A stretch of 47,643 nucleotides of DNA from the IMG/VR virus record IMGVR_UViG_3300042471_000279, positions 1 to 47,643 of that record; one strand, given 5' to 3'. The notes below the pieces were generated by a model. The model had not been told where the DNA came from. It did no database searches and saw only the letters and a list, made by a program, of their open reading frames with translations. The position numbers were made by a program, and so were the translations under genes. The DNA is from a virus. How positions within the stretch are numbered: position 1 is the first letter of the stretch; the number at the start of each line of letters is the position of its first letter. This document shows, piece after piece, positions 1-47,643 of the stretch.

Positions 1-108
1 TGGGGCAAAGATATGACGGATGACCAGAGGGAAAAGGCTCAAGAAGTTATTATCCCAGTAATTCTGGTATCCAACATAGTTAGTTCTGTTATGTCACTAA
101 GGAGGTTA
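1..108 (+). CDS. C-terminal end of an upstream gene (5' truncated)
   Basis: Frame 1 is open from the first base and stops at TAA 106-108, giving the last 35 residues of a protein. The piece has a charged start (KDMTDDQREKAQE) followed by a hydrophobic stretch (VIIPVILVSNIVSSVM). The AAGGAGG ribosome binding site of the next gene lies inside its last codons, which suggests coupled translation. It is too short to identify; a tail or lysis-associated protein would fit the position just before the lysis cassette, but that is inference. Confidence 0.6.
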
Positions 109-112
109 TAAT

Positions 113-493
113 ATGACAATGATAGATAAGTTAGTTAATCAAGCAAAGTCCCTTATTGGCAAAATAAAGGGTATTAAGGTAAAAACACCAAACCTTAAAC
201 CTTTACTTGAGAAGGCTAAGCCTTTACTTAATAAGGCAAAGCCAGCCTTAATAAAGGCTATAGACCTACTCAAAAAGGCTCCAGGATTGGCTTATAGGCT
301 TGTTAAGGGCTTTGTTGTATGGTTTGGTAAGGCTGTAAAAGAAAGCATTGCTCAGGTATGGACACTGCTAGGATTCTTTATTGCATGGCTTACTCTTACT
401 GGTACCGCCCAACAAATCGTAGGAATTTCCACAATAGCGGCTACTATTTTATGGCTTGTCACAATACCCCTTCGTGAGGAAAAAGACGAATAA
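113..493 (+). CDS. Lys-rich amphipathic membrane protein, lysis cassette
   Basis: 126-residue protein preceded by AAGGAGG seven bases before the ATG. The N-terminal half is made of lysine/leucine/proline repeats (LKPLLEKAKPLLNKAKPALIKA) with an amphipathic look. The C-terminal part has two hydrophobic segments (about residues 80-95 and 100-117) and ends in a charged REEKDE tail. Its place just upstream of a lipoprotein, a two-helix membrane protein and an endolysin suggests a role in lysis, for example a holin or other membrane-disrupting protein. No family is recognised, so the role is inferred from position and hydrophobicity. Confidence 0.7.
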   Translation: MTMIDKLVNQAKSLIGKIKGIKVKTPNLKPLLEKAKPLLNKAKPALIKAIDLLKKAPGLAYRLVKGFVVWFGKAVKESIAQVWTLLGFFIAWLTLTGTAQQIVGISTIAATILWLVTIPLREEKDE

Positions 494-497
494 CTGC

Positions 498-503
498 TAT
501 AAT
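498..503 (+). promoter_or_regulatory. Extended -10 promoter (leaderless gene at 511)
   Basis: TGcTATAAT with seven bases between the -10 and the ATG at 511, so the transcript is expected to start at the start codon itself. The same geometry recurs at many genes in the window. Confidence 0.6.
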
Positions 504-510
504 GGTGGGT

Positions 511-738
511 ATGGTAAAAATAATCCTAACTGCTTTTCTTGGAGTATTGCTTGTGGGATGTGGCTATGATGGTCACTACCGCTATCCTTGCCAAGATCCA
601 GCCAATTGGGGTAACCCTGAATGCAAGCCACCAATTTGTACAGTAAACGGTGCTTGTCCAGAAGATTTGGTAGGGGAAGATGTTGTAAACGGAACATCAA
701 ATGAGAGCGTAATAGAGGAAGAGACAAACAATGAGTAA
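511..738 (+). CDS. Small lipoprotein
   Basis: 75 residues. An ATG at 502 lies inside the TATAAT box, so the ATG at 511 is the better start. The N-terminus MVKIILTAFLGVLLVGC is a signal peptide ending in a lipobox (LVGC), predicting a lipid-anchored exported protein. The mature part has several cysteines (YRYPCQDP, PECKPPICTVNGACPED) and an acidic, Ser/Thr/Asn-rich tail. It lies within the lysis cassette and overlaps the next gene by 8 bases. A spanin-like or envelope-associated role is possible but not shown; Gram-positive phages usually lack spanins. Confidence 0.75.
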   Translation: MVKIILTAFLGVLLVGCGYDGHYRYPCQDPANWGNPECKPPICTVNGACPEDLVGEDVVNGTSNESVIEEETNNE

Positions 739-1141
739 GCCAAGACTAACCCCATCTGATTTAGATGCAAGATTAAAATTTATTTTAGGGATTATTTTAG
801 GGGCAATTTTATTATTTACAACCATGGGTATTCTATATGCCTTGGTTTTTGTTTCACAACCAGTAACAGCACAATCTGAAAATGATAAGATGTTTTTTAA
901 TGTTCTTGGTAGTGTTGCGACATTTATTACTGGTACCCTCGCAGGTTTGCTGATTGGTCGTAGCGGTGCACAAGAAATGATTAATGCTATTGAAGAAAAA
1001 AACAACAGTGTAAGTCAGGTTTCTGATTTGTCAGAGGTTGCTGAAAAAACGGTAGACGAAGTAGAAGAAGTAGTATCTACTAAACCTAATAATCAGATGC
1101 CAGATGAACTACCAGTAGATGAAGATTGGGATAAGGATTAA
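731..1141 (+). CDS. Two-helix membrane protein, holin candidate
   Basis: 136 residues with two transmembrane helices, about residues 15-40 (FILGIILGAILLFTTMGILYALVF) shown here only in part as ILGAILLFTTMGIL, and about 54-75 (LGSVATFITGTLAGLLIG), followed by a long acidic cytoplasmic-type tail. Two helices, a short loop and a charged C-terminus next to an endolysin fit a class II holin. It overlaps the lipoprotein gene by 8 bases and ends 2 bases before the endolysin start, so the three are one operon. Holin identity is inferred from topology and context. Confidence 0.65.
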   Translation: MSKPRLTPSDLDARLKFILGIILGAILLFTTMGILYALVFVSQPVTAQSENDKMFFNVLGSVATFITGTLAGLLIGRSGAQEMINAIEEKNNSVSQVSDLSEVAEKTVDEVEEVVSTKPNNQMPDELPVDEDWDKD

Positions 1142-1143
1142 TC

Positions 1144-1719
1144 ATGGCAGATATGGGAACAGCAGCAAAACTTATTGAAGTTGCTAAAGCAGAAGTTGGA
1201 ACTATTGAAGGTCCAAAAGATAATGAAACAAAGTATGGCAAGTTTACTAAGTCAGACTTTCAACCTTGGTGTGGAAGTTTCGTAATGTGGTGTGCAGATC
1301 AAGCAGGAGTAAAAGTTCCTAATACTGTTTACACTCCTTCAGGTGCAGCAGCATTTAAGAAATCAGGACGTTGGTACGATGCACAAATATGTGATCCAGA
1401 ACCAGGAGATATTGCGTATTTTGATTTTCCAGGAGATGGCGTAGATCGTATTTCTCATGTTGGTATTGTTATTAAAGATAATGAAGATGGAACTGTTTGG
1501 TGCATTGAAGGAAATACATCTTCAAGTAAAAAGGGAAGCCAAAGAAATGGTGGAGAAGTTTGCAAACAACTTCGTGCCTACAAGAAAAATAAGGCTGGGG
1601 TTATGATTTCTATCGTAGGCTTTGGTCGTCCTAAATTTAAAGGAGCAGGAGAAGCAAAGACTGCTAATCCTGTTAGTGAAACAAAGACTTGTCCAACTTG
1701 TGGACAAACTGTAAAATAA
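1144..1719 (+). CDS. CHAP-domain endolysin
   Basis: 191-residue cell-wall hydrolase. The N-terminal CHAP-type cysteine peptidase/amidase domain shows the catalytic Cys in FQPWCGSFVMWC (about residue 43) and the His in RISHVGIVI (about residue 105), with the family-typical PEPGDIAYFDF and WCIEGNTS segments. It would cut peptidoglycan cross-bridges or the amide bond at host lysis. The last residues hold CPTCGQTVK, a half zinc-knuckle that may bind metal or simply be a tail. It is the last gene of the lysis cassette and is followed by a clear promoter for the next unit. Confidence 0.9.
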   Translation: MADMGTAAKLIEVAKAEVGTIEGPKDNETKYGKFTKSDFQPWCGSFVMWCADQAGVKVPNTVYTPSGAAAFKKSGRWYDAQICDPEPGDIAYFDFPGDGVDRISHVGIVIKDNEDGTVWCIEGNTSSSKKGSQRNGGEVCKQLRAYKKNKAGVMISIVGFGRPKFKGAGEAKTANPVSETKTCPTCGQTVK

Positions 1720-1726
1720 ACGGTAT

Positions 1727-1755
1727 TTGACTTACAAAAATCTGTCTGATATACT
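1727..1755 (+). promoter_or_regulatory. Promoter, TTGACT-17-TATACT
   Basis: -35 TTGACT at 1727-1732 and -10 TATACT at 1750-1755 with a 17-base spacer, in the gap after the endolysin. It would drive the unit starting with the leader peptide at 1784. Confidence 0.7.
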
Positions 1756-1783
1756 ATAAAGACAAGAAAACTAAGGAGTTAGA

Positions 1784-1825
1784 ATGACTTTTTATTTAAA
1801 AACATTGGAAACTTTTTTGTGTTAA
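1784..1825 (+). CDS. 13-codon leader ORF overlapping the DUF6065 gene
   Basis: ATG at 1784 has an AAGGAG site seven bases upstream and encodes MTFYLKTLETFLC before TAA at 1823-1825. The stop overlaps the GTG (1819) that begins the long downstream frame. The last codons read ACT TTT TTG, a canonical X-XXY-YYZ slippery heptamer (TTTTTTG); a -1 slip there enters the DUF6065 frame exactly. It is therefore either a translational coupling/leader peptide, a programmed frameshift start, or the trace of a one-base sequence error. Confidence 0.45.
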   Translation: MTFYLKTLETFLC

Positions 1826-2580
1826 ATATTCCAGATAAAACCGTTGCATTTATACCTTTGACTCCAGGCAATAATTTAAATAGATTTGATGGAGATATTT
1901 CAACTTTTTTAAAACCATTAAATGAAAGTCATGAAAGAGAATGGTTTACTGCTAATTTTTATAGATGTTTGCCATTATCAATAGGTAATATGCAGGGATT
2001 TGCCTTTAGTGTTCCTTTTACTTTTACTGTTGTATGGGACGGTAACGATGGAGAAGATGCTATTAAAATATTTGCAGAAAATGATAGTGATGCTCCATAT
2101 GATATGAACCATGTTCATTTAAAGTCAGAATTTGGACATGGAATTTTTACCGCTCATTTTCCAGTAGTTTTAAAAACTCCTCCAGGGGTTAATTTAATGA
2201 CAATTGCAGCACCAAATTTTCCATTACCTGGAATAAGCCCAATGACTGGTGTTATAGAAACAGATAATTTAAAATTTACATTTACACTAAATTTTAAAAT
2301 AGATCTTATAAATTCTCCAATTACTGTAAAAAAGAACTATCCAATAATGGGAATACTTCCTATACCAAGATACTTTTGTGATTCTTTTAAGTTAGAAAAT
2401 GCATATGATATTTTAGAGGAATCAGCAATTAATGAAGAATTAGACATAATTAATGAACATAATATAGATAGGGATAACAGAAATAACAATAATCTTGGAC
2501 AGGACAAACTATATTACAGAGGTATGGATATAAGAAAAAATAAATTTTTAGATCATCAATTGCCTAGGAAAAATAAATGA
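1819..2580 (+). CDS. DUF6065 family protein
   Basis: About 253 residues. It matches the DUF6065 pattern I know from phages and bacteria: YRCLPL at residues 48-53, WDG at 73-75, FGHGIF at 105-110, KTPPG at 119-123 and GVIETD at 144-149. The biochemical function of the family is unknown. The start is unclear: GTG at 1819 has no good ribosome binding site of its own, whereas the strong AAGGAG belongs to the short frame at 1784. The C-terminal tail is asparagine-rich and variable. It is the first of five genes in this window with the KTPPG/VxDTD signature. Confidence 0.8.
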   Translation: MLNIPDKTVAFIPLTPGNNLNRFDGDISTFLKPLNESHEREWFTANFYRCLPLSIGNMQGFAFSVPFTFTVVWDGNDGEDAIKIFAENDSDAPYDMNHVHLKSEFGHGIFTAHFPVVLKTPPGVNLMTIAAPNFPLPGISPMTGVIETDNLKFTFTLNFKIDLINSPITVKKNYPIMGILPIPRYFCDSFKLENAYDILEESAINEELDIINEHNIDRDNRNNNNLGQDKLYYRGMDIRKNKFLDHQLPRKNK

Positions 2581-3110
2581 CTTGTATAGTTGCTGTAAGA
2601 GATAAAATAGACAACAAAATCTGGATGGCTGGTGATCGTGGTATTTCAGATGACAACTCTATTAGTGTTGGATCAAGTCCAAAGATTTGGAAAAAAGAAG
2701 GCTATCTGTTTGGATATGCTGGATCAATGGATGGAGATAGAATAAGACATTTATTTGTACCGCCAGAATTTGAAGGTCGTGGCAGTATTGATAAATTTAT
2801 GTATAGTAGATTTCTTAAAGCCCTCAGAAAATTTTATGAAGAATGGTGGGTAGACACAACATCAACCGCTGATTTTGGTATGATAATTTGTGTTCGTGGC
2901 AAAATCTATGAGCATAGTTCTGGTGACATGTCATTAACGCAATACGAACAAGATTATTTAACAATGGGTTCTGGTGGAGATATTGCATTAGGCTCACTTT
3001 ATGCTACACAAAAAACAAAAGATACACGAAAAAGAGCAGCAGCAGCAGTTCAGGCTGCTATTAATCACTCCCCATCTTGCAAAGGCCCTATTGACATTCT
3101 GAGCATTTAG
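2577..3110 (+). CDS. Proteasome/HslV-like Ntn hydrolase
   Basis: 177 residues, overlapping the previous gene by ATGA. The N-terminus MTCIVAVRD would expose Thr2 as nucleophile after Met removal. The segment MAGDRG places Asp20 where HslV has Asp17, and SSPKIW places Lys36 where HslV has Lys33; GYAGSMDGD matches the conserved glycine turn. The C-terminal half keeps a small-residue stretch (GSGGDIALGSLYAT) and ends in PSCKGPIDIL, as in proteasome-like proteins of phages. The fold predicts a threonine peptidase that assembles into rings. No ATPase partner is visible nearby, so it may act alone, on virion or host peptides. Family assignment is from motif order and spacing. Confidence 0.75.
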   Translation: MTCIVAVRDKIDNKIWMAGDRGISDDNSISVGSSPKIWKKEGYLFGYAGSMDGDRIRHLFVPPEFEGRGSIDKFMYSRFLKALRKFYEEWWVDTTSTADFGMIICVRGKIYEHSSGDMSLTQYEQDYLTMGSGGDIALGSLYATQKTKDTRKRAAAAVQAAINHSPSCKGPIDILSI

Positions 3111-3119
3111 GTATATACT
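3091..3119 (+). promoter_or_regulatory. Promoter, TTGACA-17-TATACT, leaderless
   Basis: Perfect -35 TTGACA (3091-3096) inside the end of the Ntn hydrolase gene, 17-base spacer, -10 TATACT (3114-3119), then six bases to the ATG at 3126. The predicted mRNA starts at or within a base of the start codon. Confidence 0.75.
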
Positions 3120-3125
3120 AAATAT

Positions 3126-3329
3126 ATGAATAATACTCATGAAGAAGATCTAACTCCAGAGGATCAGGAGTTTGGCATTTGGCTACAAAACGGTATTGAA
3201 AGAGGCTGGGTAACAGAACCTTTTTGTAATACTCATGATGGTGGCTATCAATACATGAGTGAAGAAGAGTTAGAAGAATGGGAAGCAGGAGGCGACCCAT
3301 GTCAACACGTAGTTAGAATAATGATATAA
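3126..3329 (+). CDS. Small acidic conserved phage protein
   Basis: 67 residues, predicted leaderless. The motif order GWVTEPFCNTHDG, then an acidic helix (EEELEEWEAGGDPC), then QHVVRI resembles a small conserved protein seen in many actinobacteriophages; the two Cys and two His could bind a metal. No function is known. Net charge is strongly negative. It precedes the secreted protease by eight bases and is probably cotranscribed with it. Confidence 0.7.
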   Translation: MNNTHEEDLTPEDQEFGIWLQNGIERGWVTEPFCNTHDGGYQYMSEEELEEWEAGGDPCQHVVRIMI

Positions 3330-3337
3330 GGAGAGCA

Positions 3338-4180
3338 ATGAAAAAAATAGTGGGGCTATTAACAATGCTATTTATCGCTGCATTTTTACCAGCGGTATCA
3401 GCAAATGAAAAACCAGCAATTGCAATTATTGATACAGCAATTGATACAACACAGGTAAGTGTTTTCTATGAGGTTTGCCTTATGGAAGAAAAGCGTTGCC
3501 CAAATAAGCAGTCATATATGGAAGGTCCAGGATCTGCACATATGCCAGCAACAAAGGGTTTTGAGCATGGCACTAAGATGGTACAAATTGCACAGTCGGT
3601 AAATCCAAATATGAACATTGTGTTTATTCGTATTTTCCCACAAGATAATCGTGGAAATGTCATGCGTAATGGAGTAAATGTAAATAGCACAGTTCGTCAG
3701 GCTTTGGAGTGGGTAGCAAAGAATAAGACTAAGTTCAATATTGTTGCAGTATCTGCAGCAGTGGGAGAAACAAAGTTTTCTACCAAAGGCAATTACTGTC
3801 CAGTAAATCCAGCATTGAGAAATGCCATTGTAAATCTACAAAATATGGGCGTAGGTTCATTGTTTGCAACTGGCAATCGTTATGATTATTCAAGGATTGA
3901 CTACCCTTCCTGTGTTGCGGAAGCAATTGCCGTTAGTTCTGTGGGGGTTCGTGGCAATGTTGAGCGGTATGCAAATAGATCTGCTGAAGTGGACTTCTTT
4001 GCCCTTGGCACAGTAAACGGATCAATGGGAACTTCTGCTGCTACATCAGCACTTGCTGCTTATTGGGCTAAGAATTATAAGGGTAACTTCTCTGATACTT
4101 ATAATTATCTAAAGTCTGTTGCTAAGCCTGCATCGTTAGAATCATTTACAACTAATTTGTTTGTAGATGTAAACAATTAG
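3338..4180 (+). CDS. Secreted subtilisin-like (S8) serine protease
   Basis: 280 residues. A signal peptide (MKKIVGLLTMLFIAAFLPAVSA) predicts export with cleavage near residue 22. The catalytic triad is visible: Asp32 in IAIIDTAID, His77 in FEHGTKM, and Ser233 in GTSAATSALAA, plus the oxyanion Asn180 in FATGNRYD. No long propeptide separates the signal from the catalytic domain. A ribosome binding site GGAG sits eight bases before the ATG. A phage-encoded exported protease could act on host surface proteins or as a processing enzyme at the envelope. It is followed by two tRNA genes. Confidence 0.85.
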   Translation: MKKIVGLLTMLFIAAFLPAVSANEKPAIAIIDTAIDTTQVSVFYEVCLMEEKRCPNKQSYMEGPGSAHMPATKGFEHGTKMVQIAQSVNPNMNIVFIRIFPQDNRGNVMRNGVNVNSTVRQALEWVAKNKTKFNIVAVSAAVGETKFSTKGNYCPVNPALRNAIVNLQNMGVGSLFATGNRYDYSRIDYPSCVAEAIAVSSVGVRGNVERYANRSAEVDFFALGTVNGSMGTSAATSALAAYWAKNYKGNFSDTYNYLKSVAKPASLESFTTNLFVDVNN

Positions 4181-4199
4181 TCTATTTTTGTAGGCTAAG

Positions 4200-4270
4200 G
4201 CGGATATTGCATAGTGGTAGTTCGTAACCTTGCCAAGGTTAATGTGCGAGTTCAATTCTCGCTATCCGCT
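4200..4270 (+). tRNA. tRNA-Gly (GCC)
   Basis: 71-nt cloverleaf: acceptor GCGGATA/TATCCGC, D-arm region GCATAGTGGTAG, anticodon stem-loop AACCTTGCCAAGGTT with anticodon GCC, T-arm GCGAG-TTCAATT-CTCGC, discriminator T. The 3' CCA is not encoded. Confidence 0.93.
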
Positions 4271-4274
4271 CTTT

Positions 4275-4346
4275 GCCTCCTTAACTCAGGGGTAGAGTAC
4301 CCGCCTTGTAAGCGGGTTGTCATAGGTTCAAATCCTATAGGAGGCT
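4275..4346 (+). tRNA. tRNA-Thr (TGT)
   Basis: 72-nt cloverleaf: acceptor GCCTCCT/AGGAGGC, anticodon stem CCCGC/GCGGG around the loop CTTGTAA (anticodon TGT), T-arm CATAGG-TTCAAAT-CCTATA-like, discriminator T, no encoded CCA. Only four bases separate it from tRNA-Gly. An A-ending-codon threonine tRNA fits compensation for AT-rich phage codon use. Confidence 0.93.
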
Positions 4347-4347
4347 C

Positions 4348-4713
4348 GTGAAGACTTGCAGTAAATGTAAAACAAGTTTAGATGATTCTCAATTTTCTCC
4401 ATCTTCAGGTGGTAAATATTTAAGACCTGAATGTAAGTCTTGTGCAAATAAATTATCTAAAGAAAGAGATATTCTTAAAAAATTACATGGTTATCCACCA
4501 GAAGGATATGTATGTCCTATTTGTTTAAAAAATGAAGAAGAATTAAAAGGTACTGGTGGAAATGCTAGTGTTTGGGTAGTAGATCATGACCATATCAAAG
4601 ATAGTTTTAGAGGACATTTATGCCATAATTGTAATAGAGGTCTTGGAGTATTTCAAGATAGCATAGATAGACTTAATAGGGCTATTGCGTATTTGGCTAA
4701 GGATATGCTATAA
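4348..4713 (+). CDS. Endonuclease VII-like HNH protein
   Basis: 121 residues starting at GTG one base after tRNA-Thr. Two Cys pairs (CSKCK near residue 4, CPICLKN near 52) flank the nuclease core VVDHDHIKDSFRGHLCHNCNRGLGVF, the signature of the recombination endonuclease VII family (PF02945 type). The family either resolves branched DNA or acts as a free-standing homing-type HNH nuclease. The small size and the position directly behind tRNA genes favour the mobile type. A second ORF of similar type follows at 5327. Confidence 0.85.
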   Translation: MKTCSKCKTSLDDSQFSPSSGGKYLRPECKSCANKLSKERDILKKLHGYPPEGYVCPICLKNEEELKGTGGNASVWVVDHDHIKDSFRGHLCHNCNRGLGVFQDSIDRLNRAIAYLAKDML

Positions 4714-4714
4714 T
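4709..4714 (+). promoter_or_regulatory. Extended -10 (TGcTATAAT) before Hsp20
   Basis: TGcTATAAT in the last codons of the endonuclease gene. It would give a leader of about 50 nt before the Hsp20 start, which has its own AAGGAG site. Confidence 0.5.
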
Positions 4715-4771
4715 TATTTTGTACCCGCCAAATGGGGGTACGCATACAAACTCGCTGAAAAGGAGAATAAA

Positions 4772-5203
4772 ATGGTAAGTTCGTATACCCTGGATCTTTT
4801 TAAAGATCCTTTTTTTATTGGTTTCAATCGTGAATTGAACCGCTTTAATCATGTACACAATACCGCAACACGTCAATCTTATCCACCTTATGATTTAATT
4901 AAGGTAGATGAAGATACCTTTAAGTTGTCTGTAGCGGTTGCTGGCTTCACAAAAGATGATGTAAAAGTAACTGTTGAAGATGGAACTCTTGTGGTTAAGG
5001 GAGAAATCACTACAGAAACTGAAGGAGAAGCAATTCATAAGGGTATTGCAACACGCAAGTTTACCCGCACATTTGCTCTTGGTGAATATATGGAAGTAAC
5101 TGGAGCAGAGATGAAAGATGGAATGCTTCACATTGACATTGATCGCATTGTTCCAGAGGAAAAAAAGCCAAAGGAAATTGCTATTAAAGTTGCTAAAAAG
5201 TAA
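4772..5203 (+). CDS. hsp20: Hsp20 small heat-shock protein
   Basis: 143 residues; the ATG at 4772 follows AAGGAG at 4759-4764, and a longer in-frame start upstream has no such site. The alpha-crystallin domain runs from about residue 42 (PPYDLIKVDEDTFKLSVAVAGF) to 135; VEDGTLVVKGE and the final beta strand MLHIDIDRIVPEEKKPKEIAI are typical. Holdase chaperones of this type are common in large aquatic phages and are thought to support capsid or host protein folding. The C-terminal IxI anchor is represented by IAI. Confidence 0.92.
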   Translation: MVSSYTLDLFKDPFFIGFNRELNRFNHVHNTATRQSYPPYDLIKVDEDTFKLSVAVAGFTKDDVKVTVEDGTLVVKGEITTETEGEAIHKGIATRKFTRTFALGEYMEVTGAEMKDGMLHIDIDRIVPEEKKPKEIAIKVAKK

Positions 5204-5208
5204 AAGAG

Positions 5209-5214
5209 TATAAT
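5209..5214 (+). promoter_or_regulatory. -10 box TATAAT for the RNA at 5221
   Basis: TATAAT ends six bases before C5221, so transcription should begin at the first base of the 11-bp closing stem described in the next entry. Confidence 0.5.
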
Positions 5215-5220
5215 AGAAGT

Positions 5221-5295
5221 CCCCGCATAGGCCTTGGGATGGACTAGTTACCTTTTCCTTAAATTCGGCCTTCGTGCTTGAATTCCTATGCGGGG
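5221..5295 (+). ncRNA. Candidate small RNA with 11-bp closing stem
   Basis: The arms CCCCGCATAGG (5221-5231) and CCTATGCGGGG (5285-5295) are perfectly complementary and enclose 53 nt. A TATAAT box lies at the right distance to start transcription at the first stem base, and no open frame fits. The interior has a possible AATTC/GAATT helix and a pyrimidine run ACCTTTTCCTT that could pair with AAAAGG-type ribosome binding sites such as that of Hsp20. It is not a tRNA: no T-arm or anticodon arm can be placed. Nothing poly-T follows, so the 3' end is not defined. Unknown family. Confidence 0.45.
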
Positions 5296-5326
5296 CTCAA
5301 ATAATCTTTGCTATAATGTAATTGCT

Positions 5327-5602
5327 ATGACTGAAAAAGAACTAGCACACTATAATAAACAGCAGTATAAAAAGAAACTTGCTGAAATAAAGATAGCAAG
5401 TGGATGCGTAGACTGCGGAGAAAAAAATCACATAGTATTAGATTTTGATCACATAAGAGACAAAAAATACAATGTCTCTAGAATGATTCACGATGGATTT
5501 TCTTGGAAGGCAATTATGAAAGAGATTAAAAAGTGTGAGGTGGTATGTGCCAATTGCCACAGAATACGCACATATACTAGATTGACAATGAGAACCGCAT
5601 AG
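5327..5602 (+). CDS. HNH endonuclease
   Basis: 91 residues from ATG 5327; an upstream in-frame start would lie before the TGcTATAAT at 5312-5317, so this near-leaderless start is preferred. The sequence has CVDCGEKNHIVLDFDHI, then CEVVCANCHRIRT: two zinc-binding Cys pairs around the HNH beta-beta-alpha core. This type is a short free-standing HNH nuclease found repeatedly in phage genomes, probably a mobile (homing-type) element. It is related to the longer protein at 39155. Confidence 0.85.
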   Translation: MTEKELAHYNKQQYKKKLAEIKIASGCVDCGEKNHIVLDFDHIRDKKYNVSRMIHDGFSWKAIMKEIKKCEVVCANCHRIRTYTRLTMRTA

Positions 5603-5604
5603 GA

Positions 5605-5610
5605 TATACT
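5605..5610 (+). promoter_or_regulatory. -10 TATACT, leaderless start at 5617
   Basis: TATACT followed by six bases and the ATG of the FmdB-like gene; it overlaps the end of the HNH gene region. Confidence 0.5.
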
Positions 5611-5616
5611 TGATAT

Positions 5617-5790
5617 ATGCCAGTTTATGACTATAAATGTATTTTATGTGGAACCGTAATAGAGTTTCGCAAAGAATTTGGAGAAGATAGAGGGCCGACA
5701 TGTTGCTCTCAATTAATGCAGAGGGTTTGGAATGCTACTCCAGCAATTTTTAATGGCAGCGGTTTTTATAGAACGGATAATAGGAAATAA
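5617..5790 (+). CDS. FmdB-like zinc-ribbon protein
   Basis: 57 residues, MPVYDYKCILCG at the start and CC at about residues 29-30, then a short basic tail. MPxYDYxCxxC is the hallmark of the FmdB-type regulatory zinc ribbon, a small actinobacterial and phage protein of uncertain role, perhaps transcriptional. It is predicted to be leaderless and ends one base before the ATG of the next gene. Confidence 0.8.
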   Translation: MPVYDYKCILCGTVIEFRKEFGEDRGPTCCSQLMQRVWNATPAIFNGSGFYRTDNRK

Positions 5791-5791
5791 T

Positions 5792-6496
5792 ATGGATAAA
5801 ATCATAAAATTTTATTGTGACTTTGATGCTTTTGATGATATTAAGCCTGTACCAGCAAAAACTATGATACCAGAATGGTATAAGGATGTTAAGCCATATA
5901 TAGATTCTAAATATCCTACAATAAATGACTATGGAAAAGTCAATAATCTGTCAGTTAAAAAATGCATACCGTTTTTAGACTCTATGAGTTCTGGCTATTT
6001 AATAAAAACATATTGCGATATAGAGATTACATTTGTTGAGGGCATACCGTTTTATAAATGGGGTATGGCTCCAGTAGATCAACCAACTATTACTTTTCAT
6101 GATACAGTACAGATTCCAAACTATCCAAGTACAAGTTTTAATGAAAATTTAAAAATTGCAAAATTTAACAATTTATGGGTAGTTAAAACACCACCTGGAT
6201 ACTCTTCACTTTTTATTCCACCAATGCATCATGATAATAAAATGGTAATACTTCCTGGAATTGTTGATACAGATTCATATGATTTAGCAATAGAGTTTCC
6301 ATTCTTTTTGTCTGATTCAAATTTTAATGGTGTAATACCAAAAGGAACCCCAATTGCACAGGTTATTCCAATAAAAAGGGATTCTTGGAAATCAGAGTTT
6401 GGAGTGGCTAATTTAGACAGATCCTTTAGAAGATTAAAAAGTGTATTTATTGATGCTTATAAAAAAATGTTTTGGGAGAAAAAAAATTATGAATAA
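5792..6496 (+). CDS. DUF6065-like protein, paralogue 2
   Basis: 234 residues from ATG 5792. Shares the family landmarks IPEW (26-29), SSGYLI (66-71), KTPPGYSS (132-139), GIVDTD (156-161) and KGTPIAQVIP (184-193), ending in KRDSWKSEF. It belongs to a shorter subgroup with the genes at 10978 and 40250. The conserved KGTPxxQxIPxKR segment suggests a beta-sandwich or cupin-like core, but no catalytic function is known. It stands in the middle of zinc-ribbon and nuclease genes. Confidence 0.7.
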   Translation: MDKIIKFYCDFDAFDDIKPVPAKTMIPEWYKDVKPYIDSKYPTINDYGKVNNLSVKKCIPFLDSMSSGYLIKTYCDIEITFVEGIPFYKWGMAPVDQPTITFHDTVQIPNYPSTSFNENLKIAKFNNLWVVKTPPGYSSLFIPPMHHDNKMVILPGIVDTDSYDLAIEFPFFLSDSNFNGVIPKGTPIAQVIPIKRDSWKSEFGVANLDRSFRRLKSVFIDAYKKMFWEKKNYE

Positions 6497-6508
6497 TCAA
6501 ACTAGGAG

Positions 6509-6514
6509 TATAAT
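6509..6514 (+). promoter_or_regulatory. -10 TATAAT, leaderless start at 6521
   Basis: AGTATAAT with six bases between it and the ATG. There is a GGAG overlapping it, but that would be upstream of the predicted transcript start. Confidence 0.5.
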
Positions 6515-6520
6515 ATAAGA

Positions 6521-6784
6521 ATGAGTAGCCAAATACTAGATCAGTTTTCTAAGGAAACTAAAAAAGAATATGTGCTTAAGGCTATTGATAGATGTGATAG
6601 TTGCGGAGCACAAGCATATGTTCAGGTTAAAGGCTCTACTGGCGACCTAATGTTCTGTGGGCATCACTATGAAAAGATTATGAATAATCCAGATGCCTAT
6701 ACCAAGATGATGGCTTTTATGTTAGAAGTTGTAGATGAGCGTGATCGTTTGATAGAGAATAAATTGATAGGAAGTCACAATTAA
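6521..6784 (+). CDS. DUF7455-type zinc protein
   Basis: 87 residues. The core DRCDSCGAQAYVQVKGSTG followed by LMFCGHHYEK is the actinobacterial DUF7455 pattern (CxxCGAxAYV, then FCxHH), predicting one zinc site made by three Cys and His. The family is a small conserved protein of actinobacteria and their phages with no assigned function. The stop overlaps the next ATG (TAATG). Confidence 0.8.
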   Translation: MSSQILDQFSKETKKEYVLKAIDRCDSCGAQAYVQVKGSTGDLMFCGHHYEKIMNNPDAYTKMMAFMLEVVDERDRLIENKLIGSHN

Positions 6785-7191
6785 TGTATCAATACTACGT
6801 TAGAGAAGTAAGGGCAGTAGTTGATGGAGATACCATTGATGTTGTAATTGATCTTGGTTTTAATATTCTTTTTGAGCAGCGTGTTCGTATGGCTGGAATA
6901 GACACTCCAGAATCTCGCACCAAAGACAAATTTGAAAAAAGTTTGGGAATTGAATCAAAAGAGTATTTAAAGAAACATCTTAAAGATGCCAAGTCTATTG
7001 TAATTAAAACTGAAAAGATGGATTCTTCTGAAAAGTATGGTCGCATTTTGGGCTGGGTATATATAAATGGAGACACCGTATCTCTTAACGACATGATGAT
7101 CAATGATGGATATGCTTGGGGATACATGGGAGAAACCAAGGTTAAAGATTTTTCTGCCTTAGCAGCACAGAGAAAAAAGTCTGGAAAATGA
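6784..7191 (+). CDS. Staphylococcal nuclease-like (SNase/TNase) protein
   Basis: 135 residues. SNase fold with VVDGDTIDVVIDLG (calcium-binding Asp), RMAGIDTPESR (catalytic Arg region), and EKYGRILGWVYING. No signal peptide, so it would act inside the cell on DNA or RNA, for instance in host genome breakdown. Its start overlaps the stop of the preceding gene, and its own stop overlaps the thioredoxin start (ATGA), so the three are co-translated. Confidence 0.9.
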   Translation: MYQYYVREVRAVVDGDTIDVVIDLGFNILFEQRVRMAGIDTPESRTKDKFEKSLGIESKEYLKKHLKDAKSIVIKTEKMDSSEKYGRILGWVYINGDTVSLNDMMINDGYAWGYMGETKVKDFSALAAQRKKSGK

Positions 7192-7466
7192 AAACAGTTT
7201 ACTACTTTACCGCTGACTGGTGTCAGCCTTGTAGAAAGACACGCCCAATTGTTGAAGAGTTAAATACTGAACAAACAACTGCTCGTTTTCAAATAATAGA
7301 TGTTGATGACAATCCTGATTTAGTTAAAACATTTACAGTTCAGTCTGTTCCAACCTTTGTTTTGTTTGAAAACGGTATAGAAGTAAAAAGAATAATTGGT
7401 TCACAAACTAGAGAAGATTTAGAAATTTTTATAGGACATAGGGGGAGTGCTGAACATGATGTCTGA
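7188..7466 (+). CDS. Thioredoxin-like protein
   Basis: 92 residues. Redox motif WCQPC at residues 11-15, the cis-proline loop SVPTF and a C-terminal helix. All marks of a thioredoxin fold are present although it is slightly short. Likely roles are support of a phage ribonucleotide reductase or polymerase encoded elsewhere, or redox control. It overlaps the nuclease by four bases. Confidence 0.9.
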   Translation: MKTVYYFTADWCQPCRKTRPIVEELNTEQTTARFQIIDVDDNPDLVKTFTVQSVPTFVLFENGIEVKRIIGSQTREDLEIFIGHRGSAEHDV

Positions 7467-7821
7467 TTCATGGGATAAAAAAGAAATTCCTGATGAGCAA
7501 ACAGCAATTGACTATTTACTTTTAAATGGTGGCCTACAGGTATCTGGCATAGATAAAAATACTGGGGAATTCTTATACTCATTTACCCCTAAAATACAAG
7601 AAATAATGCCAGAACTATATCATGAACATCTTAATGATGTTAACAATAAACTTATGGGGTTATGGGAAAAAGGATTTCTTGACATAGATCTTATGTCTGA
7701 TACCCCCATCGTTAGGCTTGCTCCAAAATCCCATGATCTTGAAGAAATATCTAAACTATCTAAAGAAGATCAGTGGTCTATAGAGGAAATAAAGAGGCTG
7801 CTTAAAAGCCAAGAACTCTGA
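7456..7821 (+). CDS. Unknown phage protein
   Basis: 121 residues. ATG 7456 has GGGAG eight bases upstream; a GTG at 7447 is in the same frame but overlaps that site. Predicted mainly helical with an acidic character (EEISKLSKEDQWSIEEIKRLL). No family recognised. It overlaps the thioredoxin gene by 11 bases and its last codons contain the -10 of the next gene. Confidence 0.7.
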   Translation: MMSDSWDKKEIPDEQTAIDYLLLNGGLQVSGIDKNTGEFLYSFTPKIQEIMPELYHEHLNDVNNKLMGLWEKGFLDIDLMSDTPIVRLAPKSHDLEEISKLSKEDQWSIEEIKRLLKSQEL

Positions 7822-7827
7822 TATAAT
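7822..7827 (+). promoter_or_regulatory. Extended -10 (TGaTATAAT), leaderless start at 7834
   Basis: Six bases separate the box from the ATG. It overlaps the stop codon of the previous gene. Confidence 0.6.
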
Positions 7828-7833
7828 CAGAGT

Positions 7834-8658
7834 ATGCCATATCGTGTAGGTGCTAAGGGTTCATACGGTTGTTCTGGCTACCCTGCTTTAAAGGTGGGTA
7901 CCAATGAGGTAATGGGCTGTCATGATACTCGTACACAGGCAGCAGCACAGATCTACGCTATAAACCAATCTGAGGGCAATATAGGCAAAACTATGCACAC
8001 TCTTAAAGAGGGTGATTTTGTTATGGGTGCTACAACAGAAGGTCTTATTCATGGAATGATTGAACATATCATGACTGAAGGTGGAACTCTTGGAACTCCT
8101 GGATCTGAATATGCTCTTGTTTCTATGCCACCAGAAAATCCTGCTATGTCTGTAAGAATTTATGAAGAAGAAGATGGCGAATGGGAACCAACTGCATATA
8201 GTATTGGCATGATGTATGCAGATGCACAAAAAATAGATATTAAGGAGCACGAAATGGATGCAGAAGAAACAATGAAATCTAATATTGATAAAAAAACACT
8301 TGCAAATGCCCCATACCAAGATGCAAATTCTGAAAGAGAAATGGAAGACGAAGATGATGAGATTGAAGAGGCAAGACGCAGAATGATTAATGAGGAACTT
8401 GATAAGGCTAAAAAGCCTAACTATGGAGAAATGATTCAGCCACGTAGAGGTGGAAGCACTCCCTCAAATCCAAGACTTTATGCACGAATTGTACAAGAAG
8501 CAAAAGATAAGTTTGACGTTTATCCTTCAGCAGTTGCTAATGGATGGGTAGTGCAAGAATATAAACGTCGTGGAGGAACATACAAGTCTCAAGAAGGTGA
8601 AACAACGAAAGGTCTTTGGAGCGGATCATTTTTAGATCCTAATCCATTTAAAAAATAA
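7834..8658 (+). CDS. Conserved phage protein with head-protease-associated motifs
   Basis: 274 residues. The N-terminus (CSGYPALKVGTNEVMGCHD, then TQAAAQIYAI) is a module often found in front of phage prohead-protease or capsid morphogenesis proteins. The middle is acidic (EMEDEDDEIEEARRR). The C-terminus FDVYPSAVANGWVVQEYKRRGG resembles the DUF5872 module that precedes DNA-binding or structural phage proteins. I see no protease catalytic residues, so an accessory virion or packaging role is only inferred. Confidence 0.65.
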   Translation: MPYRVGAKGSYGCSGYPALKVGTNEVMGCHDTRTQAAAQIYAINQSEGNIGKTMHTLKEGDFVMGATTEGLIHGMIEHIMTEGGTLGTPGSEYALVSMPPENPAMSVRIYEEEDGEWEPTAYSIGMMYADAQKIDIKEHEMDAEETMKSNIDKKTLANAPYQDANSEREMEDEDDEIEEARRRMINEELDKAKKPNYGEMIQPRRGGSTPSNPRLYARIVQEAKDKFDVYPSAVANGWVVQEYKRRGGTYKSQEGETTKGLWSGSFLDPNPFKK

Positions 8659-8795
8659 TGTCATCTGGAAAATTTAAAAGACATGATGGTTTTAATACCG
8701 TGCAAATTAAAGACGGCATGATTGTTAGACTTCGTAAAGATGGAACTTTAAAAGCAGTTCTTGGAAAATATGGGGAGAAAAAAAATGGAAAGTAG
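8658..8795 (+). CDS. Small basic protein
   Basis: 45 residues, too short for most callers. Starts by TAATG overlap with the preceding gene and overlaps the next gene by 11 bases. Sequence begins MSSGKFKRHDGFNTVQIKDG and contains IVRLRKDGTLKAVLGKYG, a compact beta-rich basic fold, perhaps nucleic-acid binding. The tight overlaps on both sides support a real gene. Confidence 0.6.
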   Translation: MSSGKFKRHDGFNTVQIKDGMIVRLRKDGTLKAVLGKYGEKKNGK

Positions 8796-9195
8796 AACAA
8801 AGGTAGTACAACCATCAGATGTTCATAAAGCAGAAACATATACCCCTACATCTGGTATGAAATCAGCAGCACGACGTGCCCTTCGCTGGAAAGAAGAGGG
8901 CAAGGCAACTGGTGCTGGAACCCCAGTTGGTTGGGGTCGTGCCACAGATATTGTTGCTGGTAGATCAATGTCATTATCTACTGTAAAAAGAATGTTTTCT
9001 TTCTTTTCTCGTCATGAAGTTGACAAAAAGGGAAAAGACTTCTATAATAATAGTAATCCTTCAAATGGTAGGATTATGTGGGATGCTTGGGGTGGAGACG
9101 CAGGATTTTCTTGGTCTCGTGCAATCGTAGAGCGTGAAAAGCGCAAAGCGGAAAAGACCTGGGAGGGTTCTGCATTTAGCACAAAAAGGGGGTAG
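8785..9195 (+). CDS. Conserved phage/actinobacterial protein of unknown function
   Basis: 136 residues from ATG 8785 with GGGGAG upstream. The highly conserved block KSAARRALRWKEEGK, PVGWGRA, SMSLSTVKRMFSFFSRHEVDK, and GGDAGFSWSRAIVER occurs in many phages of actinobacteria and cyanobacteria, often next to capsid maturation genes. The Trp- and Arg-rich core suggests nucleic acid or protein binding. The neighbour at 7834 is commonly its partner. No enzymatic motif. Confidence 0.75.
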   Translation: MESRTKVVQPSDVHKAETYTPTSGMKSAARRALRWKEEGKATGAGTPVGWGRATDIVAGRSMSLSTVKRMFSFFSRHEVDKKGKDFYNNSNPSNGRIMWDAWGGDAGFSWSRAIVEREKRKAEKTWEGSAFSTKRG

Positions 9196-9198
9196 GCA

Positions 9199-9369
9199 AT
9201 GGAAGACTTAGGTATTGATGAAGTTAAACAATTAGTTAACTTCTACAAACAAAAAGCATCTGATCTAGAATTTCAAGTTTTACAACTTCAATTGAAGTTA
9301 AACAAACTAATCATTAATCAGGCTGCGCCAGTTCCAGCAATTAAAACAACAAAAACAAAATCTGAGTAG
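9199..9369 (+). CDS. Small coiled-coil protein
   Basis: 56 residues. One long helix with a leucine heptad (FQVLQLQLKLNKLI) after a short acidic start, then a Thr/Lys-rich tail. It starts three bases after the previous stop (GGGGGTAGGCAATG) and fits a short dimerising scaffold or adaptor. No family recognised. Confidence 0.6.
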   Translation: MEDLGIDEVKQLVNFYKQKASDLEFQVLQLQLKLNKLIINQAAPVPAIKTTKTKSE

Positions 9370-9379
9370 TAGGAAATAA

Positions 9380-9760
9380 ATGGACTATTTATGGTCAATC
9401 ATATTGACTTTTATAGTGTCCTTTGCTATAATTGTTATAGTTAATCAAAAAAGTAAGATATCTGCAAAAAGTGTTATGCATAGTCAGAGCGATATGCACA
9501 ATCTTTTAAGAAGATATGTTCCAGAGAAGATGGAAGAAAAGCCAGATTCTCAATTGAAAAAACATGCAAGAAAAAATTCAATAAAGGTAGTAGTAATTGA
9601 AGACAGAGCATATTGGGTAGCAGATAATATTTTTTATACTGCAGAACTAATAAAAGATTCTCCAGATTTTGCTAATGCTGAGCCAGTTGATACATCAAAA
9701 ATGTCTCAACAAGATGTTGACAAAATGATGTTTGTATTGGATAATTTAAAAAGGGGGTAG
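9380..9760 (+). CDS. Single-pass membrane protein
   Basis: 126 residues. N-terminal transmembrane helix (about residues 4-22, WSIILTFIVSFAIIVIV), then a basic linker and a soluble C-terminal domain. GTAGGAA is the ribosome binding site. Unknown role; the topology places the bulk of the protein in the cytoplasm or outside depending on orientation. Confidence 0.65.
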   Translation: MDYLWSIILTFIVSFAIIVIVNQKSKISAKSVMHSQSDMHNLLRRYVPEKMEEKPDSQLKKHARKNSIKVVVIEDRAYWVADNIFYTAELIKDSPDFANAEPVDTSKMSQQDVDKMMFVLDNLKRG

Positions 9761-9763
9761 AGA

Positions 9764-10114
9764 ATGATAGTAGCAGTTCAAGGCACTAGTGATTTTAGTG
9801 ACTATAATGTATTTTTACGTGCTATGGGTGTAGCGATGTCTAGCATGAATAGCGAAGACAAAGAACTAAATATTTATTCTGCTGGCCCAGTAAAAATTAA
9901 TTCTATGGTTTTAGAATTTTGTAATCTTTCTGAACGTGGTATGAAGGCCCGTGGAATGAAAATAAAAAACTACAAAGTTCCTCCTTCTTGGATTAGTAAG
10001 AATATGGAATACATAAATTACTTTGCATTCTTAAGTAAGCCAAAACAGCCTATATCAAAATTGGTTGCTGAAGCAGAACTAAAAAATGTTGAAGTAGGAA
10101 TTTTTAGATATTAG
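9764..10114 (+). CDS. Possible Rossmann/SLOG-like phage protein
   Basis: 116 residues. MIVAVQGTSDFSDYNVFLRAM at the start and NIYSAGPVKINSM after it suggest alternating beta strands and helices with a glycine turn, like small nucleotide-binding SLOG or DUF2493 proteins. The C-terminus VEVGIFRY is conserved-looking. The assignment is by pattern only; no catalytic residues are identified. It follows the preceding gene by three bases with GGGGG as ribosome binding site. Confidence 0.6.
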   Translation: MIVAVQGTSDFSDYNVFLRAMGVAMSSMNSEDKELNIYSAGPVKINSMVLEFCNLSERGMKARGMKIKNYKVPPSWISKNMEYINYFAFLSKPKQPISKLVAEAELKNVEVGIFRY

Positions 10115-10122
10115 GAGAAACA

Positions 10123-10332
10123 ATGATTGTAAATAATTTAGAAAGAATGGAAAAGATCGTTGCTCGCAACAACAACCTATATTGGGTTGGCTGGGATGTA
10201 GCGGATCGTAAACGTTCTGAAGCAGGTCGTACTGCCGTCAATGGGGTTAGGGTAGATGGAGTCTGGTATGTTCAGCGCATTTACACAGTTACTCGCAATG
10301 GATGGGATATTCCGAACAAGTATAAGGGATAA
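10123..10332 (+). CDS. Conserved small phage protein
   Basis: 69 residues. NLERMEKIVARNNNLYWVGWDV and RIYTVTRNGWDIPNKY resemble a short protein found repeatedly in freshwater and actinobacterial phages; function unknown. AGGAG lies six bases before the ATG, and the gene ends three bases before the WhiB start, so it is part of the same unit. Confidence 0.65.
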   Translation: MIVNNLERMEKIVARNNNLYWVGWDVADRKRSEAGRTAVNGVRVDGVWYVQRIYTVTRNGWDIPNKYKG

Positions 10333-10335
10333 GCC

Positions 10336-10617
10336 ATGAAACAGCATTTATGGAAAGATAATGCTGAATGTCTTGGATCTGACACAAATATATTTTTTGA
10401 TAACTATGAAGAAAATTTAGAGTCAAGAGAATTTGTAGATGCTCTTTGTAGAACATGCCCAGTAGCAAGACAATGTTTTGCTGTTGGTGTGTCTGGTAAA
10501 GAGTGGGGCGTTTGGGGCGGTATTTATCTAGAAAGCGGAGAAATATCTAAAGAGTTTAACAATCATAAGACTAAAAAAGATTGGTCTTATACCTGGCAAG
10601 CATTAACAATGGAGTAA
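10336..10617 (+). CDS. whiB: WhiB-family Fe-S transcription factor
   Basis: 93 residues. Four cluster-binding cysteines: Cys12, Cys38, Cys41 and Cys47 (AECLG, LCRTCPVARQCF), followed by the WhiB turn GVWGGIY at about 58-64. WhiB proteins bind a [4Fe-4S] cluster and act with the sigma factor region 4; phage WhiB proteins can redirect or block host WhiB control. The family is essentially confined to actinobacteria and their phages, making it the best host marker in the window. The basic C-terminal DNA-binding tail is weak here, which may point to a sigma-binding antagonist. Confidence 0.95.
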   Translation: MKQHLWKDNAECLGSDTNIFFDNYEENLESREFVDALCRTCPVARQCFAVGVSGKEWGVWGGIYLESGEISKEFNNHKTKKDWSYTWQALTME

Positions 10618-10619
10618 TT

Positions 10620-10850
10620 GTGTATACAAATGATATGCGTAGGGCTTTTCATTCTATATCTGCACCCAAAAATTTCGGTGTTGATCTTATTGACAATGGG
10701 GCTTTTATTACGATAAAACTAGATGAAAGGTCTTTTATTCATATGAGTCATGATGAAAAACTAGACGCAGTGAAATACGTTGCTATGGTAAAAAAGGCTT
10801 TAGAGATGGAGGGTGCTATTGTGTTAGTAACTAGAGAGGTTATACGATGA
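10620..10850 (+). CDS. Small unknown protein
   Basis: 76 residues from GTG 10620, five bases after GGAG at the end of WhiB. Mixed alpha/beta; no motif recognised. Stop overlaps the next ATG (ATGA), so it is translated as part of a chain WhiB - this gene - 10847 - 10978. Confidence 0.6.
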   Translation: MYTNDMRRAFHSISAPKNFGVDLIDNGAFITIKLDERSFIHMSHDEKLDAVKYVAMVKKALEMEGAIVLVTREVIR

Positions 10851-10981
10851 TTCGTAATATACTCAATTCTTTTATTTGCATAGTAAAAGATCATTCTTTT
10901 GTTGAAATTGGCAAGTGCCCTTTTACAGGCAACAATTATAAAATGTGCACTAGGTGTGAAGAAATGGCAATTGCAGAATGA
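10847..10981 (+). CDS. Micro zinc-ribbon-like protein
   Basis: 44 residues. Cys at CPFTG and CTRCEE could make a zinc site. ATGA overlaps at both ends support translation. Such CxxC micro-proteins are frequent in this window (compare 37579, 37788, 38174). Function unknown. Confidence 0.6.
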   Translation: MIRNILNSFICIVKDHSFVEIGKCPFTGNNYKMCTRCEEMAIAE

Positions 10982-11679
10982 AAGCAAACAAAATTATTTT
11001 TGAAGCAAAAAATGATCATGTTTTTAATGTTAGAGAAAGGCCTATTCCTGCAGCAAAACTTGTTCCAGAGTGGTGGAAAAATATTTCAAAGTATATTGGA
11101 AACAAAGAACTTGTAATAAATCCAGCAGCAAATATAACGGTAAAACAATGCGCTCCAACCATTGACATGTTCACTTCTGGCTATATAATAACGCTATGCT
11201 CAGATATTTTAGTTAGACAAGTAAACTATCAACCCTTGATTAGCCATATAGAAATATCTGAGCCAATAATTGACGCATGGCCTAATGAGCAACTTTCTGG
11301 TTTCAGAATACCAGATGGATTTAGTACGCCAGCATTTAAGTATTTGCATGGATGGAACATAAAAACTCCACCAGGCTGGTCAACGATGTTTATTCATCCA
11401 CCAGCATATGAGAATCTACCAATAAGATCAATTGCTGGTATTGTTGATACAGATATTTTAACTACTCCGATAAACTGTCCATTTTTTATCAAAGATGGTT
11501 TTGAGGGAGTAATTGAAAAAGGCACACCTATGGTTCAACTTATACCATTTAAAAGAGAGTCTTGGGAGTCTGAATTTACAAATCCTGGAAAGGATAAAAC
11601 ATTATTTGAAATTGATAAGTTAAAAACAAAAATTTATGGATATTACTCATCAAAAAGAGCAAGAAAAATATTTAAGTAG
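10978..11679 (+). CDS. DUF6065-like protein, paralogue 3
   Basis: 233 residues. Closely parallels the gene at 5792: VPEWW (29-33), TVKQCAPTIDMFTSGYII, KTPPGWS (129-135), GIVDTD (154-159), KGTPMVQLIPFKRESWESEF. The conserved Trp, Pro and Asp positions suggest preserved structure rather than decay. Coupled to the previous gene by ATGA. Function unknown. Confidence 0.7.
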   Translation: MKANKIIFEAKNDHVFNVRERPIPAAKLVPEWWKNISKYIGNKELVINPAANITVKQCAPTIDMFTSGYIITLCSDILVRQVNYQPLISHIEISEPIIDAWPNEQLSGFRIPDGFSTPAFKYLHGWNIKTPPGWSTMFIHPPAYENLPIRSIAGIVDTDILTTPINCPFFIKDGFEGVIEKGTPMVQLIPFKRESWESEFTNPGKDKTLFEIDKLKTKIYGYYSSKRARKIFK

Positions 11680-11682
11680 TAT

Positions 11683-11711
11683 TTGATTTTATACACAAAA
11701 CAGTGTATAGT
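11683..11711 (+). promoter_or_regulatory. Promoter with embedded inverted-repeat operator
   Basis: -35 TTGATT (11683-11688), 17-base spacer, -10 TATAGT (11706-11711). Between and into the -10 lies the inverted repeat TATACAC-N6-GTGTATA (11690-11709), positioned so that a bound repressor would block RNA polymerase. The gene at 11731 also has a consensus AAGGAG site. Confidence 0.6.
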
Positions 11712-11730
11712 TGTTTATTAAAAAGGAGAT

Positions 11731-12222
11731 ATGGTGCAAACATTTTTACCACAAAAAGATTTTCATGTATCTGCTCACATGCTTGATAATAAGAGACTAA
11801 ATAAACAGATATTAGAGGGCTATCAAATTCTTAATGTATTATCTGGTAAATATAAAACTGGTGGTTGGCGCAATCATCCAGCAGTTCTAATGTGGCGTGG
11901 ATATGAGCGTGGTCTGTGGGAGTATGTTCAGGCTATGATTGCTCAAGCAAAGTTTCGTGGTATTAAAACAGAAAACAATGAGGCTAATCTTAATAATCTA
12001 AAAGATCAGTGTTGGGAAGACTGGGGTAATGAAGTGCCAGCATTCTGGCATGATGACAATAAACTTCTTAGGGTTGTGACAACTCATCGTGCTAATCTTT
12101 TTAAGAAAGATCCTTTGTATTATGTACACTTTCAATATGCAGTAACTAGTATTAATAATGCTCCATGCTGCCCAGACCGCAAAGAGCCATGTAAATATTA
12201 CTGGCCAACCCATAATCAATGA
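11731..12222 (+). CDS. Pyrimidine dimer DNA glycosylase-like protein
   Basis: 163 residues. MVQTFLPQKDFHVSAHMLD, then NKRLNKQILEGYQIL and GGWRNHPAVLMWRGYE match the PF03013 pyrimidine-dimer glycosylase (DenV-related, MSMEG_6728-type) pattern. The family acts as N-glycosylase/AP lyase in repair of UV damage, which fits a virus of sunlit water. The C-terminus has several Cys (CCPDRKEPCKYYW), seen in the family. It is served by its own operator-bearing promoter and overlaps the next gene (ATGA). Confidence 0.8.
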   Translation: MVQTFLPQKDFHVSAHMLDNKRLNKQILEGYQILNVLSGKYKTGGWRNHPAVLMWRGYERGLWEYVQAMIAQAKFRGIKTENNEANLNNLKDQCWEDWGNEVPAFWHDDNKLLRVVTTHRANLFKKDPLYYVHFQYAVTSINNAPCCPDRKEPCKYYWPTHNQ

Positions 12223-13169
12223 GCATTTTTATATCAATAGCAAGTTATCGTGATCCTGAGTTAGTTAGAACTATCAAGTCTGCTATTGATAACGCATCAA
12301 AACTAAATGAAATATATTTTGGTTTAGTAATACAAGACTTTGATAAAGAAATTCCAGATTTGTCTTGGTTAAAAAATTCTAAGATTATTACTATGCACCC
12401 AAGAGAAGCAAGGGGTGCGGGGTTTGCAAGAGCAAAAGCAATGTCTCTTTATTCTGAGCAAGACTATTATCTTCAGATTGATTCGCATACAATTTTTGAA
12501 AAGAATTGGGATATAATGTGCATCAGTCAATTACAAAAGGCTCAAGAAATTGCTAAAAATAAAAATATAATCTTGTCTCATTTTCCACCAGGATTTTATG
12601 TTGAAACAAACAATGTTATTAGTTACATTACAAAAGACAAAGACAAGCCCCCTTATGCAACTAAACAAGTGCCAAGCCTAAACAGGAGAAATGAGTGGAC
12701 GGCTAAAAGAGTTGAACTGTCCGACAAGAATAAATCCTATCCAGAAGTTTCAAGCACCATACTTGCTGGTTTTGTTTTTACCCTTGGAAGCATTGTAGAA
12801 GAAGTTCCATATGATCCAGAGATATCATTCTTTGGAGAAGAAATATGTTTTGCTATGAGGGCTTGGACAAGAGGTTGGGATATTTATTCTCCAAGCGTGA
12901 CAATACTTCATCATTTTTATCACCGTGGTAACTATAAAAAAATATGGAAAGACCGTAATATAAGAAAATTATCATGGAAAGAGATAGAGGATATCTCAAA
13001 AGATAAGCAAAAGCGTGTTTTATGCGGTATAGAAAAAGGTACCTTTGGTGCTGGAAACTATAGGCATTTAAAGGCATACGAAAAACTTATAGGTTTTGAC
13101 TTTAAGAAAATGTATGGTTTGACAAATTCTGAGAATGATAGTACAATAGTACTGTCAGAAAAGAGATAG
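12219..13169 (+). CDS. GlcNAc-transferase-like glycosyltransferase
   Basis: 316 residues. MSIFISIASYRDPELVRTI, then REARGAGFARAKAM and YYLQIDSHTIFEKNWD match the PF11397-type GT-A enzyme family; the DSH motif (about residue 88) replaces DxD as metal site. SFFGEEICFAMRAWTRGWDIYSP is the acceptor/sugar loop. It would transfer a sugar, possibly N-acetylglucosamine, to a protein or surface glycan. It stands apart from the minus-strand glycosylation block that begins 1.1 kb further. Confidence 0.85.
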   Translation: MSIFISIASYRDPELVRTIKSAIDNASKLNEIYFGLVIQDFDKEIPDLSWLKNSKIITMHPREARGAGFARAKAMSLYSEQDYYLQIDSHTIFEKNWDIMCISQLQKAQEIAKNKNIILSHFPPGFYVETNNVISYITKDKDKPPYATKQVPSLNRRNEWTAKRVELSDKNKSYPEVSSTILAGFVFTLGSIVEEVPYDPEISFFGEEICFAMRAWTRGWDIYSPSVTILHHFYHRGNYKKIWKDRNIRKLSWKEIEDISKDKQKRVLCGIEKGTFGAGNYRHLKAYEKLIGFDFKKMYGLTNSENDSTIVLSEKR

Positions 13170-13171
13170 GT

Positions 13172-13606
13172 ATGGAAATACTAGTCGTTGTTTTAGGGGT
13201 GGCAAGCATCTCTTTTTTTAGTGCCTTCATTTTTTCTATTATAAAGATAAGAAAATTAGCCAAGGCTTTTGCTAAACTCTATATATCACAAGCAACCTTA
13301 GAAGAGTTTTTAGTTAACAACAGAGAAAGTGTGGGACTAGAAAGAAGCGATGAAGAAATTCATAAAGAAAACTTTATCAAGTTTCTTTCTGATTCTAGAG
13401 ATTGGGCTTATCAGTATATTGAAGATGTGCAAAATGGATTACAGAAATTTATAAAAGAAATTAGCCCTCAATTAGAATACTACAATAAGTATGGATCGGT
13501 TATTGAAGGTATAATTCCCTCACATGATTTTACAATTAAGAAAATTTCTAAAGAAATTGAACAGTTAAAAAAATTCTTACCAGAAAGTTCTAATGATAGA
13601 CGCTAG
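13172..13606 (+). CDS. Membrane-anchored coiled-coil protein
   Basis: 144 residues; N-terminal transmembrane helix (ILVVVLGVASISFFSAFIFSI, shown in part as GVASISFFSAFIF), then helical soluble part. No family recognised. The end overlaps the next gene by 14 bases in another frame. Confidence 0.65.
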   Translation: MEILVVVLGVASISFFSAFIFSIIKIRKLAKAFAKLYISQATLEEFLVNNRESVGLERSDEEIHKENFIKFLSDSRDWAYQYIEDVQNGLQKFIKEISPQLEYYNKYGSVIEGIIPSHDFTIKKISKEIEQLKKFLPESSNDRR

Positions 13607-13808
13607 GGGTATTCCCACCTGCGTGTGCCCAAACTGTGGAGGAACTTTGTTTAGAGCACTTGTTTCTTTTGATCCTGAGACCTATACTGTAGGAATGTAC
13701 CATTTAGATATTCAGTGTCATGAGTGTGGTGCTTTGGCTACCGCACCAACTCCTCTAGACAATCCTGAAACAGATCCAGATGCTAAAAACAAGGGGGAAA
13801 AGTTTTGA
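13593..13808 (+). CDS. Zinc-ribbon protein
   Basis: 71 residues. CVCPNCGGTL and CHECGA, two CxxC knuckles about 35 residues apart, make a zinc ribbon. The C-terminus is Pro/Asp-rich. Possible nucleic acid or protein adaptor. It overlaps neighbours on both sides, the next start sharing its stop (TTGA). Confidence 0.75.
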   Translation: MIDARGIPTCVCPNCGGTLFRALVSFDPETYTVGMYHLDIQCHECGALATAPTPLDNPETDPDAKNKGEKF

Positions 13809-13963
13809 ATCAAATAATCTTATCAGTGTTAACAGGTTTTGGATGTGGCGCAATATTCGCAGCATTCAAATTACCAGTCCCAGCGCCACCAGTTTTTGCG
13901 GGAGTCGCAGGAATTATTGGTCTTTGGGCTGGTTATGCTATACTAATAAAGGTTCTATCCTAG
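13805..13963 (+). CDS. XapX-domain membrane protein
   Basis: 52 residues from TTG 13805, with GGGGGAA upstream. Sequence LTGFGCGAIFAAFKLPVPAP followed by PVFAGVAGIIGLWAGY is the XapX (DUF1427) pattern: two short hydrophobic helices joined by a Pro-rich turn. XapX proteins are small inner-membrane proteins of unknown role. Too short for automatic callers, but the family match is clear. Confidence 0.75.
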   Translation: MNQIILSVLTGFGCGAIFAAFKLPVPAPPVFAGVAGIIGLWAGYAILIKVLS

Positions 13964-13972
13964 GAGGAAAAA

Positions 13973-14224
13973 ATGGAACTTAAAAAAGAACACAAGGCAA
14001 TGCTCGCATCATATGGCCGTTCAGTTGTAGGTGCAGCATCAGCATTATACGTTGCAGGAGTAACAGATCCAAAGGATCTATGGGCAGCACTCGTAGGAGC
14101 GGTTATCCCAGTACTAGCACGTGCAGTTAATCCAAACGATCCAGCATTTGGTCGTATGCCAGCAGCAGCAGCCGTTGATAAGGCTCTCAAGTCTGCAAAG
14201 GCAAAGAAGAAGGCTGCTAAGTAA
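13973..14224 (+). CDS. Ala/Lys-rich small phage protein
   Basis: 83 residues. AGGAGG precedes the ATG. ALYVAGVTDPKDLWAALVGA is hydrophobic enough to be a membrane or packed helix; NPNDPAFGRMP is a conserved-looking turn seen in small actinophage proteins that are often called holin-like; the tail is a lysine/alanine repeat (KALKSAKAKKKAAK). GC content is higher than the neighbours. Function unknown. Confidence 0.65.
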   Translation: MELKKEHKAMLASYGRSVVGAASALYVAGVTDPKDLWAALVGAVIPVLARAVNPNDPAFGRMPAAAAVDKALKSAKAKKKAAK

Positions 14225-14241
14225 TTTAGTTAGTCATAATG

Positions 14242-14274
14242 GGGCGGGTCTAGAAATGGACTCGCCCTATTTTA
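14242..14274. terminator. Bidirectional terminator between convergent units
   Basis: Hairpin GGGCGGGTC (14242-14250) / GACTCGCCC (14259-14267), nine pairs with one G-U, eight-base loop, then TATTTTAAT. It separates the plus-strand block ending at 14224 from the minus-strand block ending at 14267. Confidence 0.75.
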
Positions 14275-15298
14275 ATATATCAAGATACTTATCTTTTAGA
14301 TTTTCCATAGCAAAGTTTTTAAATCCTATTTCAACTGCTTGTTCTTTAATCTCATCTTTCTTTCTAGAGTGCATATAGTTGTCTACAATCTTTGCTAAAT
14401 GTTTTGGATCCGCATTATAAACATCAATAGTTGTTCTTGCTCTAAACTCATCATGTTTTTCTGATGCTGCAAGCCACTCTTGAGGAAGTATTGTGTTGTT
14501 TGGAGATATATTTGTCATAAAAACTGGCAATCCGCTTATAAGTGCTTCATTCATGGGAAGACATAAGCCTGCATATCTACGAGGCAAAACCATTGCATCA
14601 TACCCAGAGTAAAGGTCTTGCCTGTTGTCTGAGTTGCCTACCACTATCTTTAATCTAGAGTCTTTAGGAACAATTCCTAGATCTTTCTGAGCAGTAACAA
14701 CAAGTTCATAATCTGTTTTAGAATACTTTAACATATCTAATATGCTATGTGTTCCGTTACGATCTTTTGTTGCTGGATTGCCAGCGACATGAAGTAGCCT
14801 GCCATGGCTTTTTGATAGATTAATTTTTCTAACATTATCAAATATTGCTGTATTGGTTGGTGGCGGTAGATGAATTAGTTTAGTTTTGCCTTCAGAAATC
14901 TCTGCAACTTTGTCATAGTTCCACAAACTAGGAGCGATCATGATGTCTGGAAATGCTAACTTTTGATTATGAATATACTCCAAAAACTCAAAGTTGTATT
15001 GAAGAACTGTTTTTACATTTCTTCTTCTTGCAAGTTCAATAAAACTATTGTTATAAAATGTTTCACAGGTTAAAACAATATCAACGCTGCGAATAAAAGG
15101 CTCTAAATCTCCAGTTCTTGGTAATCCACGAACATGAAAACATTCGTATCCGTTGTACCACTCTGGATGTTGTTTGTTTCTGTTAAAGTTCATAGAGTTT
15201 ACTAGCATAATTCTATGAGGATTTAACATTGTAACCAAATCTCTTGTTTGGTTTCCAAGACCTGTGTTATCTGATCTTGCAATAATGCCCAATCTCAT
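14267..15298 (-). CDS. GT-B fold glycosyltransferase (GT4-like)
   Basis: 343 residues; ATG at 15298 overlaps the stop of the upstream gene (ATGA). N-terminal Rossmann start MRLGIIARSDNTGLGNQTRD, a middle IAPSLWNYDKVAE linker, HVAGNPATKDRNGTHSIL and the sugar-nucleotide loop GLCLPMNEALISGLPVF, where the Glu is typical of retaining GT4 enzymes. It ends the minus-strand glycosylation block. Confidence 0.85.
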   Translation of the reverse strand: MRLGIIARSDNTGLGNQTRDLVTMLNPHRIMLVNSMNFNRNKQHPEWYNGYECFHVRGLPRTGDLEPFIRSVDIVLTCETFYNNSFIELARRRNVKTVLQYNFEFLEYIHNQKLAFPDIMIAPSLWNYDKVAEISEGKTKLIHLPPPTNTAIFDNVRKINLSKSHGRLLHVAGNPATKDRNGTHSILDMLKYSKTDYELVVTAQKDLGIVPKDSRLKIVVGNSDNRQDLYSGYDAMVLPRRYAGLCLPMNEALISGLPVFMTNISPNNTILPQEWLAASEKHDEFRARTTIDVYNADPKHLAKIVDNYMHSRKKDEIKEQAVEIGFKNFAMENLKDKYLDILK

Positions 15299-16053
15299 TC
15301 TTTGTATCCCCAAACATCATCATCTGAAGTAAACTTTCTAGTTCCCTCTCTGCCGTCCAAGTGATAAGATCTTTTTATTTTATTTCCACCATCTGGATAA
15401 TATATCCAAAGTTTATGTCTACTCCAACCAGCATTTCCATATTTAGAATAATCATCTTGAACCACACCATGGAAGATGTCTTCAATAAAAAAGTTTTGTT
15501 TGGAAAATCTAAGCACACTTTCTTTATAGTAATTTACAAAAGAAAGGTGTGGTCGTTGACTCCACTGAATTGTTTTCATAAAATCATCTTCGTGACCTAG
15601 CATTAAATGATTATGCTCTACTGGAATAGTTTCTTCAAAATGAAATCTAATTGTGTATGCTCTATTGCTAGACAACATTGACAAACATTTGTCCCAATCT
15701 ATATGCCTATCAGGAACCAGCGGGGCATCTCCTTCAACATACAAAAGAATAGGTGTTGTTATTTCATTAATAGTTCTTGACATCATGGTTGTTTGATGAC
15801 AGTGTTCTTCAAATACAAATGGCAGAACGTTTTTCCATTGATGCATACATTTCCAAAGCACACGATTTTTCCATTCATCATACGCATCCTTGCGATGTTT
15901 TTGTTCATCCCTTAATCCATCAATCTGTAAAATAATTTCATTATCTGGAAAATGAGATCTAATACTACTAATAGTTTCATCAATAATATGTGTGTCTGGA
16001 TGACTTGGCAATACAGAAGTTACTAATACAACTGTTATATCATTTTTATTCAT
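15295..16053 (-). CDS. GT-A type glycosyltransferase
   Basis: 252 residues. ITVVLVTSVLPSHPDTHIID, then a strand EIILQIDG and the metal-site-like LLYVEGDAPLVPD. It resembles small GT2-like enzymes of actinobacterial phages. Overlaps neighbours by 4 and 8 bases, so it belongs to a translationally coupled chain. Confidence 0.75.
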   Translation of the reverse strand: MNKNDITVVLVTSVLPSHPDTHIIDETISSIRSHFPDNEIILQIDGLRDEQKHRKDAYDEWKNRVLWKCMHQWKNVLPFVFEEHCHQTTMMSRTINEITTPILLYVEGDAPLVPDRHIDWDKCLSMLSSNRAYTIRFHFEETIPVEHNHLMLGHEDDFMKTIQWSQRPHLSFVNYYKESVLRFSKQNFFIEDIFHGVVQDDYSKYGNAGWSRHKLWIYYPDGGNKIKRSYHLDGREGTRKFTSDDDVWGYKE

Positions 16054-16894
16054 TTACTTGCTCCATTATTTTTATGCCAAAGTCTCTTTTGTACTTGATC
16101 CACCAGCACACTACCTTGTGCATATTTGCAGGGTATTGATCAATTAAATCTGGAACCATACTAGATAAAATATTCCAATCTTTAACTTTTACTATAGGGG
16201 TATCTGCTTGATATACATAATGAAAATAATCATTTTCTACACCCTTTGAATCTATGAGATCTCCTACTGGTAGGGCTAACATTTCTATTGCTTCAAAAAA
16301 TCTAAAGGTATCAACAACCTGTGCTCCAGCGGGGCACGGGGCGATTCTGGCTGTAGAAAGGTGTTGGTAGTAGTCTTTGGGTGTATCTCCCTGTGCAAAG
16401 CCTTCTGTGGGCTTATAAAGGGCATTTTGAAGGCTTGGCATAGCCTCTGCTAACTGTTTACGGCGTTGATGAGTTATCTGTCCACCAAAATAAACGTCAT
16501 ATTTCTTGCTAGGATAGGCTGGAAGATTTTGTTTTAAATGCTGTGGAACACCTATAAAAAATCTATTATATTTTTCATGTTTTTTGTGAGGGTATTGAAC
16601 CCAAATACTAATATTAGGATGTTTTATTTTATCTACATTAAACTTTGCAGACTCATCACCCGTAATAAACAACACTACTCTTTGTATATTAGATAGTTGT
16701 TGATTTATTTTTTCTTCTGCCCCTGCATTTCCCTGTCCAGGAATAACAACAAAGGCACGTTCTTCATTTGGTATCTGCTTTACAGTTACCTGCTCAATAT
16801 GATTTCTATCAAAGGTTTGTTTTAATAGACCATAATCCCATTTACCATCAGCAGAATCAAGTGGATCAATAGAATATAGATAGGCTTTAATCAT
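16046..16894 (-). CDS. Exostosin-like glycosyltransferase
   Basis: 282 residues. The C-terminal half holds YDVYFGGQITHQRRKQLAEAM, then ARIAPCPAGAQVVDTFRFFE and AIEMLALPVG, the loop used by exostosin/GT47-like enzymes to bind the nucleotide sugar. The N-terminal half is variable. It overlaps both neighbours and lies between a transferase and a methyltransferase. Confidence 0.7.
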   Translation of the reverse strand: MIKAYLYSIDPLDSADGKWDYGLLKQTFDRNHIEQVTVKQIPNEERAFVVIPGQGNAGAEEKINQQLSNIQRVVLFITGDESAKFNVDKIKHPNISIWVQYPHKKHEKYNRFFIGVPQHLKQNLPAYPSKKYDVYFGGQITHQRRKQLAEAMPSLQNALYKPTEGFAQGDTPKDYYQHLSTARIAPCPAGAQVVDTFRFFEAIEMLALPVGDLIDSKGVENDYFHYVYQADTPIVKVKDWNILSSMVPDLIDQYPANMHKVVCWWIKYKRDFGIKIMEQVNE

Positions 16895-17439
16895 TTTGTA
16901 GCCTTAACAAACATCCATTGTGGATGCATATGGTTTTCAAAAATTAAATTATTAAATCCTATGTCAGTCAACATCTTTTGAATTTCTGACTTAGATGTTT
17001 GATAAGAGTATGGTGAATTTTCTTCCCCAATAACAAATTGAAAATATATGTTGCCACCATTTTTTAAGTTATCGTAAGCAAGTCTTACATAGTTAATTTT
17101 TTCTTGATGTTCAATATGCTGAAAAACTAACATTGAATATACTAGGTCAAGATTGTTTGCAACCTCTTGATACTTTATATTATCTTTTTTAGGTGCAAGT
17201 TTTATCATTTCATCAGAGATATCTATTGCATAAAAATTACATTCTTTATATTTTTCTGAAAGTGGATCAAGCAATCTTCCTATTCCACAACCAATCTCTA
17301 AAACATTACTCCAACTATCGTTATTATTTTCTATAAGATCTAAAAATGTTTCAGTAAATGCCCATTCATCTGCAATATATTTATATCTTACTTCTGGATC
17401 CAATGCAGCATTATCCCAAAAAGTTTTAGCATGATTCAT
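16891..17439 (-). CDS. Class I SAM-dependent methyltransferase
   Basis: About 182 residues. SAM-binding motif VLEIGCGIGRLLDPL, then YAIDISDEMI, LVYSMLVFQHI and a strand NIYFQFV. Start chosen at 17439 (MNHAKTFWDNAA, the usual family beginning); ATG 17457 is in frame and equally possible. It would methylate a sugar or small acceptor made by the adjacent transferases. Overlaps the FkbM gene. Confidence 0.8.
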   Translation of the reverse strand: MNHAKTFWDNAALDPEVRYKYIADEWAFTETFLDLIENNNDSWSNVLEIGCGIGRLLDPLSEKYKECNFYAIDISDEMIKLAPKKDNIKYQEVANNLDLVYSMLVFQHIEHQEKINYVRLAYDNLKNGGNIYFQFVIGEENSPYSYQTSKSEIQKMLTDIGFNNLIFENHMHPQWMFVKATK

Positions 17440-18139
17440 AGTAAAGGTGAACCTCATGTTGATAATCAAGCAAAGTTTCTGTATACCCAATACCTTTAAT
17501 GAATTGCCTTAGATCATACAAATATTCTTTCCAGTACATCATCATAAACTCTGGATGACCAGATAGCCAAATCTTTGGCCTAAACTCTCTCATAACCTTT
17601 TCTGCTCCGCCAAGTACACGCCATTCACTTCCTTCAACATCAAGTGAAATTGCTGTAGGTGGTTTTAATCCCTTTTCATAAACTAAAGTATCAATCTTTG
17701 TTTGACCATACTTGTCTGCTTCATATTGCAGTTCTTTAAATCCATGTGCTGCCTCAATTGGTGCATCAGCCTCTGGTGGAAACTCACTATAATAAATACG
17801 TGCAAGTTTGTTATCTTTATCAGATGCAAACCCAGGAATAGAGGCAAGTGGCATTTCTAAATTATTGGCACTCCACAACAATGGAAAGTGTGACCAAACC
17901 TTTGGATTAGGCTCAAACAAAACAACCTCAGCCCCCCACATTTGACATAGTGCTGGCATTTCTCCTTCTTCTGCACCCACATAGTAAACAACGTCACCCT
18001 TTCCAATATTTTCACTCATTGACTTAAGTCTGGGTTTTTCCCAACCCTGTGGTTGATACCAGTCTGGCCTATCTGCACGATGCTTTGGTAATGTTATTTC
18101 AAATTCTCCATTGATAGTTGCTTTAATCATTTCTGTCAT
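17426..18139 (-). CDS. FkbM-family methyltransferase
   Basis: 237 residues. DVVYYVGAEEGEMPALC (modified SAM motif I), VVLFEPNPKVW, and ISLDVEGSEWRVLGG are the FkbM signature; PKIWLSGHPEF follows. FkbM enzymes O-methylate sugars or polyketides; with neighbouring transferases a methylated surface glycan is likely. Chained by four-base overlap to the transferase at 18136. Confidence 0.85.
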   Translation of the reverse strand: MTEMIKATINGEFEITLPKHRADRPDWYQPQGWEKPRLKSMSENIGKGDVVYYVGAEEGEMPALCQMWGAEVVLFEPNPKVWSHFPLLWSANNLEMPLASIPGFASDKDNKLARIYYSEFPPEADAPIEAAHGFKELQYEADKYGQTKIDTLVYEKGLKPPTAISLDVEGSEWRVLGGAEKVMREFRPKIWLSGHPEFMMMYWKEYLYDLRQFIKGIGYTETLLDYQHEVHLYYESC

Positions 18140-19089
18140 AAATTAAACTCCTTTAGGATTGTTGTCCATCTATTTACATAAGTGTGATGATTCTTTGTTC
18201 TTTGATGACCAAGTATTCTAATCTGCTCTCTTTCAGCATCATGAAATAAATAGTAGTCAATTTTTGTTTTTAAATCTTCTAGGTTACCGTGTTCGTATAG
18301 AACTAATTCTGTTGGCTTAAACAGATCTTCTAGTCCTTTAATTGCTGGATATATTGTAAAGCCACCACGACCAGTGCTTTCAAACATTCTATCACTAGAA
18401 TAGTATGGATAATTAAATCCAATATTTAAACTATCGCCAACTGCGATTTTGCTACGGGCATAAATCTTATTTAATTTGTCACCACGAATAGTTCCCGTAT
18501 CTCCATCGCCTCCCACATGCAAAAATCTTTTACCATAAGTTTCCCTTAAGTAGTCAATTAGTTGTGGCCTGTATGGATACTCTGGATGATAGCCTTTGCT
18601 TCCAACAAATATAACATCGTGATCAAATTTATTTGCATCGTAATCTTTATGTAAATAACATTCTTTATCATATACCCCAGCAGGTATAAAATGTCCCTTT
18701 ACTTCTGTATTTTCATTAAACCAATCAGCCATTAGTTTATCTACTGTAAAAAAATGTCCAATTGTTTTATAGAAATTATCTTTTTCTAAATCTTGTTGTC
18801 TACGCAAACCAAACCAAAGATCAAGATGATATGTCATTGTTGGTATGCCATGTCTATTTAACTTAGCAAGAACTACATCCATTCCTGTATTACCAGGAGT
18901 TTTCCATCCATGTGTATGTACCCAAATAAAAAGATCACACCTAGACGCTTCTCTATAGATTTCTTGAGCAGTCGCATGACGCTCTTGCAATTTTACGACG
19001 GTATGCCCAATAGATTCCAAAGACTTTACATGATGAGTCTCACTACTATAGTCAACCTGAAAGTTGCCAAGAAAAGCAATTTTAGCCAA
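18136..19089 (-). CDS. CgeB/GT4-like glycosyltransferase
   Basis: 317 residues. GT-B fold: KIAFLGNFQVDYSSETHHV at the start, DLFIWVHTHGWKTPG, HDVIFVGSKGYHPEYPYRP and the C-terminal YYSSDRMFESTGRGGFTIYP loop as in CgeB-type proteins. Begins the run of overlapping genes down to 14267. Confidence 0.8.
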   Translation of the reverse strand: MAKIAFLGNFQVDYSSETHHVKSLESIGHTVVKLQERHATAQEIYREASRCDLFIWVHTHGWKTPGNTGMDVVLAKLNRHGIPTMTYHLDLWFGLRRQQDLEKDNFYKTIGHFFTVDKLMADWFNENTEVKGHFIPAGVYDKECYLHKDYDANKFDHDVIFVGSKGYHPEYPYRPQLIDYLRETYGKRFLHVGGDGDTGTIRGDKLNKIYARSKIAVGDSLNIGFNYPYYSSDRMFESTGRGGFTIYPAIKGLEDLFKPTELVLYEHGNLEDLKTKIDYYLFHDAEREQIRILGHQRTKNHHTYVNRWTTILKEFNL

Positions 19090-19091
19090 GA

Positions 19092-19274
19092 TTACCCCTT
19101 TTTAATCATTATACCATTGTCTATTAGTTTTTTAATAGCATGTATTCTGGAGTAGGCATCACCGCCACCTTCAAGTATGTCTGCTACCTCTTTAAATGCT
19201 TGCTTTCTGGCTTTAACACAGCCATTGCAAGGGCATAGCCAATTACTCTTTTGGCTTGTCTGGTTGGGATTCAC
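19092..19274 (-). CDS. Small Cys-rich protein
   Basis: 60 residues. CPCNGCVKARKQAFKEVADIL puts three Cys close together before a helical, charged tail. It overlaps the upstream transferase by 32 bases. Real-gene status rests on the tight packing and plausible composition; no family recognised. Confidence 0.55.
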   Translation of the reverse strand: MNPNQTSQKSNWLCPCNGCVKARKQAFKEVADILEGGGDAYSRIHAIKKLIDNGIMIKKG

Positions 19275-20037
19275 TTAGTCTGGATTTTCTAAAAATTGTA
19301 TTATCTTGCACCCCACGCCAATATACATAATAATAGTTATAGTCAAACGAAAAAGTCTTCATGTGTTGAACCATGGCGCCTGTATGAACATACAACTGAA
19401 TTCCAGCCTTTTTTAAATAACGACAAAATGCAACATCCTCACTAACAAATTTAAGCCCAGGATTTTGTTTTTCACCAAATACAGAGTGTCCTTGTGCAAC
19501 CTCTTTTATTTTTGGAATAATTGATTTATGCATTAAAATAAAACCAAAACCAGTAATATCTACTGGAATAAGTTGATTTTGGGGAAATGGGTGAATTGGC
19601 TGAGTTAAAAATTCATTTCCTGTTTCCATATACATAGCAGGCAAAGGCTCCATAAGCGGTTGTTCATTTTCATTACTAACAAAATATAATCCAGAAACCA
19701 CAGGTTTTGTTATCTTATCTGCTGCATTCCAAATAATTTTAAATACTTGTGGTGTAATAATAATATCTGAGTCAATCCAAAGCAGCCAATCTGTGCCCAT
19801 CGTTTCCCATGCATCAAATAGTGCCTGACGCTGTCTTGCAATCTGATTTCCATTTACACGAAGATGGTTTACTACATTAATTCCAGCCTTCTGTGATTCT
19901 GTTATTGTGCCAATTACAGCGGTAGCAAATCTTCCTTCCACCATTCCATTATCACACCAACCAAAACTAACTGTTTCTTTACTGCTATGTCCAGATGTTG
20001 GTTTGTCTGTTATTTTTTTAGATTTTGATTTAGCCAT
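19243..20037 (-). CDS. GT2-like glycosyltransferase
   Basis: 264 residues. DWLLWIDSDIIITP holds the DxD metal site (about residue 95), QIARQRQALFDAWETMG precedes it, and FVSEDVAFCRYLKKAGI is the conserved acceptor/ED motif. This type of GT2 enzyme is frequent in aquatic phages and in their surface-modification loci. The N-terminal 20 residues are a basic low-complexity extension. The gene overlaps neighbours on both sides. Confidence 0.85.
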   Translation of the reverse strand: MAKSKSKKITDKPTSGHSSKETVSFGWCDNGMVEGRFATAVIGTITESQKAGINVVNHLRVNGNQIARQRQALFDAWETMGTDWLLWIDSDIIITPQVFKIIWNAADKITKPVVSGLYFVSNENEQPLMEPLPAMYMETGNEFLTQPIHPFPQNQLIPVDITGFGFILMHKSIIPKIKEVAQGHSVFGEKQNPGLKFVSEDVAFCRYLKKAGIQLYVHTGAMVQHMKTFSFDYNYYYVYWRGVQDNTIFRKSRLSESQPDKPKE

Positions 20038-20143
20038 TCTTATGCTCCTTTAGGTGCCTATTTAAAGTATCGTGAGCAAATATTCCCCAGCGCACGTCTA
20101 TTTCTTTACTACATTTACTACACACTACAGATCTAGAACTCAT
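20030..20143 (-). CDS. C2H2-type zinc finger micro-protein
   Basis: 37 residues: CSKCSKE, then AHDTLNRHLKEH, giving a CxxC...HxxxH-like zinc finger. GGAG is six bases before the ATG. Its stop overlaps the start of the GT2 gene (ATGGCTAA). It could be a DNA-binding or protein-binding finger; function unknown. Confidence 0.6.
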   Translation of the reverse strand: MSSRSVVCSKCSKEIDVRWGIFAHDTLNRHLKEHKNG

Positions 20144-20153
20144 AATTATCTCC

Positions 20154-20846
20154 TTATGCTAAATTTGCCTTGATTTCTTTTATTATATGTCTCTTATGTT
20201 TAAGCATATCATAATAGTTCTCTAATGGGCGAATTCTTTGCTTTCTCCTATGCGTTGTTTTAGTTGTAGATTCTGCAAAAAATTTTATTTTTTGTGTAGG
20301 TATAAACTTTTTAAATATAATCTTTTCTTCTGTATTGAAGTGTATATATTGATATATATCACCCTCATTAACTTTAAACTCGTTAAAATTATTTTTTAAG
20401 AAAAAAGCAAAATCTATAGACCTAAACCATTTACCTATATCTAAAGTACCTGGAACAGTTAGACACCTTTCTGAAATACTATTATCTTCCATAAAAGGAG
20501 CAATACCGACAGAAAGTTCTAAAGATTTTTCTTCAGTAAAAAATACAGTATCTTGTGCAAATGAAAAGAGTTTATTTGGCGCAGATCTAATTACAACATG
20601 ACTATCAAAAAATTCTTGATTATATTTGTCTGATCTTACTTCTAATGTTTCAGATATCGAAAAGTCATATTCATATATAGATTTTAATCCATAAACTTTT
20701 GATAAATATTTTTTTGAACCACCACAAAGATGTATTCCAGAACCATCTATTTTGGGATCTCTTATTAATTTTTTATACATAGATAGTGGCTCTTCAGCCC
20801 TCATCCACTCTGGTTCAAGAGAGGTCCAGTAAACTGTTATTGCCAT
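20154..20846 (-). CDS. Divergent DUF6065-like protein, paralogue 4
   Basis: 230 residues. The second half retains the family order: ISERCLTVPGTLDIGKW (compare PGIVDTD), FAFFLKNNFNEFKVNEGDIYQYIHF (compare FFL..FNGVIPKGTPIAQVIP). The KTPPG motif is lost. ATG 20846 follows GGGGGAA. A leaderless ATG at 20857 right after the TGaTATAAT box opens only a six-codon frame. The relation is by eye and weaker than for the others. Confidence 0.5.
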   Translation of the reverse strand: MAITVYWTSLEPEWMRAEEPLSMYKKLIRDPKIDGSGIHLCGGSKKYLSKVYGLKSIYEYDFSISETLEVRSDKYNQEFFDSHVVIRSAPNKLFSFAQDTVFFTEEKSLELSVGIAPFMEDNSISERCLTVPGTLDIGKWFRSIDFAFFLKNNFNEFKVNEGDIYQYIHFNTEEKIIFKKFIPTQKIKFFAESTTKTTHRRKQRIRPLENYYDMLKHKRHIIKEIKANLA

Positions 20847-20863
20847 ATTTCCCCCATAAACTT

Positions 20864-20869
20864 ATTATA
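20864..20869 (-). promoter_or_regulatory. Extended -10 (TGaTATAAT), minus strand
   Basis: Drives the unit beginning with the gene ending at 20846; transcription should start near 20857. Confidence 0.5.
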
Positions 20870-20872
20870 TCA

Positions 20873-21088
20873 CTAAGGATAGAATATTACAAAATTTCTT
20901 TCTTCAAAAAACTTTATCATTGTGTTAGCAATATAATCATAGTCTACCGTAAATATAGAAGTTTCTTCGTCTACCCTATCCACCTTTACGCTGGTAGGAA
21001 AGGATTCTGCTAATGCTTTTTTAATTACTTCTCTAATAGTATAGTAAGAATCTTTTATATATTCTTCATCTACGCTATCGCTAGTCAT
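20873..21088 (-). CDS. Small unknown protein
   Basis: 71 residues, acidic, mixed helix and strand; no motif recognised. ATGA overlap with the upstream gene at 21085 supports it. Confidence 0.55.
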   Translation of the reverse strand: MTSDSVDEEYIKDSYYTIREVIKKALAESFPTSVKVDRVDEETSIFTVDYDYIANTMIKFFEERNFVIFYP

Positions 21089-21327
21089 GATGAGAATGGT
21101 GTAATTTCAGAGTTTGGTTCGCTACTAATATCCCAAACAATATAATCTTTTATTTTATCTTTTTCGACTATATCTTTTACTGTTTGTGTTACTATTTCAG
21201 ATGCCCAATCTGCGACTTTTTGAATAACGGGCGCACCATGTTTATCAAGCAATGTCTCAACTATCTTCGGATCAATATTTTTTAACTGCTCATCAAACTG
21301 TATGGCAAATCTTGCTTTAATGTACAT
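21085..21327 (-). CDS. Small unknown protein
   Basis: 80 residues; MYIKARFAIQFDEQLKN then a helical, acidic body. TAGGAG lies seven bases before the ATG and a TATAAT box further upstream (about 21348-21353, minus), giving a short leader. Unknown role. Confidence 0.6.
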   Translation of the reverse strand: MYIKARFAIQFDEQLKNIDPKIVETLLDKHGAPVIQKVADWASEIVTQTVKDIVEKDKIKDYIVWDISSEPNSEITPFSS

Positions 21328-21400
21328 TTTTTCTCCTAGTCCTTATTTCTATTATACAGTAAAAATTTTATTTTGTAAAGTTATAAAAATATCATATTTA

Positions 21401-21616
21401 TTAATTTTCAACACCTCTAGCAATACTGGCAGATTCCTTAAAAGCCTTTAGTGTATTACGACTTTTTACCTTACCAGCCATTTTCCAATCTGCTGCGGTA
21501 TTCTCAATCTCTTTTGCAATCTCTTCACGCATTTCTTTTATGGTATACACAAGCAGTTTCCACACCTCATTGCGCTGATCTTCTGTTAGTTCATCTAAAA
21601 AACTTTTATCTGTCAT
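21401..21616 (-). CDS. Small helical protein
   Basis: 71 residues, mostly helical and charged (LTEDQRNEVWKLLVYTIKEM). Coupled by ATGA to the small membrane protein upstream. No family recognised. Confidence 0.6.
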   Translation of the reverse strand: MTDKSFLDELTEDQRNEVWKLLVYTIKEMREEIAKEIENTAADWKMAGKVKSRNTLKAFKESASIARGVEN

Positions 21617-21723
21617 TGTGCGATTAACGCTCCTATAATAAAGCCAAGAATAAATGCACCAATAATAATTTCTTTAAGAAATGTTCTTGGATCTCTTAAA
21701 TCTGGAAGTTTTTCTTTTTTCAT
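21613..21723 (-). CDS. Single-pass membrane micro-protein
   Basis: 36 residues, short charged start (MKKEKLPDLRDPRTF) and one hydrophobic helix (IIIGAFILGFIIGALIA). Overlaps the next gene by ATGA. It could be a small membrane effector such as an exclusion or lysis-modulating peptide; inference only. Confidence 0.55.
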   Translation of the reverse strand: MKKEKLPDLRDPRTFLKEIIIGAFILGFIIGALIAQ

Positions 21724-21750
21724 TACTCTATGATACCAAACAAAATCTCA

Positions 21751-22476
21751 TTAGTCAATGAACTCTTTCAATGACATTTTATTTTGTTTCCAGAAGGTAA
21801 TCACAGAATCTCTGCACTTAGTATGTAGTCTAAGCCCAGATGGATTGATATCAGAAGGCATAGAAACATCATATGTAAATAATCCACAGGCATAGGCCCT
21901 ATCAGTACCGCCCATAATAACACCGTGATCTACTATTACATCATCTCTTTTTATGTTAACATTGTATTTGCCATCAATAATCATCCTATCAATGACTGCT
22001 TGTGCATGAGATCTTTTTAACATGTAGAGCCCAGCGCTGTAATCTGTCCTATATCTTTTATGCATTGACAATTTCTTTTGATTAAACTGTGTTAAACAAA
22101 GTTGCAGAACATCGTAATCAAAATATATTGCATCTAGAAATTCTTGCCAAGTCCATGGCCAATATTGAACGGTATCCATAGAAAGATCATCTTCTGCAAA
22201 CATGGCATACTCACTATCACTAGTGTCTAACCAATGCTTAATGGCTTTAAGATGGGACATACAGGCAGCAGTTTCTGTTCTTTTTGCAGCCTTGTCATTT
22301 TTTCTTTCTCCTTCATACATATGCTGATGAATATTTTCTTGTCCATCAAAAGCATCTATGAAAGTATAATTAGTTATATCGTAACCTTTAAATAGTTTTT
22401 CCATATGCTCACGTCTATCAGTTCTACGTGCTAGATTAATTACGTATACAGGACCAAACCCACCCAGTTTATTCAT
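21751..22476 (-). CDS. GT25-family glycosyltransferase
   Basis: 241 residues. VYVINLARRTDRREHME, ACMSHLKAIKHWL and YAMFAEDDLSM are the three GT25 blocks (NLxxRxDR, CxxSHxxxW-like, ED-D metal site), the family of LPS/LOS galactosyltransferases and collagen beta-galactosyltransferase. It lies near a collagen-like fibre gene (23384), so hydroxylysine-type fibre glycosylation is imaginable but unproven. Confidence 0.85.
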   Translation of the reverse strand: MNKLGGFGPVYVINLARRTDRREHMEKLFKGYDITNYTFIDAFDGQENIHQHMYEGERKNDKAAKRTETAACMSHLKAIKHWLDTSDSEYAMFAEDDLSMDTVQYWPWTWQEFLDAIYFDYDVLQLCLTQFNQKKLSMHKRYRTDYSAGLYMLKRSHAQAVIDRMIIDGKYNVNIKRDDVIVDHGVIMGGTDRAYACGLFTYDVSMPSDINPSGLRLHTKCRDSVITFWKQNKMSLKEFID

Positions 22477-22634
22477 CTTTGTTTAGGCTCTAACTTATCC
22501 CAGTTACCAGAAGGACTACCCTGATACACCTGTCCAGTTTCTCTATCTACAAGTAACCATTTTGTTGGAGATAATGTTTGTACAACTAAAACTACTTCGT
22601 TTAAAGTTTCAGGGAATTCAAAAGATTCTCTCAT
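22473..22634 (-). CDS. Small unknown protein
   Basis: 53 residues; begins MRESFEFPETLNEVVLVVQT and ends in a SH3-like beta segment (WLLVDRETGQVYQGSPSGNW). ATGA overlaps on both sides place it firmly in the operon. Confidence 0.65.
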   Translation of the reverse strand: MRESFEFPETLNEVVLVVQTLSPTKWLLVDRETGQVYQGSPSGNWDKLEPKQR

Positions 22635-23371
22635 ATACCATTATCTTCCATATACTTTAATCTTTCCATAATAACATCAGTATTTGGATCAGCCAACAAC
22701 TTATCAAGAGCCTCTTTAACTACTGGGCGCATTTCATCTGTGTTCGTAATGTCGTAATGATAGGCATCTGAATCTTCTGTTACCCACTTTGCAGCATCTT
22801 CTACATCCCATTTGCGGGTATTGATAAGGCGATGTATAACAGGTTTACCAGGCTTAGTAGTAAATGAAGGTTCTAAAGCAAAGATACGGTTATTAGGCTG
22901 AATAGCAAAGTTACCATCATCACGCTGAATAACATGACCACACTTATGCTGACCAGGATTTTCAGAGTAGCCATCATCAAGGCTGTTAGCATCTCCGCTA
23001 TACCAATCCAAAGTAAATAAATACTTACCAGATATCTTAGTCTTAGTTCTGTCCATATAAAACATGCGAAGGTTTGCAAGGTTTGAGAATTTTGTGACGG
23101 TAACAAAAGGACTAAATGAATTCCACAATACTAAGTTATGTATATCTTCTTCCTTAACACCAGGCTTGGTACAAAAAGCATTGATAGGCATTCTCCACCA
23201 GATACCGCCATCTTCCATCATAAAATGAAACAAAGGGCTTCTGTTTGGTACGCTGGATACACCAAAGATTACACAAGGAAAATATTTATCGTGGCTGTCT
23301 TTTTGATCACGTAAGAAATTTCCTCTTACATAGCATTCAATTGGGGGTATGTTTGCATTTAATTCAGGCAT
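22631..23371 (-). CDS. Conserved phage protein, unknown function
   Basis: 246 residues. IECYVRGNFLRDQ, FPCVIFGVSSVPNRSPLFHF, MEDGGIWWRMPINAFC and CGHVIQRDDGNFAIQPNNRI are strongly patterned and resemble a protein I have seen in cyanophage and aquatic phage genomes without a function. The minus-strand TGaTACAAT six bases before the ATG predicts a leaderless transcript. The first gene of a three-gene unit. Confidence 0.7.
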   Translation of the reverse strand: MPELNANIPPIECYVRGNFLRDQKDSHDKYFPCVIFGVSSVPNRSPLFHFMMEDGGIWWRMPINAFCTKPGVKEEDIHNLVLWNSFSPFVTVTKFSNLANLRMFYMDRTKTKISGKYLFTLDWYSGDANSLDDGYSENPGQHKCGHVIQRDDGNFAIQPNNRIFALEPSFTTKPGKPVIHRLINTRKWDVEDAAKWVTEDSDAYHYDITNTDEMRPVVKEALDKLLADPNTDVIMERLKYMEDNGI

Positions 23372-23383
23372 ACCTCAATTGTA

Positions 23384-23956
23384 TCATCCCACTTGATTTA
23401 TAGTAACAATAGCAGATGGAATCGCTGGTCCACCCATTGCACCTGTATTATGCTCTAATCTTATATTAGCGTTGTCTGTAGCCCAGTAAATCTCTAAATA
23501 ATCTGATGCACTTAACTGCTGAAATAAATTCCATGCAGCAACAACATAGGGACTATTTGTATTTACTGCAATACGGGTATTTGATTCAGGAATTGCTATT
23601 CCATTTTTTGCAAACCATATTTCAGCCGTGGTTCCAGGTCCACCACCACCATTGTTGTGTAATTGAAATGAAAACATAAGATTATATACTCCAGCATTTG
23701 CTGCTACTATTCTGCTATCGCCACTTCTAGAAAAACCACTAACAATGTCTTGCTGTCTAATTAGAACTGGCTGACCAACAGAAACTGTGTTTACGATTTG
23801 ATCTCCAATATCATACCAAGATCCATAGGATCCAAATCCACCTGCTGTTCCAGGTATTCCCTGTGGTCCTTGCGGTCCAGTTGCACCTGTTGCACCAGTT
23901 GGTCCTTGTGGACCAGGAATTGCTCCACCATCTGGCGGTGTATAAAAACGTGCCAT
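23384..23956 (-). CDS. Collagen-like fibre protein with C1q/TNF-like head
   Basis: 190 residues. Residues about 12-40 carry Gly-X-Y triplets (GPQGPTGATGATGPQGPQG), a short collagen helix. The C-terminal 150 residues are beta-rich (VYNLMFSFQLHNNGGGG, IAVNTNSPYVVAAWNLF, SDYLEIYWATDN), as in trimeric C1q/TNF-like heads. Likely a trimeric virion fibre or decoration protein. GTG and ATG starts are adjacent; ATG 23956 overlaps the stop of the upstream gene. Confidence 0.8.
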   Translation of the reverse strand: MARFYTPPDGGAIPGPQGPTGATGATGPQGPQGIPGTAGGFGSYGSWYDIGDQIVNTVSVGQPVLIRQQDIVSGFSRSGDSRIVAANAGVYNLMFSFQLHNNGGGGPGTTAEIWFAKNGIAIPESNTRIAVNTNSPYVVAAWNLFQQLSASDYLEIYWATDNANIRLEHNTGAMGGPAIPSAIVTINQVG

Positions 23957-24237
23957 CACATACCTTGTTCTAAGTTAGTCATAAGAATAGAAGCAGATAG
24001 TCCGCTGGTAGAACCAAGGGCATACAAAGAGTCTCTTCCATTTAATTCAACTGAAATTGCATGGCTTGGATCAATTCTAAAACCATAGTTTCCATTAGTT
24101 AAGTTTGATCCGCCAATATAAACATATCCTTCAGCATTAATGTTTTGAACAGTAATGTCAACTCCAGAGTGTGTGCCTGCTGGACTTAGCAATATTGGGG
24201 AAGTTGTGCTAAGAGCAACTATTCGGTTTGTAGTCAT
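23956..24237 (-). CDS. Small fibre/decoration-type protein
   Basis: 93 residues, beta-rich and Ser/Thr/Gly-rich (STTSPILLSPAGTHSGVDIT, VYIGGSNLTNGNYGFRIDPS). Resembles small head or tail decoration proteins. Predicted leaderless, with TGtTATAAT six bases before the ATG. Confidence 0.65.
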   Translation of the reverse strand: MTTNRIVALSTTSPILLSPAGTHSGVDITVQNINAEGYVYIGGSNLTNGNYGFRIDPSHAISVELNGRDSLYALGSTSGLSASILMTNLEQGM

Positions 24238-24243
24238 AATTTG

Positions 24244-24249
24244 ATTATA
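24244..24249 (-). promoter_or_regulatory. Extended -10 (TGtTATAAT), leaderless start at 24237
   Basis: Six bases between box and ATG on the minus strand. It immediately follows the terminator of the SSB unit, so the fibre genes are transcribed independently. Confidence 0.6.
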
Positions 24250-24282
24250 ACAGCATTAAAGTTCGGCGCAAAATAGAACAAT

Positions 24283-24321
24283 AAAACCACCATTTGCCCC
24301 TTTGCGGGGCAATATGGTTTA
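24283..24321 (-). terminator. Terminator after the SSB unit
   Basis: On the minus strand: AAACCATATTGCCCC, GCAAA loop, GGGGCAAATGGTGGTTT, followed by TATTG. The stem is long with small bulges; it begins next to the stop of the gene at 24322. Confidence 0.7.
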
Positions 24322-24453
24322 TTACTTTCCTTTTGCTATGTCTACAGCAATCATTTTCATACCTAAAGCATTTAAATGAATATTGCTACCCTCACTTAAA
24401 TCAAAGTCTTGAATTTCTTTTGCTATCTTATCTCTTAGTTCTTGTTCATTCAT
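24322..24453 (-). CDS. Small helical protein
   Basis: 43 residues starting MNEQELRDKIAKEIQDFDLS; overlaps the upstream gene by 8 bases and ends at the terminator. Resembles short helical regulators or chaperone-like fragments; function unknown. Confidence 0.55.
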   Translation of the reverse strand: MNEQELRDKIAKEIQDFDLSEGSNIHLNALGMKMIAVDIAKGK

Positions 24454-24697
24454 AATCTTCTCCAAACTTCATTTCATATACCGTGCCATATTTTTCATAA
24501 ATAGGCCAAAGTTTGTCCCAGATAATTTTATCTACTTCATATCCAAAAGAAGAATCTATTCCATCTTCTTCTCTATTAAACATACGGACCATTGCACCTG
24601 ATGCAAAGTGTCCTGCTAGATTTGCTATCCACCGAAGTGGGGGACGAGAGTTATCAATACGCCTCGTCTCCCACTCAGTAGCATCATCGTCAAACAT
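24446..24697 (-). CDS. Unknown protein downstream of SSB
   Basis: 83 residues from ATG 24697, which overlaps the SSB stop (TAATG). DDDATEWETRRIDNSRPPLRW is a distinctive conserved-looking start; the remainder is helical with WPIYEKYG. No family recognised. A longer in-frame start would sit inside SSB and is not needed. Confidence 0.65.
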   Translation of the reverse strand: MFDDDATEWETRRIDNSRPPLRWIANLAGHFASGAMVRMFNREEDGIDSSFGYEVDKIIWDKLWPIYEKYGTVYEMKFGEDYE

Positions 24698-25074
24698 TAT
24701 GCGTTTACTGTTTCCTTGACCCAAGGATCATTGACAGGAGTTGTGTTCATCTTGGATAAAGTATATACCGTAACGGCAATGCTTTCGGCGTGTACCTCAT
24801 TTGTGACACGCTTCTGGCCTTCTTTATCAACCCACTCATCTGCACTGAATGTTCCATAAACAATTACTTCTTGACCCTTTTTCAAAGTAGATAGAGCCTG
24901 TTGTCCTAGCGTTTTCCAAGCCTTAATGCTATGCCAAGTAGTGTCACGGTCTTCCCATTCGCCCTTGTCATTTTTTACACGGTCTTGTGTTACTACGCTA
25001 AAACGAGCACCTGATGTGCCGATTGCTTCAGGATCTTTTCCTAAGCGCCCTACGATTGTCATTTTTGGATTCAT
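24697..25074 (-). CDS. ssb: Single-stranded DNA-binding protein
   Basis: 125 residues. OB-fold landmarks: MTIVGRLGKDPEAIGTSGARFSV, then DTTWHSIKAWKTLGQQAL, LKKGQEVIVYGTFSADEW and a final strand HAESIAVTVYTL. It binds ssDNA in phage replication. The C-terminus ends NDPWVKETVNA and lacks the usual acidic DDDLPF-type tip, so recruitment of host partners by that tip may be absent. GTGAGAA precedes the ATG. Confidence 0.92.
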   Translation of the reverse strand: MNPKMTIVGRLGKDPEAIGTSGARFSVVTQDRVKNDKGEWEDRDTTWHSIKAWKTLGQQALSTLKKGQEVIVYGTFSADEWVDKEGQKRVTNEVHAESIAVTVYTLSKMNTTPVNDPWVKETVNA

Positions 25075-25140
25075 GTTATTCTCACTTTTCTACGATATAT
25101 AATCCACGTGCTTTCAGTGTATCAGAAAGTCGGCGGTATG

Positions 25141-25275
25141 TCAAGAAGAACTAAGTTCCCCTATTAACCTTGCTGATATATGACTAGCCTCATCTACATC
25201 ATGAAGAGAGCCTGATATTAATAACTCATTGATCTTAATAAGTTCTGTCTTGATATATTCATTAGTTAGTTTCAT
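25141..25275 (-). CDS. Small unknown protein
   Basis: 44 residues (MKLTNEYIKTELIKINELLI start), helical. The minus-strand GATAAT box six bases before the ATG (TTGAGGT between) resembles the leaderless arrangement of the gene at 22631. Confidence 0.5.
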   Translation of the reverse strand: MKLTNEYIKTELIKINELLISGSLHDVDEASHISARLIGELSSS

Positions 25276-25278
25276 ACC

Positions 25279-25392
25279 TCAATTATCCCATGTAGGGGGC
25301 GGTATGTCAACTACTTTTTCCCATCCACATCTTTGGCAATAATATATGATCTTATTACCTAGTTCTTTTGTTAAATATCTATGTAAATGCAT
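25279..25392 (-). CDS. Small CxxC protein, leaderless
   Basis: 37 residues from ATG 25392: a helix, then YYCQRCGWEKVVDIPPP. The TATAAT at 25399-25404 (minus) is six bases upstream, which fixes the start; a longer frame would run through the small RNA and its repeats. Confidence 0.55.
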   Translation of the reverse strand: MHLHRYLTKELGNKIIYYCQRCGWEKVVDIPPPTWDN

Positions 25393-25416
25393 TAAGGCAT
25401 TATACAATAAAAAGAT

Positions 25417-25446
25417 GAGCAGTTTATCGCTCATGCTCAGGAGCGC
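25417..25446 (-). ncRNA. CUGAGYA pseudoknot, copy 1
   Basis: Minus strand: stem CGCTC/GAGCG, loop CTGAGCAT, linker ATAAAC, then TGCTC, which pairs with GAGCA of the loop. Followed by ATCTTTTTATT. Forms the 3' end of the small RNA. Confidence 0.6.
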
Positions 25447-25448
25447 AT

Positions 25449-25491
25449 CCCCAGAAAGGGAGGGACGACTTGCTCCCCCAGAAAGGGAGGG
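25449..25491 (-). repeat. 16-bp direct repeat forming the two RNA loops
   Basis: Plus-strand CCCCAGAAAGGGAGGG occurs at 25449-25464 and 25476-25491, 27 bases apart. In the minus-strand RNA each copy is one hairpin arm, loop and start of the other arm. Confidence 0.85.
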
Positions 25492-25610
25492 GAGAGAAGG
25501 GTTTCTAGGCCCTTCTATATCCAATTATACACAACTATGGGCAAGTATGCAAATCAAGGGGTATATCAAAAAATACCACGGTATACCAAGAACTGCTATA
25601 CTAACCCTAT

Positions 25611-25826
25611 ATGAGTAGTATATGTACTAGATGTAAGACAAAACTAATACCTATAGTCTATGGAGTAGTAAGCCAGAAGACCTTGGATTTAAGTGAAGCA
25701 GGTTTGATATTATTGGGTGGATCAACTTTAAGAAGTGGAAGATTGCCTAATTCCTATTGCCCATTATGTGAAGAGGCATTTGATAATGTTACGGATATGC
25801 CTTTGGGTATACCGCCTAAAAATTAG
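25611..25826 (+). CDS. Zinc-ribbon protein, leaderless
   Basis: 71 residues. CTRCKTKL near the start and CPLCEEAF near the end form a zinc ribbon. TGcTATACT at 25597-25602 lies eight bases before the ATG. Its stop overlaps the stop of the convergent gene (TTAG/CTAA shared). Confidence 0.65.
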   Translation: MSSICTRCKTKLIPIVYGVVSQKTLDLSEAGLILLGGSTLRSGRLPNSYCPLCEEAFDNVTDMPLGIPPKN

Positions 25827-26038
25827 TCTTTAAAGAAAGATTCTGATTGAATAACTTCATCTACTCCTGGATGAATATCACAGGCTGGATATAGTCTTTC
25901 ACCTATAGATTTTATGGCTACCGCTTCTGCGCCACAATAATAACACTTGGACATAAATTCCATATTGCGTTGGCGCATATCATCTAGAGCCTTTACAAGG
26001 CGATCATCTTTAAACCATTTTGTATGTTGACTAGGCAT
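25823..26038 (-). CDS. Zinc-binding small protein, leaderless
   Basis: 71 residues; SKCYYCGAEAV and ACDIHPGV give a CxxC...CxxH-like site, close to the DUF7455 pattern at 6521. TGcTATACT six bases upstream (26045-26050) predicts a leaderless start. The two convergent genes share the bases of their stop codons. Confidence 0.65.
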   Translation of the reverse strand: MPSQHTKWFKDDRLVKALDDMRQRNMEFMSKCYYCGAEAVAIKSIGERLYPACDIHPGVDEVIQSESFFKD

Positions 26039-26743
26039 GTAAAAAGTATAGCAGATATAGGCAAATTTGTATAGTTATCCACAGGTTTATCCACAGAAAA
26101 ATCTTACTGATATAAATATCATAGGAAATAGGTGGAGGAAAATGGAGGAAAGTGGGGAATGGAGCACTTTCTAGAGTGCGTTCGTAATACTGGCAGTTCA
26201 AACCAACCCAGTTCCCAAACCCTATACCATATAAAATTCATATTGTCAAACCTATTTATATCCACAATATGGACAAAATTGTCTCAATATTTGATATAGA
26301 AATGTTATAAAACCTGTCCAAAACTGTGGAAAAGTATAACAAAAAGTTATAAAACATATGGGAAATATTCTAAAAATCCAGGAAAAAATATATGTCCTTC
26401 GTAATGTATATATGGTTTGTATATATGGGGAAAGATATAGGGTGTTCGTAATGTTTTTTATACCGCCGCTTTTACGGGCCGTTCAGAGGGGGGGACTTTG
26501 AGGCGGTTCGTAATGTCTATCTAAATTAACAGACACGCCTGCGGCGGGGTATACAAAAAAACATATCATACTACATATACTACCTATAGGATATAGATCT
26601 GATTTGACAAATAAAAATTTATTTGATAAACTTCTGGGATTTTTTTAGATTTGTTCGTAATGTCTTTTAAAAAATATGGTTTGAAAGGTTTTATGGTTTG
26701 AATATGGGGTCCTCCCTATACGGAGGTCCCGATATCAAATAAT
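26039..26743. other. 700-bp noncoding, origin-like region with TTCGTAATG repeats
   Basis: No plausible gene. It holds two DnaA-type boxes TTATCCACA (26075-26083, 26087-26095; 12-base spacing), five same-direction repeats TTCGTAAT (26181, 26398, 26445, 26517, 26654; four extend to TTCGTAATG), very AT-rich segments with several TTATAA, a GC-rich patch (26461-26550) and near the right end a CCTCC/GGAGG hairpin (26710-26729). A replication origin or a central control region is the best reading; it separates leaderless-gene DNA from the AGAAAGG-type region. Confidence 0.55.
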
Positions 26744-27028
26744 CTATTTCTTCTTTTTCTTTTCTACATAGTCTAATAAGTCTGCTAAATTCATTTCTTC
26801 ATCTACTTCATTTTCATTTATTTCTAAACCAGCAATAAACAAAGTAAAGGTTTCATCTATGTATTGTTCTCCTAGAGGAGTTATTTCTTTTATTAGACCC
26901 TCGGCTATCATGTATGCCAGGGGCAGTCCTAAATCATTGTATTCTATAAAGTCTCCGAATTGCTTATCATCCTTATAATTAATCCAGACTTCTCCTAGGA
27001 TACCGCATTTGTTCGCAAACTCTATCAT
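26744..27028 (-). CDS. Acidic small protein
   Basis: 94 residues, strongly acidic with a lysine tail (EKKKKK). Overlaps the upstream gene by ATGA. Regular helix/strand pattern, no motif recognised. The last gene of a unit that runs towards the noncoding region. Confidence 0.65.
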   Translation of the reverse strand: MIEFANKCGILGEVWINYKDDKQFGDFIEYNDLGLPLAYMIAEGLIKEITPLGEQYIDETFTLFIAGLEINENEVDEEMNLADLLDYVEKKKKK

Positions 27029-27261
27029 CTGCCAAAACCTTCCGTTTCTACTTCTCTACCCATAATTCTATCATGTTCATCTTTAGAAGCCAAATACATT
27101 GTTTCTAGTCTGTGAAAAATAATAGGCGCATGGTCAGCACTAATAGAGTAGCCAACTCCTTCTAAGTCGCTATTAAAATCTTCTGTTAATGCCCTTGCGA
27201 CTTTCTTGGCTACTTGTTGTTCTTTAGTTACCGCAGGCTTACGGATTGAGTATCTTGACAT
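27025..27261 (-). CDS. Small unknown protein
   Basis: 78 residues from ATG 27261 (MSRYSIRKPAV), which has GAGGAGG just upstream and a TGaTACAAT box before that. Unlike most neighbours it uses a full AGGAGG site. Alpha-helical, mixed charge; function unknown. Confidence 0.65.
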   Translation of the reverse strand: MSRYSIRKPAVTKEQQVAKKVARALTEDFNSDLEGVGYSISADHAPIIFHRLETMYLASKDEHDRIMGREVETEGFGR

Positions 27262-27291
27262 ATTCCTCCTCATTGTATCAAAGATGTTGGG

Positions 27292-27382
27292 AGAGCGCAA
27301 GCCCCACACCTGCGCTCTACCCTTATATCACGTGAGGGACCCACCCCACGCATTCAGCCTAGTTCACCACGCTAGGCCCTCA
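27292..27382 (-). other. Structured intergenic segment
   Basis: Two nested structures: AGAGCGCA (27292-27299)/TGCGCTCT (27311-27318), and GCCTAG (27357-27362)/CTAGGC (27372-27377) enclosed by TGAGG/CCTCA. On the minus strand the loops are rich in GUGGGG. It lies between the stop at 27384 and the next promoter and may be a complex terminator or a processed RNA. Confidence 0.45.
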
Positions 27383-27383
27383 G

Positions 27384-27746
27384 TTAAGATTGTTTAACCA
27401 GTTGTATTGAATGATATTTAATAAAATCTTCAATAGTGTGCCAATCCTCACCACTGCCCACAGTCATATCTGTTAGGTCGATTGTGATTGGATGGTCTAA
27501 GAATCCTTGGTCTGACGGGTCCATGGCAGTAATACCGTAACCAGTCTCATCCAAAATAGAATCTTTAATAATATAACTAATGGCCATACGAGTCGCATAT
27601 GGAATGTCTCCCATTTGTAGACGTGGACGTGCATGGTCTAGGGCTGCAGCAAGTAGTTCATACATGTTGTCTTCATCCCAGTGACTGTACAAAGCCACAG
27701 CATAGTTATCTGATTGTTTAAATACAAAGTTACAGCGGGCACCCAT
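27384..27746 (-). CDS. Unknown phage protein
   Basis: 120 residues from ATG 27746, overlapping the upstream stop (TAATG) with AGAAAGGG ten bases before it. FVFKQSDNYAVALYSHWDED and ATRMAISYIIKDSILDETGYG are conserved-looking blocks; a similar protein is found in actinophages without function. Mixed alpha/beta. Confidence 0.7.
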   Translation of the reverse strand: MGARCNFVFKQSDNYAVALYSHWDEDNMYELLAAALDHARPRLQMGDIPYATRMAISYIIKDSILDETGYGITAMDPSDQGFLDHPITIDLTDMTVGSGEDWHTIEDFIKYHSIQLVKQS

Positions 27747-27838
27747 TAATCTTGAACCCTTTCTAGTTGTTCTCCACAGGCACACTCTGCTACGAGTGAC
27801 TTGTCTGACGGTGTATCCCAATAATGTTCGTGTTGCAT
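27746..27838 (-). CDS. Possible internal start of the YWDT-CACGE micro-protein
   Basis: In-frame ATG at 27838 within the preceding gene, with AGAAAGG-N7-ATG, the strongest type of site in this region. Product: 30 residues with CACGE, matching the free-standing gene 29228-29332. Confidence 0.5.
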   Translation of the reverse strand: MQHEHYWDTPSDKSLVAECACGEQLERVQD

Positions 27839-28042
27839 TTCACTACCTTTCTGTAGTTGGTTTGCTTTAATAGTATCAAATTCCTCTTCCTCTGTCAAAT
27901 CCTCTTTACTTAGAATAACTACAGATAGATCTGACAGAATCTCAGAACAGACAGCGTCATCGCTTTTTGCGTCTGATGTATATTCAAAATTCATGTACTC
28001 ACCTGTAGCCTCATGAATTAGTTCTATTTGATATAGTTTCAT
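27746..28042 (-). CDS. Protein with C-terminal YWDT-CACGE module
   Basis: 98 residues. The N-terminal 68 residues (MKLYQIELIHEATGEYMNFE start) are acidic and unknown. The last 30 residues, QHEHYWDTPSDKSLVAECAC plus GEQLE, are a near-copy of the separate small protein at 29228. An AGAAAGG site sits seven bases before the internal Met69, so the C-terminal module may also be made alone. Confidence 0.65.
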   Translation of the reverse strand: MKLYQIELIHEATGEYMNFEYTSDAKSDDAVCSEILSDLSVVILSKEDLTEEEEFDTIKANQLQKGSEMQHEHYWDTPSDKSLVAECACGEQLERVQD

Positions 28043-28293
28043 TTTGCTGCCTCCTTGGCTGCAATGGCAAATGACAAGTCATATGTCAAACTATATAGAT
28101 TAGCAAGTGCGTCTAATTGGCCTTCCCAATACTTACGCTCCATAGAATCCATAGCCTCTTCTGATTCATCTTCGATTGCTTGTGCCTCCGCCAGTTCTTG
28201 TTCAGCCTCTAGCATTAGAACTTTGAGGTGCCCATGCATGATATCTAAACCAGAACTACCCATGTCTACCTGTTTCTGCAGATATTCTTCCAT
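28039..28293 (-). CDS. Acidic helical protein
   Basis: 84 residues, long helices rich in Glu/Ala (EAEQELAEAQAIEDESEEAM). Start overlaps the upstream stop, end overlaps the next start (ATGA). Coiled coil; unknown function. Confidence 0.65.
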   Translation of the reverse strand: MEEYLQKQVDMGSSGLDIMHGHLKVLMLEAEQELAEAQAIEDESEEAMDSMERKYWEGQLDALANLYSLTYDLSFAIAAKEAAK

Positions 28294-28511
28294 TAGAGCA
28301 TTTCCTCCATAACTTGTAAAAGATGACGGGCAGAAAGAATCTGTCCTCCCATATGATTATATTCAAAATCTAACTCATCCCAATCTTTAGAGTTCATATC
28401 TAATGCTTCCATTTCAATAGATATTTGTTCCAAATCCTGTTCTAAACTAATAACATGTAGTTTGGTATATTCTATTAGTTTAACTTTTCTATTGATGTAT
28501 TCTGATTCCAT
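28293..28511 (-). CDS. Helical small protein
   Basis: 72 residues with ACAGAAAGG seven bases before the ATG. Acidic coiled-coil helix pair (LEQDLEQISIEMEALDMNS). Probably forms a pair with the neighbour at 28039. Confidence 0.65.
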   Translation of the reverse strand: MESEYINRKVKLIEYTKLHVISLEQDLEQISIEMEALDMNSKDWDELDFEYNHMGGQILSARHLLQVMEEML

Positions 28512-28512
28512 T

Positions 28513-29235
28513 TCATACCTTTCTGTATTCAGGAACGTTGTCTAAGTATATCTTGTGGTCTTCACATTCCGCAACTTGGTCAAGGTCTGCTTCGCCCATA
28601 TAGTTACACTCTGAACAAATCTGACCACAATCATTGTCACAATATTCAAGGGTATCTAATGAATCACAATCCATACACTTAGTCTCATACTCTTCACTAT
28701 TAGTAATAAAACCATTTTTGAATTCTGTTTCTCCACCCCAACCAGTTTCTTCTTGATAGTATAGATTAAAATCTAAGTCAGGATACTGTTCAGATAGTTT
28801 GATAATAGCAGGCACTGGTGGAGACCAAGCGGTATTAAAACGGTATGAAAGAGAAGTCTCATCTTCTTCCATTAACTCAGTCTCAGGATACTCCTCACCA
28901 TGTCTAATTGCTACATCCCATTTGGTTCCCCAGTTTCTTACATTCCAGTCATACCAATGGTTGCCTTTGAACATAAGAGATTCTTCTAATGGTAGGCTAT
29001 GGTCAGGTTGCTTTAGATACTCCTCATCAGAGACACCGTCCTGAATATGATTATATATATTATGAAAAGCAAAAACAGGATTAGAGTATGCGGTTTCTGA
29101 TACTTCCATTTGTCCTGTAGCCATGTTCCATGAATCATGAGATTTCTTAAATGGTCTATTAAGCATACGCTTAACATCCGCAATGAGTTCAGGCTTACCT
29201 TCTATAGAAAGAGTGTTATAACACCAGTTAGGCAT
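28513..29235 (-). CDS. YubB/Api92-like ferredoxin-fold protein
   Basis: 240 residues. The N-terminus MPNWCYNTLSIEGKPELIAD, then HWYDWNVRNWGTKWDVAIR and FNTAWSPPVPAIIKLS, is the YubB/Api92 pattern common on phages and plasmids (ferredoxin-like fold, unknown role). An added Cys-rich C-terminus (CMDCDSLDTLEYCDNDCG, CSEC) should bind one or two zinc ions. Confidence 0.8.
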   Translation of the reverse strand: MPNWCYNTLSIEGKPELIADVKRMLNRPFKKSHDSWNMATGQMEVSETAYSNPVFAFHNIYNHIQDGVSDEEYLKQPDHSLPLEESLMFKGNHWYDWNVRNWGTKWDVAIRHGEEYPETELMEEDETSLSYRFNTAWSPPVPAIIKLSEQYPDLDFNLYYQEETGWGGETEFKNGFITNSEEYETKCMDCDSLDTLEYCDNDCGQICSECNYMGEADLDQVAECEDHKIYLDNVPEYRKV

Positions 29236-29332
29236 TATCCGTCTCCCTCAATAGTTCTTCACCGCAGGCGCATTGTGCGACTAGGTCTAGTTGTGTCGTG
29301 TTGGGTGTGTCCCAGTAGTGTTGGTGTTCCAC
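29228..29332 (-). CDS. YWDT-CACGE micro-protein
   Basis: 34 residues from GTG 29332, eight bases after AGAAAGG. HQHYWDTPNTTQLDLVAQCA then CGEELL; paralogous to the C-terminal module at 27746. Overlaps the next gene by eight bases. A CxC pair plus His suggests metal binding. Confidence 0.6.
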   Translation of the reverse strand: MEHQHYWDTPNTTQLDLVAQCACGEELLRETDNA

Positions 29333-29354
29333 GATTTTTTCCTTTCTGTTCTTA

Positions 29355-29400
29355 ATCCAATTTTCTCAAAAATGTGGGACTTTGTCAAGTCTTCGTAATG
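29355..29400 (-). promoter_or_regulatory. Minus promoter with upstream TTACGAAG box
   Basis: Minus strand: -35 TTGACA (29383-29388), 17-base spacer, -10 GAAAAT; the box ATTACGAAG (plus strand TTCGTAAT, 29392-29400) touches the -35. Drives the 29332-27384 gene set. Confidence 0.55.
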
Positions 29401-29414
29401 TGATTTACCTCACA
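29399..29414. promoter_or_regulatory. TGTGA-N6-TCACA operator 1
   Basis: TGTGATTTACCTCACA, a perfect CRP/GlxR-type palindrome, just upstream of the promoter of the 29332 unit and overlapping the end of the gene at 29405. Confidence 0.6.
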
Positions 29415-29566
29415 TGCCCTTCTGCAATTAATCCCTCTAAGAAGTCCTCTAGATCTTTTAGCACTGCTCTATCCTCATCTGCAAATACACCAGTCATATG
29501 ATGATGAATAGTATAGTTAAGAGTAGTCATCATTTTGTTTATTTGTTCTTCTGTATATCCTAACAT
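29405..29566 (-). CDS. Small helical protein
   Basis: 53 residues; AGAAAGGATCCA before the ATG. LGYTEEQINKMMTTLNYTIH and a following acidic helix; a similar 'TEEQIN' segment appears in the protein at 31640. Its last codons lie in operator 1. Overlaps the upstream gene by seven bases. Confidence 0.6.
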   Translation of the reverse strand: MLGYTEEQINKMMTTLNYTIHHHMTGVFADEDRAVLKDLEDFLEGLIAEGHVR

Positions 29567-29778
29567 TGGATCCTTTCTAGTTCTTTATAATAAACATTAA
29601 GTGAAGTTACTGATAAGTCAAGGGTATCAGAAGGGTGCATAATTAGCAAGTGGTCCAATGCATGTCCAGCAGTTTTAAAACCTGAATAGCATTTATTCCC
29701 AATAGTCATTTCCCAGCAGTCAACTCCACCAGGGGATACAGAATATTCCATTTCATATATTTCTACATTTAGGGTCAT
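29560..29778 (-). CDS. Small unknown protein
   Basis: 72 residues, MTLNVEIYEMEYSVSPGGVD start; alpha/beta. The promoter TTGATT-17-TAAAAT lies directly before it with almost no leader, so it is near-leaderless, unlike the following genes. Function unknown. Confidence 0.6.
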   Translation of the reverse strand: MTLNVEIYEMEYSVSPGGVDCWEMTIGNKCYSGFKTAGHALDHLLIMHPSDTLDLSVTSLNVYYKELERIQC

Positions 29779-29783
29779 AGATA

Positions 29784-29826
29784 AATTTTAGCAAAAAACT
29801 GGGGAAAAATCAAATCCTTCGTAATA
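29784..29826 (-). promoter_or_regulatory. Minus promoter with upstream TTACGAAG box
   Basis: Minus strand: TTGATT (29808-29813), 17-base spacer, TGcTAAAAT; the box TTACGAAG (plus TTCGTAATA, 29818-29826) is four bases upstream of the -35. Confidence 0.6.
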
Positions 29827-29861
29827 GAAAATTTTAAGAAATGTTATACTATTTTTCATTT

Positions 29862-29877
29862 TGTGATGTAGGTCACA
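29862..29877. promoter_or_regulatory. TGTGA-N6-TCACA operator 2
   Basis: TGTGATGTAGGTCACA, followed by GGGGCCTCCC; the 15-mer TCACAGGGGCCTCCC is identical beside operator 3. Confidence 0.6.
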
Positions 29878-29878
29878 G

Positions 29879-29910
29879 GGGCCTCCCTATAAGGAGGTCC
29901 GCATTTTTTT
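29879..29910 (+). terminator. Hairpin with T-run
   Basis: GGGCCTCC (29879-29886)/GGAGGTCC (29893-29900) with one mismatch, then GCATTTTTTT on the plus strand. No plus gene ends here, so it may insulate or act as an RNA/DNA structure on the minus side. Confidence 0.4.
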
Positions 29911-29960
29911 AATTGCAAATTTTAATTTATGATCACGGGATTTTTTTACAAAAAAAAATT

Positions 29961-29988
29961 GAGCAGTTTATACTCTTACTCAGGAGTT
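29961..29988 (-). ncRNA. CUGAGYA pseudoknot, copy 2 (3' end of DUF932 mRNA)
   Basis: Minus strand: ACTC/GAGT stem, loop CTGAGTAA, linker ATAAAC, TGCTC pairing with GAGTA (one U-G), then AATTTTTTTTT. Begins nine bases after the DUF932 stop; acts as terminator or 3' cap. Confidence 0.6.
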
Positions 29989-29996
29989 GAATTAGA

Positions 29997-31013
29997 TTAA
30001 ACTAATTCTAAAGTATTTTTTACAACACTTAGCAGACGATTTTTTTCTGCGGTAATTGTTGCGTCAAAACCACTAGCAGCAGCGAGTAGGGATTCGTTAG
30101 AACCACCACGAGCATTTCTGTGCCAATCAAGGCGTTCAGTTAGAGCATTGAAAGCGCCCCAAGCGGTGTTAGCAATCATTCCATTAAATTGCCCTGTGTA
30201 AATATCATTGATAACATCAATTTTATTTTCCCACTTTTTGATTGCGCCCTTAGCGTCTTTCTCAGGCTTAGGATAAGCAGCGAGAACAATATCATTGAAC
30301 TGTTGCGCTGTAATTTCTTTTTCAATCATAGCCTTAGCCATAATATCAAAAGCGTCCATATACTTATTAGCAAGACCAAGAGCCTCACGAGCAATAGCAA
30401 CCTTGCCATTAGCGGTCTGTGTATGACGAATCTTGAATGATTGCTTGATAGCATTTTTGCCACGCTTAGAACCAAGAGCAAGATTGAGAGTGTTAGCGCA
30501 TACAACACGAACGGGTGTTATTGACGCTTGAATAGCAATTGAGCCATCGTGGCTTGTGTTGATAAGTAAATAAGTCTTTACTTTATCCGCAACACCATTA
30601 GGGTCTAATACTGTTTCACGCTCAAGAGCAAGAGAGCCGAATACTACACGCCCACCACGAATTGAGCCAGCAGTTTCCCAACGCCCACCGCCATCTAGGA
30701 TATTATCACCGAATGAAAATAAATCTTCATTCTGTAAAACATGATAACGCTCACCTACAACACCAAGAATATCTGTCTGATTATTCTCAGTAGGGTTAGT
30801 CCTTACGACATAAGAATAATTCTTGTCTGAGGTAAGAGTGTTTGGAATCTCAACATCAACCAATCTAACATTCCAATTATTTAGATTAGCAGCAGCAAGC
30901 ATTTCGCTTGTTGTTTTTTCTTCTGTGAAAACTGTGCCTAAGCCGTGCCAAGCAGGTTCTCTAAAAGAAGCAAAAGAAGCAACGCCATTTTGCGTTTCTA
31001 ATTCATGAGCCAT
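29997..31013 (-). CDS. DUF932 phage/plasmid-like protein
   Basis: 338 residues. MAHELETQNGVASFASFREP, then AWHGLGTVFTEEKTTSEML and VVGERYHVLQNEDLFSFGDNI match the DUF932/TIGR03299 family, followed by ASITPVRVVCANTLNLALG and the helical C-terminal half. Function is unknown; the family is common on plasmids and phages and often near recombination or host-takeover genes. TGAAAGGA precedes the ATG. It is transcribed alone, from TTGCTT-17-TAAACT to the pseudoknot. Confidence 0.9.
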   Translation of the reverse strand: MAHELETQNGVASFASFREPAWHGLGTVFTEEKTTSEMLAAANLNNWNVRLVDVEIPNTLTSDKNYSYVVRTNPTENNQTDILGVVGERYHVLQNEDLFSFGDNILDGGGRWETAGSIRGGRVVFGSLALERETVLDPNGVADKVKTYLLINTSHDGSIAIQASITPVRVVCANTLNLALGSKRGKNAIKQSFKIRHTQTANGKVAIAREALGLANKYMDAFDIMAKAMIEKEITAQQFNDIVLAAYPKPEKDAKGAIKKWENKIDVINDIYTGQFNGMIANTAWGAFNALTERLDWHRNARGGSNESLLAAASGFDATITAEKNRLLSVVKNTLELV

Positions 31014-31041
31014 TTTTATTTCCTTTCATTAGTTATGAATC

Positions 31042-31070
31042 TCAAGTTTAACATATAAGATTAATAAAAG
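31042..31070 (-). promoter_or_regulatory. Minus promoter TTGCTT-17-TGtTAAACT
   Basis: Upstream of DUF932. The TAAACT -10 with TG extension is shared with the promoters of the genes at 31921 and 32363. Confidence 0.55.
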
Positions 31071-31115
31071 CAAGTCCTGTTAATCATTTGTCCCGACACG
31101 CCGTAAATTTGACAA

Positions 31116-31143
31116 AATAAAAAATTTGCGGGAGGTCCGCAAT
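31116..31143 (-). terminator. Terminator TTGCGG-ACCTC-CCGCAA
   Basis: Minus strand hairpin TTGCGG/CCGCAA with loop ACCTC, then ATTTTTTATTTT. Ends the unit whose last gene is at 31195. A second weak stem GGGCA/TGCCC lies 5' of it. Confidence 0.65.
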
Positions 31144-31194
31144 TTTGCGAGGGGCAGTTTTAAATCATGCCCAGGATCTTGGATAGCCCCACTA

Positions 31195-31659
31195 TCACAC
31201 TTTATAGATATTATCTATCTCAACATCTGCTTCTCCGTCATATGAACTTAGTTCAGCATAAACATTTAAGTCAATATCACTAACATCAAAGTTAGCAACT
31301 TCATCTAACGGAACTGATATTGTTCCTGTAATTGTGGCGGTAGCCTCAAATTGAATTTCCTTAGTAGGATTAAATCCAAAGATACTACAAATATCAGCAA
31401 CGATTTCCTCTGAATCCATATCAAGGTAATCAGGTAGGCGACTTTCTAACATACCTACATGCTGAGTATATCTATTAAGTTCCCGTCTTTCTCTGCGGTG
31501 TTGGTGTAATTCATATTCAAGGTCGCTAACCTTTACTGTGGGATACCAATTCGCATAGTCTGCTTGGTGTGCTTCAGAATCAATAATCTTATAGGTTACG
31601 ATTTGATTAGGGTTGTAGTGTGCTGGCACTACTATTTCATTAGTTGTTTCTGTATTCAT
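31195..31659 (-). CDS. Unknown phage protein
   Basis: 154 residues. N-terminal half helical and Arg/Glu-rich (VKVSDLEYELHQHRRERREL), C-terminal half beta-rich and acidic (IQFEATATITGTISVPLDEV). The C-terminal domain looks like the structural beta domains found after regulatory helices in phage proteins of this size. Overlaps the upstream gene by 20 bases. Confidence 0.65.
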   Translation of the reverse strand: MNTETTNEIVVPAHYNPNQIVTYKIIDSEAHQADYANWYPTVKVSDLEYELHQHRRERRELNRYTQHVGMLESRLPDYLDMDSEEIVADICSIFGFNPTKEIQFEATATITGTISVPLDEVANFDVSDIDLNVYAELSSYDGEADVEIDNIYKV

Positions 31660-31921
31660 TTAAGAGTTCCTCTCCTACTGTATCCATTTCTTTAATGGCT
31701 TCCAGCATATCATTTATTTGTTCCTCTGTCAATAATGCGTGAGTAACTAGAGTTGTTGTCATAGCAGAGAGCATAGCGGAATAGTTATACATCTCTTTGA
31801 TAAAACTTTCTTCATCTACTACATCTCTAATACTGACAATGTGTTTGACAATTTCCATTATCATGTCATCATGAACTGCATCTCTTGATGCTTCTTGTAA
31901 TTTAATAGCGGTTGCTATCAT
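31640..31921 (-). CDS. Helical small protein
   Basis: 93 residues; AGAAAGGAACGCCCC before the ATG. Helical and acidic (LLTEEQINDMLEAIKEMDTV). Promoter TGcTAAACT upstream. Function unknown. Confidence 0.65.
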   Translation of the reverse strand: MIATAIKLQEASRDAVHDDMIMEIVKHIVSIRDVVDEESFIKEMYNYSAMLSAMTTTLVTHALLTEEQINDMLEAIKEMDTVGEELLNEYRNN

Positions 31922-31939
31922 GGGGCGTTCCTTTCTGTT

Positions 31940-31994
31940 GGTTATCTATTAAGTTTAGCAGAAATATGGGAAAAATACAAATTCCTTCGTAAAT
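31940..31994 (-). promoter_or_regulatory. Minus promoter with TTACGAAG box
   Basis: Minus: TTTACGAAGG box (plus TTCGTAAAT 31986-31994), TTGTAT, 17 bases, TGcTAAACT. Confidence 0.55.
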
Positions 31995-32016
31995 AAATAT
32001 CGGCGTGTCGCAGCCA

Positions 32017-32032
32017 TGTGAGAATAATCACA
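32017..32032. promoter_or_regulatory. TGTGA-N6-TCACA operator 3
   Basis: TGTGAGAATAATCACA, followed by GGGGCCTCCC and preceded by CGGCGTGTCG; same layout as operator 2. Confidence 0.6.
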
Positions 32033-32064
32033 GGGGCCTCCCGATTTTTTGCGGTATTTTTAAA

Positions 32065-32093
32065 GAGCAGTTTATTGTCATACTCAGGACAAT
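32065..32093 (-). ncRNA. CUGAGYA pseudoknot, copy 3
   Basis: Minus strand: ATTGTC/GACAAT stem, loop CTGAGTAT, linker AAAC, TGCTC pairing with GAGTA. Followed by TTTAAAAAT. Confidence 0.6.
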
Positions 32094-32194
32094 CTCTCCA
32101 GGGGACTTTCGCAGATAGATCTGCCATGAACGCAGGAGAGAAAAGTTGTGGCGGGAATCTAGATGATTACACAGTTCAAACCCGCCACAATTCT
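32091..32194 (-). other. Structured 3' region upstream of pseudoknot 3
   Basis: Minus strand, after the stop of 32196: TTGTGGCGGG-N25-CCCGCCACAA, then CTTTTCTCT, then TCTCTCC/GGAGAGA enclosing GCAGAT-ct-ATCTGC, then the pseudoknot. Three consecutive stable elements in about 100 nt. Confidence 0.5.
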
Positions 32195-32195
32195 A

Positions 32196-32363
32196 TTAGT
32201 AAGTTTTTACCATAGCAAATCTTGTTTGGTTATTTGCTAAGCGTAGCATTACCTTAGTGACATTTCTAGTTTGTGGCACAAACTTTTCAATGCGACCTGT
32301 AATACCTGTTTTGGAAGTAGTGAATAAATCGCCTACTCTGTAAGTATAGCCTCCAAGGGTCAT
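32196..32363 (-). CDS. Small beta-rich protein, paralogue of 32963
   Basis: 55 residues from ATG 32363 (MTLGGYTYRVGDLFTTSKTG); AGAAAGGATAAACAA upstream. Shares VGD-F/Y-T-K-ITG-I-VP with the protein at 32963. Looks like an SH3/KOW-like beta barrel that could bind nucleic acid. Promoter TTGACT-17-TGtTAAACT. Confidence 0.7.
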   Translation of the reverse strand: MTLGGYTYRVGDLFTTSKTGITGRIEKFVPQTRNVTKVMLRLANNQTRFAMVKTY

Positions 32364-32375
32364 TTGTTTATCCTT

Positions 32376-32415
32376 TCTGTGATAATCAAGTTTAACATTT
32401 TTTAGGGGGGAAGTC
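32376..32415 (-). promoter_or_regulatory. Minus promoter TTGACT-17-TGtTAAACT
   Basis: Clear -35 and extended -10 with a 17-base spacer, upstream of the gene at 32363. Confidence 0.65.
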
Positions 32416-32436
32416 AAATACCCTTCCCCCATAGAA

Positions 32437-32859
32437 TTACAAGTATCTTGCGATAGTGTTGTAAGTAGAAGTAGAAACTACTTCCTCATCTGTCATCTTT
32501 AGGATACGGATAGCGTTTTCAATTTCATCTACCATTTCCTTGTATTGCCAATCATTGAAAGACTCAAAATCTTTCTCAGGCATTTCAGGTAATTCAATAG
32601 AACCTTTTGGTAAATTGAAATCAACATTTACTTCGCCGTTCCAGCGAACATTAGCAGATAAGTCTGTTGCCTTAGAGATTTGAGCAAGTGCTAACTTAGC
32701 AACTTCCTTATTATACTTCTCTTGTGCCTTCAGCAACTTTTCCTCATTTACTTTCTGATTAGCCTTATCCTTTTGGAGTTGAGCCAATTTAGTTTCAAGT
32801 GCCTTGATTACTTTAGTTGTAGCAATCTTGACATTTATACTTTTGCCATTTCTAGCCAT
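32437..32859 (-). CDS. Coiled-coil protein
   Basis: 140 residues; basic N-terminus (MARNGKSINVKIATTKVIKA), then a Lys/Glu/Gln coiled coil to about residue 65, then a beta-rich, acidic C-terminal part ending TSTYNTIARYL. AGAAAGGAAAACAA upstream. Promoter TTGATT-17-TGcTAAGAT at 32878-32916. Unknown function. Confidence 0.7.
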   Translation of the reverse strand: MARNGKSINVKIATTKVIKALETKLAQLQKDKANQKVNEEKLLKAQEKYNKEVAKLALAQISKATDLSANVRWNGEVNVDFNLPKGSIELPEMPEKDFESFNDWQYKEMVDEIENAIRILKMTDEEVVSTSTYNTIARYL

Positions 32860-32917
32860 TTGTTTTCCTTTCTGTATGGGGTTCTATCTTAGCATTTCTA
32901 TGATAGAAAATCAAGTT

Positions 32918-32946
32918 GAGCAGTTTTAGCAGACTTGCTCAGGTCT
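32918..32946 (-). ncRNA. CUGAGYA pseudoknot, copy 4
   Basis: Minus strand: AGAC/GTCT stem, loop CTGAGCAA, linker GCTAAAAC, TGCTC pairing with GAGCA. Lies 16 bases after the stop of the gene at 32963 and overlaps the -35 of the next unit. Confidence 0.6.
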
Positions 32947-32962
32947 TTTCCTGTATTAGGAA

Positions 32963-33127
32963 TTACTTTGCTTTCCAAGTTGTCCAGCGTGTCTTGCCTT
33001 CAACATCAAGTTTGACACGAACCGAACCATTTGGGTTTGGCACGATTTCTTTGATAGAGCCTGTAATCTTAGACTTCTGAGAAGTATAAGTATCGCCTAC
33101 CTTGTATAGTGCTGTATTTACTGCCAT
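32963..33127 (-). CDS. Small beta-rich protein, paralogue of 32196
   Basis: 54 residues: LYKVGDTYTSQKSKITGSIK then EIVPNPNGSVRVKLDVE. CGAAAGGA precedes the ATG, and the promoter is TTGACA-17-CATAAT. Each of the two paralogues has its own promoter and its own pseudoknot 3' end. Confidence 0.7.
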   Translation of the reverse strand: MAVNTALYKVGDTYTSQKSKITGSIKEIVPNPNGSVRVKLDVEGKTRWTTWKAK

Positions 33128-33237
33128 TTCTTTATTTCCTTTCGTTAGTTGTTTTTGCTTACTGTCTAATTATGACATTTTTGAGATTTATTGTCAAATC
33201 CAAATCTAAAAAATCTCACATTTTGAGATTTATTCTT

Positions 33238-33253
33238 TGTGATATTAATCACA
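33238..33253. promoter_or_regulatory. TGTGA-N6-TCACA operator 4
   Basis: TGTGATATTAATCACA in the 190-bp gap upstream of the gene at 33127. Confidence 0.6.
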
Positions 33254-33318
33254 AGGTAAATAGATACATAAATATCCATAAGCCCATGAAGAATAATATT
33301 GTTTTATCCACTCTACCC

Positions 33319-34038
33319 TCACTTTTTCTTTGCGCTAAATACTATATCAGATTTCTCATAAATACACAAGCCACACGATACGCAAGCAGAGCCATTAGTA
33401 GAGATAAGCGGAATTGCTTTTAGGTTTTCAGGGCACTTAGCGCCAGGTCTTCCTATCATTGCTTTCATATCTGCCTGCCCAATTGCGAAGGTATCTGCAA
33501 GGTATGCTAATCGAATACCCTTATCTTTATTAAGATTAATAGCAATATCTTTATTCTCTTTATCTGTTGAGAAGTAGAGAGATAGATTATCTATATCTTT
33601 AAGCATATCTGCGGCGGTAGCCACACGAGTATAAACCCAGAATTGAATATCAGGATTATTTAATATGACATGCTTCCATGCAAAAGTATAAGTATCATTA
33701 AAGAAGTCGCCGTCCCAGTGTATACGGAATAGTTTAGGAGCGTCTTTCTTATCACAATCAATCTTAAAGTCATTAATCATATCTTGCAATAAGTTTTCCA
33801 TAGTGTCATGGTCTGCGTCTTTTAGCAGGTTCCAGTTATGAAGGAGATTATCTCTTACTCCCTTGTATATCTTTTCAAGTTTTCCTGCGTAGCAAACACT
33901 TTCACAAACACTTGTGGCACCAGGGCACGAGTAAGCCTTTCCAGCAGGCAATCCAAAAGTGTTGGCAATTGTTGCGGTCTTTCCATTTTTTGATACGGCA
34001 TTAGCCACCTTCCTATCATTAGAGCGTTTTAGTTTCAT
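33319..34038 (-). CDS. GP88-like phage protein
   Basis: 239 residues. AYSCPGATSVCESVCYAGKL, FRIHWDGDFFNDTYTFAW and the C-terminal CPENLKAIPL ... GSACVSCGLC are typical of the phage gene-product-88 family (PF17338 type). The Cys clusters suggest an iron-sulphur or zinc site. Exact function unknown. AGAAAGGAAACCCC precedes the ATG; promoter TTGACA-17-TGtTATTAT. Confidence 0.85.
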   Translation of the reverse strand: MKLKRSNDRKVANAVSKNGKTATIANTFGLPAGKAYSCPGATSVCESVCYAGKLEKIYKGVRDNLLHNWNLLKDADHDTMENLLQDMINDFKIDCDKKDAPKLFRIHWDGDFFNDTYTFAWKHVILNNPDIQFWVYTRVATAADMLKDIDNLSLYFSTDKENKDIAINLNKDKGIRLAYLADTFAIGQADMKAMIGRPGAKCPENLKAIPLISTNGSACVSCGLCIYEKSDIVFSAKKK

Positions 34039-34070
34039 GGGGTTTCCTTTCTAATATCATAATAACATTT

Positions 34071-34202
34071 TTATTCTGAATTGTCAATTTTCTTGTGCTT
34101 AACTTTTCGGGAATATTTTTTCTTATTCCGTAATGGCTGAGAAGCATTAGATCTTCGTAAATCTAATAGCCTTCGTAAATCATTACTAGTTTTTTTCCAC
34201 AT
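34071..34202 (-). CDS. Possible small basic protein, leaderless
   Basis: 43 residues, MWKKTSNDLRRLLDLRRSNA then a run of Lys/Arg/Ser/Asn. A promoter TTGATT-17-TGaTAAGAT lies seven bases before the ATG. The frame also covers two TTACGAAG boxes (34154, 34172), so the segment may be purely regulatory leader DNA. Confidence 0.3.
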   Translation of the reverse strand: MWKKTSNDLRRLLDLRRSNASQPLRNKKKYSRKVKHKKIDNSE

Positions 34203-34254
34203 AAATAAAATCTTATCATAAAATAACACAAAAATCAAATCGGACAATAGGGAC

Positions 34255-34284
34255 AAATCGGGCGGGGAGGTCCCGATTTTTAAC
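34255..34284. terminator. Hairpin AAATCGGG / CCCGATTT
   Basis: Eight perfect pairs with loop CGGGGAGGT (ACCTCCCCG on the minus strand), T-rich on both sides. Terminates the minus-strand unit ending at 34294. Confidence 0.65.
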
Positions 34285-34293
34285 GGGGGATTT

Positions 34294-34521
34294 TTATTCT
34301 AAAATAAACAATTCAAATTTTTCATTATCTAAAATTTCAACATCTTCTTTTTCATTAAATTCATTTTCAATTACAAGTAAGAATCCATCTTTAGTTGGAG
34401 TAGTTGAAATAATTTTTACAATTCCAATAATGCCTAAACCAATTAGATCTCCTACTTCTAATTGGTCAGCATTTAGAATATCTACAAATCTGTAATCCAT
34501 AGAAGTTAGTGTAGCAGACAT
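34294..34521 (-). CDS. Small beta-rich protein
   Basis: 75 residues; ADQLEVGDLIGLGIIGIVKI has a KOW-like or hedgehog-like VGDLI turn; the rest is acidic beta. No clear ribosome binding site; coupled to the upstream stop two bases away. Unknown function. Confidence 0.6.
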   Translation of the reverse strand: MSATLTSMDYRFVDILNADQLEVGDLIGLGIIGIVKIISTTPTKDGFLLVIENEFNEKEDVEILDNEKFELFILE

Positions 34522-34731
34522 TTATTTAACCGATACTCTGCCATCAGAATAAAAGTTTTTAGTGAACATTTTACCTGTTGGGTCTGTAAGATTATAGGTT
34601 GCGTATTCTTTAGCATTTCCGTGGTCTGAGCATTTAGCCCAAGCCTCGTGTGCTTCCATAAAATCGCTAAGGCGCATGGTAGAGAATAATTCTCCATCAT
34701 ACGCAGTAGTCAAGACATAGTTATATTCCAT
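34522..34731 (-). CDS. Small unknown protein
   Basis: 69 residues from ATG 34731 with TGAAAGGGA upstream (an exact match to the RNA loops at 25.4 kb). MEYNYVLTTAYDGELFSTMR start; alpha/beta. Function unknown. Confidence 0.65.
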   Translation of the reverse strand: MEYNYVLTTAYDGELFSTMRLSDFMEAHEAWAKCSDHGNAKEYATYNLTDPTGKMFTKNFYSDGRVSVK

Positions 34732-34732
34732 T

Positions 34733-35014
34733 TTAGTATTCCCTTTCAATAAGCCACGAATCTAGGTGGTGTTGTTCAATAATAGCGTGTGCTGGTGCGG
34801 TAGTCAAATTACCCTTATAGAATACCCCTTCAGGTAGAGGTATTTCCAAGTACCAAAGCCCTGCGTCATTTACTGCGTCAATAGCCTCAATACAAGTCTT
34901 GACCATAAAACTAGGAACGGGTGGGTAATGATTACTAGATAGGTGTATTCCTATCTGAGTTTCAATATCCAAGTTATCAGCAAGAGCCAAATCATTAGCA
35001 AAATTACTTCCCAT
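34733..35014 (-). CDS. Small unknown protein
   Basis: 93 residues from ATG 35014 (MGSNFANDLALADNLDIE) with GAGG eight bases upstream; longer in-frame starts lie inside the upstream gene. LPEGVFYKGNLTTAPAHAII follows. Unknown function. Confidence 0.6.
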   Translation of the reverse strand: MGSNFANDLALADNLDIETQIGIHLSSNHYPPVPSFMVKTCIEAIDAVNDAGLWYLEIPLPEGVFYKGNLTTAPAHAIIEQHHLDSWLIEREY

Positions 35015-35015
35015 T

Positions 35016-35234
35016 TTAGTTAGCCTCGCTTGTTGCGTAAATTGATAATTCATTTTGAGATAATAAACCATTATCCCAAATTACATCTCCGTCATCATCA
35101 AGAATAATATCATAGACATTACACTCACAAGATTCAGTATCAAAGTCATCTCCATTAGCCCAATACTGATAACCTTTTCCATTACATAAAACACAATTAG
35201 CAATAATACTTAGTGCGTATTCCAATTTATCCAT
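35016..35234 (-). CDS. DnaJ-type zinc micro-protein
   Basis: 72 residues from ATG 35234. ANCVLCNGKGYQYWANGDDF then ESCECNVYD, matching CxxCxGxG zinc knuckles of DnaJ type. Similar to the shorter protein at 38174. AAGAAGGAAAG precedes the start. Confidence 0.65.
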   Translation of the reverse strand: MDKLEYALSIIANCVLCNGKGYQYWANGDDFDTESCECNVYDIILDDDGDVIWDNGLLSQNELSIYATSEAN

Positions 35235-35256
35235 TTTTCTTTCCTTCTTTCTGTTC

Positions 35257-35290
35257 ATACTGAAATCCTATCATAGGGGGCTGACATTTT
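35257..35290 (-). promoter_or_regulatory. TGTCAG promoter module, copy 5 (minus)
   Basis: Minus: TTGAAA-A-TGTCAG, 16 bases from TGTCAG to TAGGAT, then TTCAGTAT. Drives the gene at 35234. Confidence 0.55.
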
Positions 35291-35307
35291 CAAATCCCCT
35301 CGCCCTT

Positions 35308-35805
35308 TTACCACGAAGAAGAGTAGTAAAAGGACAAATCGGACAATTGGGGCAGAGCAAATATGCGCTCTAACTTAGTTTTGGTATTTTCTAAATCACG
35401 CCAATACCACTCATCAATATCAGTAGAGCCAAAGAAGAATCCCCCTTGTGGTGATAGCAAAGTAGGATTACGCTCTGCCAATGCTCTATTAACTAGCGCT
35501 AGCAATTCTTCTAATTTATTTTGCGACACATAGTATTCACCGCAATTATCATTACCGCCTTGAACATTATCAACAAACCATTTATGAATCTGATTAGCCT
35601 TGCGCCAATAAGCACAAGTCACTTCAACATTAACGCCATAAATATCTGTAGCAACATCTGCCATATCAGCAACATCTACAATATTTTTCCATAGCGGATT
35701 AATCACTTCAGGACTTTCATAGGATAATTCCTCATTATCTCTAAGAGCCTTCCAATTTACTTTCTCTACATTTTTCTTAGCAGAGAGATACATATCTAAT
35801 CCCAT
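35308..35805 (-). CDS. Conserved phage protein (MGLDMYL family)
   Basis: 165 residues from ATG 35805, GAAGG upstream. MGLDMYLSAKKNVEKVNW, VTCAYWRKANQIHKWFVDN and CGEYYVSQNKLEELL are widely conserved in phages without known function. The middle Trp/Tyr residues and His suggest a binding pocket. The C-terminus ends in an unusual SSSW run. Confidence 0.75.
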   Translation of the reverse strand: MGLDMYLSAKKNVEKVNWKALRDNEELSYESPEVINPLWKNIVDVADMADVATDIYGVNVEVTCAYWRKANQIHKWFVDNVQGGNDNCGEYYVSQNKLEELLALVNRALAERNPTLLSPQGGFFFGSTDIDEWYWRDLENTKTKLERIFALPQLSDLSFYYSSSW

Positions 35806-35836
35806 TAGATTACCTTCTTTCATTTTTAGGCTTCCA

Positions 35837-35911
35837 GCCTATCATTTTCTACTGACAATTTCCAATTAGACACGCCCAAAAAATGTGGGAAAAATCACAC
35901 CCTTCGTAAAT
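35837..35911 (-). promoter_or_regulatory. Minus promoter region with TTACGAAG box
   Basis: Minus: TTTACGAAGGG box (plus 35903-35911), TTGTCAG, TAGGCT (partial copy of the TGTCAG module). The next 120 bp upstream holds a DnaA-type box TGTGGATAA (35920-35928), GACACGCCC motifs and CGGGACCTCCCG; nothing coding to 36029. Confidence 0.45.
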
Positions 35912-36029
35912 TGCCCCCCTGTGGATAACCTGTGGACGACACGCCCGAGTGCGGGACCTCCCGATGTTGCGGGGGTTTTTCCCAAAATATCATAAAGAAA
36001 TTTCAGGAAAAATTTTTAACGCAACTTAA

Positions 36030-36176
36030 TCAAACTTTAATTTGATTCCATTTCATTTCAGCATTTTCTTTTCGCAATTTTTTATTTTCAATTTCTAATT
36101 TTCTCATAGTAATTAAACTCATTCCGAATAAAGTTCCAAATGAAATTATTGCGACAGTTAAAATTAAATTTGTCAT
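36030..36176 (-). CDS. Membrane-anchored coiled-coil micro-protein
   Basis: 48 residues: TM helix (LILTVAIISFGTLFGMSLIT) then MRKLEIENKKLRKENAEM coiled coil. ATGA overlap with the upstream gene. Confidence 0.6.
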   Translation of the reverse strand: MTNLILTVAIISFGTLFGMSLITMRKLEIENKKLRKENAEMKWNQIKV

Positions 36177-36364
36177 ACAGGAATCAACCCCAATTCGTCA
36201 ATTCCGCAAGCCTTTTCAAATCTTGCGAAATCAAATCTATCATTATCAGATTTAAAGTATTGAGAAAACTCCTCTACCAAATCCTCAAAAACTTGTGGGT
36301 GAATTTCCTCGCTGAAACCTTTTAGAATTTCAGCGGTCTTGACATAGTCTTTGCGTGTCATCAT
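36173..36364 (-). CDS. Small acidic protein
   Basis: 63 residues, helical, MTRKDYVKTAEILKGFSEEI; overlaps neighbours. This composition is typical of a small conserved phage protein of unknown role. Confidence 0.65.
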   Translation of the reverse strand: MMTRKDYVKTAEILKGFSEEIHPQVFEDLVEEFSQYFKSDNDRFDFARFEKACGIDELGLIPV

Positions 36365-36618
36365 TAGTTAGACCCCTCATCTAGTAGAATAAACGCATGA
36401 GTTCCACCATCATTTATTTTAGTTAGTGCTATTAGTAATTCATCATGAGTTAGAAGTGAAGCGTCACCCACTAATTCTGTTAGTGCTTGAATATTTAGTG
36501 AGGCAAATGCACCTTCAGGCAGGCGCTCAATAGTGGATAGAAATGGAGAGTCAGAATAAACTCTTGAAATAAAATTCACGCCGTTAGTTGTGAATGGAAA
36601 GTCTTTATAGTTAGTCAT
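36364..36618 (-). CDS. Small unknown protein
   Basis: 84 residues; AAGAAAGG before the ATG. FISRVYSDSPFLSTIERLPE pattern; alpha/beta. Function unknown. Confidence 0.65.
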   Translation of the reverse strand: MTNYKDFPFTTNGVNFISRVYSDSPFLSTIERLPEGAFASLNIQALTELVGDASLLTHDELLIALTKINDGGTHAFILLDEGSN

Positions 36619-36620
36619 TT

Positions 36621-36740
36621 TTAGTTTTTACCTTTCTTGGTATTTGTTGTTGATACTATTTTAGCGATTTTCTCTAAGTTTGTCAATTGTTGCGCTTTAC
36701 GCTGGCTCTCAATAAGAGCCTTGAATTCATCTAATTTCAT
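36621..36740 (-). CDS. Short helical protein
   Basis: 39 residues, MKLDEFKALIESQRKAQQLT and a Lys-rich end; the AAGAAAGG of the next gene is inside its last codons. TAATG overlap at the start. Confidence 0.55.
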   Translation of the reverse strand: MKLDEFKALIESQRKAQQLTNLEKIAKIVSTTNTKKGKN

Positions 36741-36937
36741 TAGTCTGCCACCTTTACTGCGACAGTAGCCCAACGATGACCATTGAAGCGAATTGCGTAG
36801 GCTTCATAGCCATCAGCAAAATAAATATCATCACGCTTTTCAGCGTAGTTAATTTCGCCGTATTGGTATTTACGAGCGAGAGAGCGTGGATAATAAACTT
36901 GACCCACGAGCAAGTCTGGAATTGAATAAGTTTTCAT
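36740..36937 (-). CDS. Small beta-rich protein
   Basis: 65 residues; VGQVYYPRSLARKYQYGEIN then RWATVAVKVAD; SH3-like beta fold. AGAAAGGATAACTTAA precedes the ATG; promoter TTGACT-17-AATAAT. Confidence 0.6.
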   Translation of the reverse strand: MKTYSIPDLLVGQVYYPRSLARKYQYGEINYAEKRDDIYFADGYEAYAIRFNGHRWATVAVKVAD

Positions 36938-37024
36938 TTAAGTTATCCTTTCTAAGATACTTTCTAATAATTCTATTATTTCATTTTTTAGCGTTAAAGT
37001 CAAATTAGACCCACGCTTGGGGAG

Positions 37025-37040
37025 TGTGATTTGCCTCACA
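37025..37040. promoter_or_regulatory. TGTGA-N6-TCACA operator 5
   Basis: TGTGATTTGCCTCACA, upstream of the promoter of the gene at 36937 and overlapping the stop of the gene at 37036. Confidence 0.6.
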
Positions 37041-37230
37041 CACCTAGAATATCTACTCCGTAGTAATCAACGGCGTCTATGACTTTCATCACGCCTTTAT
37101 ACTCTTGGCAAGGGAAGCAAAAAGTATCCCAGCGATCAAGGGTATTTGAGCAAAATACGCAGATTTTATCCTGAATATTGAAACCATTTTCTAAAACGAT
37201 TTCTATCGTAGTTTTATTTAGTGTAGTCAT
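37036..37230 (-). CDS. Zinc-ribbon protein
   Basis: 64 residues with CVFCSNTLDRWDTFCFPCQE, a compact zinc ribbon. AGAAAGGTAGGTCAGAAA upstream. First gene of the minus-strand block; its promoter is the minus copy of the TGTCAGTG module at 37330-37359. Confidence 0.7.
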   Translation of the reverse strand: MTTLNKTTIEIVLENGFNIQDKICVFCSNTLDRWDTFCFPCQEYKGVMKVIDAVDYYGVDILGV

Positions 37231-37261
37231 TTTCTGACCTACCTTTCTATTTAGTGTGCTA

Positions 37262-37311
37262 ACTTATTTGCTAGGCTCATTCTATTTCTAGACTTATTTG
37301 CTAGGCTCATT
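37262..37311. repeat. 20-bp direct repeat, period 30
   Basis: ACTTATTTGCTAGGCTCATT at 37262-37281 and 37292-37311. It lies in the 5' leader of the gene at 37230 and is close in sequence to nothing else seen here. Confidence 0.8.
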
Positions 37312-37329
37312 TAGCACTATTTAATTTTG

Positions 37330-37363
37330 ATACTGTAAGTCTAACACGGGGCACTGACATTTT
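37330..37363 (-). promoter_or_regulatory. TGTCAGTG promoter module, copy 4 (minus)
   Basis: Minus: AAAATGTCAGTG, 16 bases from TGTCAG to TAGACT, then TACAGTAT. Confidence 0.55.
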
Positions 37364-37397
37364 GCCCTGTATTTCGGGCGTGTCGGAAATCTTTTTT

Positions 37398-37413
37398 TGT
37401 GAGGATTATCACA
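37398..37413. promoter_or_regulatory. TGTGA-N6-TCACA operator 6
   Basis: TGTGAGGATTATCACA between the two divergent promoters. Confidence 0.6.
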
Positions 37414-37515
37414 AAATCCCCCACCCCCGAGGTCGGGCGTGTCGGGGAGGTCCCTGTCCGAAATGTCCGTTTTGTTCTATAACAAAAATTTATTTTATTT
37501 TATCGGCGTGTCGCC

Positions 37516-37553
37516 TTGATTTTGTCAGTGCTATCGTGTAGAATACGCAGTAT
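37516..37553 (+). promoter_or_regulatory. TGTCAGTG promoter module, copy 1
   Basis: TTGATT (37516-37521), TTTGTCAGTG, TAGAAT at 37539-37544 (17-base spacer from the -35), then ACGCAGTAT. Drives the micro-gene at 37579. Confidence 0.6.
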
Positions 37554-37578
37554 AAGAAATGAACAGAAAGGTTCTAAA

Positions 37579-37686
37579 ATGAGTAAGAAAAATTGTAAGT
37601 TATGTGGTAAGACCACCCATGTATCAAAACGCAACATTATTGCGATTTGTCCAAATTGTGTAGATTCCCTACAAAGTGTGAGGTAA
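37579..37686 (+). CDS. Zinc-ribbon micro-protein
   Basis: 35 residues: CKLCGKTTHVSKRN, then ICPNCVDSL. AGAAAGGTTCTAAA upstream. Two CxxC knuckles at the spacing of a minimal zinc ribbon. Its last codons run into operator 7. Confidence 0.65.
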   Translation: MSKKNCKLCGKTTHVSKRNIIAICPNCVDSLQSVR

Positions 37687-37692
37687 GTCACA
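37677..37692. promoter_or_regulatory. TGTGA-N6-TCACA operator 7
   Basis: TGTGAGGTAAGTCACA, centred about 74 bp before the predicted start of the next transcript. Confidence 0.6.
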
Positions 37693-37726
37693 AAAATAAA
37701 AGGGCGACACGCCCTAAATATCCCCC

Positions 37727-37761
37727 AAAATGTCAGTGGTATCCACTAGAATACGCAGTAT
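37727..37761 (+). promoter_or_regulatory. TGTCAGTG promoter module, copy 2
   Basis: AAAATGTCAGTG, 16 bases from TGTCAG to TAGAAT (37747-37752), then ACGCAGTAT; nearly identical to copy 1 downstream of TAGAAT. Confidence 0.6.
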
Positions 37762-37787
37762 AGAAACTAAAGAAAGGAACAGATAAA

Positions 37788-37892
37788 ATGAAAAAATGTG
37801 AAATCTGTGAACTAGATAGAAAATACACTCAGGTTATGACTTCTGGGCGTGTCGTCTGCTCAGGTTGCTACCTAGAGTATTACGCTTCCTAG
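37788..37892 (+). CDS. Zinc-ribbon micro-protein
   Basis: 34 residues: KKCEICELDRKYTQ and VVCSGCYLEYY. AGAAAGGAACAGATAAA upstream. Same cassette plan as the gene at 37579. Confidence 0.65.
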   Translation: MKKCEICELDRKYTQVMTSGRVVCSGCYLEYYAS

Positions 37893-37908
37893 TGTGATGT
37901 AAATCACA
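37893..37908. promoter_or_regulatory. TGTGA-N6-TCACA operator 8
   Basis: TGTGATGTAAATCACA followed by GGGGCGATACCCC; centred about 65 bp before the next predicted transcript start. Confidence 0.6.
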
Positions 37909-37932
37909 GGGGCGATACCCCACAGACCCCTC

Positions 37933-37966
37933 AAAATGTCAGTGGCAACAGATAGAATTACAGTAT
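37933..37966 (+). promoter_or_regulatory. TGTCAGTG promoter module, copy 3
   Basis: AAAATGTCAGTG, 16 bases from TGTCAG to TAGAAT (37953-37958), then TACAGTAT. Confidence 0.6.
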
Positions 37967-37994
37967 AACAAAAAGAAAGGTTAGGTAGCAAAAA

Positions 37995-38153
37995 ATGCTA
38001 ACACTAAATTACACAGTATCCAAAGAGGATACCATACTTACAACATCAAACATGTTGATGATAAATGAGCGTCAGATAAATGACCTTATGGAAAGCCTAG
38101 TGGCTAACGGATTTACAGTAGAGGCTATGTCAGTAGCCCCTGCTACACTTTAA
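37995..38153 (+). CDS. Small unknown protein
   Basis: 52 residues; MLTLNYTVSKEDTILTTSNM start, helical middle with INERQINDLMESLVANGF. AGAAAGGTTAGGTAGCAAAAA upstream. Unknown function. Confidence 0.6.
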   Translation: MLTLNYTVSKEDTILTTSNMLMINERQINDLMESLVANGFTVEAMSVAPATL

Positions 38154-38173
38154 GAAAGAAAGGATAACTAAAA

Positions 38174-38284
38174 ATGATAAACGCAATAGAAAGAATAAAT
38201 TGTGATGAGTGTTATGGACACGGCGTTATTTTTTACGGCGATGAAGATAACTATGGTGTTGAACCTTGCGAGTGTGTAGCCTAA
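38174..38284 (+). CDS. DnaJ-type zinc micro-protein
   Basis: 36 residues: NCDECYGHGVIFYGDEDNYG then CECVA, the CxxCxGxG knuckle. AGAAAGGATAACTAAAA upstream. Short version of the protein at 35016. Its stop overlaps the next ATG. Confidence 0.6.
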   Translation: MINAIERINCDECYGHGVIFYGDEDNYGVEPCECVA

Positions 38285-38427
38285 TGAATAGCGTTATTTA
38301 TTACTATTATTCGCAAGAACAAAAACTCCGCAAGGCTTGGATTATTAAACACGGAAGTGTTGCGGGGTATGATAAAGCAACCGATACAGAAAAAAGAAAG
38401 GTATTAAATGAAAATAACAATAACTAG
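38284..38427 (+). CDS. Small unknown protein
   Basis: 47 residues, TAATG start; YYYYSQEQKLRKAWIIKHGS, ending in a run of Asn. It overlaps the next gene by 20 bases and carries that gene's AGAAAGG site. Tentative. Confidence 0.5.
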   Translation: MNSVIYYYYSQEQKLRKAWIIKHGSVAGYDKATDTEKRKVLNENNNN

Positions 38428-38590
38428 TATGAACGGAAATACTTTTGAGATGAACTTACCTACTAAGGAAAATGTTTATCACTTTATAAATCTTTATAAG
38501 AAATCATTAAAGAAAAATCAAAGAGTAAAAATTACTTGTGATGTTTTATCTATTGACGGCTATGTTCAAGGAACTGCCCCCGTTAGATAA
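38408..38590 (+). CDS. Small beta-rich protein
   Basis: 60 residues, AGAAAGGTATTAA upstream; ITITSMNGNTFEMNLPTKEN with a basic middle (KKSLKKNQRVKITCD). Last gene before the terminator. Unknown function. Confidence 0.6.
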   Translation: MKITITSMNGNTFEMNLPTKENVYHFINLYKKSLKKNQRVKITCDVLSIDGYVQGTAPVR

Positions 38591-38609
38591 AAAAAATCGG
38601 GAAAAATAA

Positions 38610-38645
38610 TTTGCTCTCATAAATTAGGGAGCAAATTTTTCTTTT
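38610..38645 (+). terminator. Terminator TTTGCTC / GAGCAAA
   Basis: Seven-pair hairpin with a 12-base loop, then TTTTTCTTTT; ends the micro-gene unit. Confidence 0.75.
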
Positions 38646-38710
38646 CATAAATTGGGAAAATTTTTTGCTCGTCATAAATTAGGGGCTTTTTTTGATCTGT
38701 CATAAATAAG
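38617..38710 (+). repeat. Four TCATAAATTAGGG repeats at 27-28 bp intervals
   Basis: TCATAAATTAGGG (38617), TCATAAATTGGG (38645), TCATAAATTAGGGG (38672), TCATAAATAAG (38700). Regular spacing suggests iterons bound on one or two faces of the helix. Confidence 0.65.
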
Positions 38711-38759
38711 CGCCCCCATTTCCCCACTTTAGGGACTTCCTGAGAATTGCCTGAGAAAG

Positions 38760-38825
38760 TTATCCACAGGTAAAGTTATCCACAGGCTAGGTTTATCCAC
38801 AGGGTTATCAACAAGGTTATCCACA
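38760..38825 (+). other. Cluster of five DnaA boxes (origin candidate)
   Basis: TTATCCACA at 38760, 38776, 38793 and 38817 and TTATCAACA at 38805, all in the same direction, 12-17 bp apart. This matches the bacterial DnaA-box consensus and predicts loading of host DnaA. Confidence 0.75.
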
Positions 38826-39100
38826 GGCTAAGGGTTGAGCATAGGTCTAGGGTCTAGGTCTAGGGTCTAAGTGTTAGGGGCTACGGGCTAAGGTCTAGGG
38901 CTAAGGTCTAGGGCTACGGGCTACCAATTAGGGGCAGGGGTTAGGGTCTGCCTATCGGCTAGGCGCTAGGTCTAGGGTCTGCCTATGGGCTAGGCGTTGC
39001 GCTAGGTCTAGGGTCTAGGGGTCTAGGTCTAGGGCTAAGGGTTAGGGGTTGCGACACGCTGAAAGTCTAGGGGTCTGCCTAGTTGCGCCCTGCCTAGATT
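38826..39100 (+). repeat. CTAG-rich G-strand repeat array
   Basis: About 270 bp of degenerate repeats of GGTCTAG, GGGCTAAG and GGGTCTAGG, with roughly 18 CTAG tetranucleotides and many GGG runs on the plus strand. It directly follows the DnaA boxes and holds no gene. Functions could be iteron binding, strand opening, G-quadruplex formation or partition. Confidence 0.7.
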
Positions 39101-39154
39101 TAGGCTTTAATTCTCTCAATGGCAAACCGCCAGACCGACAGAAAGGCAAAAACA

Positions 39155-39541
39155 ATGAACGCAAAAATTACAAGAGCGCAAAACCTAACTTTATGCGCTA
39201 ATTGCTCGGCTATTCTTTCCGCTTCTGATTTCGTTGCGGATACTATCTGCCTAAATTGCTTTATGGTAGAAAATAATCTAACACCTAGAGATTTCTCTAA
39301 AGTGTTAAAGTCTGCTATCGGTTGCGAAAATTGCGGATTTTCAAAATCTGCTTTCGCTTTACAATATGACCACATAGACCACGCTACAAAATATAAGACA
39401 AAGAGCGGAAAGAAAATAAACCCTAGCGATTTATTTTACTCCTGCGCCGTTGCCGTATTCGTTGCCGAAGTCGCAAAGTGTGTTATTCGTTGCGCTAATT
39501 GCCACGCTATCAAGACCGCCAAAGAGAGAGGGTTAGAATAA
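39155..39541 (+). CDS. HNH endonuclease
   Basis: 128 residues from ATG 39155 with AGAAAGG eleven bases upstream. CANCSAIL and CLNCFM near the start, CENCGFSKSAFALQYDHIDH and CVIRCANCHAIKT: a larger relative of the HNH protein at 5327. It directly follows the origin-like array and ends at a strong terminator, so it may be an inserted mobile nuclease at a conserved site. Confidence 0.85.
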   Translation: MNAKITRAQNLTLCANCSAILSASDFVADTICLNCFMVENNLTPRDFSKVLKSAIGCENCGFSKSAFALQYDHIDHATKYKTKSGKKINPSDLFYSCAVAVFVAEVAKCVIRCANCHAIKTAKERGLE

Positions 39542-39555
39542 ACCCAGCGAAAGAA

Positions 39556-39600
39556 TAGCCCGCCGAGAAAATTGGCGGGTTATTTTTTTTTATTTTTTTT
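39556..39600 (+). terminator. Strong intrinsic terminator
   Basis: TAGCCCGCC (39556-39564) / GGCGGGTTA (39574-39582), loop GAGAAAATT, then a long run of T. Confidence 0.9.
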
Positions 39601-39733
39601 ATTAAGGGTGGCGGGTGGGCGCACTAATTTTTTTTATTTTATTTTCAAAATACACACATCATACATCTTAGCAAAATATTCAGATTTTCCCAAAATGAAA
39701 AAATATTCAGATTTTCCAGGGTATAATAGAAAA

Positions 39734-39919
39734 ATGCCTTGCCGCCATGTATATGAATATGTTCATCATGAAACATGCCCTGATTGTGGGCGGTATACCC
39801 ATGAACCTGATAGAGAATTAGATCTAAGACTATTTAAAGAATATTATGCATCTGGTAAAAACAAAGAATATATTTGCCCAGTAGAGGGCGGTACTATAAG
39901 AGGCTGGTGGTCTATATAG
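39734..39919 (+). CDS. Zinc-binding small protein, leaderless
   Basis: 61 residues from ATG 39734; the TATAAT at 39722-39727 is six bases upstream and excludes longer starts. MPCRHVYEYVHHETCPDCGR shows His and Cys at zinc-site spacing, and the end is GGTIRGWWSI. It resembles small zinc proteins of actinophages. Confidence 0.65.
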   Translation: MPCRHVYEYVHHETCPDCGRYTHEPDRELDLRLFKEYYASGKNKEYICPVEGGTIRGWWSI

Positions 39920-39936
39920 ATCTATTTGCCAGAATA

Positions 39937-40032
39937 ATGTATTTCTGGTTTTATGGTTTAGGTCTTACTCTTGGATTTATAACATTGGTTATTATCTGGC
40001 ATTGGATCAAATCCATAATCTACAAAGAGTAA
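39937..40032 (+). CDS. Membrane micro-protein (tentative)
   Basis: 31 residues, almost entirely one hydrophobic helix (LGLTLGFITLVIIWHWI) with a short basic end. No ribosome binding site visible; it follows the zinc-protein gene by 17 bases. Confidence 0.4.
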   Translation: MYFWFYGLGLTLGFITLVIIWHWIKSIIYKE

Positions 40033-40056
40033 TTTTTAAAGCGGTATATAAAAAAT

Positions 40057-40257
40057 CTACCATTTCCCAATAGGACATTTAGCATGTTCCAGAGTAGTTT
40101 TCAATTTCATAAAACATCCACATTTTTTACAGGTATTGGATTTTGGACGGTACATAGGACAAGCCCTACAAATTTCCAAACGGTATTCAGCCAATTCTTC
40201 TGATGATCTAGGTTTATTTGGATTTAATAAATCCCATGGCTTGACATCGTCACTCAT
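40057..40257 (-). CDS. DUF6171-type zinc protein
   Basis: 66 residues. CRACPMYRPKSNTCKKCGCF and HAKCPIGKW fit the DUF6171 phage zinc-ribbon family. Overlaps the upstream gene by 8 bases. Function unknown; the family recurs near tail and hypothetical genes. Confidence 0.8.
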   Translation of the reverse strand: MSDDVKPWDLLNPNKPRSSEELAEYRLEICRACPMYRPKSNTCKKCGCFMKLKTTLEHAKCPIGKW

Positions 40258-40966
40258 TTTTATCTCTTAACCTTTGTACTTGTCTATAAACACCACTGCC
40301 AATAAATTTAGATGCTATATTAAGTTCTCTTTTATGAAAAAAACTTTTATCATCTTCATTCCAGTGTCTTACAGTCAGATCAAGTTTACTATCTCTTTTA
40401 AACGGTATATATAAAGCAAATGGTTCTCCACGTTTAATATCTACTTCCATTCCATTTCCATGATACAGCACCTGCTGATTTATTTGATTGTGTATATCAG
40501 TATCTATAACTCCTGGCAATATAGACCATTTTTGATTAAAGTGATAAAAAAGCGGTAGTTGTAAAACAGACCATCCAGGAGGAGTTATAACTCTCCATGG
40601 GCAAAGTGCTTTAAAAATAAACTGTCCATCAATGCCATTAAAATTTGGTTTTACATGATCTATCATTTGTGAATTTTGATGTACTTCCCACCTATAGGCT
40701 TCAGTAGCATTTAACCATTCCCATGTTTGTAATTCTGGATTATAGCAAATTTTAGAATCAACCCACATAGGAACAATATATCCTTGCGAAAAAAAATCGG
40801 GGAATGAAGGACATTGCCTGACAGTTGGAATCCCATCTTTTGATGGCATTTGCTTAAACCATTCTGGTATATATTTTTTAGCAGGCTTAGGCCTACATTC
40901 CTCTATATCGTCTAATCCTTCGACGGTACTTATAAATTCTATCTTTTCTGATTTTTTAAAAAACAC
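40250..40966 (-). CDS. DUF6065-like protein, paralogue 5
   Basis: 238 residues from GTG 40966. YIPEWFKQM (32-40), TVRQCPSFPDFFSQGYIVP, ITPPGWS (127-133), GVIDTD (152-157) and KRGEPFALYIPFKRD (178-192). The minus-strand TATTAT just before the GTG suggests a near-leaderless transcript. Function unknown. Confidence 0.7.
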   Translation of the reverse strand: MFFKKSEKIEFISTVEGLDDIEECRPKPAKKYIPEWFKQMPSKDGIPTVRQCPSFPDFFSQGYIVPMWVDSKICYNPELQTWEWLNATEAYRWEVHQNSQMIDHVKPNFNGIDGQFIFKALCPWRVITPPGWSVLQLPLFYHFNQKWSILPGVIDTDIHNQINQQVLYHGNGMEVDIKRGEPFALYIPFKRDSKLDLTVRHWNEDDKSFFHKRELNIASKFIGSGVYRQVQRLRDKNE

Positions 40967-41145
40967 TTTTTATAATACTCCAATAATAAATAATTCTATC
41001 TTTATATCCCTATTATAGCCTATACCAGAGATATTGACAACATTCAGGACATGGTGAATGTTTCATTCATACATTGTCTAGGTGTGGTTTAATGTTCTAT
41101 TTTCGGCTTTGTTGTATACCGCCCGAATTTAATCTCAAATAATGA

Positions 41146-41151
41146 TATAAT
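41146..41151 (+). promoter_or_regulatory. Extended -10 (TGaTATAAT), leaderless start at 41159
   Basis: Seven bases between box and ATG. Confidence 0.6.
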
Positions 41152-41158
41152 TTCTCTC

Positions 41159-41386
41159 ATGACTGCACAAGACTGGGCTGGATTTATATTAACACTTATA
41201 TCCATTCTTGGCGCCGTCGGACTTGTCGGAAGGTGGATTGTGAAAAAATACGTTGAGGATATTATGTCCGAATTAAAGCCAAATAGTGGAAGTTCAATGA
41301 AAGATCAAGTAACACGGCTTGAAGATAAAATGGACAAGGTTTTTGATATGATGCTTGAACACCTTGCAGATCATTCTAAGAAATAA
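41159..41386 (+). CDS. DUF2746-like membrane protein
   Basis: 75 residues. N-terminal transmembrane helix (WAGFILTLISILGAVGLVG), then VKKYVEDIMSELKPNSGSSM followed by KDQVTRLEDKMDKV, the pattern of small actinophage DUF2746 proteins, sometimes called holin-like. Helical soluble tail, acidic. It is transcribed alone. Confidence 0.7.
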   Translation: MTAQDWAGFILTLISILGAVGLVGRWIVKKYVEDIMSELKPNSGSSMKDQVTRLEDKMDKVFDMMLEHLADHSKK

Positions 41387-41600
41387 TATTTTTCTCTATA
41401 TATAATATATAAAAGATATCTTGATAGTTAGTATATTCTTTTCTTTTATATATTTCAATTATACACTCTGGTTTTACAGTTTTCAACTCTATACCGTTTT
41501 TTCTTTATAACAATTTGATAACAATTTAGAAATGCTGTCTGGTTTAAAAGTTTTTATACCTTTTGTCCGTTTTTATAATAAAGAAATGTTATAATCAATG
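41387..41600. other. AT-rich noncoding stretch
   Basis: About 210 bp of A/T runs (TATATATAATATATAA and similar) with no frame of interest. It ends with TGtTATAAT at 41590-41595, a promoter pointing at the hairpin described next. Confidence 0.5.
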
Positions 41601-41601
41601 T

Positions 41602-41650
41602 GCTGGCCCGCTAGGTTGCTCTCTACCCACCCCCACTGCTCCTAGCGGGT
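41602..41650 (+). ncRNA. Candidate small RNA or hairpin CCCGCTAGG / CCTAGCGGG
   Basis: A TATAAT at 41590-41595 predicts a start near 41602. The RNA begins with the arm CCCGCTAGG (41607-41615) and closes with CCTAGCGGG (41641-41649) around a 25-nt pyrimidine-rich loop containing ACCCACCCCCAC. TTTCAGCCTTATTTTA follows. Plan resembles the RNA at 5221. A wide-loop terminator is an alternative. Confidence 0.4.
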
Positions 41651-41668
41651 TTCAGCCTTATTTTATGA

Positions 41669-41674
41669 TATAAT
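41669..41674 (+). promoter_or_regulatory. Extended -10 (TGaTATAAT), start at 41683
   Basis: Eight bases between box and ATG; drives the tail module. Confidence 0.6.
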
Positions 41675-41682
41675 CAAACATT

Positions 41683-42090
41683 ATGGCTAACTCTTGCTGC
41701 TCAAATGATATAGAAAAATATGGCGCTAATCCTGCTAACATTCAGTGGCGAGTGGTTCGTGGCGATACCGCAACTTTGACAGTTGACTTTTTAGAACTTG
41801 ATGAGACTACCCCTTTTGACACCTCTAGTTGGACCTATAAGGCCACAGTTTATGATCCCCTAGGTGATGTGCTAGATAACCTTGATGTGACCGCTACAAC
41901 TGGATCTGTTGTGATTACTGCCGATTCGTGTATTACTCAAAATTGGGGTATAGGCTATAAAAATGTTGTTGCAGAATTATCCTTTGATTTATCTGTACAA
42001 ATTGGAAGTAACCCAAATGCTTATATTTGGACACCAGTTATTGGTACAATTAGTGTACTAGGTGATGTAACTCCAGGAGGAAGTTTATGA
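41683..42090 (+). CDS. Tail/baseplate protein with VRGDT domain
   Basis: 135 residues. VVRGDTATLTVDFLELDE and a following beta domain (SWTYKATVYDP) match the N-terminal domain of BppU-like baseplate proteins. Paralogous to the proteins at 42188 and 47102. A Cys cluster at the start (SCCSND) is unusual for a virion protein. First gene of the tail module. Confidence 0.7.
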   Translation: MANSCCSNDIEKYGANPANIQWRVVRGDTATLTVDFLELDETTPFDTSSWTYKATVYDPLGDVLDNLDVTATTGSVVITADSCITQNWGIGYKNVVAELSFDLSVQIGSNPNAYIWTPVIGTISVLGDVTPGGSL

Positions 42091-42188
42091 CAGTTTCGCT
42101 ACCACCCGTAATTAAGGTTGATGATAGCAATGATTTACTTCCGCCGTTAGTTAAAGTTAACGACGAAATATTTAAGGTAGAAGCATAA
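42087..42188 (+). CDS. Micro-protein in the tail module
   Basis: 33 residues (SLPPVIKVDDSNDLLPPLVK), acidic and proline-rich, repeating PPxxKVxD twice. Overlaps both neighbours (ATGA, TAATG). Confidence 0.6.
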   Translation: MTVSLPPVIKVDDSNDLLPPLVKVNDEIFKVEA

Positions 42189-42535
42189 TGGCATTTCCAG
42201 GAACATATAATTTTAATTATTATAAAGGGGATACCAATGAATTTGTTATTCGCCCAAAGACTTCTAATGGTGGAGCATTTGATTTAACTGGCTATACCGC
42301 CAATTTTGTTATTGCATCAAGCCGTGGAGATAATCCAACTTTTAGTGTTGCGGCTCAAACAGTTGTAAATACTGTAAGCGATATTGTCACCTGTACAATA
42401 TTGCCAGCAGTTGGGGCTACTCTTGATGCTGGGACATATGTATACGATGTTGAAATTACTTCTGGACCAACTGTTGTTTTTACTCTTTTAACTGGAACAA
42501 TTACAGTAACAGAGCAAGTCTCAGGCGCTGAATAA
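42188..42535 (+). CDS. Tail/baseplate protein with KGDT domain
   Basis: 115 residues. YYKGDTNEFVIRPK, FDLTGYTANFVIA and a C-terminal strand GTITVTEQ: same beta-domain plan as 41683. Likely baseplate or fibre base component. Confidence 0.7.
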   Translation: MAFPGTYNFNYYKGDTNEFVIRPKTSNGGAFDLTGYTANFVIASSRGDNPTFSVAAQTVVNTVSDIVTCTILPAVGATLDAGTYVYDVEITSGPTVVFTLLTGTITVTEQVSGAE

Positions 42536-43131
42536 TGGTAGATGTATTATTATCTAACGATGATATCACCGTCCTTGGACCCCCAAGTTTAATTGAACTC
42601 CAACTTAACATTGGAGCCCAAGGTACTCGTGGAAACAAATTTTTTGTAGGCTCTGGCGACCCGAATGCTCAAACCTCTGGGGGAGAATTGGGTGGACAAA
42701 CCTTAATTCTTAATGATCTTTATGTAAACGTTTCTCCAAGTGCTACCTACGGATATATTTTTCAATATGTAGCAGAACCTGGTGGAAATACTTGGGTAGA
42801 AGTATTAGATATTAACCCTACTATTTATTCAGAGAATGCTTTAACTACCTTTGAAGATGGAGATGCTCAGATAGTAATACCTGTAGAGGACATTGTTACT
42901 GTTTCTGGTACCCCGCTAACTGCAGAAAATTTTAATGTTAAGTATAGTATTGCATATGAAAATCCAATTGCTTCTTCTATGGAGATTCCCGCTTTGGCTG
43001 GTAGCAATTTAATAATCAACCTACATGCTGTAGAATATGATAGTTCTACTTGGTTACCCCTAGGGGATACTGGAACATATACTAGTGGAGTGCAAGTTAC
43101 AACTCACTTACAAATAACAATAGTCCCTTGA
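42535..43131 (+). CDS. Tail-fibre-type protein
   Basis: 198 residues, beta-rich. LIELQLNIGAQGTRGNKFFV followed by GSGDPNAQTSGG resembles the start of phage fibre proteins with a single collagen-like turn. TAATG coupling to the gene before. Probably trimeric. Confidence 0.7.
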   Translation: MVDVLLSNDDITVLGPPSLIELQLNIGAQGTRGNKFFVGSGDPNAQTSGGELGGQTLILNDLYVNVSPSATYGYIFQYVAEPGGNTWVEVLDINPTIYSENALTTFEDGDAQIVIPVEDIVTVSGTPLTAENFNVKYSIAYENPIASSMEIPALAGSNLIINLHAVEYDSSTWLPLGDTGTYTSGVQVTTHLQITIVP

Positions 43132-43137
43132 TTATGG

Positions 43138-43143
43138 TATAAT
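43138..43143 (+). promoter_or_regulatory. Extended -10 (TGgTATAAT) before 43161
   Basis: Gives a short leader; GGAGAGG follows as ribosome binding site for the ATG at 43161. Confidence 0.5.
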
Positions 43144-43160
43144 TTTGGAGAGGTGACCTA

Positions 43161-43820
43161 ATGGCAGCAGAATCAATTGGTAATTTAATTCAGACATCAA
43201 TTCCAGGCTATTCAGATGCTGCCGATATTCAGGCAGCGCTAAGATTATATCATTACGGTTCTTATGGATATGATCCAGCAAATACATCTACGGCAGCCTT
43301 AGTTAATCCGTCTATTGCATATACAATCAATGATCTACAAGAGCAAATAGATAACGTATCAACTGGAATCTTGCCAAGTGTTTTCACTGCAAAAGGACAA
43401 ATATTATCAGCATCAGCAGCCTCTACACCACTTGTTTTAGATATTGGATCACAAGGACAATATTTGAGTGTGAATACTGCAACAGGAACAGGTTTGCAGT
43501 GGAGCGCTCTTCCTTCTGCCACCACAAGCACTGCTGGAATAGTTCAATTAACAAACTCAACTGCAAGCACTTCTGTTACAACAGCAGCAACGCCAAATAG
43601 CGTAAAGTCTGCATACGATTTAGCAGATGCTGCCATACCAGAAAGCATAATTGGCGCTAAAGGGGATTTACTTACAGGAACAGCAAACGACACGATAGCG
43701 GTTTTATCAATAGGTCCAAATGGATATATTCTTACAGCAGACTCAAATGAGACTTCTGGGATGGCTTGGAAACAGACTACCAGTGGATTATCTGATACAT
43801 TTTTATTAATGGGCGGGTAA
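43161..43820 (+). CDS. Tail fibre protein with fibre-2 repeat
   Basis: 219 residues. TSTAGIVQLTNSTASTSVTT then ATPNSVKSAYDLADAA is the phage tail fibre repeat (PF03406 type). A helical N-terminus (IQAALRLYHYGSYGYDPA) and LQEQIDNV coiled segment precede it. Short for a fibre; another protein may complete it. Confidence 0.8.
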   Translation: MAAESIGNLIQTSIPGYSDAADIQAALRLYHYGSYGYDPANTSTAALVNPSIAYTINDLQEQIDNVSTGILPSVFTAKGQILSASAASTPLVLDIGSQGQYLSVNTATGTGLQWSALPSATTSTAGIVQLTNSTASTSVTTAATPNSVKSAYDLADAAIPESIIGAKGDLLTGTANDTIAVLSIGPNGYILTADSNETSGMAWKQTTSGLSDTFLLMGG

Positions 43821-43835
43821 CCAGCCAAAAACATG

Positions 43836-43909
43836 GTATAATTTTGATAGTAATAGGGTTCACATTTTTATAAAAAAATAAAGGTGGATCAGGAAAAAGG
43901 AGAATATAA
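43836..43909 (+). promoter_or_regulatory. Extended -10 and leader of 43910
   Basis: TGgTATAAT (43838-43843) and a 60-base leader ending in AAAAAGGAG before the GTG. Confidence 0.5.
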
Positions 43910-44242
43910 GTGCCAACAACATATAAGGTTTTAGCGCAAAGCAATCCTGCTGCCACAACAGAAACAACTCTTTACACTGCCAGCACAAGTGCTGCAACGG
44001 TTGTTTCTACAATTGCAATTTGCAATCAAGCAGGATCATCTGCAACATATAGAATTGCAGTTCGTCCATCAGCAGAGGGTACGACTACGGCAAAGAATTG
44101 GATTGTATACGGTGCAACTGTAGCAGCATCAGATTCTGTTTTGCTTACCCTAGGAATTACTCTAGCAGCAAGTGATGTAATTCGAGTTTATGCATCAACT
44201 GCAAACCTTTCATTTAGCGCATTTGGTAGCGAGATTTCATAA
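43910..44242 (+). CDS. Small beta-rich virion protein
   Basis: 110 residues from GTG 43910. LAQSNPAATTETTLYTASTS and SATYRIAVRPSA, SFSAFGSEIS: this pattern is common in phage tail or decoration proteins (beta-sandwich). Coupled to the next gene by TAATG. Confidence 0.75.
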   Translation: MPTTYKVLAQSNPAATTETTLYTASTSAATVVSTIAICNQAGSSATYRIAVRPSAEGTTTAKNWIVYGATVAASDSVLLTLGITLAASDVIRVYASTANLSFSAFGSEIS

Positions 44243-45402
44243 TGTCAACCAGCAAGCCAAGCGACTCAAATACAACTGGTAAAAAGTATAGAGATGCTTC
44301 TGCTGGAAACACAAAAATTCCAGATTTGGCAGATCCACCTACACCAGGTACTCCGACATCTTCTGGCACAGCCGTAACTCTGCCATTTACAGCAGCCCTA
44401 ACTGGCGGGGCAACAACATCATTTAGAGCAGTATCTTCTCCAGGTAGTTTTGTTTCAACATCAACATCAACTCCAATAACATTTACAAATATTACAGCAG
44501 ACGGAACTTATACTTTTACAATCGCAGGTGTTAATACATCTGGAATTGGACAATATTCAAGTGCATCTCCAAGTGTTTCGGTAATTATTCCTTCTGCTAC
44601 ATCTACTGAATATTTAGTGGTTGCTGGCGGCGCTGGAGGAGGACAAGGACAACAATCTGGCAATGAAAACTCTGGTGGCGGTGGTGCAGGTGGTTATAGA
44701 ACAAGTAATGCATTTGCAGTAACTGGTGGTACAAGTTACACAGTAACTGTCGGTGGCGGAGAAGGAGATTCAGTATTTTCTAATATAACATCTACTCGTG
44801 GTGGAAGAGGTGGAAACGCTGACTGGGGTAGCAATGGACAATCTGGTGGTTCTGGTGGTGGCGGTGGAGTAACTGGTGGCGGTGGCGCTGGAAATACACC
44901 TTCAACATCTCCTTCACAAGGAAATAATGGTGGTGGGTCCAATTTCGGCGGTGGTGGCGGCGGCGGTGCTGCTGGTGGCGGTGGCAGCGGATCACAGGCT
45001 AATTTTGGATCATGGGGTGGTGGAGGAGGAAGCGGCTCTACAACTAATATTGATGGAAATGCACAAACATATTCTGGTGGTGGCGGTGGAGGCGGAAATA
45101 AATTTTATGCTCAAGAAGAAGGTGGTCCTGGCGGTGGAGGAGCAGGTGGTGGAGGATCAGGTGGAAGACAAAATACACCATATGTTTCAGGTTTTAATGG
45201 ATCAAATGGCGGAACAAATACTGGCGGTGGTGGCGGTGGCAGATACACCAGCGGTGGCTCTGGAATTGTAATTATTGCTTATCCAAACACATTTAAAGGT
45301 CTTACAGTAGGTGCTGGGTTAACTTATACAGTTAGCACATCAAGTCGTTCAGGATATTATGTTTATAAATTTACTGGAGGGTCAGGAACGGTGACTTTCT
45401 AA
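44242..45402 (+). CDS. Fibronectin-III plus glycine-rich adhesin
   Basis: 386 residues. Residues about 30-110 form an FnIII-like domain (PPTPGTPTSSGTAVTLPFTA, TFTNITADGTYTFTIAGVNT), then TEYLVVAGGAGGG starts a glycine-rich region to about residue 345 with many GGGG runs, and a short beta end (IVIIAYPNTF). Glycine-rich tips of this kind are found in aquatic phage receptor-binding tips. It could vary rapidly by slippage. Confidence 0.85.
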   Translation: MSTSKPSDSNTTGKKYRDASAGNTKIPDLADPPTPGTPTSSGTAVTLPFTAALTGGATTSFRAVSSPGSFVSTSTSTPITFTNITADGTYTFTIAGVNTSGIGQYSSASPSVSVIIPSATSTEYLVVAGGAGGGQGQQSGNENSGGGGAGGYRTSNAFAVTGGTSYTVTVGGGEGDSVFSNITSTRGGRGGNADWGSNGQSGGSGGGGGVTGGGGAGNTPSTSPSQGNNGGGSNFGGGGGGGAAGGGGSGSQANFGSWGGGGGSGSTTNIDGNAQTYSGGGGGGGNKFYAQEEGGPGGGGAGGGGSGGRQNTPYVSGFNGSNGGTNTGGGGGGRYTSGGSGIVIIAYPNTFKGLTVGAGLTYTVSTSSRSGYYVYKFTGGSGTVTF

Positions 45403-45848
45403 TGGCACACTATGCTTTTTTAGATGAAAACAATATTGTAGTCAATGTGATAGTTGGCATTGATGAAAATCTAGTACAACTTGATTTAGATGGTACAGAA
45501 GTTGGTGGATCATCTGAAGCATGGGAAGCATTTTATTCACAACAAAGTGGCTTTAATTGTAAAAGAACATCGTATAACTCTTTTGGTGGTAAAAGAAAAA
45601 ATCCTGAGACAAATGAATTAACTGAAGAATCAGGATATAGGTTTAATTATGCTATAACTGGGTCTGTATATGATCCAGAAAAAGATGGATTTATACCTCC
45701 AAAACCAAGTAACGATTCATGGTGGCAACTAAACCCAGAAACATTGCTATGGGATGACACAAGGCCAGCACCCCCAGAACAAGATCCAGAAAATCCTAAA
45801 ATATACATATGGAACGAAGAAACAAATTCTTGGGATGAACAAGTTTAA
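45402..45848 (+). CDS. Conserved aquatic phage tail-associated protein
   Basis: 148 residues. MAHYAFLDENNIVVNVIVGI, CKRTSYNSFGGKRKNPETNE and GSVYDPEKDGFIPPKPSNDS are common in cyanophage and pelagiphage tail regions; the final Trp-rich segment (WWQLNPETLLWDD) is typical. Likely a fibre tip or chaperone. Confidence 0.8.
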   Translation: MAHYAFLDENNIVVNVIVGIDENLVQLDLDGTEVGGSSEAWEAFYSQQSGFNCKRTSYNSFGGKRKNPETNELTEESGYRFNYAITGSVYDPEKDGFIPPKPSNDSWWQLNPETLLWDDTRPAPPEQDPENPKIYIWNEETNSWDEQV

Positions 45849-45861
45849 ATAAGAAAAAAAA

Positions 45862-45898
45862 ATATCCCCCAGACCTTGAAGCCTGGGGGTATTTTTAT
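45862..45898. terminator. Bidirectional terminator
   Basis: ATATCCCCCAG (45862-45872)/CTGGGGGTAT (45883-45892), T-runs on both strands. Separates the tail gene at 45402 from the convergent transglycosylase. Confidence 0.9.
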
Positions 45899-45906
45899 GC
45901 CCTAAA

Positions 45907-46461
45907 TTATTGATTAGGGAATTTATCTAGCCATTTATTCACAGCACCCTTGTTATAGGATGACCATGAACTCCAATCAATACCGCCTTTTGTCATACGA
46001 TATGCAATTTGAGCATTTATGACGGGATTGAAAAGATCAGCATTATGCTCTAGATCAAATCGCTCACGGCGATCTTCTCCAAGAACATCTAGCATATTAA
46101 TTTGAAAGACGCCAAATGAGGAGTCTCCAGTTTTGATGTTTCCGTTAAAAGCAAACGGGCGACCATTGGATTCAGCCTTAGCAACTGCATAGGCAGTTCT
46201 TAAAGCCTTTCCTTTGAACCCCACTGCCTCAAGTAATTCAACTAACTGGCTGTCAGTCAAACTTGTCGCATTTTTATACTTAGTAAGTATTTTTTCATTT
46301 TTATCCTTAGAAAGCAGAAAAGCCACCTCTGGGGTGGCAAGCGTAACTACTCCCTGTTTTGATAAATTGTTTTTGGTAGCATGAGACGGTATAGAACCTA
46401 AAATAGATACCAACAGAAACGCACCACCTATTACCCCTACAAGCATTTTATTATTTGTCAA
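45907..46461 (-). CDS. Secreted lytic transglycosylase/Rpf-like protein
   Basis: About 184 residues from TTG 46461, six bases after AGGAGG; an ATG at 46482 is in frame but upstream of that site. Signal peptide (KMLVGVIGGAFLLVSILGSI). Catalytic Glu in YAVAKAESNGRPFAFN and the motif DSSFGVFQINMLDVLG place it in the lysozyme-like fold. It would cut peptidoglycan from outside the membrane. Separate from the tail operon and controlled by its own operator. Confidence 0.8.
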   Translation of the reverse strand: MTNNKMLVGVIGGAFLLVSILGSIPSHATKNNLSKQGVVTLATPEVAFLLSKDKNEKILTKYKNATSLTDSQLVELLEAVGFKGKALRTAYAVAKAESNGRPFAFNGNIKTGDSSFGVFQINMLDVLGEDRRERFDLEHNADLFNPVINAQIAYRMTKGGIDWSSWSSYNKGAVNKWLDKFPNQ

Positions 46462-46481
46462 GTTTATCCTCCTAAAATGCA

Positions 46482-46505
46482 TATGACACCATATACGGTG
46501 TCATA
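46482..46505 (-). promoter_or_regulatory. Inverted-repeat operator TATGACACC-N6-GGTGTCATA
   Basis: Nine-bp perfect arms at 46482-46490 and 46497-46505, just downstream of the minus-strand TGtTATACT box (about 46511-46516). It lies at the predicted transcript start and would be an operator or a 5' hairpin that hides the leader. Confidence 0.65.
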
Positions 46506-46553
46506 CACCTAGTATAACACAAAATTACTCATAAGTACAACTCATGTAAGTGC

Positions 46554-46559
46554 TATAAT
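46554..46559 (+). promoter_or_regulatory. Extended -10 (TGcTATAAT) before 46569
   Basis: Nine bases to the ATG; the transcript is expected to start within about two bases of the start codon. Confidence 0.55.
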
Positions 46560-46568
46560 ATAATAACT

Positions 46569-47102
46569 ATGTCATCTGGTTCAACTCCCGTATACGATCT
46601 GCCTTATCCAGTATTATCTGATCCTGTAGCAGTATCTTCAGATATACAAGCATTAGCAGAACAAATTGAAAATGTTTTGCCTTCTATTGGACTTCCTTTA
46701 CATACCCTTGAAATCTCAAACAATAGTGGAGAAAATATTTCTAAAGGTGATCCTGTATTTATATCAGGATATGATTCTATAGAAAATAAGCCAGAAGTAT
46801 CTAGATGTGATTCAACAGATATAAATACTTTTCCTGTAGCAGGATTAGCACAAACAGCAATAGCAGATGGATCTAGTGGAGTAATTGTTCTATCTGGTGT
46901 ATTTTCAGGAATTAACACTGCTGCTTTTACTTCTAGTTCTATTTTGTATACCGCCGATGGTGGGGGTCTTACAGATGTTCAACCAATTTCAGGTTCTGGC
47001 GCAGTTGGTATTGTTGCATATGTTGATGTAAATGGAATTATACTTGTAGGAATGACCAAGGGTAACGGAACTTGGGGATCAATAAAGACAGGATTATCAT
47101 AA
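46569..47102 (+). CDS. Tail fibre-associated protein
   Basis: 177 residues. VYDLPYPVLSDPVAVSSDIQ then ALAEQIENVL is the N-terminal fibre-attachment module of phage tail proteins (compare the coiled segment of 43161). The C-terminal half is a beta domain of DUF2190-like type (GDPVFISGYDSI, FPVAGLAQTAIADGSSGVIV). Coupled to the next gene by TAATG. Confidence 0.75.
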   Translation: MSSGSTPVYDLPYPVLSDPVAVSSDIQALAEQIENVLPSIGLPLHTLEISNNSGENISKGDPVFISGYDSIENKPEVSRCDSTDINTFPVAGLAQTAIADGSSGVIVLSGVFSGINTAAFTSSSILYTADGGGLTDVQPISGSGAVGIVAYVDVNGIILVGMTKGNGTWGSIKTGLS

Positions 47103-47479
47103 TGGCACAATACAGAAGTCAAAAAGATGTTGCTATAGGTTCAGCGCCACCACAGTCTATCTGGACAATGGTTAGAGGCGATACTGCATCTTTTAAAATG
47201 TATGTTCAAGATGACGCAGGACAGCCTTTAGTAATTGATGATTGGTCAATCAAAATGGATTTTTATAGATCTTCAAGTAGTGCAATTGTTTTAGAGATTT
47301 TCCCAGAAGCAGACGAAGATGACGGTCCAGGAGAATTTACCGTTAACTTGGCACATGATGAAACTGAGATTTTAGAAACCAATGATGAATATGATATTCA
47401 AATGGCTACAACTGCAAACCTAATTGTCTGGACAGTTTTGCAGGGTAAGATAAAAATGATTGAAGACTTTACAGATTAA
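47102..47479 (+). CDS. Tail/baseplate protein with VRGDT domain
   Basis: 125 residues. SIWTMVRGDTASFKMYVQDD and IDDWSIKMDFYRSSSS: paralogue of 41683 and 42188. Its TAATG overlaps at both ends place it inside a second tail module that continues past the window. Confidence 0.75.
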   Translation: MAQYRSQKDVAIGSAPPQSIWTMVRGDTASFKMYVQDDAGQPLVIDDWSIKMDFYRSSSSAIVLEIFPEADEDDGPGEFTVNLAHDETEILETNDEYDIQMATTANLIVWTVLQGKIKMIEDFTD

Positions 47480-47643
47480 TGGCTACAGCAACTGTTATAC
47501 AGGATGATTGTAGTCGTCTTGCAAAAGTAATTTATAAAGTACCCTTTAAAATAAAAGTTACAAATATAACGGTTCCTTCTTATACCCCCACAAACGTACC
47601 ACCTATTGGCCTTGCTCTTGTTGGTATTAATAACTACATTTTA
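47479..47643 (+). CDS. 3'-truncated gene at the window end
   Basis: 55 codons open to the last base; begins MATATVIQDDCSRLAKVIYK. Beta-rich with a proline run (PSYTPTNVPPIGLALVG). Not identifiable; probably another small tail protein. Confidence 0.6.
   Translation, partial: MATATVIQDDCSRLAKVIYKVPFKIKVTNITVPSYTPTNVPPIGLALVGINNYIL

Follow-up and report, generated by a model that had tools for sequence, protein, structure and literature searches.

The small RNA locus and its relatives

The window is a 47,643-nt stretch of viral DNA. A hexamer scan finds a promoter-like element, TTTGCA-N18-TATAAT, on the minus strand at 25524–25553. Its −10-like TATAAT (25529–25524), already pointed out by the first-pass annotation, has TTTGCA 18 nt upstream, and a simple promoter scan gives the pair 10 of 12 consensus matches. 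The RNA predicted from this promoter occupies 25405–25516 on the minus strand and folds into three hairpins and a 3′ stem, with a minimum free energy of −41.3 kcal/mol (z = −2.28 versus shuffles). The 5′ hairpin (25495–25516) starts at the predicted first base, 25516, and differs in length and sequence between relatives. It is followed by two central hairpins, hairpin A (25473–25494) and hairpin B (25446–25467), each composed of a 6-bp stem and the loop UCCCUUUCUG, which lies at 25488–25479 and 25461–25452, respectively. Both derive from the 16-bp direct repeat CCCTCCCTTTCTGGGG, and both window loops are UCCCUUUCU, in agreement with the original description of two hairpins with the same loop; the comparison set gives a 10-nt conserved loop, NNCCUUUCUG. 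The third element (25417–25445) had been described as one more hairpin, and this part of the description did not hold. It covaries as two interleaved helices, i.e. an H-type pseudoknot, in which S1 pairs CGCUC (25445–25441) with GAGCG (25432–25428) and S2 pairs GAGC (25438–25435) with GCUC (25420–25417). The 3′ tail AUCUUUUUAUUG (25405–25416) is U-rich in the window, where a G+C-rich hairpin precedes a T run as in an intrinsic terminator. In most relatives, the T run is replaced by [C/A]CUUUCU(G) directly after the pseudoknot, which brings the pairing word to three copies. Immediately downstream of the small RNA lies a small zinc-finger-like ORF (MHLHRYLTKELGNKIIYYCQRCGW...; 25279–25392, minus strand), which has a TATAAT 6 nt before its ATG and is kept in several relatives; judged from this arrangement, it is probably a leaderless gene.

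We scanned IMG/VR with the pattern CTCCCTTTCTGGGG and two further patterns, which returned many contigs of the same layout, and built a covariance model from 21 two-hairpin sequences. The model matches 30 related contigs at E < 2e-8, plus the divergent contig G053 at 1.8e-17. The small RNA is thus present in 31 other IMG/VR contigs, with 26 distinct sequences when the window and G053 are counted in, and four sequences have one central hairpin rather than two. A TTGACA/TATAAT-like hexamer pair with 9–12 of 12 matches is found, at much the same position, in 23 of the 24 distinct regions scored, the 24th (G018) belonging to a contig that starts too near to score; in the relatives, the hexamers lie 29–104 nt upstream of the last loop. 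As the scores come from a best-of search, a single one weighs less than their recurrence. The stems of hairpin A include CTCCCC/GGGGAG, CTACCC/GGGTAG, CATCGC/GCGATG, CGCCCC/GGGGCG, ATCCGC/GCGGAT, and CTGCCT/GGGCAG, those of hairpin B vary similarly, and every cell of both stems (100%) holds a standard pair. The pseudoknot varies likewise in S1 (CGCTC/GAGCG, CGTC/GACG, CCTC/GAGG, TTC/GAA, and ACTC/GAGT) and in S2 (GAGC/GCTC and GGGC/GCCC). Further S2 variants of the pseudoknot are AGAC/GTCT, GGAT/ATCC, and AAGC/GCTT. Both-sided changes occur in 11 of 20 pairs of the whole structure, whose covariation score is 0.401; shuffles reach 0.136 ± 0.015 and slid controls no more than 0.097.

The loops behave differently from the stems around them, as CCUUUCUG is invariant in both loops of all 21 two-hairpin members. 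Because the first two loop bases vary, the conserved unit is this 8-mer, the complement of CAGAAAGG. The first-pass annotation had made its reading depend on loops kept in related phages and on repeats free of any conserved protein, and had proposed a covariance model from relatives. The loops are kept, the 21 sequences behind the model, which matches 31 contigs, have compensated stems and constant loops, and the loop spacing of 26 or 27 nt leaves no reading frame across the repeats. At the gathering score, Rfam 15 yields no family for the small RNA or its pseudoknot, tRNAs alone reaching that score, and blastn finds no similar RNA in annotated phages. A genome-contig scan gave 29 further matches, which look like chance occurrences in unrelated sequence; none has promoter, hairpin, and pseudoknot together. 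Comparison among relatives leaves very little room for doubt about the RNA family and its structure.

The pseudoknot module

Three further copies of the pseudoknot stand alone in the window, all on the minus strand. One is located at 29961–29988, 13 nt past the stop of the DUF932 gene; the others are at 31152–31179, with AGAUC/GAUUU as S1, and at 32065–32092, with UUGUC/GACAA. The core TCCTGRGYATGA..TAAACTGCYC, with S1 left largely free, occurs in at least 120 viral contigs. Among the matches listed, S1 has at least three pairs in 128 of 129 copies examined and at least four in 113 of 129. Sixty equal-length stand-alone copies give a covariation score of 0.284, compared with 0.073 after shuffling and at most 0.064 after sliding, and the whole signal comes from S1. 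Again among the matches listed, 80 of 125 copies lie within 60 nt after a stop codon, most often at 9–25 nt. Downstream there is usually another gene with its ribosome-binding site, a promoter, or a tRNA gene, and the stand-alone copies are often without a T run.

A role in readthrough or frameshifting was set aside, since the distance to the stop codon varies and the small RNA has no ORF. We infer that the pseudoknot is a 3′-end module, acting as a terminator or an exonuclease block. The stand-alone form has no match in Rfam and, as far as tested, appears to be an undescribed element. It would be the second new RNA element found here, present in more than 100 viral contigs and probably serving as a 3′-end or stability module. 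Other structures neighbor it in some contigs. The conserved hairpin GTCGGGGGAGACAGCGAC, a further RNA element that recurs and has variable flanks, is found just upstream of the pseudoknot in L259, L276, L294, L295, L305, L337, and G041 (15621–15731), and longer structured 3′-UTR segments (e.g. CTGATAAGCCCCGCTAAAAAATGAAGTGGCGAAAGTCCTTGCGGG) place a closing stem right before it in G004 (8343–8437, minus strand), G047 (42809, plus strand), and G026 (11179–11298, minus strand).

The AGAAAGG gene block

AGAAAGG precedes a start codon 18 times in the window, between 27.76 and 39.15 kb, which bears out the earlier figure of at least 18 genes at 27.3–39.2 kb. The stricter pattern AGAAAGG-N4-12-ATG occurs 16 times at about 27.3–39.2 kb and nowhere else in the window, the two extra sites having a GTG start or a longer spacing; dinucleotide shuffles, a background count that had been suggested at the outset, average 1.16 and never exceed 4. 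On the minus strand, candidate target sites of the stricter pattern are at 27758–27764 (before an ATG), 27846–27852, 28518–28524, 29572–29578, 31930–31936, 32372–32378, 32867–32873, 34046–34052 (a gene of the gene product 88 family), 36631–36637, 36947–36953, and 37242–37248, and one more is found before a GTG (29341–29347). On the plus strand, they are at 37565–37571, 37771–37777, 38157–38163, 38395–38401, and 39140–39146, with an additional site at 37974–37980 whose spacing is 14. Other registers are scarce before ATG inside the block (AAAGGAG 0, AAGGAGG 1, and AGGAG 2), whereas AGGAG occurs 19 times outside it. The description of the outside genes as leaderless or GGAG-type is only broadly true, and many of them have no clear site.

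Predicted duplexes between loop and site range from −9.2 to −12.2 kcal/mol, and the values for the 16S 3′ tail at these sites are comparable. Directly before AGAAAGG, A (47%) is commoner than C (38%, with 12–32% at neighboring positions), so that this base does not decide between pairing with the small RNA and pairing with 16S rRNA, and bases beyond the 7-mer offer no discrimination.

The block is also seen in relatives. In the long contigs G001, G016, G028, G009, G013, and G003, AGAAAGG is restricted to a single block next to the small RNA; in G016 (107.7 kb), for example, all 15 sites fall at 44–54 kb and the small RNA at 57.4 kb. The RNA lies 1–3 kb beyond the homologue of gene 26744–27028, usually before SSB. 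Eighteen orthologous groups were chosen from the AGAAAGG genes of ten RNA-bearing contigs. As this gene choice favors RNA-bearing phages by construction, the fair figure is that of the RNA-bearing contigs not used for choosing. They have exact AGAAAGG at 20 of 29 orthologous starts, versus 15 of 111 in RNA-free relatives, these counts being phylogenetically clustered and uncorrected for relatedness, with some RNA-free contigs incomplete and possibly ending before the RNA. In the DUF932 protein tree, the RNA-bearing label needs four changes, only one of which is forced by well-supported branches. The same genes in RNA-free relatives have drifted to AGAAAAGG, CGAAAGG, AGUAAAGG, AGAAACGG, AGTAAAGG, or AAAGAGG, sites that are still ribosome-binding-like but are not one word. 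This loss of AGAAAGG, like the pseudoknot and the third CUUUCU in the tail of most relatives, was absent from the first-pass annotation.

Among the RNA-free relatives, G037, G039, and G041 have the neighboring gene with long flanks and still lack the small RNA. In G045, G047, and G052, which have many AGAAAGG sites, the canonical small RNA was not seen in the records searched. A directed search found 3′-UTR hairpins exposing CCUUUCU beside a pseudoknot in G045 and G047, which fits the anti-Shine-Dalgarno idea. Such CCUUUCU-loop hairpins lie at 36347–36424 in G045, 31668 in G046, and 43689 in G047, all on the plus strand, and the pseudoknot follows in G045 and G047; all three phages have AGAAAGG sites, and the canonical small RNA was not seen in the record searched for any of them. 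An RNA with matching changed loops was sought in the relatives whose sites have drifted, and none was found. Two candidates from this search were rejected: G037 (8351–8478, minus strand) does have a promoter and a pseudoknot, yet the only CCUUUCU it contains is predicted to be partly paired, and G050 (27166–27244, minus strand) has no loop that matches. These two promoter-plus-pseudoknot RNAs, located near the small RNA position, are possibly diverged small RNAs with other targets.

By portal and DUF932 protein, the nearest isolates are Streptomyces phages, one of which, Annadreamy, is placed in Stanwilliamsviridae. The host is thus probably an actinobacterium. The DUF932 gene is one of the first in the Riptide record, and on this synteny, rather than on expression, we call the AGAAAGG block early-type. 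Two stretches of related Streptomyces phages have neither the small RNA, nor the pseudoknot, nor AGAAAGG usage. In G003, G007, G013, G019, and others, the interval from the pseudoknot to the next AGAAAGG gene contains CRP/GlxR-like palindromes (TGTGA-N6-TCACA), and their occurrence there suggests that promoters of the block are under a host regulator.

Proposed mechanism and known systems

Comparison among relatives demonstrates an RNA family with a defined structure and invariant loops, and a confined motif that co-occurs with it. The RNA probably acts in trans, by antisense pairing that occludes the Shine-Dalgarno sites of the early-type gene block; we infer its transcription, its pairing, and the repression that would follow. 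Specifically, a phage small RNA of about 110 nt would be transcribed from 25516 towards 25405, and its two loops, plus the 3′ tail in most relatives, would expose CCUUUCU(G). This word would pair with AGAAAGG, the Shine-Dalgarno word of one contiguous phage gene block (27.3–39.2 kb), and loop pairing would block 30S binding and shut off the block as a class. The pseudoknot would be a shared 3′-end module that forms or protects the 3′ end of the RNA. Every site coincides with the ribosome-binding site, which makes occlusion the most straightforward consequence; the same holds for B11 (PMC10470900) and IsrR (PMC9410917). The proposal in the first-pass annotation that the RNA may compete with 16S rRNA restates the same mechanism, as loops mimicking the 16S 3′ end would compete for the mRNA site.

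AGAAAGG is also a normal partner of the 16S rRNA 3′ end, whose terminal bases are CCUUUCU, so the match between loop and site could reflect a shared fit to the ribosome. From this identity, and from the CUUUCU at the end of most members, one could argue that the RNA is a mimic or decoy of 16S rRNA that binds a recognizer of its 3′ end, such as a ribosomal protein, an initiation factor, or an RNase like the MazF that cuts the anti-Shine-Dalgarno sequence, and that the AGAAAGG genes are ordinary. A MazF toxin removing this sequence is reported from M. tuberculosis (PMC12274833). The decoy reading is nevertheless unlikely: conservation in the loops is limited to CCUUUCUG and does not extend to the 16S core CCUCC, and neither the confinement of the sites to a block near the RNA nor their drift in RNA-free relatives is explained by it. 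Nor are the same two observations, block confinement and co-loss in relatives, predicted by a model in which the RNA is aimed mainly at host mRNAs bearing AGAAAGG-type sites and its match to the phage block comes from shared ribosome fit. An actinobacterial 16S end would favor such sites and the host is probably an actinobacterium; a host-directed shut-off still seems improbable to us.

Pairing alone leaves the direction of the effect unfixed. The identical pairing evidence would serve an RNA that stabilizes or delivers AGAAAGG leaders, or one that early mRNAs titrate and thereby free another target. We give this a small probability, between those of the decoy and of the host-directed shut-off, because every target is a ribosome-binding site, mostly 4–12 nt before the start, which predicts occlusion, and because C-rich-loop RNAs of the same design repress (PMC10470900, PMC9410917). 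Least credible, and very improbable, is a non-regulatory role in which the repeated hairpins only end transcription or mark its boundary between two groups of genes; the 3′ end in the window does have terminator-like features, but a dedicated promoter and an invariant 8-mer in two loops on covarying stems would be superfluous. Antisense occlusion remains our preferred reading. It can be widened into a proposition that we consider evenly balanced, namely that AGAAAGG is a private Shine-Dalgarno address label on the early block, that one RNA carrying two or three copies of the complement switches the block off as an RNA counterpart of T4 RegA/RegB, and that this RNA ends in an undescribed pseudoknot used widely at phage 3′ ends. 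Phage gene timing is mostly a matter of promoters and proteins. If the proposal is true, control of a whole temporal class by one small RNA, through a ribosome-binding word that the genes of the class share, would add a new layout to phage timing.

The RNA has an invariant unpaired word complementary to the ribosome-binding sites of several mRNAs, which is a feature of C-rich-loop anti-Shine-Dalgarno small RNAs. It appears to be a variant on this known design, with a pseudoknot undescribed as far as tested, and would resemble 6C or IsrR in its working while belonging to neither. 6C/B11 of actinobacteria (Rfam RF01066) shares with the phage RNA a pair of C-rich-loop hairpins and, after them, a 3′ structure, and in M. 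abscessus either C-rich loop of B11 is enough by itself to repress a target whose 5′ UTR has a G tract (PMC10470900). The phage RNA differs in its loops (NNCCUUUCUG), which have no runs of six C and only CCUUUCUG invariant, in being phage-borne, in having the pseudoknot in place of a plain terminator at its 3′ end, and in its dedicated class of AGAAAGG genes; the RF01066 covariance model has no match in the window at the gathering score and none at the locus up to E 10. In IsrR of Staphylococcus, C-rich stretches remain single-stranded at several places, including two hairpin loops; they pair with the Shine-Dalgarno regions of target mRNAs and lower translation (PMC9410917). C-rich hairpin loops facing Shine-Dalgarno regions are common to IsrR, related small RNAs with C-rich regions, and the phage RNA, whose pairing is predicted, whereas IsrR is chromosomal and iron-regulated and has unrelated sequence and 3′ structure.

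In the literature searched, with partial coverage, we found no class-wide phage RNA of this design. Among the closest parallels within phages are T4 RegA, which blocks about 30 mRNAs, and RegB, which cuts the GGAG sites of early genes (PMC3014915). T4 in this way lowers the output of its early genes class-wide, via their translation initiation regions, which is also what we propose for the phage RNA; RegA and RegB are proteins, whereas the agent suggested here is an RNA that recognizes AGAAAGG. A phage RNA aimed at a ribosome-binding site is known from P1/P7, where the c4 antisense RNA pairs around the ribosome-binding site of ant and blocks translation, probably via its loops (PMC12197685). 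The c4 RNA targets the ant mRNA, whereas here the target word recurs at 16 or more sites of a single genome, and the two structures are unrelated (no Rfam match).
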